A stretch of DNA of 36,728 nt. It comes from Flavobacteriales bacterium. GTDB lineage: Bacteria; Bacteroidota; Bacteroidia; Flavobacteriales_D; Crocinitomicaceae. The stretch covers positions 1 through 36,728 of the forward strand of contig JADFAL010000085.1 of NCBI GenBank assembly GCA_015665275.1. The letters run 5' to 3'. A model generated the notes under the pieces. That model worked only from the letters and a program-made list of their open reading frames with translations, was not told where the DNA came from and made no database searches. Below, in pieces: positions 1-36,728 of the stretch (positions are counted from its first letter, which is position 1; each line of letters starts with the position of its first letter). Made by a program: the position numbers and the translations under genes.

Positions 1-209
1 AAGTATCCGGTATCTACAAAGACATTGTTCGGACTTGCGGTATAATACTGCAGCTCATTATTACCCCATCCCCACGTGCCGGTTCCAATTTCAGGTTCCC
101 ATTTGGTAAAATCCAAACTACTGCCATCAAATTCATCCGACCAAATCTGCACCCAATTCTGTCCAAAAGACAGCATCGGTAAAAATAAAAAAGCTACTAG
201 AAGTTTCAT
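1..209 (-). CDS. GH16 family beta-glucanase (laminarinase-like), N-terminal fragment
   Basis: The reading frame starts at the ATG at 209 and runs off the left edge, so only the first 69 residues are present. It begins with a signal peptide (MKLLVAFLFLPMLSFGQ) and continues with the opening of a GH16 jelly-roll fold: WSDEFDGSSLDFTKW, then TWGWGNNELQYYT and an N-x-F-V strand. That pattern of DEF, W and GNNELQYYT is typical of bacterial GH16 endo-beta-1,3-glucanases. The catalytic ExDxxE motif lies beyond the window edge, so activity cannot be confirmed. The family hydrolyses internal bonds of laminarin-type glucans outside the cytoplasm. It sits downstream of a T9SS-secreted protein gene, separated by a terminator-like hairpin that nearly touches its start codon. 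The nearby GH3 beta-glucosidase and Entner-Doudoroff genes support a laminarin-degradation role, which remains an inference. Confidence 0.82.
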   Translation of the reverse strand, partial: MKLLVAFLFLPMLSFGQNWVQIWSDEFDGSSLDFTKWEPEIGTGTWGWGNNELQYYTASPNNVFVDTGY

Positions 210-212
210 AAG

Positions 213-241
213 CCAAAAAAAAGGGGAGGTCAGGCCTCCCC
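213..241 (-). terminator. Rho-independent terminator or attenuator in front of the GH16 gene
   Basis: Read on the minus strand, a 7-bp G/C-rich stem (GGGGAGG/CCTCCCC, loop of 5) at 241-223 is followed by eight Ts at 222-215. It follows the stop codon of the secreted-protein gene by 23 bases and ends only five bases before the GH16 start codon. It may separate the two transcripts, act as a partial terminator that lowers GH16 expression, or mask its ribosome-binding region. Confidence 0.75.
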
Positions 242-264
242 CGTTAAATTAACAAAACAAAAAA

Positions 265-1125
265 TTATTTTTTTACGAAGCGTGTAGTTGCCAATCCCTT
301 AGCAGTATTCACACGCACAATGTAAGATCCTTCGTTCAATGCAGAAACGTCTGCTTTGTTCATTTCACCAGTCAATACAACCTGACCTGCAACATTGATA
401 ATTTCAAAAGATTCGATTGCTGCGTCACTTGATAATACCAACTCGTTCGTTGCTGGGTTAGGATATGCCGATGCCTCCACAGTCAATTCTTCAATTCCTG
501 TTACATCTTGTTCACCAATTACAATACTTCCAAGTGTTGCTTCTTCCAATGGATTAGCATTTGGTCCAGTAACTGTGAATCCGTACTGGATCAATAACCC
601 AGTTGGTAATTCAGAAGCTGGAACAGTTAAAGTGAACTGACCGCTCATTGGTAAAGTTTGAATGTAGTTCCCGTTCAATGCATCCGAATACCCATTCAAT
701 GAGTCCAATGCTTTCACAAAGAACTGCCCTTCGTACTCAGCATCAATTGTATGAGACAAAACGTAACCAGAGAATGTCAAATCCTGTCCGTTAAAAGATG
801 GACCTGGCTCCACAAAAGTAGACGCCTCCATTTGCTTGTTCCCCTCCATAGTCGTCTGGTTTACCCAAAATGCATCCGTTGGATTGTCAGCATACGTATT
901 GAAGTTTGGCTGCAACGTAATAGTGTTATTCGGTACATCCAGAACAGTTTGAACATCAGCAAGTGCCCAAGGTGATCCAAATTGATACGCTCCACCATCT
1001 GCTGGTAAATCGGTAACGTTCATATATGCGATCCAATTATCGCTTGCGCTTGCCTCAACATCATTTTGAGCAAACATAGAAGTGGAAAGCAGTAATGCTC
1101 CAACAAGTGTATAGAATTTTTTCAT
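265..1125 (-). CDS. T9SS-secreted beta-sandwich protein, possible glycan-binding protein
   Basis: This protein has about 286 residues. I chose the start at 1125 (MKKFYTLVGALLL) because it opens a clean signal peptide ending SMFAQ; the seven residues upstream do not fit one. The mature part of roughly 190 residues looks all-beta, rich in N, T, G and aromatic residues (for example DNWIAYMNV). I recognise no named family. The last 75 or so residues form a type A T9SS sorting domain: AYPNPATNELVLSS, then GSYIVRVNT and a final TTRFVKK. The protein is therefore predicted to cross the outer membrane and be released or surface-anchored. It is encoded just before the GH16 enzyme and next to a sugar-locus regulator, so a glucan-binding role is plausible but inferred. 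A TTGTA-N5-TACAA inverted repeat lies 28 bp upstream of the start. Confidence 0.85.
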   Translation of the reverse strand: MKKFYTLVGALLLSTSMFAQNDVEASASDNWIAYMNVTDLPADGGAYQFGSPWALADVQTVLDVPNNTITLQPNFNTYADNPTDAFWVNQTTMEGNKQMEASTFVEPGPSFNGQDLTFSGYVLSHTIDAEYEGQFFVKALDSLNGYSDALNGNYIQTLPMSGQFTLTVPASELPTGLLIQYGFTVTGPNANPLEEATLGSIVIGEQDVTGIEELTVEASAYPNPATNELVLSSDAAIESFEIINVAGQVVLTGEMNKADVSALNEGSYIVRVNTAKGLATTRFVKK

Positions 1126-1153
1126 AGAAATTTTTTTTTGATACACTAATATA

Positions 1154-1168
1154 TTGTAAATACTACAA
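1154..1168. promoter_or_regulatory. Candidate operator TTGTA-N5-TACAA (copy 1)
   Basis: A perfect 5-bp inverted repeat with a 5-bp spacer (TTGTA AATAC TACAA) lies 28 bp upstream of the secreted-protein start codon. Flanking A and T extend it to 6 bp per arm. The same architecture recurs at 5157-5171 in front of zwf. It sits between the NrtR-type regulator gene and the gene it may control. Read on the minus strand, the TTG of this repeat falls where a -33 element would be expected. Confidence 0.5.
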
Positions 1169-1221
1169 TAAGTAAAATCTATGAAGGAATTTTTTCCAGA
1201 AATGACTGTTTTTTAACGTTT

Positions 1222-1920
1222 TTACATTCGGAATAGGTAGTTTTCTTCTTCTACCAGTTGCTTATATCGGTCTGCATCGAAGCTAAATAAGTTCGCCGGA
1301 CGGTGCTTTACGTTCTTTTGTTTTTCCTCTAGGTGAATCAAAGGAATGGACTTAATTTTCTTACGGAAATTCGCTTTATCCATTTCTACATTGTAAGCAT
1401 ACTCGTACAATTGCTGCATTTCATTCAAGGTGAATTTCTCAGGAAGAAGGTCGAAACAAATTGGTTCGTATTGCAATTTACGTCGCAGGTCTGCGTAGGT
1501 AGACTCAACAATCTCCTTGTGATCAAACGCCAATGAAGGAAGCTCGTGCATAGGGGCCCACAGCACTTCTTCTGCCCACGAATCTGCTTCAGCCACCAAA
1601 TCATCAATGCGAACCAATGCAAAATACGCACAGGTAATTACACGTCCTTGCGGATGTCGATTCGGATTACCAAATGTTTGTCCTTGGTGCAACTCTACAT
1701 CAGTCAGTTTTGTAAGTTCTGATAAAATTCTACTCGCCGCAATTGGCAGGTCCTCATCGGGATAAACGAGATTTCCCGGAATGGCCCATTCACCAGAATA
1801 GGGTTCCATAGCACGTTTGATGAGGAGCACGTGAATCTTTCCATCCTTATACCCAAAAATGGCGCAGTCAAGCGAGAAGGAATACGAAAAGAAATGATCG
1901 AATTTTATTTTGTAGGACAT
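1222..1920 (-). CDS. Nudix-related transcriptional regulator, NrtR/AraR type
   Basis: The protein has 232 residues, with an N-terminal Nudix fold at about 15-145 and a winged-helix domain at about 155-232. The Nudix box is degenerate: where a hydrolase has G-x5-E-x7-REUxEE, this has GNLVYPD and then RILSELTKLT, losing the catalytic glutamates. The C-terminal part carries the family pattern LNEMQQLYEYAYN, NFRKKI and HRPANLFSFD. Such proteins bind sugar or nucleotide metabolites in the dead Nudix pocket and bind DNA palindromes as dimers; Bacteroidota members control sugar-use operons. It begins 5 bp after the GH3 gene ends, so it is probably the last gene of the kinase-GH3-regulator operon. 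The most likely targets are the two TTGTA-N5-TACAA sites at 1154 and 5157. The effector is unknown. Confidence 0.87.
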   Translation of the reverse strand: MSYKIKFDHFFSYSFSLDCAIFGYKDGKIHVLLIKRAMEPYSGEWAIPGNLVYPDEDLPIAASRILSELTKLTDVELHQGQTFGNPNRHPQGRVITCAYFALVRIDDLVAEADSWAEEVLWAPMHELPSLAFDHKEIVESTYADLRRKLQYEPICFDLLPEKFTLNEMQQLYEYAYNVEMDKANFRKKIKSIPLIHLEEKQKNVKHRPANLFSFDADRYKQLVEEENYLFRM

Positions 1921-1925
1921 TACAA

Positions 1926-4235
1926 TTACTTTAATTCAAAGTCTGCAGAAAGCGTTTCTATTCTTACACTGAATGTCCCCGGCTCGCTTATCCACTTACC
2001 ATCCTTGCCATAAAACTGAAGATCTTCAGGTGCAATTACAAATTTAATAGACTTTTTGTCTTTTGCACCTATTACTACTTTTTCAAATGCTTTCAATGAT
2101 TTTACTGCAGGAGTCATTGACGCAAAGTGATCCGAGATATAGAGTTGAACTACCTCCTTCCCTTCTCGATCTCCCGTATTTGTAACATCTACTGTAACAA
2201 CCACTGAATCACCTTCTCCAATTGTTGTTTTATCTAGTGTTAAATTCGAATATTCGAAAGTCGTATAACTGAGTCCGTAGCCAAACTCCCATTGCGGATC
2301 GAAGGCATCGAAATGATTGGCCTTGTGACGTGCAACACTTCTCGCATGATCATAAAACTCAATCTGTCCATCGTATTTATGATACGTATAAGGCAATTTA
2401 CCAGAGAAATTCTCCTCTCCATATAGAAGTTGCGCCAATGCTTCTCCTCCAAAATCTCCTGGAAGATATGCTTGAACAATTCCAGAAGCATCTTCCACAA
2501 TTTCTCGAATAATTCGCGGGCGACCTTCCAACAAAACAAGCACGACAGGCTTTCCTGAAGCATAGGCCATTTGAGCTAATTCCAATTGTGCAGCGTCCAA
2601 ATTCAACGAACGAATATCACCAGGCTTTTCTGTTGAAGGAAACTCACCAAGACACAGAATGATCACATCAGACTGCGCTGATTTCGATAAAAAATCGTCT
2701 CGGCCCGATAGTTTGGAGGCTTCGAATCCTTCATCCAAGTACAATTCTGCACCTTGACTAAACAGCACATTTTCTTTTCCGACATGTGTCTCAATTGCTT
2801 CTCTAACCGAAAGGCGGCCTTCTGTATTGAAATTCGGATTATCACCCTGCCACGTATGAGTCCAAGCTCCATTCAAATAAATCAAGTTGTTTGAAGTAGG
2901 GCCCGTAATCAAAACTTTCTGTTCTTTCTTCAACGGTAATACACCATCATTCTCCAGCAGGGTGATGGATTCCAGCGCGCTTTCAAGTGCCAATTGGTGC
3001 ATTGCTTCAGAACCAAAATCATCATATTCCTTTGCCTGATTCATACGTTTTTCATACAATCCAACGATATATTTAACACGCAAGATGCGACGTACCGCAT
3101 CATCCAAACGTTCTTGAGAAATGCTTCCTTCATTTACTGCCTCAATCATTAATTTGCAGTACTCCTGATATTGTGGTGCCAATGGTACCATGCTCATATC
3201 TACCCCTGCATTGATTGCGTTGATGATTCCATCTTTAAGCGTTTCTGCTGTGCGATGTACGGTGTGCAACATGATAAAATCTTCCCAATCCGAAACAGCG
3301 AAGCCTTCAAACCCCCATTCGTTTTTCAAGGTTTCGGTCAACAATTCATAGTTCTCATGCCCTGGGATGCCATTCACCACACCACTATTGATCATTACAG
3401 TTAATGCACCTTCTTCCACAGCTGCCTTAAATGGTGGTAAATACAATTCTTGCATGTATTTTTCCGGAATCCATGCCGGAGTTCTATCGCGTCCGGTTGA
3501 AGGATTGCTGTATCCAACAAAATGCTTCATACAAGCCGCAACGTGTTCTGAATTAATACCTCCATCTCCTTGATATCCACATACGATTGCCTTTCCCATT
3601 TCTGATACTAGAAATGGATCTTCGCCCAACGTTTCAAAGTTTCTTGACCACAAGGGTTGACGTCCTAAATCTAAAACTGGAGAAAAATTCCAATGAATTC
3701 CAGACGCACGTGTTTCATATGCTGTAGCCTGTCCAAACTGCATGGCCAATCCGGGGTTCCATGTTGCAGCCAAACCAATTTCTTGAGGAAATAGCGTTCC
3801 TCCAATCGTATAATTGACTCCGTGAATGGCATCAATTCCATATAATACTGGAGACTTTGATTCTTTGTCTTGAAACGGAGCATGTACTCCTTCCATTACG
3901 CCGTTCCATTCTTCCATTGAAAGTGTTTTCCACCCAACATTCAGAACAGAACCAACGCCATATTTTACAATTGCTTCCTGAACTTTTTCGGGATCAATCT
4001 CAACGGGCTCTATAAGCTTTCCATCGTCATCTTTCTTCAAGAGAACGTCCAATGTGATTTGGCACGTTTGTCCCACTTTTTCCGCTATGCTCATCTTAGC
4101 TAGATCCGCTTCTACCTGTGCTTCTATCTTTGGTGTTGATAACGATTTATTGGTTTGTGCTAGCAGTGTTGAGGACACAAAAAGTCCAGTTACAAAAGCA
4201 ATTATTCTCGCGTTCATAATCCGTTCAGTTTTCAT
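1926..4235 (-). CDS. GH3 family beta-glucosidase, exported (BglX-like)
   Basis: This 769-residue protein has a signal peptide ending LLAQ at about residue 27; an alternative start is Met7 at 4217. The GH3 TIM-barrel domain spans about 45-390, with YGIDAIHG at 132-139, GEDPFLV, the KHF motif at 237-239 and the nucleophile motif VSDWEDF with Asp316. A GH3 C-terminal alpha/beta sandwich follows (about 420-640), then a fibronectin III-like domain (about 680-765, GKEVVQLYISD). Length and domain order match BglX-type periplasmic enzymes, which remove glucose from the ends of beta-linked oligosaccharides. With the GH16 enzyme nearby, laminari-oligosaccharides are the likely substrate. It lies 18 bp after the sugar kinase gene and 5 bp before the regulator. 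There is no T9SS tail, so a periplasmic location is expected. Confidence 0.94.
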   Translation of the reverse strand: MKTERIMNARIIAFVTGLFVSSTLLAQTNKSLSTPKIEAQVEADLAKMSIAEKVGQTCQITLDVLLKKDDDGKLIEPVEIDPEKVQEAIVKYGVGSVLNVGWKTLSMEEWNGVMEGVHAPFQDKESKSPVLYGIDAIHGVNYTIGGTLFPQEIGLAATWNPGLAMQFGQATAYETRASGIHWNFSPVLDLGRQPLWSRNFETLGEDPFLVSEMGKAIVCGYQGDGGINSEHVAACMKHFVGYSNPSTGRDRTPAWIPEKYMQELYLPPFKAAVEEGALTVMINSGVVNGIPGHENYELLTETLKNEWGFEGFAVSDWEDFIMLHTVHRTAETLKDGIINAINAGVDMSMVPLAPQYQEYCKLMIEAVNEGSISQERLDDAVRRILRVKYIVGLYEKRMNQAKEYDDFGSEAMHQLALESALESITLLENDGVLPLKKEQKVLITGPTSNNLIYLNGAWTHTWQGDNPNFNTEGRLSVREAIETHVGKENVLFSQGAELYLDEGFEASKLSGRDDFLSKSAQSDVIILCLGEFPSTEKPGDIRSLNLDAAQLELAQMAYASGKPVVLVLLEGRPRIIREIVEDASGIVQAYLPGDFGGEALAQLLYGEENFSGKLPYTYHKYDGQIEFYDHARSVARHKANHFDAFDPQWEFGYGLSYTTFEYSNLTLDKTTIGEGDSVVVTVDVTNTGDREGKEVVQLYISDHFASMTPAVKSLKAFEKVVIGAKDKKSIKFVIAPEDLQFYGKDGKWISEPGTFSVRIETLSADFELK

Positions 4236-4253
4236 AAATATTCGTAATTCCGT

Positions 4254-5102
4254 TTAAGCTTTTTCAAGCAATTTCACGTGGTAATTGACCAAGTTCTGTA
4301 AAGGTCGACGCACAATACGCCCAATTCGAATTCCATTATCCTTACAGACGGCGTGGAGTTCTTCTTGCAGTAAATCCGAGATAGACCCCACAAAATTCAC
4401 TTCGCACGTTTTGTACTCTTCAAAACACTTCACATGGACATCAATAAACTCCTGAAATCCTTTTCGAATAAGCTTTTGAGAGTAAGGTAAATCCTTGTTA
4501 TCAATCAATACAGGCATCAGCGACGCAATAAATACGTTCGCATCTGGCTTTTGATATACTCGTTCAACAATAGACGCTTTAGTCAACCCCATATCTTCAA
4601 ACGTATCGTGCATTGGACGGGGAAATCTTTTGTAAAGGTAATCTGCGAGCATGCGTTTCCCGAAGTAATTTCCACTCCCCTCATCTCCCAGAAGGTGACC
4701 CAATGCTGGAACCTCTTCTCTCACGCTTTCACCATCATAGAAACAACTGTTTGAGCCTGTTCCAAGAATACAAGCAATTTCCGGTTCGCCATTATAGCAA
4801 GCAAATGCACTTGCGTTCAAATCATGATCTACGGTAATGATAGCATTTCTGAAAAATGGTGACAATCCGCTTTCAATAATAGCATTCAATTCTGGACTTG
4901 AACAACCAGCACCATAGAAATGCAGTTGCTGCACATCATCCTTTACTGCATCAAGTACATCATTCGCCTTTAAAGCCTCTAGAATATCAGATTTTGAATG
5001 GAAATAAGGGTTAAACCCTTTCGTATTCGAGATAGTTTCACTACCATTATGTAGGATCATCCAATCTGCTTTCGTTGACCCGCTTTCAACTACAATGAGC
5101 AT
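4254..5102 (-). CDS. BadF/BadG-type sugar kinase (N-acetylglucosamine kinase family)
   Basis: The protein has 282 residues and an ASKHA-fold kinase layout. The phosphate-1 loop is ESGSTKADW at 6-14, a probable catalytic Asp94 lies in VDHDLNASA, the phosphate-2 loop is LGTGSNS at 113-119, and GDEGSGNYFG is at 139-148. Members phosphorylate N-acetylglucosamine, glucosamine or related hexoses with ATP in the cytoplasm. Here it is the first gene of the GH3-regulator operon and diverges from zwf, whose substrate is glucose 6-phosphate. It is therefore a good candidate for the glucokinase of this pathway, by context only; the family match alone would suggest an amino sugar. A TACATTTG -7-like element at 5142-5135 may be its promoter. 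Confidence 0.83.
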   Translation of the reverse strand: MLIVVESGSTKADWMILHNGSETISNTKGFNPYFHSKSDILEALKANDVLDAVKDDVQQLHFYGAGCSSPELNAIIESGLSPFFRNAIITVDHDLNASAFACYNGEPEIACILGTGSNSCFYDGESVREEVPALGHLLGDEGSGNYFGKRMLADYLYKRFPRPMHDTFEDMGLTKASIVERVYQKPDANVFIASLMPVLIDNKDLPYSQKLIRKGFQEFIDVHVKCFEEYKTCEVNFVGSISDLLQEELHAVCKDNGIRIGRIVRRPLQNLVNYHVKLLEKA

Positions 5103-5134
5103 GTTTGTGTTCGTGTTTTGAGGTTTGCTTTCTT

Positions 5135-5187
5135 CAAATGTACAAAAAATATCTTATTGTATATTTTACAAAAAGTATATATCTTTG
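5135..5187. promoter_or_regulatory. Divergent promoter region of the sugar kinase operon and the zwf operon
   Basis: On the plus strand, TTG at 5157-5159 and TATCTTTG at 5180-5187 are separated by 20 bp, matching the Bacteroidota -33/-7 consensus. Transcription would begin about 8-10 bases before the zwf ATG at 5203. On the minus strand, TACATTTG at 5142-5135 fits a -7 element for the kinase gene, without an obvious -33 partner. The candidate operator overlaps the zwf -33 element. Confidence 0.65.
5157..5171. promoter_or_regulatory. Candidate operator TTGTA-N5-TACAA (copy 2) with an extra half-site
   Basis: A perfect 5-bp inverted repeat (TTGTA TATTT TACAA) contains the -33 TTG of the zwf promoter and ends 31 bp before the zwf start codon, nearly the 28-bp spacing seen for the copy at 1154. 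A further TACAA half-site at 5141-5145 forms a wider inverted repeat with the same TTGTA (5141-5161). Overlap with the -33 element is consistent with repression, but the direction of control is not visible in the sequence. Confidence 0.5.
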
Positions 5188-5202
5188 AACAAAGTCATTT
5201 TC

Positions 5203-6654
5203 ATGAGAAACCAAACACACAGTCCACAGATCAAAGATTTCAACTTAGTCATCTTTGGAGGCAATGGCGATTTATCTAAAAGAAAAATCATTCCCGCATT
5301 GTTTCATCGTTATGCCGATGGACAGTTGAAGGTTGATTTTGAAATTTATAGCATTAGCCGATCTCCACAAGATCGCGCTGAGTTTCTCGCTGAAATTCAG
5401 AAATTCCTTGGAAAAGTTGATTCGAAAAAGGTGGAAGCTTTTTTCAAACACCTCGTTATTCTAGAGATTCCAAAGAACAATGCGGAGAATTATGCCGAGA
5501 TGAAAAAGCATCTTGAAGCAAATCCTAATAGACAAGCTATCTTCTATTTCTCAGTACCTTCTGGAGCATTTTCGGAGATCTGTACTGCCTTAAAGGAAAC
5601 TGGACTCAGCAAGAATGATAGCAAAGTTGTACTGGAGAAACCACTGGGTCACAGCTTGAAATCTAGCGAAGAGATTAATGACATTATCATGTCTGCATTC
5701 GAAGAGCGACAAGTCTTCAGAATTGATCACTATCTCGGTAAAGAAACGGTACAGAATTTAATGGTTTTGCGCTTCGCAAATCACTTGTTTGAACGCGCTT
5801 GGAATGCCGAAAACATTGAAAACATTCAAATTACAGTTGCCGAAAGTCTTGGTGTGGAAAAACGCGCCGGATATTACGACAAGACAGGAGCACTTTTGGA
5901 CATGATTCAGAACCACTTGCTTCAATTGTTGTGTTTGATTGCCATGGAACCACCATCAAGTTTGGATCCAGATACGGTTCGAAATGAGAAGCAGAAGGTA
6001 CTTGAATCGTTGCGACCTTTTACAAAAGAAACACTGGAGACGGACATCGTTCGTGGTCAATATACCCGCGGCGCATCAACCGGAAAAAAACTCAACTCTT
6101 ATTTGGAGGATATAGATGCATACGATTCTGAAACGGAAACTTTTGTTGCGTTGAAAACATACATCGACAACTGGCGCTGGAAAAATACGCCGATCTATTT
6201 CCGTACTGGGAAGCGTATGAAAAAACGCTATTCTGATATTGTTATAAACTTCAAAGAACTCCCACACAATATATTTCAGGATTCTCAACATCCATTGCGC
6301 AATAAATTAATCATTCGACTGCAACCCGAAGAACGTATTGAGCTTGTACAGTTGAGTAAAATCCCTGGACCGGGAGGGTATCGATTTAAGCCGATTTCAT
6401 TGAAACTCGACTTTATTGATTCTTTCAAAGATCGCATGCCTGATGCCTACGAACGATTGCTCATGGACGTTATTCGAGGGAATCAAACCTTGTTTATGCG
6501 CTACGATGAATTGGCGGCGGCATGGCAATGGATTGAGTCGATTACGAATCACTGGAAGAAATCAACTCCACTCAAGTTGTATGAATCAGGAACATGGGGA
6601 CCTGGGGATGATATTATGGAAGAAGGCACCCAATGGAAAACATCACCGAAATGA
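5203..6654 (+). CDS. zwf: Glucose-6-phosphate 1-dehydrogenase
   Basis: The enzyme oxidises glucose 6-phosphate to 6-phosphogluconolactone with NAD(P)+, and is the entry to the Entner-Doudoroff route in this operon. The protein has 483 residues, close to the usual 490. It has the nucleotide-binding loop GGNGDLSKRK (19-28), EKPLG (145-149), the substrate-binding signature RIDHYLGK (173-180) and the probable catalytic His238 in MIQNHLLQLL. I placed the start at 5203 rather than the upstream in-frame ATG at 5125 because the promoter lies between them and MRNQTHSPQIKDFNLVIFGG gives the normal N-terminus. It is first in zwf-pgl-edd-eda; the downstream pgl reading frame overlaps its end. It is divergently transcribed from the sugar kinase. 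Confidence 0.96.
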   Translation: MRNQTHSPQIKDFNLVIFGGNGDLSKRKIIPALFHRYADGQLKVDFEIYSISRSPQDRAEFLAEIQKFLGKVDSKKVEAFFKHLVILEIPKNNAENYAEMKKHLEANPNRQAIFYFSVPSGAFSEICTALKETGLSKNDSKVVLEKPLGHSLKSSEEINDIIMSAFEERQVFRIDHYLGKETVQNLMVLRFANHLFERAWNAENIENIQITVAESLGVEKRAGYYDKTGALLDMIQNHLLQLLCLIAMEPPSSLDPDTVRNEKQKVLESLRPFTKETLETDIVRGQYTRGASTGKKLNSYLEDIDAYDSETETFVALKTYIDNWRWKNTPIYFRTGKRMKKRYSDIVINFKELPHNIFQDSQHPLRNKLIIRLQPEERIELVQLSKIPGPGGYRFKPISLKLDFIDSFKDRMPDAYERLLMDVIRGNQTLFMRYDELAAAWQWIESITNHWKKSTPLKLYESGTWGPGDDIMEEGTQWKTSPK

Positions 6655-7310
6655 GACAAAATTTTGCATCGACAGAAGCCTTAGTTGACGCATTTGTTCC
6701 GTGGTCTTTGAATCTATTGGAATCGGCGGTAGATTCATACGGAAGCGCTCGGATATTGCTCTCTGGCGGAGGCACACCAGGGCCCTCTTATCGCAAAATG
6801 AACCAAGATTGTTCCTTCTTAGATCAACTGGAAATTGGTCTTGTAGATGAACGATACGTTGGACTTGAAAGTGAATTCAGTAACGAACAACTGATCCGAT
6901 CTTGCTTCTCAAATGCACCTGAGTCTGCGGTTAAAGGAATGGTCTATGATCTTGGGGATTATTCAAGAAATCTGAGTGTTCTCGATTCTGAATATGCGCA
7001 TTTTGTAGATAGAACTGACTTGGTTATCCTCGGAATGGGACCCGACGGACACACTGCCTCGATTTTTCCGGGCGATGCCCCATCGGAAACGGCACTCAGT
7101 TCTGACAAGAATTTTCTAAACACTAACGCTCCGGCACACCCTACACAAAGAATCACGTGCTCAATGGAACTGATTCGAAATGCTAAAAACATTGCATTAA
7201 TAATTACTGGCGCTCAGAAATTGGAAGTACTTGAGAACAAACCGCTGCAACTACCGATTCATAAGGCACTTGAAACATGCCCGAACATTAACCTATTTTA
7301 CTCTGAATAA
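6633..7310 (+). CDS. pgl: 6-phosphogluconolactonase
   Basis: The enzyme hydrolyses 6-phosphogluconolactone to 6-phosphogluconate in the cytoplasm. The protein has 225 residues and is related to NagB-type isomerases, with the sugar-phosphate loop LLSGGGTPGPSYRKM near the N-terminus, VDERYVG in the middle and the signature ILGMGPDGHTASIFPG. The start at 6633 overlaps the end of zwf by 22 bases and has a GAAGAAGG purine-rich site just upstream. An ATG at 6651, overlapping the zwf stop as ATGA, is the alternative and would remove six residues. The stop overlaps the edd start by one base (TAATG), so translation is probably coupled. The family and operon position agree fully. Confidence 0.93.
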   Translation: MENITEMRQNFASTEALVDAFVPWSLNLLESAVDSYGSARILLSGGGTPGPSYRKMNQDCSFLDQLEIGLVDERYVGLESEFSNEQLIRSCFSNAPESAVKGMVYDLGDYSRNLSVLDSEYAHFVDRTDLVILGMGPDGHTASIFPGDAPSETALSSDKNFLNTNAPAHPTQRITCSMELIRNAKNIALIITGAQKLEVLENKPLQLPIHKALETCPNINLFYSE

Positions 7311-9106
7311 TGGTACATAAGAAGATTGAAGAAATCACAGAACGAATTCGAAAACGCAGCGAAAAAGCGCGTTCAGAATATGTTGCTGCAAATGATTATA
7401 ATTTCAAGAACCGCAAGACGCGTGGTCAGTTAAGCTGCGGAAACCTTGCACATGGATTTGCAGGGTGCGATGCCCATGAGAAGCCTTTAATCGCAGAGGG
7501 AATTGAACCCAACCTTGGGATTATTACAGCATACAATGACATGCTTTCAGCACACAAACCCTACGAACGCTATCCGGATGAACTGCGCGGATACGCCCGA
7601 GAAATGAATGCAACGATTCAAGTTGCAGGTGCAACTCCTGCCATGTGCGACGGCGTAACACAGGGTCAAGCAGGCATGGACTTATCTTTACTAAGTCGCG
7701 ATGTAATTGCACTTTCAGCAGCGGTTGGATTGTCTCACGATATGTACGACGGTGTGGTTAATCTTGGAATTTGCGATAAAATTGTGCCCGGATTGATGAT
7801 CGGAAACTTAAGTTTTGGTCATTACCACGCACTTTTCCTTCCTGGAGGACCAATGCCTAGCGGAATTTCAAATGACGAAAAAGCACGAATTCGTCAGGAT
7901 TTTGCAGAAGGAAAAATAACCAGAGAGGAATTACTAAAAGGAGAATCCGATTCCTATCATTCTCCTGGAACATGCACATTCTACGGAACTGCCAATAGTA
8001 ATCAAATGCTCATGGAAATCATGGGAATGCAGCTACCGGGGTCAAGTTTTGTTAATCCTGGAGCCCCCATGCGAAATGCATTGAACCGTCATGCAGTTAA
8101 GGTATTACTGAACAATATCCGAAACAAAGATTACGATACAACCATCGGTCAGATTGTAGATGAAAAAAGCATTGTGAACGGAATCATTGGGTTATTAGCG
8201 ACCGGTGGATCTACAAATCACACGATTCACTTGATCGCTATTGCTAGTGCTGCCGGAATCATTATCAACTGGGATGATTTCTCGGAGTTGTCACAAGTAA
8301 TTCCGTCCTTATGCAAAGTGTATCCAAATGGTGCCGCAGACGTGAATCACTTCCATGCTGCAGGAGGAATGGCCTTCGTAATGCGCACGTTATTAGATAA
8401 TGGATTGTTGCACGAAGATGTTAATACAATTATTGGAAAAGGGTTGAAGCAATTTACACAAGAACCGAAACTAGAAGACGGTGAAATTGTTTATCGTGAA
8501 GGACCAGAGGCATCATTGAACGAAAGCATCGTTCGACCTGTAGACAACCCGTTTCAGGCAACCGGAGGATTAAAGGTTTTGAAAGGAAACATTGGAAATG
8601 CAGTTATTAAAACATCTGCTGTTCAATCGGAAAATCATGTGGTGGAAGCTGAAGCTATTGTTTTTGATGATCAAGATGATCTATTGACAGCATTCAAGGC
8701 AGGTGAATTGGACAAAGATTTCATTGCCGTAATTCCATTCCAAGGACCTCAGCAAAAAGGAATGCCTGAGTTACACAAGTTGACTCCTTCTCTTACCGTT
8801 CTTCAAAAGCGCGGGTTTAAGGTTGCCTTGGTTACCGACGGTCGCATGTCCGGTGCATCTGGAAAAGTTCCGGCGGCGATTCACGTAGTACCTGAAGCTG
8901 CTTGTGGCGGACTTATCGGAAAAGTAAAAACCGGGGACAAGATGACTTTGGATGCTGTGAACGGCGTACTAAAATGTCACGCTGATGATCTTGAAAGTCG
9001 ACCATCACGATCCGTTTCGTACCAAAATCAATCACACGGCCGACCACTATTTGATAAGATGCGTAGTCTAATTTCCAACAGTGAAACAGGCGCAAGTTTC
9101 CTCTAA
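7310..9106 (+). CDS. edd: Phosphogluconate dehydratase
   Basis: This is the first dedicated Entner-Doudoroff enzyme; it dehydrates 6-phosphogluconate to 2-keto-3-deoxy-6-phosphogluconate. The protein has 598 residues, the normal length for the IlvD/Edd family. Family motifs appear in order: GFAGCDAHEKP, ITAYNDMLSAH, ATPAMCDGVTQGQ, LPGGPMPSGISN, SPGTCTFYGTANSNQ, LATGGSTNHT and TDGRMSGASGKVPAA near the C-terminus. The conserved cysteines in these blocks fit the iron-sulphur cluster of the family. The LPGGPMPSG and GTCTFYGTANSNQ segments together with the eda neighbour favour Edd over dihydroxy-acid dehydratase. Its start overlaps the pgl stop, and eda follows within a few bases. Confidence 0.96.
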   Translation: MVHKKIEEITERIRKRSEKARSEYVAANDYNFKNRKTRGQLSCGNLAHGFAGCDAHEKPLIAEGIEPNLGIITAYNDMLSAHKPYERYPDELRGYAREMNATIQVAGATPAMCDGVTQGQAGMDLSLLSRDVIALSAAVGLSHDMYDGVVNLGICDKIVPGLMIGNLSFGHYHALFLPGGPMPSGISNDEKARIRQDFAEGKITREELLKGESDSYHSPGTCTFYGTANSNQMLMEIMGMQLPGSSFVNPGAPMRNALNRHAVKVLLNNIRNKDYDTTIGQIVDEKSIVNGIIGLLATGGSTNHTIHLIAIASAAGIIINWDDFSELSQVIPSLCKVYPNGAADVNHFHAAGGMAFVMRTLLDNGLLHEDVNTIIGKGLKQFTQEPKLEDGEIVYREGPEASLNESIVRPVDNPFQATGGLKVLKGNIGNAVIKTSAVQSENHVVEAEAIVFDDQDDLLTAFKAGELDKDFIAVIPFQGPQQKGMPELHKLTPSLTVLQKRGFKVALVTDGRMSGASGKVPAAIHVVPEAACGGLIGKVKTGDKMTLDAVNGVLKCHADDLESRPSRSVSYQNQSHGRPLFDKMRSLISNSETGASFL

Positions 9107-9113
9107 AAAGAAG

Positions 9114-9680
9114 ATGATGATACAGAACAATATAGAAAGCGTACTCAAAAATCATAGCAGAATCCCTGTAGCCACTATTTCTAAGATGGAAGAGGTGGAT
9201 ATTTATTACGAAAAACTCAAATCACAGGGAATTTCTTGCATTGAAATCACTCTCAGAAATGACATTGCGTGGGATGCCATCGCGCTGTTCAAGGAGAAGT
9301 ACGGGCACGAATTTCAGGTGGGTGTTGGAACGATTGTTTCTCCGGACGATATTCTGAATTGCGTGAAGCTTAAGGTGGATTTCATGGTAAGTCCAGGACT
9401 AACTAGTTCAATGATTCAGCAATTTGATTTTAGCGGGATTCCATTTTTACCTGGCGTTTCAACTCCAAGCGAAATTATCCGTGGAATTGATTCGGGATGG
9501 CAATTCTTCAAGTTTTTCCCGGCCCATCTTTTTGGTGGTGCGCAAGCATTGGAAACATACAGTGGCATTTTTAAAGATGTGCGTTTCTGTCCAACAGGCG
9601 GAATCAATGGTGAGAATTTTGAAGAGTACCTCGCACTAAACAACGTAATGTCTGTCGGCGGTAGCTGGCTATTGAAATAA
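9114..9680 (+). CDS. eda: KDPG aldolase (2-keto-3-deoxy-6-phosphogluconate aldolase)
   Basis: The enzyme splits KDPG into pyruvate and glyceraldehyde 3-phosphate, completing the Entner-Doudoroff route. From the start at 9114 the protein has 188 residues, and the Schiff-base lysine falls at Lys133 in FFKFFPAHLFGG, with Glu44 and Arg48 in CIEITLRND matching the catalytic Glu and Arg of the family. GVGTIVSPDD, MVSPGLT and PGVSTPSE are also typical. The usual PAE after the lysine is PAH here. I preferred 9114 to an in-frame ATG at 9081, which lies inside edd and adds eleven unrelated residues; AAAAAGAAG immediately precedes 9114. It is the last gene of the operon, followed by a long inverted repeat. 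Confidence 0.94.
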   Translation: MMIQNNIESVLKNHSRIPVATISKMEEVDIYYEKLKSQGISCIEITLRNDIAWDAIALFKEKYGHEFQVGVGTIVSPDDILNCVKLKVDFMVSPGLTSSMIQQFDFSGIPFLPGVSTPSEIIRGIDSGWQFFKFFPAHLFGGAQALETYSGIFKDVRFCPTGGINGENFEEYLALNNVMSVGGSWLLK

Positions 9681-9683
9681 TTT

Positions 9684-9790
9684 TTAGACAAGAAAACTAC
9701 CGGGCAACTACATTTAAGGAACCAAATACGTCCATTTTGACCTTTACTTGAAATGTTTTAGTTGAAGGTTGTTCGGTAGTTTTTGTCTAA
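9684..9790. terminator. 107-bp imperfect inverted repeat between convergent genes
   Basis: The left arm begins TTAGACAA and continues AGAAAACTACCGGGCAAC (9684-9708). The right arm, GTTGTTCGGTAG then TTTTTGTCTAA (9768-9790), is its imperfect reverse complement. The loop of about 59 bp contains further partial pairing (AACTACATTT against AAATGTTTTAGTT). It lies after eda and overlaps the stop codon of the convergent ArsR-type pseudogene, so it could terminate both transcripts. The long loop and sharp ends also resemble a small inverted-repeat element. Confidence 0.5.
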
Positions 9791-10164
9791 TCTGCAAAGT
9801 ATTCTGTAAATACGGAAGATTGAAAAATTATCCCACTAAAATCGGGATGGTTGGTCTTTGCCTTCTGACTTAAATTCGTAATCTCATCTTTAGCGTAATT
9901 CACTAATATTGGATTGACAATATAGTAGGTAGCATTTGAGATTTTCTCATATCCGAGAAAGCCACATTCGCGCAGCACTTGAAGGTGCTTACTGATTGCA
10001 GGCTGCGAAATAGGAAAATCATATGTCATATCTTTACAAATCACTTTTTCATTTTGTAGAAGGTATTCTACGATAGCAATGCGCGCGGGATGCCTAAGTG
10101 CTTTGAAAATTCTTGATAAGTCGTTTTAATCTCGGGAGAACCCGGTTCGTTGTATAGAAGCCAT
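9787..10164 (-). pseudogene. ArsR-family transcriptional regulator, interrupted by an in-frame stop
   Basis: The frame from the ATG at 10164 encodes 12 residues (MASIQRTGFSRD), meets TAA at 10128-10126, and continues without a frame change as a textbook ArsR-type winged helix: LSRIFKALRHPARIAIVEYLL, then VICKDM, then the recognition helix ISQPAISKHLQVLRECGFLG and a wing ending NATYYIVNP. Ignoring the stop, the product would be 125 residues, the usual family size. Restart at a GTG at 10044 would give an 85-residue protein lacking the first helices. I see no metal-binding CxC motif, so the ligand is unclear. The gene is probably inactive; a sequencing error, or a true start after the stop that I cannot identify, are the alternatives. 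Confidence 0.72.
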
Positions 10165-10237
10165 AATAAATAGTGTTAGGTTATAGAATAAGTTAGGAAG
10201 AATTTCTGGCAATTACTAGAAATAACCATATTCCTTA

Positions 10238-10253
10238 ATAACCATTTAGTTAT
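10238..10253. promoter_or_regulatory. Possible ArsR-type operator, A/T-rich inverted repeat
   Basis: ATAAC-N6-GTTAT is a perfect 5-bp inverted repeat between the divergent ArsR-type pseudogene and the WG-repeat gene. A/T-rich palindromes of this kind are typical ArsR-family targets. Position is the only further support. Confidence 0.3.
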
Positions 10254-10346
10254 ATAGTCATATGGCTGAAGTTCAGAATTTTCATCACAATCCAATCTTC
10301 AGAACTCCTCCATTTTTCATTATCTTCATCCTACAACACATTCAAA

Positions 10347-11524
10347 ATGAAACTTCTACTAACATCCACCATCCTGCTGTGCTCCTTCTTCTCTAGCGCG
10401 GCAAATAAAACATTTCAAGCCATAGACACTAGCGGAAATATCCTGTTCGAAATTGAGGCAGAATATGTCTATGAGTTCAGTGATGGTATGGCTCGAATCC
10501 AACAAATCAACCTTGTGAACAACAAATGGGTTCGAGGGAAAGGCTACATCAACACAAAAGGACAGGTGGTAATTCCTTGTACATACGATAAGGCGAAAGA
10601 TTTCATTGATGGAAGAGCTTGGGTTAAGAATAAAGATTCTGGATTTTGATTGACAAGCTGGGAAATGTAATCCCGACCAAACCATATGCAAAAGTCGGGT
10701 ACATCATGGATGGGTATGCAGATCGAATTGCAGTGTATGAAAACGGATTGATGGGCTGGATCGATCGCGATGGCAATGAAGTTATTCCTTGTCAATATCT
10801 CGGAAGTTCCACTTTCGACACCGAATTTGGCCTTGCTTGTGTAACCAAAGCAGGAACTTCCGAAATCTATGGATTCATCGATAAGGAAGGAAAGATTGTA
10901 ATTCCATTTCAGTACAAGCAACCTGGACACTCTTCATTTCATAATGGTTACTGCAGAGTTTCGGTCAAAGGAAAAACAGTTCTCATCAATGAAAAAGGAG
11001 AAGTTCAATTCACTCCAACCTACGGTTCCCTTCAGAATTATGGACAAGGGCTGATGGCAGTTGCGACCAAACCGAATCGCAGAGGTTGGGGCTACTGCAA
11101 TCTGGAAAACGAAATGGTGGTTCCTGGAGTTTATGATTATGCCACCACCTTTAACGAAAGCGGTTATGCTATTGTTGAATCTTCGGATAACAAAGGATTG
11201 ATCAACACCAATGGAGAAGTAGTCCTAAAAATGAAATACGAGACAGTATATGCTGACCCTTCAAATGACGGGTACATCTGTGGCGTACATCACACCGCTG
11301 AACCAGCGTCTTTGTCAAATACACCCAAGGACTATTTCGATGCAAATCTAAATCCAATTAATGTAGGAGATGTAACGCTAATGCCAGCTGACGGAACCAA
11401 TAGAATTCCTTTCACCCAAAATGGTAAACGCGGATTTATGAACCGAAATTTTGAGATCATCATCCCTGCATCCTATACAAAAGCCACGAAGTTCAACAAT
11501 GGAATTGCTTTGGTTCTGAAGTAG
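10347..11524 (+). pseudogene. Exported WG-repeat protein, frameshifted
   Basis: The first part (10347-10649) has a signal peptide (MKLLLTSTILLCSFFSSAA) and two WG-type repeats. It ends at a TGA at 10647-10649. The next frame takes over at once (10646-11524) with seven more repeats, such as WIDRDGNEVIPCQYL and FIDKEGKIVIPFQY. One additional T in the TTTT run at 10644-10647 would join them as GF-LIDKLGNVIP in the middle of a repeat, giving about 392 residues and nine repeats of the G(F/Y)I..G..VIP..Y pattern. WG repeats form beta-rich domains of poorly known function. The frameshift may be real or an error in a short homopolymer. The gene ends 1 bp from the convergent protease gene. Confidence 0.75.
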
Positions 11525-11525
11525 T

Positions 11526-14500
11526 TTACTTTTTTACCACACGTAAAATACTGGTGCCAAGGTCCGTTGTTATCTTCAACAAATACACAGCAGGTTCATC
11601 TGGCAATACCAATGTTTCCTCTGAAGTATTGACAAACTGTTCCGAGTGCAATTTTTGTCCCAATGTCGAATAAATCTCAATCGCCACGGATGATTTTACT
11701 TGCTCAAACTGCACTGTAATTTCATCAGTAGTAGGATTCGGGAAACAAAGAATGTTCTCTACTACTATTTCGCTCAGCGATGTTGTGTTAAATACCAAAC
11801 ATGCAGAAGTATCTATACATCCATTTTCAGTTACCTGAACGGCATATTCACCATCAGTTATTGGAACAAAACTTTGATTGACCTCCCCGGCAATTGGGCT
11901 ATATCCATTCAAACAATCGAGCCACTGATATTGTGCATTGGAAGCGACCGCTTCAATTTGAAGCCCGTTCTGTGTTATTCCCGTTTCAACATTAATAACA
12001 ACAACAGTCGCTGTATCCGATGTCAATGTACACTGGCTATTGATGGCGTAAACAAAGTAAATTTCATCACCTACTGCAGCTGTTGGGAAATAATAGGAGG
12101 AAACTATTCCGGCATTCACTAGCGCTCCATTCAAATAGCCGTCTACAGGTACTCCATTATTGTTGGCCTGAACAATGACAGAATCTCCATCACAAATTTC
12201 AATGGGGTTCAACGTTGGTTGATCTTCCCAAACGTAGATATAATCAATATTCGTAAGCGTATCATCCCCTGCACCATTCGAGGCGATCAATTGAACTGTG
12301 TACCAACCTGGAGCATTAAAATCTACTTGAGGATTGCTGGAAGAACTTGAAGTTCCATTGACATACGTCACTGTGTTTGGTTGAAAACTCCAATCGTAAG
12401 CAAATCCGTACAACGAATTATTGGTCATCGTCACAGTCTCATTCGGACAAACTTGTGTTGTACTGGCCGAATAGTCTGCAATCGGTGCCACAGAAATATT
12501 GATATCATCAATTCCCCAATCGGAAGTCCATGTGCCGCCCATGATTCCGCGAATCACCACCACAATTTGTTGATTACTAAAAGGTGACAAATCAACAGAG
12601 GCTTGAATCCAAAGATCGCCTTGTTCACCAATTACAGGAGTCATAGCATCTTCAATAAGTGCTCCGTCTGCAATAACATCCACGTGCAATTCTCCGATCG
12701 CAGCACCGTAAGCATGATACCAAAAAGTCATTTCTGCTTGATTAACCCCTGAAAGGTCGATACATGGAGAATGCAACCGTGCCGTTACATTTACGCAAGG
12801 GCCGGAACCTTCTAAATAGAGGTACTTTCCGTTCCCTGTAGTGTGATCTCCTGATGGGCCCGTATTTCCCGATCCGGTGGCGCCACTATGCGTGCGCCAA
12901 TCGATATCATCACCAGAACCATTCGAAACGTTGTGCCATCCATTTTGCATTGCGCAATCAACAAGTTCGCAATCCCAAGCTGTGCTACAATTGGTGAAGT
13001 TGTCAAAGATCTCAGTGATGTTGGGTCCTGAACTTGAACTTGCATAGACCCAAACCGAATCTGAAATTGTATCATTCATTAGAATTGCATCTGAAGCAAA
13101 CTCTGTCCAAGCTTCAATATTATTTCCACCTAAATTTAAACTTGTATTTCCCGAAAATTGAACGTCATATTCGCCTCCACTTGGAATCGTTGCATAGATA
13201 ACTTCTTGCGTAATCGGGCCTCCATTAATGCGATATGCTACAGGAATGGAGTCGACTGCGTTTACGCCCCAGTTCCGAACCTTAATTTCAATATTCAATG
13301 CACTCGACATGCAATCCGGAAGACTTTCTGCCCCAGGACTTAGCATCTCCAAAGCGCCCAAATCGCTCATATTGCAGTTCAAATCTGTCGGTTCTCTTTC
13401 AATAGCGATTACACGACGACTGGTTACTCCGTTTTGAACCATTGCAATGGCAACGTATTCCGATTCGATCAGGGAAAGACCGTTCAAGACCATCGAAGTA
13501 TTTGTGGTATACGCCACGGAATCCATATAATCTCCAACGATCCTATATACTATGTACCCATCTGCGTTTGGAAAATCATCCCAAATAAACAGTGAAGAAT
13601 CGGCACAGGACCACACCAATTCCAAATTCTCTGGGAGTTCTGAAATACTAAAATGCGCATCACTTTCTCCTGCTGTTGTGCCTCTTTCAATACGAATCAT
13701 TGCCTGATCGGTAAGATTTTGTGGTACCGTCCAATCGTAATACCTGCTGTCTTGTCCAACTCCAGTTGCGATACTCGACCATGATGTCCCACCATTATTA
13801 CTGTACGAAATATCGAAAGTCAAAGTGCTATCAGAAGCATCCCAGCGAAGTCGTTCTGTTTCGCCGGGTACTAATTTCTCACCTCCATGCGGATGCGTTA
13901 CCACAATGTCATCCATCACGAATTCGTAGGTCATGAAGTACAACTGTGGTCCTTGTGGCACCATCGTTCCTGTTACCGTTAACTGATAATTTCCAGCAAT
14001 CGGTTCGTCTATCGTAATTTGCTCGTGGTTGTTTAATGTGTCTGTGGCACGGACTGCATTTTGATCCAATAGAATCGGATCGAACGTAGGATTCAAGACC
14101 CACGGTTGATAGTTCGTAGCCGTTGGATCTTGCAGAACAATGTCCAAATCATTCACTAGTGATCTTGTTGTAATTCCTGCTGTTGCTTCCCAATCCACCC
14201 AATAGACCATTACTTTGAGTTCTTTCACGTTGGCTGGAACAGTAATTGAGTGCTGCTGAGAAGATCCTTGTGAAGCGAAGTTGTTTTCGTGCTGGCCCAA
14301 TCGAACCACCTCAAATGCACGTCGTGCGTTCACGTGACCGAATCCAGTTTGAAAATCCGGACCGGGATTTTGCATATCATCAGCGGTGTTCATTATGATT
14401 GCCTTCAACAGACCTGATTCCGGAGTAATATTGCTATTATAGTATCGATATGCCTGATTCAATTGACCAAACACTCCTGCAAGATTTGGAGAAGCGTGTG

Positions 14501-15770
14501 ATGTTCCGCCCGGCCCGGGAGATACGATATGCGGCAAAATACGACCGTCTTTCGCTGGTCCTCGGCTACTAAACCCTGTTAAAACGCCGTCGTTATTAGA
14601 AGACCCTACTGCAAAAATATTCTTGGCCATTTTAGGCAATCCCGTAATATTTCCCCAACCGGCAGTACCAACGTAACAATCACTACTTCCAGCATTTCCT
14701 GCAGAGTGCGTAATGATCCATTCTGGGTTATTTCTTACATCAAAATCATAATTGTACGAACTTGAATTGTACGTTTCCGTGCTGGATGAACATCCCCAAC
14801 CATAGGATCGATTGGTAATAACAATATTGCTTGTTGCCGCTTCAGAAGTTCCTACGCCACCCGAAAATAAGGTAGCTCCGAAAGCCGTTCCCTGCTCTCT
14901 TGGGTCGATATTCCCTGCCTTTGCCATCCTTGCAGACACACTTGTTTTGTGTCCACCAACAGCAGTGCCATTTTCATACGATCGATCGATTCTCGTGCGG
15001 TAATTTGGATTTTCTAGCGTATCTAGAATTCCACCTTCGTCCACTGCAATATTAACTCCAGAGCCATCAAAATAATAGCCTTTCCCCGGGTTGTTAGAAA
15101 TGTATGTACTAATTATTCGTTCCGATTCCTCTTTGATTCCTTCCGATTCAATTGGCGGTTCAACAAACTCGATGTACTGCACCAAAGGATGCTCTGCCAA
15201 TAGGATCAATTCTTCCAAGTTCGCCGTAAGGGTTACCATGGCGCGCTCTTCCTTTATGAGATCTATGTTTACCTCGTAATCAGACAACAAAGTCTCCAAA
15301 AGTTCATTCTTAGCTGACTCCCAAAACAACACATTGACCTTAGTCTCGCTCGTGTTTCCCGCATATTCTGGAACAACGCCCGACATCATTTCATTTGACA
15401 TTTTCCATTCCAACGGTACCGCCATAATATGCCGAACATCTAGCGCAGAGAGTACATTCTGTGAAATGTTTGTATCCACCTTTGCGATCCATGCATAATT
15501 GGGGATATACTTAATTAACTCACAACCATAGGATGCATACGCTTCTTTTTGTGCATCTGAAGGAATTCCATTAAACTGAACTAATACGTATGCTTTACCA
15601 TCAAAATGAGTAGCTGCATCACCTGAGAATTCAACAACATTACTGCGCAAATCTCCAGAAAGCATTGACGCACCTTTGCCGGCGTGAACTAGATAATTTC
15701 TGGAAGTGTCCTGAGCAAAAAGCGACGACGCAACAAAAATTGATGCAACGAGAATGGAGAATTTCATCAT
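11526..15770 (-). CDS. T9SS-secreted subtilisin-like protease (S8) with MAM-like and PKD-like domains
   Basis: The protein has 1414 residues from the start at 15770, which I chose because MMKFSILVASIFVASSLFAQ is a clean signal peptide; an in-frame ATG ten codons upstream adds unrelated sequence. A propeptide-like region of about 210 residues precedes the S8 domain (about 235-490). Catalytic candidates are Asp244 (NIAVDEGG), His274 (GGHKTSVSARMAKAG), Asn359 (HSAGNAG) and Ser424 (GGTSHASPNLAG). A jelly-roll domain and immunoglobulin-like domains follow, then a MAM-like domain (THSGATGSGNTGPSGDHTTG), a PKD-like domain (DYSASTTQVCPNE) and a T9SS type A tail (CFPNPTTDEITVQF to SILRVVKK). It should digest proteins outside the cell or at its surface. 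It stands alone, convergent with the WG-repeat gene. Confidence 0.93.
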   Translation of the reverse strand: MMKFSILVASIFVASSLFAQDTSRNYLVHAGKGASMLSGDLRSNVVEFSGDAATHFDGKAYVLVQFNGIPSDAQKEAYASYGCELIKYIPNYAWIAKVDTNISQNVLSALDVRHIMAVPLEWKMSNEMMSGVVPEYAGNTSETKVNVLFWESAKNELLETLLSDYEVNIDLIKEERAMVTLTANLEELILLAEHPLVQYIEFVEPPIESEGIKEESERIISTYISNNPGKGYYFDGSGVNIAVDEGGILDTLENPNYRTRIDRSYENGTAVGGHKTSVSARMAKAGNIDPREQGTAFGATLFSGGVGTSEAATSNIVITNRSYGWGCSSSTETYNSSSYNYDFDVRNNPEWIITHSAGNAGSSDCYVGTAGWGNITGLPKMAKNIFAVGSSNNDGVLTGFSSRGPAKDGRILPHIVSPGPGGTSHASPNLAGVFGQLNQAYRYYNSNITPESGLLKAIIMNTADDMQNPGPDFQTGFGHVNARRAFEVVRLGQHENNFASQGSSQQHSITVPANVKELKVMVYWVDWEATAGITTRSLVNDLDIVLQDPTATNYQPWVLNPTFDPILLDQNAVRATDTLNNHEQITIDEPIAGNYQLTVTGTMVPQGPQLYFMTYEFVMDDIVVTHPHGGEKLVPGETERLRWDASDSTLTFDISYSNNGGTSWSSIATGVGQDSRYYDWTVPQNLTDQAMIRIERGTTAGESDAHFSISELPENLELVWSCADSSLFIWDDFPNADGYIVYRIVGDYMDSVAYTTNTSMVLNGLSLIESEYVAIAMVQNGVTSRRVIAIEREPTDLNCNMSDLGALEMLSPGAESLPDCMSSALNIEIKVRNWGVNAVDSIPVAYRINGGPITQEVIYATIPSGGEYDVQFSGNTSLNLGGNNIEAWTEFASDAILMNDTISDSVWVYASSSSGPNITEIFDNFTNCSTAWDCELVDCAMQNGWHNVSNGSGDDIDWRTHSGATGSGNTGPSGDHTTGNGKYLYLEGSGPCVNVTARLHSPCIDLSGVNQAEMTFWYHAYGAAIGELHVDVIADGALIEDAMTPVIGEQGDLWIQASVDLSPFSNQQIVVVIRGIMGGTWTSDWGIDDINISVAPIADYSASTTQVCPNETVTMTNNSLYGFAYDWSFQPNTVTYVNGTSSSSSNPQVDFNAPGWYTVQLIASNGAGDDTLTNIDYIYVWEDQPTLNPIEICDGDSVIVQANNNGVPVDGYLNGALVNAGIVSSYYFPTAAVGDEIYFVYAINSQCTLTSDTATVVVINVETGITQNGLQIEAVASNAQYQWLDCLNGYSPIAGEVNQSFVPITDGEYAVQVTENGCIDTSACLVFNTTSLSEIVVENILCFPNPTTDEITVQFEQVKSSVAIEIYSTLGQKLHSEQFVNTSEETLVLPDEPAVYLLKITTDLGTSILRVVKK

Positions 15771-15867
15771 GAGAACTGATTTAACCCCATGAAGATACAT
15801 ATAAATTCAACGGAGGCATTGAATAATAGTCTCTGGAAAACACAATGTTAACCGCTATTCTTGGAAG

Positions 15868-17178
15868 CTAAATGGGCATTTCCTCCTCCTTTTCTTCCTC
15901 CCTTTCATCGGGTGAGTTGCGTTTGTACTCGCGAATGATCAATCGAGAACCTCGGTCGTATTTGATGTAACGCCACGCCCAATTCATGAAAACGATCAAA
16001 CGATTTCGGTAATCTACCAATAGCATCAAATGGACAAACATCCACGTGAGCCAAGCAAAGTATCCGGAAAAACTGATTTTTTTCAAATCCACAACCGCTT
16101 TATTCCTACCGATTGTTGCCATCGTCCCCTTGTCTTTATAGGTAAATGGTTTCGTTGATTTTCCTTTTGCCAGCGCATTGAAATTCTTCGCTAACCAATG
16201 CCCTTGCTGACCGGCAACCGAAGCGAGCATCGCATGGCCTCGTGGATTTTTTTCAGAGCGCATTTCCGCCATGTCGCCAATGACAAACAAATCTTCATGT
16301 GCAACTGCCTTCGCATACGCATCCACTAAAATCCGCCCATTCTCCGATCCGCCTGTTTCCAATCCTGGAAGTGCTCTCGCTTTCACTCCTGCCGTCCAAA
16401 TGACTGCTTTCGAAGCGAAATTTTCTTTGTTCGTAACAACAATTTCACCGTCATAACTCTGAACACGCGTACTCAACCTAATATTCACACCTAACTTCTT
16501 GAGAAAATCATAGGATTTCTTTGAGGCATTATCGCTCATCGCTGCCAAAACGGCATCGGAACCTTCCACCAAATGAATTTGCATTCGGCGTATATCCAAA
16601 TCTGGATAATCGTTTGGAAGCACGTGCTCTTTTAATTCGGCCAGTGCCCCTGCAAGCTCAACTCCTGTCGCTCCACCGCCTACAATGACGAAATTCATCA
16701 ATCGATTCTGTTCTTCAAGGTCACTGGAATTCAACGCTTCTTCGAAATTTTGCAAAATCATACTGCGCAATTGCAATGATTCCACCAACGACTTCATTGG
16801 AACGGCAAAACGCTCTACGTCCTTGTTTCCGAAAAAGTTATTTGTAGCTCCCAAAGCAACCACGAGATGATCGTATTCAATAGGACCGATTGTCGTATGA
16901 ACTTCCTTCTTTTCTGTATCAATGCGCTCCACGGTTGTCTTTCGGAAATGAAAACGCTTCTTTCCTTTGAAAATCTTACGAATGGGATACGTAATGGAAT
17001 CAGGCTCCAAACCAGAAGTGGCGACCTGGTACATCAAAGGTTGGAAAGTATGATAATTATTCTTGTCCAACAGCACAATTTGGTACTGTTTGGAATTAAT
17101 CGTCTGTACGAATTTCAGTCCTGCGAATCCGCATCCTACAACGACGATCCTTGGGAGGTCAACGCGCAGAATATTCAT
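15868..17178 (-). CDS. ndh: Type II NADH:quinone oxidoreductase (NDH-2)
   Basis: This single-subunit, non-proton-pumping enzyme passes electrons from NADH to quinone at the inner face of the membrane. The protein has 436 residues. The FAD-binding Rossmann motif is VVVGCGFAG (12-20), followed by DKNNYHTFQPLMYQVATSGL, typical of NDH-2. A second dinucleotide fold for NADH is VIVGGGATGVELAGAL at about 164-179, and FVIGDMAEM is the second FAD-contact motif. The C-terminal 60 residues hold a hydrophobic, aromatic segment (WLTWMFVHLMLLVDYRN) and a basic region that anchors the protein to the membrane. It is divergent from the superoxide dismutase gene, with a 28-bp inverted repeat between them; flavin oxidoreductases of this type leak superoxide, so shared control is conceivable. 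Confidence 0.93.
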   Translation of the reverse strand: MNILRVDLPRIVVVGCGFAGLKFVQTINSKQYQIVLLDKNNYHTFQPLMYQVATSGLEPDSITYPIRKIFKGKKRFHFRKTTVERIDTEKKEVHTTIGPIEYDHLVVALGATNNFFGNKDVERFAVPMKSLVESLQLRSMILQNFEEALNSSDLEEQNRLMNFVIVGGGATGVELAGALAELKEHVLPNDYPDLDIRRMQIHLVEGSDAVLAAMSDNASKKSYDFLKKLGVNIRLSTRVQSYDGEIVVTNKENFASKAVIWTAGVKARALPGLETGGSENGRILVDAYAKAVAHEDLFVIGDMAEMRSEKNPRGHAMLASVAGQQGHWLAKNFNALAKGKSTKPFTYKDKGTMATIGRNKAVVDLKKISFSGYFAWLTWMFVHLMLLVDYRNRLIVFMNWAWRYIKYDRGSRLIIREYKRNSPDEREEEKEEEMPI

Positions 17179-17251
17179 AGTTTAAAGGTCTTCATTATTC
17201 GAATAGAAAACAATCTTTTCCCAAGAAAAATACATCGACAGAATTAACCCA

Positions 17252-17279
17252 GGTAAATAGCTAAAAGCTAGTATTTACC
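17252..17279. promoter_or_regulatory. 28-bp inverted repeat between ndh and the superoxide dismutase gene
   Basis: GGTAAATA and TATTTACC form perfect 8-bp arms around GCTAAAAGCTAG, which contains a second small inverted repeat (AGCT AAA AGCT). It lies 73 bp upstream of ndh and 131 bp upstream of the dismutase gene. It may be an operator, or a hairpin in the ndh leader. No regulator can be named. Confidence 0.4.
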
Positions 17280-17410
17280 GATAGTCCGAAAGGTCTCTAA
17301 AGTCTTGTTTATATTATCTATAGATTGAATTGATGAAAATATAAAGAACGCCAATACTACAATCTTTGGTGTTTTGTTACATTTACACTGAATCTAGTTA
17401 AACAATAATT

Positions 17411-18010
17411 ATGGCTTTTGAATTACCACAGCTTCCATATGCATACGATGCTTTGGAACCACATATTGATGCAAGAACGATGGAAATCCACCATTCTAAG
17501 CATCACAACGGATACACAACAAAATTGAACGGAGCAATCGAAGGAACTGACTTTGCTGGAATGAGCATTGAAGATATCCTTGCGAATTGCGCAGACAACG
17601 GTGCTGTTCGAAACAACGGAGGTGGATATTACAACCACAACATGTTTTGGCAAGTAATGTCACCAAACGGAGGTGGAACTCCTTCAGGAGATTTGGGTGC
17701 TGCAATCGATTCTGCTTTCGGATCATTTGATGCGTTTAAAGAAGCATTTTCAAATGCTGCTGCAACACGTTTCGGGTCTGGATGGGCTTGGTTGTGTGTT
17801 GTTGACGGAAAATTGGAAGTATGTTCTACAGCAAACCAAGACAACCCGCTAATGGGTCTTGGTTGTGGAGGAACTCCTGTCCTTGGATTGGATGTTTGGG
17901 AGCATGCATATTACCTAAATTATCAAAACCGTCGACCAGATTACATTAACGCGTTCTTCAACGTGGTAAACTGGGACAAAGTAGCTGAAAACTTTGATGC
18001 TGCGAAGTAA
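17411..18010 (+). CDS. Superoxide dismutase, Mn/Fe family
   Basis: The enzyme converts superoxide to oxygen and hydrogen peroxide. The protein has 199 residues, the standard length, with no signal peptide, so it is cytoplasmic. Metal ligands are visible as His27 (MEIHHSKHH), His76 ([10 protein letters not shown]), Asp161 and His165 ([11 protein letters not shown]). The NQDNPLM block at about 142-148 carries the active-site Gln in the position typical of manganese enzymes, and GGYYNH lacks the Gln expected of classic iron enzymes, so a Mn-type or cambialistic enzyme is likely. The gene is single, divergent from ndh, and followed by a strong terminator. Confidence 0.95.
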
Positions 18011-18041
18011 GCAAGTCAGATAATGAATGAATAAAACAAGA

Positions 18042-18070
18042 AAGCTGTTCCGAAAGGAGCAGCTTTTTTT
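18042..18070 (+). terminator. Rho-independent terminator after the superoxide dismutase gene
   Basis: AAGCTGTTCC and GGAGCAGCTT form a 10-bp stem with one T-G wobble around a GAAA loop, running straight into seven Ts. It starts about 31 bp after the stop codon. Confidence 0.9.
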
Positions 18071-18118
18071 CAATTGGTAAATCCCTAACAACCTTCACAA
18101 AATTAATTCCAAATAACA

Positions 18119-19525
18119 ATGAAATCCACCGTTCTTTTTTGCTTTCTTTTCCTTTCGTTCGTCTCCATTTCTCAAACTATTACATCTTCTGAGAATATTA
18201 AACACGTGACAACCATTAATGGTATACAGGATGGTGAGGTATTTTTCTCAAACGAAGAGTACTTCTTGGTTTTTTCTCTTGAAAATCGATTTGGGAAAAT
18301 CTCTAAATACAATCATCAATATGAACTACTAGCGAATCTGGAATTACCGGAGTTAAAACCCTTCTCGCCGAAGTATCAATTTCGTACAAACTTCGAAGTC
18401 TTTGAGAATCGAATAGTGCTCCTGATCATCGGAGCAAATTTCAGGGGAGCTGAAGAAAGTACTATGGTCTACATCGATCGAAATCCTTTGAAATTGAGCA
18501 AGGAGGTTAGTTTTTCAGAGAACGATATTAATTTCTTATGGAATTCAGGTTTCATAGGGAACACGTATGGCAGACAGGAATTTGGAGTATATAGCATAGA
18601 GCACCGCAACTGGAAAAACTGCGAAGTACAGTTGCAAATTTTTGATCTTGAAGGCGAAATGACCAAATCACTCAGCATGAAAATGCCCATGTATTATAAG
18701 GATTTTGCTGTTAGCGGTGTGCATAATACGGATAATGGATGCTACTTATTCTACTATGATGCTTCCAAAGAATCAATTGATTCTTTGGATTATTTACTAA
18801 TTGATAGTACGAATACTGTTGAGCGAGGCGCACTGCCTTTAGTAGGCAATATTAATAGGGTAAATACTGTATTCAAAAATTTAGATACGCTCACATTGAT
18901 AGTTTTTGAAGAACGCAATTCACAACTCTGTGATCCATCAATTCTAGTGTCTATACAGCTTCGCGATATTGACATAAATTCAAAAGAAGTGATTCAAACC
19001 TCTGAACAATTTTATGACATTCAATTTTCAGTTCTACCGAGAGCACGAATTCATGGAAAGTATTCTCTAAATAAATGTACGGGCATGGTAGTTAATAACA
19101 ACATGCTCATCCGCGATATTATCGCGAAAGAAGGTGAACTGTACATCACTATGGAGCGTTTAGGACTAAGAGGTGATTCAGACGAAGAATATCCAATTCA
19201 ATCGCACTGGTATATTTTTACTGCAAGTTTTGACAAAAGTTTAAACCTAAATCAATATTGTACTATGCGAAGGTCTACCTTTAGCAGATTAAATATTGGT
19301 GATTTCACCCTTAATCTTCGTGAAGACGGCACAAAAGACATCATTTATTACAACCAAAACGAAGGTGTAATTCTCTTGGATGGTTACGAAAATGGTTGTT
19401 TTCGAGAAGAAAAAATTTATGATACCGGAGGTTTTTCTATGAACCGCGTTTCTTTCATTAATGAAAACGCCATTGCTCTGCCAACAGAAGAAAAATTGAT
19501 CATTGTAGAATTGGATCGGGAATGA
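18119..19525 (+). CDS. Exported protein of unknown function
   Basis: The 468-residue protein begins with a signal peptide (MKSTVLFCFLFLSFVSISQ). The mature part is rich in beta-strand-like stretches with recurring blocks such as NEEYFLVFSLENRFG and FVEEK-like hydrophobic-charged alternation, which suggests a beta-propeller-like protein, but I recognise no family and no clear repeat unit. There is no T9SS C-terminal motif (the protein ends EKLIIVELDRE) and no lipobox, so a periplasmic location is likely. It follows the dismutase terminator by about 50 bp and appears monocistronic. No function is proposed. Confidence 0.8.
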   Translation: MKSTVLFCFLFLSFVSISQTITSSENIKHVTTINGIQDGEVFFSNEEYFLVFSLENRFGKISKYNHQYELLANLELPELKPFSPKYQFRTNFEVFENRIVLLIIGANFRGAEESTMVYIDRNPLKLSKEVSFSENDINFLWNSGFIGNTYGRQEFGVYSIEHRNWKNCEVQLQIFDLEGEMTKSLSMKMPMYYKDFAVSGVHNTDNGCYLFYYDASKESIDSLDYLLIDSTNTVERGALPLVGNINRVNTVFKNLDTLTLIVFEERNSQLCDPSILVSIQLRDIDINSKEVIQTSEQFYDIQFSVLPRARIHGKYSLNKCTGMVVNNNMLIRDIIAKEGELYITMERLGLRGDSDEEYPIQSHWYIFTASFDKSLNLNQYCTMRRSTFSRLNIGDFTLNLREDGTKDIIYYNQNEGVILLDGYENGCFREEKIYDTGGFSMNRVSFINENAIALPTEEKLIIVELDRE

Positions 19526-19578
19526 AGATAATCCGCTGTATTCTGTGAATAACTCCGAATTTTGTTGACAACTAAGTA

Positions 19579-19645
19579 GTTACATCAGCAAACTAAACAA
19601 ACATTTTTGACGTTCTTGTAATGAACGATGTAACCGAATTCGGTT
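19579..19645. repeat. Nested inverted repeats upstream of a micro-ORF
   Basis: GTTACATC (19579-19586) pairs with GATGTAAC (19627-19634). Inside, CGTTC and GAACG pair around TTGTAAT just before the right arm. A perfect 14-bp palindrome, AACCGAATTCGGTT (19632-19645), overlaps the end. The block precedes the 28-codon ORF by 22 bp. It could be an RNA leader structure or a pair of operators. Confidence 0.4.
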
Positions 19646-19667
19646 GCAAGGTTATACAACTAACCAC

Positions 19668-19754
19668 ATGGATAATTCATTACATATAAAACGATTGTTG
19701 ATTTTCACTGTCTGCCTATTCGCAGCAGCAATTACGGCTTTTGTACTAGGATAA
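19668..19754 (+). CDS. Possible 28-residue single-span membrane protein
   Basis: The ATG at 19668 opens a short frame ending at 19754: a basic-polar start (MDNSLHIKRLL) and one hydrophobic segment (IFTVCLFAAAITAFVLG). The layout matches small single-span membrane proteins, though 28 codons can occur by chance. No strong ribosome-binding purine run is visible upstream. It ends two bases before the convergent nfu-like gene and lies downstream of a cluster of inverted repeats. Confidence 0.3.
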   Translation: MDNSLHIKRLLIFTVCLFAAAITAFVLG

Positions 19755-19756
19755 AA

Positions 19757-20017
19757 TCAGGCGATTTCTGGCATGTTGATAGCCTCAACTTTCAGAACCT
19801 CAGGAACAGCTTTCTTCACTTGTTCTTCTAATCCTGCCTTTAGCGTCATCATTGACATAGAACAATCGCTACACGCACCCAAAAGGCGCACAACTACGGT
19901 TGCATCGTCCTTGATTTCCACCAATTCCATATCGCCACCATCAGCTTTCAAAAATGGACGAAGCTGATCCAACGCCTCCATCACCTTCACTTCGATATGT
20001 TTCTTGTCTAATGCCAT
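19757..20017 (-). CDS. Nfu-type iron-sulphur carrier (NifU C-terminal domain)
   Basis: This 86-residue protein consists only of the NifU C-terminal (Nfu) domain. It contains LRPFLKADGGDMELVEI (19-35) and the cluster-binding motif CSDC (Cys49 and Cys52). Such proteins bind a [4Fe-4S] cluster between two subunits and hand it to apo-enzymes in the cytoplasm. It starts one base after the stop of the Mrp-type gene, so the two are almost certainly co-translated and probably work together in cluster delivery. Edd in this window is one plausible client, by inference. Confidence 0.93.
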   Translation of the reverse strand: MALDKKHIEVKVMEALDQLRPFLKADGGDMELVEIKDDATVVVRLLGACSDCSMSMMTLKAGLEEQVKKAVPEVLKVEAINMPEIA

Positions 20018-20018
20018 A

Positions 20019-21086
20019 TTATTTGGACTTAAGGAGGTCTACTTCCTTAACAAAGGTACGAACTAATTCATCAAAAGCATCGGCAATCGGACTGTTTTCC
20101 TGAAATACAGCGGGCCTACCCACATCTCCTGCCTCACGAACACTCTGTACCAATGGCAACTGTCCAAGGAAAGGAACATTCATCCCAGCAGCGAGATTCT
20201 TCGCTCCATCGCGGCCAAAGATATAATACTTGTTTTCAGGTAATTCTGCCGGGGTGAACCAGGCCATATTCTCTATAATTCCAATTACGGGAACATTAAT
20301 CGACTCCAAACGGAACATGTTAACTCCCTTACGCGCATCAGCCAGTGCCACCTCTTGCGGTGTACTTACTACAACGGCTCCATCTAATGGAACATCTGCC
20401 ACAAGGGACAAATGAATATCTCCAGTTCCAGGAGGCAAATCGATAAGCAAGTAATCCAACTTACCCCAATAAGCATCCGTAAACATTTGCGTTAACGCCT
20501 TAGAAGCCATTGGCCCGCGCCAAACGACTGCGTTGTCTTGCTCTGTGAAAAAACCAATGGAAAGGAGTTTGATACCGTAGCTTACCACCGGGTTAATTTT
20601 CGGGGTCCCTTCTACATCCAACATGGTCGGGCGCTCCTCGACTACATCAAACATGGTAGGCATCGAAGGACCGTAAATATCTGCATCCACAATACCAACG
20701 CGATACCCGGCTTTCGTCAATCCTCCTGCAAGGTTAGCCGTAACAGTAGATTTCCCAACACCTCCTTTTCCGGAAGCTACTGCCACCACGTGCTTTACCT
20801 CAGGTAAGATTTTACGGTGTACTTCTTTCGCTTCGGCTGGCATAGCGGCTACTTCACAATTGACAGTAATATCTTTTCCAAACTTTTTCTTAAGATTGAA
20901 CTCAACAGCTTCCTGCATACGACGACGCGCATGCATGGCTGGATTTGATACCAACACCCTCAACGAGATCGTATCTTCTTCGATTTTTAGTTCTTCTACC
21001 AGATTGGCAGAAACAATATCTTTTTTTAGGTCTGGCTCCATGACGGCTCCTAGCACGTCAAGAACATTTTCTCGAACTAACTCCAT
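20019..21086 (-). CDS. Mrp/ApbC-type P-loop ATPase for iron-sulphur assembly
   Basis: The 355-residue protein has an N-terminal MIP18/DUF59-like domain (1-80) and a ParA/MinD-like ATPase domain with the deviant Walker A motif GKGGVGKST (107-115), VDADIYGPSMP, and LLIDLPPGTGDIHLS. Family members carry and transfer Fe-S clusters in an ATP-dependent manner. The CxxC found after the IENM motif in E. coli-type Mrp is absent: IIENMAWFTPAELPENKYYIFG has no cysteine. The adjacent Nfu protein supplies a CxxC, so the pair may share the job. It is followed at a 1-bp gap by the Nfu gene. Confidence 0.92.
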   Translation of the reverse strand: MELVRENVLDVLGAVMEPDLKKDIVSANLVEELKIEEDTISLRVLVSNPAMHARRRMQEAVEFNLKKKFGKDITVNCEVAAMPAEAKEVHRKILPEVKHVVAVASGKGGVGKSTVTANLAGGLTKAGYRVGIVDADIYGPSMPTMFDVVEERPTMLDVEGTPKINPVVSYGIKLLSIGFFTEQDNAVVWRGPMASKALTQMFTDAYWGKLDYLLIDLPPGTGDIHLSLVADVPLDGAVVVSTPQEVALADARKGVNMFRLESINVPVIGIIENMAWFTPAELPENKYYIFGRDGAKNLAAGMNVPFLGQLPLVQSVREAGDVGRPAVFQENSPIADAFDELVRTFVKEVDLLKSK

Positions 21087-21100
21087 GAACTTGTGGGAAT

Positions 21101-21703
21101 TTATTTCCCTGATTTCGGCTTGAATGATTTGATGGATTTTGCCATCATCTCAATAATATTCTTCTCGTATCCTTCTTCTCTACTCTCCAACACGTACGTG
21201 ATTCCGTCAACCGTTTTTTGTCCGAAAACGTGGTATGATTTATGCTCAACACCAACGGTTTTTGCGGCTCTGTCTGATCCTTTCACTACCAACTCACGTT
21301 GATAAAGAATCATGTCAGCATCATCAATTAAGTACTTGATTTTGAAAAAGTCCTTACGCTTCAACTCTTTCTTTTCCTCCTTAATATTGTCTTTGACATT
21401 GGCCATATCTTCAATATGCAACGTAAAATTCTGACCGATATCGATTTGCCAAATGTGATCTTCTGGGTGCGAAATCTCTGGCTTGGTAGACGCTCCAATG
21501 TTCGCTGTCTCATCTGGTAAATGGATGTACGCATGAATCCCGTACTTTGACATGTCCATTACTTGAAATTCATAGTAATCTTCTAGGTCGATTTCATCCT
21601 TTTCCTTATTTTCTTCCTTTCCTACAGAACAAGAAGACACAGAAAATCCTGCAGCCACTAAGAGTAAGATCATCAGTGATTTATGAGAGAATTTTACAGA
21701 CAT
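21101..21703 (-). CDS. Putative lipoprotein of unknown function
   Basis: The start at 21703 gives a 200-residue protein with a lipoprotein signal peptide (MSVKFSHKSLMILLL... SVSSC), the cysteine of SVSSC being the lipidation site. An in-frame ATG at 21736 is possible, but a TATATTTG -7-like element at 21748-21741 puts the transcript start near it and favours 21703. The mature part is highly charged at first (EENKEKDEIDLEDYYE) and then mixed alpha/beta, ending in a Lys-rich tail. I recognise no family. It lies 14 bp before the Mrp-type gene and may share its transcript. Confidence 0.78.
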   Translation of the reverse strand: MSVKFSHKSLMILLLVAAGFSVSSCSVGKEENKEKDEIDLEDYYEFQVMDMSKYGIHAYIHLPDETANIGASTKPEISHPEDHIWQIDIGQNFTLHIEDMANVKDNIKEEKKELKRKDFFKIKYLIDDADMILYQRELVVKGSDRAAKTVGVEHKSYHVFGQKTVDGITYVLESREEGYEKNIIEMMAKSIKSFKPKSGK

Positions 21704-21740
21704 ACGTAGAGTTTTAAAGCAACTGGTGTTAACCATTTCG

Positions 21741-21748
21741 CAAATATA
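21741..21748 (-). promoter_or_regulatory. Bacteroidota -7 promoter element
   Basis: TATATTTG on the minus strand matches TAnnTTTG and would start transcription about 30 bases before the lipoprotein gene, driving lipoprotein-mrp-nfu. No TTG is visible at the -33 spacing. Confidence 0.4.
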
Positions 21749-21788
21749 AGAAAATGCCTGTGATGGACGGGGTGCTTAAACCGGAAGC

Positions 21789-22199
21789 TTACAGAATCAT
21801 AACACCTTTTTCTCCAAGAACGGGGATGATTTTCATGTTGGATTCTGAAATGGTTTCGGGTAGAAAGACAAATTTCTTATCGTACATCGTACTGTCTACA
21901 TAGAAACTTACCCAATACTCGTTCGCTAATCCGAAAACTTCTTCCATAATGGGTTCAATCTTCGCTGCTTCCTGAGGCAATAAAATTTCCAAGGAATGTC
22001 GAAGCATCGAGGTACGAACTTTTTCACCTGTATTGGCGTTGGTTCCATAGCCTTTGCTGGAGATGATGATTCCCTCCATAATATCCTCGCGAAGGTTTAG
22101 AAGATATGCGTTGTAGATTTTATCGCCCGTTTCACTCGTGCCTTGAACAATAGCTACGCCAACGTTCTCAACTTTCGGTCCCATTAATTCCTCACGCAT
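21789..22199 (-). CDS. Small protein of unknown function
   Basis: The 136-residue protein has no signal peptide or membrane segment. It alternates beta-like (VGVAIVQGT, YWVSFYVDSTMY, KKFVFLPETI) and helical stretches (LPQEAAKIEPIMEEVFGLANE), as expected of a folded cytoplasmic domain. The start at 22199 follows a GAAGGGA purine run; Met6 is the alternative. It lies 33 bp after the hydroxylase-family gene on the same strand. I cannot assign a family. Confidence 0.72.
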   Translation of the reverse strand: MREELMGPKVENVGVAIVQGTSETGDKIYNAYLLNLREDIMEGIIISSKGYGTNANTGEKVRTSMLRHSLEILLPQEAAKIEPIMEEVFGLANEYWVSFYVDSTMYDKKFVFLPETISESNMKIIPVLGEKGVMIL

Positions 22200-22232
22200 A
22201 TCCCTTCAATTTGGACGGTAAAAGTACGAACT

Positions 22233-23081
22233 TCAACGGTTGTTCCCAGAATTATCAGCAGTTCTTTGAAGGGGAGATTGCGGGAACTTGGATTTAACCT
22301 TTTGCCAATGCTTGTCCGGAACAATAGGCTGAAGTAATTGTTCCACGTAACTCTTTCCGAAGGTTTCTTCTTTGATTCCAAAGGCTTCCGGCTCGTGATC
22401 TGGGCAGATGTATGTACCGAACATTATGTCCATTAAGGGGGATAAATTGGCATAGTTCCCTCGATCTCTTTCCAAATCATGGTGCCAATGATGGAGCTCC
22501 GGCGAACCGATGATATATTTCAAGGGCCCAATGGGCAATCGAACATTTGAATGAATGTAAATGGCCCAAATTCCCCGGAAGAAAATTACTACAGCAATGG
22601 TTTCTAATGGAAATCCCATGATCATGGCGGGAAGGTTAATCAACCCGACTGTGTACACAGTATCCAATGGATGTTCTCTGTGCGCTGCCAGCCAATCTAG
22701 CTTTTCAGCGCTGTGATGCACCTTGTGAAATCGCCAAAGGAAATTGTTGTTATGCTGGAATCGATGCCCCCAATAGATGAGAAGGTCACTAAAAAGGATA
22801 ACCTCAACCACTTGTAAGTACATTGGTTGAGATGCCACGGCTTGTTGAATTGAAATGGGAAAAACTTGTTGTAGCTGTTCTTCAAATCCACCTAATGCGT
22901 ACGAGACCAAACCGTGCCAGAGTAGATATTGGCCAAGGAAAAACGATAGGTCGACTGCCCAATGTTTTCTAAAGACCTTTTGGCCTTTTTGAGCAGGAAA
23001 CACTTTTTCCATTGGGATGAAAAGCAGGCTCAGAAAAAACAATGCAAGCCCGATTTCGAATAATGCGAATAGTACCTCCAT
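22233..23081 (-). CDS. Fatty acid hydroxylase / sterol desaturase family membrane protein
   Basis: The protein has 282 residues with several hydrophobic segments (about 3-23, 45-62, 88-104, 150-180). The di-iron histidine boxes of the family are all present: HRFQH (106-110), FHKVHHS (118-124), HREH (134-137) and HHWHHD nearer the C-terminus. Members use di-iron and oxygen to hydroxylate or desaturate lipids such as fatty acids, sterols or carotenoids at the membrane; the substrate here cannot be read from the sequence. Its start overlaps the stop of the upstream gene (TAATG), so the two are translationally coupled. Confidence 0.9.
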   Translation of the reverse strand: MEVLFALFEIGLALFFLSLLFIPMEKVFPAQKGQKVFRKHWAVDLSFFLGQYLLWHGLVSYALGGFEEQLQQVFPISIQQAVASQPMYLQVVEVILFSDLLIYWGHRFQHNNNFLWRFHKVHHSAEKLDWLAAHREHPLDTVYTVGLINLPAMIMGFPLETIAVVIFFRGIWAIYIHSNVRLPIGPLKYIIGSPELHHWHHDLERDRGNYANLSPLMDIMFGTYICPDHEPEAFGIKEETFGKSYVEQLLQPIVPDKHWQKVKSKFPQSPLQRTADNSGNNR

Positions 23082-23581
23082 TATTTCAACGTATCAAAAA
23101 TTGGGATTGAATCTAGTTCGGGGGAATTCAAGTAATGTCCATTGCTAATATTGGCTGGCGGGACTTTCTGAGTTATCGGTTTGAATATGTCCGAGTATGA
23201 TCTTCGTCCCCGAATGGATTTCGAACTAGACATTCGTAATCCCTTGTCAGGGTGTAATTCTCGGATGTGAACTGGAGCACTTTTGGAACTATACATCCGT
23301 AACGACTCATTACTTACTTCATCCAAGGTGACTGTTTTGGGCAGAGCCTTTTTAGTTTCAGTCTCCGCTAGCTTAGGTTCCGCTTTAAAGATAGTACTAT
23401 CGGTTCTTACGGTATCTTCATCTGCGTCTATGGCTTCGACTGATGAATTAGGATCCATTTCAATAAGTTCATTTGATTCTTGAGTTTCATTCGGAAAAAA
23501 GTAACCGGATTGATACCCCACGAAAAATACAAGTCCCGAAATAAAGAAAATAAGCGTTGCGATTTTAATTCCAAGTTTCAT
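23081..23581 (-). CDS. Membrane-anchored protein with a repeated LRM-x-SSKS motif
   Basis: The 166-residue protein has one N-terminal hydrophobic segment (residues 8-27) that could be a membrane anchor or uncleaved signal, followed by an acidic, Ser/Thr-rich, probably disordered stretch. The C-terminal half contains the same short motif twice: LRMYSSKSAPV and LRMSSSKSIRG. It then ends in a proline-rich segment. No enzymatic motif is visible and I do not recognise the family. The stop overlaps the start of the hydroxylase-family gene by one base, which suggests a functional link with that membrane enzyme. Confidence 0.72.
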   Translation of the reverse strand: MKLGIKIATLIFFISGLVFFVGYQSGYFFPNETQESNELIEMDPNSSVEAIDADEDTVRTDSTIFKAEPKLAETETKKALPKTVTLDEVSNESLRMYSSKSAPVHIRELHPDKGLRMSSSKSIRGRRSYSDIFKPITQKVPPANISNGHYLNSPELDSIPIFDTLK

Positions 23582-23635
23582 TAGTGGTAATTTATATTAA
23601 TTACTGTACAAATGAACGGGTTGAGTGTTCAATCA

Positions 23636-24883
23636 TTACTTCGCTGCCGTCTCCGAGGCAAGAATTTTACCCAAAGTGATGTATTGGAACAGACCGAGGC
23701 AATGCCCCACCTGATATTTTACGCTTTCCACATATTCCTTATCATCCTTCAAGTGCTCTGGAATTACAAAATCATCTTTACGTTTCATTCCCAATCGAAT
23801 GATCATCAAATCTCGATCTGGAATACAAATGATATATTGACCTAAAATACCTCGACAGTAGAAAACCTCATCTGCATTTCCTCGGTAGGTCCAGATGTGG
23901 TAACCATATTGATAATTCGGCAATCCATATTCGGTCATCAAATCATTTTGCTTGGTCATTTGCAGGAAATACCAACGTGGAATAATCTGTTCTCCATTGT
24001 ATTTACCGCCATCCATGAACATGCGCCCAATTTTGGCAAAATCTCTGGCTTGCGCATACAAACAACAGAACGCTTTCTCTTGACCGTTTTTTGCATCCAA
24101 ACTCCAGTAGGCATCTTCCTCCATTCCTAGTTTGGACCAAACTTTCTCGGAGGCGTAGTCACTAATATTTTTTCCCGTTGCTTTCTCAATAATCATGGCC
24201 AACAACTGCGAATTTCCGCCCTGGTATTTGAACATCTTCCCTGGTTCCGATTCGCGTCTCTGGCGTAATATCAAACCATCCAAATCAGTCCCATAATAGG
24301 ACTCAGCATTGTCTGAGAAGGGATTGACACCGCTTTCGGTCCAACTCAAACCTGAGGCCATTTGCAGCAGGTGCTTGATGGTGATTTTGTCGCGTGATCC
24401 GTTTTTGTATTGCGGAATATACTTGTATACAGGATCATCGATATCACCTATATACCCTTCATCGATGGCGATTCCCACCAAGATGGCTACAACAGTCTTC
24501 GCAACCGAGAATGAATTCGATAAGGTTCCTTGATTGTGTTCATCCCAATACTCTTCATAAATGAGTGTATCGTTTTTGACAACAAGCAATGCTTTTGTAT
24601 CCAACTCTTCAATGTATTGACGTAAATCATCCGGTATTTTCTGGGTGTTGTATTTCGAATGTTTAGGAAACTCGAATACTTTTCCGCTGCCACTATCGAC
24701 TTTACGCGTGTGGAATGTTTCCAAATCATAAATGGTGGGTCCGGTACGTCCTTTTAGATACGTTTCCTTGATTCCCCTGTAGATGTAAAATCGCCCCGTG
24801 AGGATGATAATCGCATTTACAACCAGAACAATTCCCACAACAAACAATACAATCACACGCAATATTTTTTTGAGATGCTTCAT
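23636..24883 (-). CDS. Serine hydrolase of the class C beta-lactamase/DD-peptidase fold
   Basis: The 415-residue protein has an N-terminal membrane anchor or signal (residues 7-30) and a penicillin-binding-protein-like domain. The nucleophile motif SxxK is SVAK (Ser126, Lys129), and the CLYAQARDFAKIG block supplies the usual tyrosine region. Such proteins include esterases, peptidases and DD-carboxypeptidases, so the substrate is open and antibiotic resistance should not be assumed. Its start overlaps the lipB stop by four bases (ATGA), indicating a shared transcript. The product probably faces the periplasm. Confidence 0.88.
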   Translation of the reverse strand: MKHLKKILRVIVLFVVGIVLVVNAIIILTGRFYIYRGIKETYLKGRTGPTIYDLETFHTRKVDSGSGKVFEFPKHSKYNTQKIPDDLRQYIEELDTKALLVVKNDTLIYEEYWDEHNQGTLSNSFSVAKTVVAILVGIAIDEGYIGDIDDPVYKYIPQYKNGSRDKITIKHLLQMASGLSWTESGVNPFSDNAESYYGTDLDGLILRQRRESEPGKMFKYQGGNSQLLAMIIEKATGKNISDYASEKVWSKLGMEEDAYWSLDAKNGQEKAFCCLYAQARDFAKIGRMFMDGGKYNGEQIIPRWYFLQMTKQNDLMTEYGLPNYQYGYHIWTYRGNADEVFYCRGILGQYIICIPDRDLMIIRLGMKRKDDFVIPEHLKDDKEYVESVKYQVGHCLGLFQYITLGKILASETAAK

Positions 24884-25584
24884 TCAACGTGATAGGCAAA
24901 TCCGAATTGATCAGCTAGCTTTTCTTTTAAGACGTTGGAAACCTCTTCGAGGTCAAGTGTCTTGCCCAACTCCTGTTCCAAAGAAGTTACGGCTTTATCT
25001 TCAATTCCACACGGAATAATATGTGAGAAATATGACAAATCCGAATTGACGTTGAATCCAATTCCATGCATGGTTACCCATCTCGAACTCTTTACGCCCA
25101 TCGCGCAAATTTTTCGTGCACGTTCTGTATCGCCTTCGATCCAAACACCTGTCATCCCCTCTACTCTTCCACTTTTTATACCATATTCTGCAAGCGTACT
25201 AATCACTGCTTCTTCCAGAAAGCGCATGTACTTATGAATGTCTGTAAAGAAATGATCGAGATCCAAAATGGGATAAACTACGAGTTGTCCCGGACCGTGA
25301 TACGTTATATCTCCCCCGCGATTGATTTCGTAGTACGTCGCATGATGCTCTTTAAGTCCAGTATCGTCCAGAAGGAGGTTCTCCTTATCGCCACTTTTTC
25401 CGAGGGTATATACATGAGGGTGCTGACAGAAAAGCATATAATGCTCAGTGGGGACCTCGGATTCCTCCTTTCGAATGCGAATCTTTTGATCGATCGTTCC
25501 TTTGAAAAGCTTTTCTTGATACTCCCAGGCTTCTTTGTAGTCAATCAGCCCCAAATCGCGGTAGTGAACCTTGGGTGTACTCAA
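24880..25584 (-). CDS. lipB: Octanoyltransferase (lipoate biosynthesis)
   Basis: The enzyme transfers octanoyl from acyl carrier protein to the lipoyl domains of pyruvate and 2-oxoglutarate dehydrogenases, the first step of lipoate synthesis. The protein has 234 residues. Signature blocks are YTLGKSGDKENLL (59-71), RGGDITYHGPGQLVVYP (89-105), the catalytic lysine Lys165 in MGVKSSRWVTMHG, and the acyl-thioester cysteine Cys192 in IIPCGIEDKAVTS. The lipA partner is not in the window. Its start overlaps the isomerase gene stop by four bases, and its stop overlaps the serine hydrolase start. Confidence 0.96.
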   Translation of the reverse strand: MSTPKVHYRDLGLIDYKEAWEYQEKLFKGTIDQKIRIRKEESEVPTEHYMLFCQHPHVYTLGKSGDKENLLLDDTGLKEHHATYYEINRGGDITYHGPGQLVVYPILDLDHFFTDIHKYMRFLEEAVISTLAEYGIKSGRVEGMTGVWIEGDTERARKICAMGVKSSRWVTMHGIGFNVNSDLSYFSHIIPCGIEDKAVTSLEQELGKTLDLEEVSNVLKEKLADQFGFAYHVE

Positions 25585-26567
25585 AATTTAGCTAACGTAC
25601 CTTTTAAGTAATCAATAACAGCGATGTCAATTGTATCAATGTCATCTAGTGCTGCTAGGTAGAACGAAGCCCAATCAACAATGTTTATCAAGTAAAGTGA
25701 TTGTTCGATTTGAGAATCTCCCTTCGCGTGGATATCGAATACAGCTGTTTTCTCAGCGATTTTTTCTCGCGTGATCTCGATTCGTTTGTCGTTACGCGGG
25801 TGATTTCCTTGCGTCTTGAAGAATACCGGTGCGAAACGACGATCTCCACCGCCCCAACCAACAAGTTCGTTGTGGTTCATTTCTGGGATTGGATTTGTCC
25901 AATTCAGGTACTTGCTGTTCTCGTTGAATTGCTGTCTGGCACGAACCAAAACTGGATCATACGCAGTAGTACCATACATGATTCCTACCTTTTGGTGCAG
26001 GTGCTCTGCCAATCCTTTGGCTTTCATGTGAATGGTTTCCGAATCCGCAACGATCAAATCACGTCCCGCAGCCATTTCATTCAGTCGGTCTGCCGATGAC
26101 ATTCCGATTGTAGCAAAAATGTGCAACAATTGAACAAGCGAGTACGCCAGTGCCGTTCTTGGAGGATTTCCTCCAGGTACTTTTATGAAATCGTAACCGT
26201 TCGACTCACATAAAGCTTCCATTTTTCCACCGGAAGTAATCCCGATAATTTTGGCTCCTTTTTTCTGTGCTTCTTCAATCGCACTTAATGTTTCCTCTGT
26301 ATTTCCTGAATATGACGATCCGATAACGAGTGTGTTCTCGTTTACGAAGTTGGGAATCGAGTAATCTTTGGCGATGGATACTGGCACTTTTAATTCATCG
26401 GCTAACCACGTTTGAACCAAACTTCCACCAATTCCTGATCCGCCCATTCCGCAAATCAAAATGTTGGAAACATTTCCGTAATCTCCTGAAATACTTGAAT
26501 TCTGTGCAATTTCGAGCGCTTCTGTAATATTCGCTGGGAACGCTTCGATCAGTTGTTTCATCTCCAT
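25581..26567 (-). CDS. Bifunctional phosphoglucose/phosphomannose isomerase family protein (SIS domain)
   Basis: The 328-residue protein has two SIS domains. The first contains ICGMGGSGIGGSLV (about 38-51), the sugar-phosphate loop GSSYSGNTEETLSA and ITSGGKME; EMNHNELVGWGG is the PGI/PMI family hallmark with the proposed catalytic Glu and His. The family interconverts glucose 6-phosphate, fructose 6-phosphate and mannose 6-phosphate. If this is the genome's main isomerase, it would connect fructose 6-phosphate to the zwf pathway earlier in the window. It follows the glycosyltransferase gene by 34 bp and overlaps lipB. Confidence 0.92.
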   Translation of the reverse strand: MEMKQLIEAFPANITEALEIAQNSSISGDYGNVSNILICGMGGSGIGGSLVQTWLADELKVPVSIAKDYSIPNFVNENTLVIGSSYSGNTEETLSAIEEAQKKGAKIIGITSGGKMEALCESNGYDFIKVPGGNPPRTALAYSLVQLLHIFATIGMSSADRLNEMAAGRDLIVADSETIHMKAKGLAEHLHQKVGIMYGTTAYDPVLVRARQQFNENSKYLNWTNPIPEMNHNELVGWGGGDRRFAPVFFKTQGNHPRNDKRIEITREKIAEKTAVFDIHAKGDSQIEQSLYLINIVDWASFYLAALDDIDTIDIAVIDYLKGTLAKF

Positions 26568-26601
26568 TGTTCTTCTTTTAAATAAGGTGTACTGAATTTC
26601 C

Positions 26602-27486
26602 TCAGTTTTGTTTCACTTTAACGATTCTATAATTGGCATAGTTGGCTTCAATTCCTAGCCGTTTCAATACCTTCTTCAATTTGTCTTTGGCACTTAAGTG
26701 ATGCTTCTGCGGGTTGTAGCGAAAATTCCAGTTCAATCGTGCAACGCGGTCTTGCATTACTTTCGGATGTGTTCCTTTGAATGGGACTAGTGCTTTGAAT
26801 TGATCGTCGTAGTCGTAGGAATCTGCCTTTTCCACGTTATCCTCTACCCATGTATCGTCGTGCCAATATTTGTTAAAGGTCTCTTGCTTTTTCTGCATGG
26901 CTTCCGGAGATTTCACCCATCCGTAATGATAAATACTCGCGTTCAATCGAACCACGTTTAACTTTTCGTTATTGCCTTTACGAAATCCTTGTGCGTCTTT
27001 GTAGGAGTACATTTCCTTTTTATTCCGAATCACTCGGATCTCATGAGGATACCAACTTGTAGGCGACCCGATGTACTCATACGAACCATAGAAATGCTTG
27101 TAATCGAAAAGCAAACCGTCTACATTCTCCTCGTTCAAATACAACTCCATGGCCTTTCGAATCGTCTCATGATCTTCCTCATGTACTACTTCATCTCCTT
27201 GAATGTAAAAGGCCCAATCCGAATCTTCAGAAATGCCCTTGAAAGCTTTGTCGGTTTCCATAGCTAGAACACGCCCTCCTTCACGAAGAGAATCGTCCCA
27301 AATAGTTTCGATAATTCGCACTTTTTGTGGATCGATAGATTGGATGAGTTTTAGGGTATCGTCATCGGAATTTCCAACAGCCACAATTACCTCATCGCAC
27401 AAAGGCAAAATCGACCGAATCGCCTCTACAATAGGATAATCGTAGACGATAGCATTGCGTACAAATGTGAATCCCGTAACCTTCAT
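26602..27486 (-). CDS. Glycosyltransferase family 2 protein
   Basis: The start at 27486 (MKVTGFTFVRNA) gives a 294-residue protein with the normal N-terminus of this GT2 subgroup; an in-frame ATG at 27582 adds 32 hydrophobic residues with no family support. The GT-A fold is shown by VEAIRSILPLCDEVIVAVGNSDDDT and by the acidic metal-binding region WAFYIQGDEVVHEED. The protein has no membrane segment, so it acts in the cytoplasm or at the membrane face, probably on a surface polysaccharide or glycan. Donor and acceptor cannot be read. It begins the minus-strand train with the PGI/PMI isomerase. Confidence 0.87.
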   Translation of the reverse strand: MKVTGFTFVRNAIVYDYPIVEAIRSILPLCDEVIVAVGNSDDDTLKLIQSIDPQKVRIIETIWDDSLREGGRVLAMETDKAFKGISEDSDWAFYIQGDEVVHEEDHETIRKAMELYLNEENVDGLLFDYKHFYGSYEYIGSPTSWYPHEIRVIRNKKEMYSYKDAQGFRKGNNEKLNVVRLNASIYHYGWVKSPEAMQKKQETFNKYWHDDTWVEDNVEKADSYDYDDQFKALVPFKGTHPKVMQDRVARLNWNFRYNPQKHHLSAKDKLKKVLKRLGIEANYANYRIVKVKQN

Positions 27487-27643
27487 TTTACTTCGTAAAA
27501 TCAAAAGTAGCAAAAGGTGAAGGATGGGCGGCTTTTTAAGAATTATTTTGATGGAGTTAGTTTCGTAGCAACTACGCTCCATATTTTAACATTCATTATT
27601 TCTTATTCATGATTCCAGACTCACCATTCCTTAATCTTAAAAC

Positions 27644-27651
27644 TATCTTTG
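27644..27651 (+). promoter_or_regulatory. Bacteroidota -7 promoter element before the thioesterase gene
   Basis: TATCTTTG matches TAnnTTTG and lies 14 bp before the ATG at 27666. It supports that start over the in-frame ATG at 27609, which would lie upstream of transcription. No clear TTG is seen at -33. Confidence 0.45.
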
Positions 27652-27665
27652 CAAAAACATCTGAT

Positions 27666-28181
27666 ATGAAAGCGGTAAAAGCGAAAGACACCTTGTCTAT
27701 TACTACAAAAGTTGTGCTACCCAACGACACGAATACTTTAGGGAATTTGTTCGGGGGTGAATTGCTTGCCTGGATGGATGTAATCTCAAGTGTTGCAGCG
27801 CACCGCCATTGTAAAAGAGTAGTGGTTACAGCTGCAGTTAATAACGTATCGTTTCAGCAATCCATCGCGCAATCATCTATTGTTACTTTAGAAGCAAAAG
27901 TCTCTCGTGCCTTCTCTTCGTCAATGGAAGTATTTGTAGACGTTTTCGTAGAAGATCACCTAACGGGAGAGCGCATCAAATCCAACGAAGCGATTTACAC
28001 TTTCGTAGCGGTTGATCAAAATGGTGGACCAATTGCTGTTCCTGAATTAGTTCCGGAAACAGAGGAAGAAATAGAACGTTTCCACGGGGCTTTGCGTCGT
28101 AAACAACTGAGTTTGATCTTGGCTGGAAAAATGAAGCCGACCGAAGCTACAGAACTGCGTAAGCTGTTTATGGGGGAATAG
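27666..28181 (+). CDS. Acyl-CoA thioesterase, hotdog fold (YciA/BACH-like)
   Basis: The 171-residue protein starts at MKAVKAKDTLSITTKVV. The segment NTLGNLFGGELLAWMD (N-x2-G-x2-FGG-x6-D) is the hallmark of the YciA/cytosolic acyl-CoA hydrolase group, and VTAAVNNVSFQQSI follows as the next strand. These enzymes hydrolyse acyl-CoA to free acid and CoA, often on a wide range of chain lengths, in the cytoplasm. The C-terminal 45 residues are highly charged. The gene is single and divergent from the glycosyltransferase gene. Confidence 0.91.
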   Translation: MKAVKAKDTLSITTKVVLPNDTNTLGNLFGGELLAWMDVISSVAAHRHCKRVVVTAAVNNVSFQQSIAQSSIVTLEAKVSRAFSSSMEVFVDVFVEDHLTGERIKSNEAIYTFVAVDQNGGPIAVPELVPETEEEIERFHGALRRKQLSLILAGKMKPTEATELRKLFMGE

Positions 28182-28251
28182 GATTCTAGACGCTAGATTG
28201 AAAGATCTAAGACCGCTTCGCTTTAAGACTAAAGACTATCTGGCTAGGCAA
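28182..28251. other. Intergenic stretch with short repeated words
   Basis: This 70-bp gap between convergent ends contains TCTAG ACG CTAGA (28185-28197), a small perfect inverted repeat, followed by a run of related words (TCTAAGACC, TTAAGACTAAAGAC). It resembles the low-complexity intergenic repeats seen in some Flavobacteriia genomes, from memory only. No T-run terminator is present. Confidence 0.25.
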
Positions 28252-28789
28252 TTAAATCGTTCGTTCACCACGCAATACGGCACGTACTAATTTCGGAGCG
28301 TAATCAAAGTATTTCAAATTCAATCTATCTGCTAATTTTTGCGCCGCTTCGCTTGCTTCAGCTCGGGAATCGTACTTTTTGATCACACGTTTGCCACGCA
28401 ATCGATTCCCGAAAATGGTTATTGCGTGATAATTGCTTGACGTGGTGGTTGAGTTTAATGACCTTCCATACACCCACGCCGATTCCAATAAAGGCATCGC
28501 TGTAATATACATTGTACTTGTCTAGCGGATATTTCTTTCCCAATTTGATAAACCCAAGGTGTTGGCTATAATCGTGAACGAAGTTTTTCTCCTCATTGAT
28601 TTCAACCATTTGCTGTTGCGTGAGAACGAAAACATTTAAGAGTAAAAGCCCAAGTCCAATATACAAGGCATCAATAAAGACTAAAAATACACTTACAGCG
28701 CAGGCAGCAATAGCAATGACTTTAAAATTTGGCGGTTAGGTGTTTCCGCTGTTAAATTTGAGACTGGTGGGTTCATCCAGAGATTCCAT
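28252..28789 (-). pseudogene. Small membrane protein gene with a nonsense stop and a frameshift
   Basis: From the ATG at 28789 the frame reads MESLDEPTSLKFNSGNT, stops at TAA (28738-28736) and continues in frame as PPNFKVIAIAACAVSVFLVF, a membrane segment followed by a second hydrophobic stretch (LYIGLGLLLLNVFVL) and a soluble part. At about 28480-28515 coding passes to another frame, needing a +1 shift. The second frame ends with a clear helical domain (SRAEASEAAQKLADRLNLKYFDY). Joined together this makes about 178 residues: N-terminal membrane spans plus a small C-terminal domain. Two lesions in one gene argue for true decay rather than sequencing error. It begins 11 bp after the family 9 glycosyltransferase gene and was probably co-transcribed. 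Confidence 0.68.
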
Positions 28790-28800
28790 GATAAATGAGT

Positions 28801-29772
28801 TTAGTTGTTGATACTCTCAAGAAGAGACGAAATATCTTGTTTCAACATACAATCAAAATGTTTTTTTGGACAGGTTTCCGATCCAATTTTAGAGCATGGG
28901 CGGCATTTCACGCCTTCCACTTGATGAATGGAATAGTTCTTCTGCTTGGGTTGATACGGGTACATTCCAAAATCAGGAACCGTATTTCCCCAAACGGTAG
29001 ACATTGGAACATCAAAACAACTTGCAATATGCATCATTCCGGTATCGTGCGTAATTAAATGCTTTGATTGCTTCACCAAACTGGCCGATTGCTGCAAATT
29101 TAATAGCCCAACAGTTGATACGATTTCCTTATCCAAGCCGGAAATAATACTTTTCGCTTTCCCTTGATCGGTTGGCCCTCCCACTAAAACAACAGTATCT
29201 TCTATTCCTTGAATTAGCTCAATCAATTTCTCGACCGGCAGACATTTAGTTGCGTGTTGCGCACCAATGGCAATCGCCACAAATCGCTTTGCTTCCAAAT
29301 TCCAATCGGATAAATTGACCTCATTTTCGGATTGAATAATAAAATCACCCGGTTTGCCATCTGGTTGTACTCCCAAATGCGCAACGGTTTCGAAATAGCG
29401 ATCTACGACATGAATTTCAGGCAATTTATTGATCTTGGCATTCACTAGCAGCCATTTCTCCCAGTTCAATTTTCGGAACGTTTTCGATGGGCGTCTCAGT
29501 TTCGATTTCAGGCCTTTTGTACGAATGTTATTGTGCAAATCGATAATCCAATCGTACTGTTCCGCTTTCAATTCTGTTAGCACCTCATCTATGGATTTCT
29601 CAATTGAAAACACCTTCGAAACATTCGGATTCGGTGCGACTATCGACTTAAAAGAGACTTTGGTGAGATAGTGAATTTCCACCTCCTTCAACTGTGCTTT
29701 CATGGCACGAATAATTGGTGTCGTTAGGACAACGTCGCCTATAGAACTAAATCGAACAATGAGGATTTTCAC
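28801..29772 (-). CDS. Glycosyltransferase family 9 (heptosyltransferase-like)
   Basis: The 323-residue protein begins MKILIVRFSSIGDVVLTTP, the classic N-terminus of ADP-heptose:LPS heptosyltransferases, and carries DWIIDLHNNIRTK, ATKCLPVEKLIELI, VVLVGGPTDQGKA and the nucleotide-sugar-binding HDTGMMHIASCFDVPM. It most likely adds a heptose or related sugar to the lipopolysaccharide core on the cytoplasmic face of the inner membrane. The start codon is GTG. A TATCTTTG -7 element lies only four bases upstream, so the transcript may be leaderless or a different promoter is used. It is followed by the decayed small membrane-protein gene. Confidence 0.92.
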   Translation of the reverse strand: MKILIVRFSSIGDVVLTTPIIRAMKAQLKEVEIHYLTKVSFKSIVAPNPNVSKVFSIEKSIDEVLTELKAEQYDWIIDLHNNIRTKGLKSKLRRPSKTFRKLNWEKWLLVNAKINKLPEIHVVDRYFETVAHLGVQPDGKPGDFIIQSENEVNLSDWNLEAKRFVAIAIGAQHATKCLPVEKLIELIQGIEDTVVLVGGPTDQGKAKSIISGLDKEIVSTVGLLNLQQSASLVKQSKHLITHDTGMMHIASCFDVPMSTVWGNTVPDFGMYPYQPKQKNYSIHQVEGVKCRPCSKIGSETCPKKHFDCMLKQDISSLLESINN

Positions 29773-29776
29773 GTTT

Positions 29777-29784
29777 CAAAGATA
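29777..29784 (-). promoter_or_regulatory. -7 promoter element almost touching the GT9 start codon
   Basis: TATCTTTG on the minus strand ends four bases before the GTG start codon. If used, the transcript would have almost no leader. No TTG is visible at the correct spacing, which weakens the call. Confidence 0.35.
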
Positions 29785-29923
29785 CTATTTCAAGCAAGTT
29801 TTCATCCTTGTAAAGGCTCATTCACCCGCCAGTAAATCGTTTTTTTAAACTCCCTGCATGAAAAACGGCCCGTGTAAATTTAAAACCTGAATCCAATCCT
29901 TTACTATTATTTAATACGGAAAC

Positions 29924-29954
29924 TTGCCTAGTATAAAGGAAAAATCTACTTTTG
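29924..29954 (+). promoter_or_regulatory. Promoter of the membrane pyrophosphatase gene
   Basis: TTG at 29924-29926 and TACTTTTG at 29947-29954 are exactly 20 bp apart, the same spacing as at zwf. Transcription would begin about 20 bases before the ATG at 29982. Confidence 0.7.
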
Positions 29955-29981
29955 CCCCCTCAAATTACTATAACAATAATT

Positions 29982-32552
29982 ATGGAACAGAATCTAATTT
30001 ACATACTACCAGCGTTTGGAGTTATTGGATTGCTTTATATGCTTTTCCTTTCCTCATGGGTTAAGAAACAATCTGCGGGAAGTGAAAAAATGAAGAAATT
30101 GTCTGGTTACATCGCTGATGGAGCCTTGGCATTCTTGAAAGCAGAATACCGCATGCTTGCAATCTTTGTAGTCATTGCCGGTGGAGCGTTGGCTGTACTG
30201 TCTGCTATGGAACTTATTCCTGCGGGAATGTTCATCGTTGTAGCATTTGTTATCGGAGCAGTTTTCTCTGCAGTAGCTGGTAACATTGGTATGCGAATCG
30301 CAACAAAAGCAAACGTTAGAACAGCTGAAGCAGCTAAGACCAGTCTTCCAAATGCCATGAAAGTTGCCTTTAGAGGTGGTACTGTAATGGGATTGGGTGT
30401 TGCCGGTTTGGCCGTATTTGGATTGTCGACCATCTTCATCTTCCTATTAATGGATGCTGGAGGAATTAATGAAGTTCGAGGTGAGAAAATGATTGTTGTT
30501 CTTGAAACATTGGCTGGGTTCTCACTAGGTGCTGAGTGTATCGCACTTTTCGCACGTGTAGGTGGAGGTATCTATACGAAAGCTGCCGATGTTGGAGCTG
30601 ACCTTGTAGGTAAAGTAGAGGCTGGTATTCCAGAAGATGATCCACGTAACCCTGCAACGATTGCTGATAACGTAGGTGATAACGTAGGTGACGTTGCCGG
30701 AATGGGGGCTGACTTGTTCGGTTCATACGTAGCAACAATGCTTGCGGCAATGGTACTAGGTAACTACCTTTTCATCCAAGATCCTACAGCTTTTGTAAAG
30801 TTCGACGGATTGGGACCTATCCTAATGCCAGTTCTTATCGCTGGAATTGGATTGATTTTCTCTATCGTTGGTACTTGGGTAATCCGTATTAGTAGCAACG
30901 ACGCAAAAGAAAAGCAAGTTCAAGGTGCATTTAACCTTGGGAACTGGGGATCATTGATCTTAACAGCGATTGCATCTTTCTTTGTGATCAAATGGATGCT
31001 TCCTGAAACAATGACCATGGACTTCTTCGGTGAAGAACCAAAAGAAATTGGATACAACCGCGTATTTTACTCTGTATTGATTGGATTGGCCGTTGGAGGT
31101 TTGATCTCTATGTTGACAGAATACTACACAGCAATGGGGAAACGTCCAGTAATGGGAATCATTAAAAACTCATCTACTGGAGCAGCAACAAACATTATTT
31201 CTGGATTGTCTCTAGGAATGATGTCAACTGCAGCGCCTATCATCCTTTTCGCTGGTGCGATTTGGGGAGCATACGCTTGTGCAGGATTTTACGGAGTAGC
31301 AATTGGAGCCTCAGCAATGATGGCCACAACAGCACTTCAATTGGCGATTGACGCATTCGGACCAATTGCAGATAATGCAGGAGGTATTGCTGAGATGTCA
31401 GAATTGGATCCAGAGGTACGTGAGCGTACAGATATTTTGGATGCTGTAGGTAACACTACTGCTGCGGTTGGAAAAGGATTCGCGATTGCTTCTGCTGCAT
31501 TGACAGCATTGGCATTGTTTGCAGCCTATGTAACATTTACAGGAATTGACGGAATTAACATCTTCAAAGCAGACGTATTGGCTGCCTTGTTTATCGGTGG
31601 TATGATTCCAGTTGTGTTCTCTGCAATGGCTATGAGTTCAGTTGGTAAAGCTGCCATGGCCATGGTGAAAGAAGTGCGTCGCCAGTTCAAGGAAATCCCT
31701 GGAATTATGGAAGGGGAAGCTGAGCCAGAATACGAAAAGTGTGTAGACATTTCTACGAAGGCTGCCTTGAAAGAAATGATGTTGCCAGGTATCATCACTA
31801 TTGTTTCTCCAATCATTATTGGATTTGTGATGGGAGCTGAAGCACTTGGAGCATTTATGGCGGGTGTAACCGTTTCAGGTGTACTTTGGGCAATCTTCCA
31901 GAACAACGCAGGAGGTGCTTGGGATAACGCTAAGAAATCTTTCGAAGCAGGAGTTATGATTGACGGAGAAATGACCTACAAAGGTTCTGAGGCGCATAAA
32001 GCAGCAGTAACTGGAGATACAGTTGGAGATCCATTCAAAGATACTTCTGGTCCTTCCATGAACATTTTGATCAAATTGACTTGTTTGGTAGGGTTGGTAA
32101 TTGCGCCAATGTTAGCAGTAGGAGATGGTGGTCACGGTTCTAATGGAGCAGCTGGTCATCAAACAGAATGCTGCGCTGAAGAAGGTGGTAAGCACTGCAA
32201 GAAAGATGCACACTGTGACAAAGAAGCTCACGGAAAGAAAGCTTGTTGCAAAGCAGATAAAAGCTGTAAGAAAGATGCCTATTGTAAGTCTGGTGCTTCA
32301 TGCAAGAAAGACGCAATGTGTGGAAAATGCGACATGAGCAAGATGAAGGACATGACGAAAGACGAGTGTGCTGCATATTGCAAAGAGCAAGGATGTTCTC
32401 AAGAATGTACTGATGCTTGTTTGGCGCATTACGGTGAAGACGGAAAGTTCAAATGTGAAAGCGGGAAATGCGGACACGGAAAATGTGAAGAAGGTAAGTG
32501 CGCTGAAGGTAAATGTGCCGGTGGTAGTGCTAAAGAAGAAAAAGCGGGTTAG
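29982..32552 (+). CDS. hppA: Membrane-bound pyrophosphatase (K+-dependent type) with a Cys-rich C-terminal tail
   Basis: The protein uses pyrophosphate hydrolysis to pump Na+ and/or H+ out of the cytoplasm. It has 856 residues from the ATG at 29982, chosen over an upstream codon inside the promoter. The integral-membrane core (about 1-713) has the catalytic blocks [11 protein letters not shown] (about 203-213) and [31 protein letters not shown] at about 490 carries Ala494 where K+-independent pumps have Lys, so it is the K+-dependent type. Residues 714-856 form a hydrophilic tail with 21 cysteines, including three CKKDA-x-C units (x = H, Y, M), a spaced C-x3-C-x4-C-x3-C-x3-C block and four GKC units. 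I know of no such tail in standard pumps of this family. In the solved family structures the C-terminus faces the periplasm. A strong terminator follows. Confidence 0.95.
32121..32549 (+). repeat. Cys/Lys-rich repeat region in the pyrophosphatase tail
   Basis: This in-frame segment encodes the 143-residue tail. CKKDAHC, CKKDAYC and CKKDAMC recur in its first half. [15 protein letters not shown] and AEGKC are tandem units at the end. The middle block, [20 protein letters not shown], has evenly spaced cysteines. Histidines are present near the start. The composition suggests metal binding or redox chemistry. Confidence 0.85.
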
Positions 32553-32577
32553 AATTTTATACTCTAATTTCGGATAT

Positions 32578-32609
32578 AAAAAAAGGGCTGTGTAACACAG
32601 CCCTTTTTT
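32578..32609. terminator. Bidirectional terminator between the pyrophosphatase and thioredoxin genes
   Basis: GGGCTGTG and CACAGCCC form a perfect 8-bp stem around TAA, flanked by seven As on one side and six Ts on the other. It can end both convergent transcripts. Confidence 0.93.
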
Positions 32610-32628
32610 GTATTAGAACACCCTATTC

Positions 32629-32988
32629 TTAACCGAGTAATTCCTTACTGATGATCTCCTTAAATGCACCTTTCGGTAAAGCACCCGCTTGCATCATTGG
32701 TTGTTTATCACCCATTGGAATAAACAACAAACTAGGGATGCTGCGAATTCCAAAAACCGACGCAAGCTCCCGCTCTACTTCGGTGTCAACCTTATAAATC
32801 TTCAATTTCCCTTCGTATTCCTCCGAAAGTTCCTCTAAAATGGGCGCAACCGCTTTACACGGCCCACACCAATCCGCATAAAAATCAATAATCGCTGGGA
32901 CGGAATCTTCGTACTTCCAATCCTCGTTGATTTCGTAATTGAAAATGTCTTGCTTGAATTTATCTGCTGTTAACTTAATTGTTGCCAT
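32629..32988 (-). CDS. Thioredoxin
   Basis: The 119-residue cytoplasmic disulfide reductase has the active site WCGPC (Trp40 to Cys44) in IIDFYADWCGPCKAVAPIL and the cis-proline in IRSIPSLLFI. The N-terminus is slightly longer than in E. coli thioredoxin (MATIKLTADKFKQDIFNYEI), as in many Bacteroidota. There is no signal peptide, so it is not one of the exported thiol-disulfide proteins. It is encoded convergently with the pyrophosphatase whose tail carries 21 cysteines; any functional link is speculative because the two are predicted to face different compartments. Confidence 0.94.
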   Translation of the reverse strand: MATIKLTADKFKQDIFNYEINEDWKYEDSVPAIIDFYADWCGPCKAVAPILEELSEEYEGKLKIYKVDTEVERELASVFGIRSIPSLLFIPMGDKQPMMQAGALPKGAFKEIISKELLG

Positions 32989-33201
32989 TTCGTTTGTATT
33001 TGTTCAAAGGTCTATAAATTGAAAAGAACCCGAGGTAACAATTATCACCAAGTCTGAACGCCCTTAAAATCAAGACCTAACCGAAACCTTTGACGTGATC
33101 TGTAACTTTTCCTTACCGTGTTTTGTTTTAATTCTCGACGGACGTCCAAACCGCTCAATACAATTACAGCCTGATTTTATTTAACTATTAAATTTCAGAT
33201 C

Positions 33202-34083
33202 ATGAGACTTATTTGCACGTCTATATTTATCGTATCCGTATTCACCCTTTTCGGACAAGAAACAGTTCCACACCAATTCTGGAATAACTACTCTCATTAC
33301 AATCCTGCTTATGCTGGCTTAACATTTAAACAACAGGGAGGACTTATGTACCAGGGGATTCCATCTAGTGGAGCTCAGCACAATTACTTTGGATTCTATA
33401 ACCTTCGATTGAAGAAAAATTTCGGGACAGGAATCAACGTGAATCATGCTTCTGGCGACCTCCAAACAACAGAAGTGTCAATACCTTTAAGCTACGATTG
33501 GAACGTCACGGGAAAACATCACCTCGCAATTGGAATTGCTCCATCCTTCAGAAATTATGTCCACTCGGGGGTAATAATGGACACTACGGAATCCGGGACA
33601 ATTTTCACAAACGGAGTTGATGCACCGTCCACTAGAAATTACTTACAAACGCATGCTGGAATTACTTATAAACGAGGCAATTTCTATGCGGGATTTGGAA
33701 TTCGAAACATGCAATTGAGAAGTTGGGGGGATTTAGAACCCGGACCATGGAAACCACATTATTACGGAAATATTTCGGCGGAAATTCCAATTGGCAGCAG
33801 GACAGAATACAGCACCCGTCATAAATTGATCTTTTCTGGACTTTACACTTATGTAGATGGGTTTAACCGAATTGATTTGAATGCTCGCGCGCAATGGGAA
33901 AATGGGCTCAATGTATTTGTCGGGGGTCGCGTTCGAGGTGGATGGACTGTAGGCGGCGGATGGAATTTATTCCAAAAACTACGTTGTCTCTATTCTGTTT
34001 CTTGGCAACGAAGCCAGTTGAGTAATGGGAATAATGTATCTCACGAGCTTTCTATAGTGTATCAATTGCCGTTTGAAGATTGA
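33202..34083 (+). CDS. PorP/SprF-family type IX secretion outer-membrane protein
   Basis: The 293-residue protein has a short signal peptide ending LFGQ and then HYNPAYAGLTFKQQGGLMYQ, the NPAYAG hallmark of the PorP/SprF family. The rest consists of alternating amphipathic strands (for example HHLAIGIAPSFRNYV, GNFYAGFGIRNMQLRSWG, GLNVFVGGRVRGGWTVGGGW) as expected of an outer-membrane beta-barrel, and it ends in an aromatic strand (SIVYQLPFED). Family members help attach or secrete T9SS cargo, and many genomes carry several next to specific adhesins. No adhesin gene is adjacent here. A lipoprotein gene follows by 47 bp. Confidence 0.88.
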   Translation: MRLICTSIFIVSVFTLFGQETVPHQFWNNYSHYNPAYAGLTFKQQGGLMYQGIPSSGAQHNYFGFYNLRLKKNFGTGINVNHASGDLQTTEVSIPLSYDWNVTGKHHLAIGIAPSFRNYVHSGVIMDTTESGTIFTNGVDAPSTRNYLQTHAGITYKRGNFYAGFGIRNMQLRSWGDLEPGPWKPHYYGNISAEIPIGSRTEYSTRHKLIFSGLYTYVDGFNRIDLNARAQWENGLNVFVGGRVRGGWTVGGGWNLFQKLRCLYSVSWQRSQLSNGNNVSHELSIVYQLPFED

Positions 34084-34130
34084 TTTCTGAAGTGCTTTTT
34101 GAAGTATTTTCACAGCAAAGTAAAGCAACT

Positions 34131-35234
34131 ATGCAAAAATTCGTTTTGAAATCACTCGCTATCACATTTATAATGCTCACATCCACATCATTGCTTTCTT
34201 GTGCCTCTGATGAAGATACCACCAACCAATCCACAATACAATGCATGCAATTTGATAGCTATTTTGAAAATTCACGAAACCTTTATTCTCAAGGGAATAG
34301 CTATTACTATACACTGAGAGGTGAAAAAGGAGCGCTACAAGCTACTAATCAAAGGGATAAGAACATTAAAAGAATTAATGTTTTAGATGAACTAATCGCT
34401 GCAATGGACGATATCGATGAAGGATATGAAAGAATCATTAAAAGCATTCACGAAGAGAAAAGTAAAATTCTGGCGGCAATTGGCACCCAATCTGCTTTGT
34501 CTAATCTCGACCCTAGCGCAATATATCCTGTACGGATAGATGCAAAAAAAATCACGCAAGACAAAGAAGATTATTTTCATACAGGAATTGTTTTAGAGAG
34601 TGTGATTAGATATCGAGATGCGCTTGTAAAAATTTGTGCAAACTCACATTTTCGATTTGTAGGTCAAAAACTGGAACGCGATGTGAGTCACTCTATTGGT
34701 CAAATAAGCAGAATTCAACTCAAGGGAGACGAAAGCGATTCAAAGTATTTCCGTCAATTGTTGGAGAAAGTGCATCTCGACGATAAGGAGACACTGTTCG
34801 AAATACTTATCTCTTTGACCCCTAGACTCGGAGAAAAACAAAAATTTTCAGCGCAACAAGCCTTACATTTCCTTTGTATTCAAGAATCTAGGATCTTGGC
34901 AGCAAGAAAAACTGCAATGGGTCTCATAAAAAGTAGTATTAGTATCGATGGATATAGATTTGACAAAATATTACCTCTTGCATACGGACCAAGTAGCGCT
35001 GAGTCTGGGCAGGAAGTCGAAATCAAAATATTAATGGCGGCCTTCGACTCAGAGAACAATCCTGAAGTTACATGTGTGCAAGATGGAATCATCGAGGTAA
35101 ATCATGGCGTTGCCACTTTGCGTGCTAAAGTTCATCAAACCACTACTTTCAGTGGAACTATTGCGATCTTAAATAAAGCAGGTGCCCGCAAAACGAGAGA
35201 ATGGGAGGTTACCATACCGGTCTTGAATGATTAA
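34131..35234 (+). CDS. Putative lipoprotein of unknown function
   Basis: The ATG at 34131 gives a 367-residue protein with a lipoprotein signal (MQKFVLKSLAITFIMLTS... SLLSC) and an acidic stretch after the cysteine (ASDEDTT). The first two thirds look helical and charged (DELIAAMDDIDEGYERIIKSIHEEKSKIL), reminiscent of coiled coil. The last 90 residues are beta-like (EVEIKILMAAFDSENNPEVTCVQDG; GVATLRAKVHQTTTFSGTIAIL), resembling the C-terminal domains of the gliding-motility GldM type, but length and sequence do not allow that name. It is probably attached to a membrane and lies downstream of the PorP/SprF-like gene. Confidence 0.8.
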   Translation: MQKFVLKSLAITFIMLTSTSLLSCASDEDTTNQSTIQCMQFDSYFENSRNLYSQGNSYYYTLRGEKGALQATNQRDKNIKRINVLDELIAAMDDIDEGYERIIKSIHEEKSKILAAIGTQSALSNLDPSAIYPVRIDAKKITQDKEDYFHTGIVLESVIRYRDALVKICANSHFRFVGQKLERDVSHSIGQISRIQLKGDESDSKYFRQLLEKVHLDDKETLFEILISLTPRLGEKQKFSAQQALHFLCIQESRILAARKTAMGLIKSSISIDGYRFDKILPLAYGPSSAESGQEVEIKILMAAFDSENNPEVTCVQDGIIEVNHGVATLRAKVHQTTTFSGTIAILNKAGARKTREWEVTIPVLND

Positions 35235-35318
35235 TTCTTAGCAACCACTCATCCATAATCGAATATATCGATCATTCTATTTAGCTAAATTGAACCCACA
35301 CTTGAAAACAACTTCGTT

Positions 35319-36728
35319 ATGAAACTTCGTTTGTCCATATTATTTACATTGGCATTAACCACTCTATTTGCCCAATCGCCTACGTGGTTGCGTTATCCAG
35401 CCATCTCTCCTGATGGTTCTACCATCGCGTTTAATTACAAAGGCGACATCTATCTTGTAGGTGCTAAAGGCGGACAGGCCCAGGCAATCACAACGCATCA
35501 AGACCACGATTTCATGGCTACTTGGTCTCCGGATGGCAAAACAATTGCCTTTGCTTCCAATCGTTACGGAAATTACGACGTATATACCATGCCTTCAAAT
35601 GGAGGAGCAGCGGAACGAATTACTTTCCATTCATCAGGAGATTATCCATATGCAATTGAAAATGACGGCTCCTTGTTGTTCACTTCCACCCGATTGGATT
35701 CTTATATGAACAGCCAGTTCCCATCAGGAGTTTTGAGTGAATTGTATGCCATTGATGGCGAAGGAAACCTAGACCAAGTCTTAACCACGCCGGCTGAAAA
35801 CGCTTCATGGAATAAAGACAAAACAAAACTCATTTACCAGGATCGTAAGGGATACGAAAATCAATGGCGAAAACACCATACTTCTGCTGTAACACGTGAT
35901 ATCTGGATGTACGACCCGGTTACAAAAGAACATACGCAACTAACATCTTTCAACGGAGAAGATCGTAATCCAATCTGGAGCAGCGACGAACAGTCCTTCT
36001 ACTATTTATCGGAAAAATCGGGAAGTTTCAATGTTTGGAAGAAAACAATTGCTGGCAAAACACCGATCCAAATTACCTTCTTCGAAAACCATCCCGTTCG
36101 ATTCCTTACGATGTCTGACAAAGGTGCAATGTCGTTTAGCTACGATGGAGAATTATATACGCTTCAGGAAGGTGGTGAACCTCAAAAATTGGCCATTGAG
36201 ATCAACAACGATGAAGATTTCAACATGAAGAAATTAATCGATGTGAAAGGCGAAGTGAGCGAAATGGTATTATCTCCCAACGGAAAAGAGATCGCGTTTG
36301 TGGCGCATGGAGAAATCTTCGTGACATCCATAGATTACTCTGACACAAAACGAATTACAAACACTTCCGAACAAGAACGAAATATCAGTTTTAGTCCTGA
36401 TGGAAGATCTATATTATTTGCTGCAGAAAGAAATGAAAGTTGGAATCTGTATCAGGTAAAATTGACCCGAGAGGACGAAAAACTCTTCTATGCTTCGTCT
36501 GTTTTAGAGGAAGAAGAAGTACTTGTAACCGACCAAGAAACGTTCCAACCGATGTTCTCTCCTGACGGGAAAGAAGTTGCTTTTTTGGAGGAGCGCGTTG
36601 TTCTTCGCGTGTTGAATTTGGAATCGAAAGAGGTGCGCACCATATTGGAAAAGAAATACAATTATTCGTACTCGGATGGAGATCAATACTACGAGTGGTC
36701 GCCGGATGGAAAATGGTTCTTGGTGCAA
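35319..36728 (+). CDS. Tricorn-like protease, N-terminal beta-propeller part
   Basis: The frame opens at the ATG at 35319 and is still open at the window end, giving 470 residues. A signal peptide (MKLRLSILFTLALTTLFAQ) is followed by propeller blades of the TolB/WD40-like type: YPAISPDGSTIAFNYKGDIY, ATWSPDGKTIAFASNRYGNYDVY, SFSPDGRSILFAAERN and YEWSPDGKWFLVQ. The order signal peptide, first propeller (about 20-330) and start of a second (about 335 on) matches bacterial Tricorn-type S41 peptidases, whose PDZ and catalytic domains would lie beyond the edge. In these enzymes the propellers gate peptide entry to a periplasmic protease. The catalytic part is not visible, so an S41 identity is an inference. 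Confidence 0.83.
   Translation, partial: MKLRLSILFTLALTTLFAQSPTWLRYPAISPDGSTIAFNYKGDIYLVGAKGGQAQAITTHQDHDFMATWSPDGKTIAFASNRYGNYDVYTMPSNGGAAERITFHSSGDYPYAIENDGSLLFTSTRLDSYMNSQFPSGVLSELYAIDGEGNLDQVLTTPAENASWNKDKTKLIYQDRKGYENQWRKHHTSAVTRDIWMYDPVTKEHTQLTSFNGEDRNPIWSSDEQSFYYLSEKSGSFNVWKKTIAGKTPIQITFFENHPVRFLTMSDKGAMSFSYDGELYTLQEGGEPQKLAIEINNDEDFNMKKLIDVKGEVSEMVLSPNGKEIAFVAHGEIFVTSIDYSDTKRITNTSEQERNISFSPDGRSILFAAERNESWNLYQVKLTREDEKLFYASSVLEEEEVLVTDQETFQPMFSPDGKEVAFLEERVVLRVLNLESKEVRTILEKKYNYSYSDGDQYYEWSPDGKWFLVQ

Follow-up and report, generated by a model that had tools for sequence, protein, structure and literature searches.

Membrane pyrophosphatases (M-PPases) are usually treated as compact pumps of 16 helices, and metallothioneins are short proteins rich in Cys and Lys with few aromatic residues. 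The closest described pumps are the H+-PPases of the Flavobacterium johnsoniae subclass, to which a Glu at position 5.43 was assigned (PMC10897367; a table row of PMC6882861); in the accessible portions of these two papers, no C-terminal extension is mentioned for them. Among exported Cys-rich peptides, precursors of the Buf-EGKCG type have been described (accessible portion of PMC12452194). Here we analyzed an M-PPase gene in a 36,728-nucleotide stretch of Crocinitomicaceae DNA (contig JADFAL010000085.1, hereafter the window). Its product bears at the C-terminus a real, conserved and modular Cys-rich extension, made of a linker largely predicted to be disordered and a helical hairpin that usually holds six Cys, and this extension belongs to a Bacteroidia-wide habit of C-terminal M-PPase modules (Cys-rich, YceI, OmpA, FKBP). 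No description of such modules or fusions was found in searches of the open-licence PMC literature.

The M-PPase gene and its C-terminal extension

The window gene was the sole M-PPase match in its genome (G000; other genomes and loci are given below as G and L numbers). The longest open frame over it began at a TTG (29952), and from the ATG at 29982 the frame was open to a stop ending at 32552, confirming the reading in the first-pass annotation of an 856-residue M-PPase with 21 Cys in residues 714-856, all in frame (Table 1). The Pfam match to PF03030 ran from residue 14 to 707 and covered the full profile (1-645 of 645), and the catalytic M-PPase segment was present in the translation, showing full-length membership of the family. 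Glu185 (codon 30534-30536) was located in helix 5 at a position where V. radiata has Ser in the alignment to 5gpj, and two helix-6 positions were without Glu when the helix numbering was mapped by ourselves. GAE was present in 172 of the 172 (partly overlapping) loci where the motif was found. With the numbering so mapped, the semi-conserved Glu at 5.43 indicates that the window pump is of the F. johnsoniae type, and transport of H+ rather than Na+ is predicted. The solved M-PPases that matched the pump had only 8-21 residues beyond the matched part, in agreement with the earlier statement that these proteins normally end near the last helix.

Table 1. Features of the M-PPase locus, in positions of the window
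Feature	Position	Strand	Basis
Glycosyltransferase-9-like (heptosyltransferase-like) gene, divergent neighbour	28801..29772	-	Translation
M-PPase with C-terminal extension, 856 aa	29982..32552 (including stop)	+	ATG start, open frame; PF03030, E 3.6e-260
Pump part, residues 1-713	29982..32120	+	Alignment to 5gpj; LGAECIALF motif
Variable Cys/Lys-rich linker, residues 714-782	32121..32327	+	10 Cys; three CKKDA-x-C units
Conserved core hairpin, residues 783-825	32328..32456	+	HMM match, E 3.4e-21
C-terminal part, residues 826-856	32457..32549	+	Four GKC units
Terminator-like hairpin and T run	32578..32609	+	MFE -24.3 kcal/mol, z -7.4
Thioredoxin-like protein, convergent neighbour	32629..32988	-	WCGPCK in translation

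The extension comprised 143 residues with 7 His, and its 21 Cys spanned residues 730-845; by comparison, Cys made up 0.82-1.10% of exported-like and cytoplasmic-like proteins (sorted with a crude export predictor) in a genome sample that covered the window and 400 kb of the 3.64 Mb. The three CKKDA-x-C units and the four GKC units in the last 31 residues were present as previously claimed, together with a fifth GKC in CGKC at 780-783; three of the four C-terminal units were EGKC or SGKC. No DNA tandem array was detected in the tail-coding region. The linker was largely predicted to be disordered (pLDDT <50), and its sequence varied between relatives. Core Cys were located at 783, 796, 800, 805, 809, 813 and 825, with Met788 in the place of the usual C6 and Cys809 as an extra residue. 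The C-terminal part was closest to the ends of the G020 and G025 proteins (68-76% identity) and at most 44% identical to the others among 20 genus M-PPases compared. Neither tail nor core attained the cut-off of any family model: the only Pfam match of the tail was DUF5817_CT (E 0.13; score 12.6 bits, cut-off 29), and NCBIfam gave none. After the gene, where the first-pass annotation had placed a terminator, a strong hairpin with a T run started about 25 nt past the stop; a simple terminator scan did not list it.

The gene looks like a mosaic. Over residues 1-200, the window pump was 84-90% identical to eight clade-A relatives and 64-65% identical to G020 and G025; for residues 201-400 the values were 81-88% and 68-69%. 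The window core was 79-83% identical to those of G020/G025 and 49-63% identical to those of clade A, and informative sites changed from A to B between residues ~640 and 780. Both flanking genes, compared over short flanks, had their best matches in G020/G025 among 22 loci. The gene downstream, which we take to encode a thioredoxin-like protein from its WCGPCK motif, occupied the same place in G020 and G025 (86-89% identical) and had no obvious signal peptide when read by eye. The divergent gene, presumably of the glycosyltransferase-9 (heptosyltransferase-like) kind, was 79-84% identical in G020/G025 and 50-61% identical in six other loci, and one further locus reached 70% over 50 residues only. 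This pairing of a pump from clade A with a tail and flanks from clade B suggests that recombination probably replaced the pump body and left the tail in place. The alternative is a chimeric assembly, although such an error would require two joins.

Occurrence of Cys-rich tails and other C-terminal modules

Tails were read in 29 of the 34 genus genomes sampled (30 tails), and 27 of the 29 genomes had a Cys-rich M-PPase tail with 9-21 Cys in frame, showing that the tail is lineage-conserved and not confined to one assembly; this recurrence in frame also speaks against a frameshift ahead of residue 720 or a mis-joined separate gene, the other refuting cases named in the first-pass annotation. Sister pumps without a Cys-rich tail occurred in G001 and G023. 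Four of the remaining five genomes had no M-PPase match and one had a 32%-identical match only. The core HMM matched in 27 of the 34 genomes, 26 times on the M-PPase and once (G001) in a separate lipoprotein-like gene. At the level of the order, the core was found in 63 of 299 genomes, in 61 of them in the M-PPase frame and in two (G090, G123) as a protein of its own, which begins with a hydrophobic stretch and has a His-rich end; the N-termini of all stand-alone copies, lipoprotein-like or hydrophobic, were judged by eye. Wherever the core stood alone (three genomes), the tail of the M-PPase contained no Cys. A scan of named genomes returned 253 pattern matches, of which 243 were confirmed; among the best 80, 78 were M-PPases, of which 76 had the anchor motif and two were truncated at contig ends, and the remaining two loci were the stand-alone genes of G090 and G123. 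Named carriers included Flavobacterium alvei, F. cauense, F. fontis, F. saliperosum and F. fluvii as well as Crocinitomicaceae MAGs, and the core was also present on M-PPases of Bacteroidia other than Flavobacterium. Its frequency depended on the sample and model, with 16 of 395 phylum genomes (alignment-A3 HMM, all in M-PPase-size frames) and 22 of 89 class tails (iterated HMM); one core alignment left out some cores, e.g., that of G029 and two of G022. The G022 genome had two partial M-PPase genes (L048, L036); one bore a double core, and the tail of the other was cut by a contig end. Many Flavobacterium M-PPase tails (L149-L239) ended in an additional small stretch of the VRVEVKNINGKTTGTVTKTENGKTTTEVFEGTEEEVLAKVEAAK type. 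In a member of another family of the order (L038), the M-PPase had a Cys-rich tail of a different kind, with CKPGCTKACC repeats and perhaps of independent origin.

The conserved core was 43 residues long and usually held six Cys. Among 165 unique cores, Cys was retained at C1 in 151 of 151 non-gap cases, at C6 in 143, at C14 in 163, at C18 in 165, at C23 in 164 and at C31 in all 165; Met at position 9 was present in 157, and position 34 was His in 117 and Met in 28. The Met at C6 and the extra Cys at core position 27 in the window were likewise found in G020 and G025. All residues replacing C6 were hydrophobic (14 Met, three Leu, three Val, one Phe and one Ile), so C6 is probably buried. The 22 losses of C6 occurred alone in 14 cores, with a gap at C1 in six and together with loss of C14 in two, and C1 and C23 were lost together in one core. 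AlphaFold2 predicted the core alone as a two-helix hairpin preceded by a short helical turn (mean pLDDT 83, pTM 0.59), and the remainder of the tail was mostly below a pLDDT of 50. No structural match of the hairpin to solved folds in the PDB reached significance. The window core differed from that of G025 (83% amino acid identity) at four sites in codon positions 1-2 and 15 in position 3, and from that of G020 at seven and 14, indicating from these two comparisons that it is under purifying selection. The signal was not clear in the comparison with G008 (24 and 27 differences), which has a different type of tail.

The pump was present in 140 of 149 genomes of the class sample. Tails were taken from 90 of these 140, 30 of them returned directly with the search and 60 added in rank order, so that the set covers the more similar pumps; G339 was passed over as already in the set, and one tail truncated at a contig end was removed, leaving 89 to be classified. 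Of these, 22 had the core, 16 were otherwise Cys-rich (38 Cys-rich tails overall), 14 were YceI-like, two OmpA, one FKBP and 34 short. The YceI-like tails were assigned by motif, and all seven of the 14 that were sent to Pfam were confirmed; with the others, Pfam searches on 10 of the 17 long, Cys-poor tails returned YceI in seven, OmpA in two and FKBP_N plus FKBP_C in one, all as assigned. The YceI-like fusions came from many Bacteroidia families (L245, L246, L247, L272, L273, L275, L276, L281, L293, L294, L301, L302, L305 and L329), and three further loci (L251, L298, L312) had M-PPases fused to OmpA-type domains (two) or to an FKBP_N/FKBP_C isomerase (one). Proteins with YceI, OmpA or FKBP_N/FKBP_C domains are typically envelope proteins, and the M-PPase C-terminus was therefore taken as periplasmic in those relatives. 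From the presence of these domains at the same place, and from the N-termini of the stand-alone copies as read by eye, we strongly infer that the Cys-rich extension is in the periplasm, the side the first-pass annotation had assumed. As the class tails included Cys-rich, YceI-like, OmpA and FKBP types, the M-PPase C-terminus in Bacteroidia looks like a periplasmic dock for modules.

Cysteine pattern and possible roles of the extension

The variable parts were analyzed as 218 segments, which held 1081 Cys. In them, C-x-C occurred twice against 112 expected from composition shuffles and C-x2-C four times against 109, while CC (196 against 115) and C-x5-C to C-x7-C (171-192 each against 94-100) were in excess. 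Related tails are not independent; the count was repeated on class tails. C-x-C and C-x2-C were again avoided, with one and two in the 16 tails without core (17 expected each) and two and five in all 38 Cys-rich tails (68 and 66 expected). The enrichment of CC was less general (60 against 66.6 in the 38 tails, cores included; 29 against 17.7 in the 16 without core), C-x5-C was enriched in neither set, and C-x7-C was enriched in both (139 against 64 in the 38, cores included, and 35 against 16 in the 16). By contrast, no avoidance was seen in proteins of the same genome, either cytoplasmic-like (C-x-C 9 against 7.7; C-x2-C 30 against 7.8) or exported-like (6 against 4.7; 10 against 4.8). So strong an avoidance across many tails is unusual, and every proposed mechanism has to account for it. 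It speaks against a conventional metallothionein and against tight bidentate chelation, as well as against heme attachment (C-x2-C-H) and a thioredoxin-like active site. The label "metallothionein-like" given to the tail in the first-pass annotation was rejected, since the window tail has no C-x-C at all, the set avoids both close spacings and no metallothionein model matched.

Our preferred but tentative reading, which we rate somewhat below an even chance, is that the extension is a pump-tethered polythiol that would loosely bind or buffer Cu(I), Zn(II) or similar soft metal ions on the periplasmic face of the inner membrane, where the pump would mainly be its anchor. Selection would then disfavor chelate-tight spacings (C-x-C, C-x2-C) and thereby keep metal binding reversible. 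This reading is favored because the extension is conserved (27/29 genus and 63/299 order genomes, with M-PPases at 78 of the best 80 loci of the named scan) and very probably lies on the periplasmic side, and because of an either/or pattern in which genomes with a stand-alone core have a Cys-free M-PPase tail. The metal-like composition (11% Cys, 16% Lys, 4% His and 5% Met in the variable parts), the His-rich ends of two stand-alone copies and the His or Met at core position 34 also speak for it, and the tail does not look like a plainly oxidized fold: Cys numbers in 142 non-redundant tails showed no parity bias (78 even, 64 odd, p 0.28), those of exported-like proteins of the genome were 46 even and 45 odd under the crude prediction, and neither DsbB nor VKOR was matched in G000. 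However, C-x-C and C-x2-C are the usual soft-metal chelates and are almost absent here, and the hydrophobic replacements of C6 are as compatible with a buried position as with a ligand. No metal-handling gene was noticed by eye among the translated neighbours of the M-PPase or the stand-alone copies.

A close rival, just behind the polythiol buffer and possible though clearly short of probable, is a disulfide-stapled mini-domain in which the hairpin Cys are paired and the tail is a periplasmic interaction or cross-linking module, perhaps joining the pump to envelope proteins. The near-invariance of C14, C18, C23 and C31 (163-165 of 165), the double losses noted above and the avoidance of C-x-C and C-x2-C, which is known for some disulfide-rich mini-proteins, are consistent with it. 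Exported-like proteins of the same genome leaned slightly more to even Cys numbers (46 of 91) than cytoplasmic-like ones (61 of 144), a hint, under the crude export prediction, of some disulfides. F. johnsoniae forms functional periplasmic disulfides in SprF-GldK (accessible portion of PMC12635249). These disulfides, the even-Cys lean and the VKOR of tail-bearing G008 count against the buffer. The stapled domain is opposed by the lack of an even-number bias in the tails, the rarity of DsbB (1 of 60 genomes searched) and VKOR (3 of 60), the loss of C6 alone in 14 of 22 cases and the absence of a significant fold match.

An unlikely alternative is that the tail is passive cargo, one of several unrelated periplasmic modules fused to the M-PPase as an anchor and uncoupled from pumping. 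Unrelated modules at the same place, or very little in the short tails, the joining of a pump from clade A to a tail from clade B in the window gene and the existence of stand-alone copies would all fit. However, the core is almost confined to M-PPases, with three stand-alone genes against all other matches, and passive cargo, compatible as it is with the polythiol buffer, accounts for the location and leaves the Cys unexplained. A long shot is the broader idea that the pump doubles as a periplasmic metal/thiol station, with a tail that would sense or buffer soft metals and whose metal or thiol loading would feed back on pumping, coupling cytoplasmic PPi energy to envelope metal homeostasis, with the same Bacteroidia dock refitted with YceI, OmpA or FKBP for other envelope tasks. 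Still more doubtful is a regulatory tail that is altered by the periplasmic metal or redox state and gates the pump; the near-exclusive attachment of the core to one pump family would fit it, but it sits poorly with the apparent recombination of pump and tail in the window gene, the sister pumps of the genus without a tail and the long, largely disordered linker. Hardly credible is a substrate of MNIO (PF05114) enzymes with its EGKC repeats modified to thiooxazoles as in bufferins/oxazolins. The GKC units at the window C-terminus recall the Buf-EGKCG precursors, but PF05114 was matched in none of the three genomes that share this M-PPase end (G000, 96% complete; G020; G025) and was found in nine of the 60 genomes searched, including tail-bearing G003, G005 and G018, whose tails are without the repeat. 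The bufferin/oxazolin identity was rejected on the absence of a PF05114 match in G000. Lipoprotein-like proteins with EEGKC-type repeats (L052:956-1315, L053, L056) were observed in G018, G020 and G025, adjoined by what we take to be a gluconate-2-dehydrogenase-subunit-3-like gene; in G018, an MNIO gene was also present, on another contig.

Should the M-PPase C-terminus in Bacteroidia prove to be a periplasmic mounting point for interchangeable modules, the pump may also act in the envelope. In its Cys-rich form it is a clear-cut case for asking whether a primary pump contributes to the handling of metals or thiols, and nature supplies the controls: sister pumps without the tail, cores that stand alone and the apparent mosaic of pump and tail.

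Relation to described systems

The K+-dependent H+-PPases of the F. johnsoniae subclass resemble the window pump in the full-length PF03030 domain, the helix-5 Glu (E185), the helix-6 positions without Glu and a 10-residue segment much as in V. radiata; the window pump differs in its 143-residue Cys-rich extension, no C-terminal extension being mentioned for that subclass in the accessible portions of the two papers. Metallothioneins share with the tail its shortness, its Cys and Lys and its few aromatic residues, but the tail differs in having no C-x-C, a predicted helical hairpin, fusion to a membrane pump and no model match. Bufferins and EGKCG oxazolins, which are MNIO-modified and bind copper, are likewise exported and Cys-rich, some with EGKC repeats and some membrane-anchored (accessible portion of PMC12452194), whereas the window tail is fused to a pump in a genome without an MNIO match. 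The YceI, OmpA and FKBP fusions of other Bacteroidia occupy the same place on the same pump as the window tail; they carry known domains, and the window protein carries a polythiol instead.
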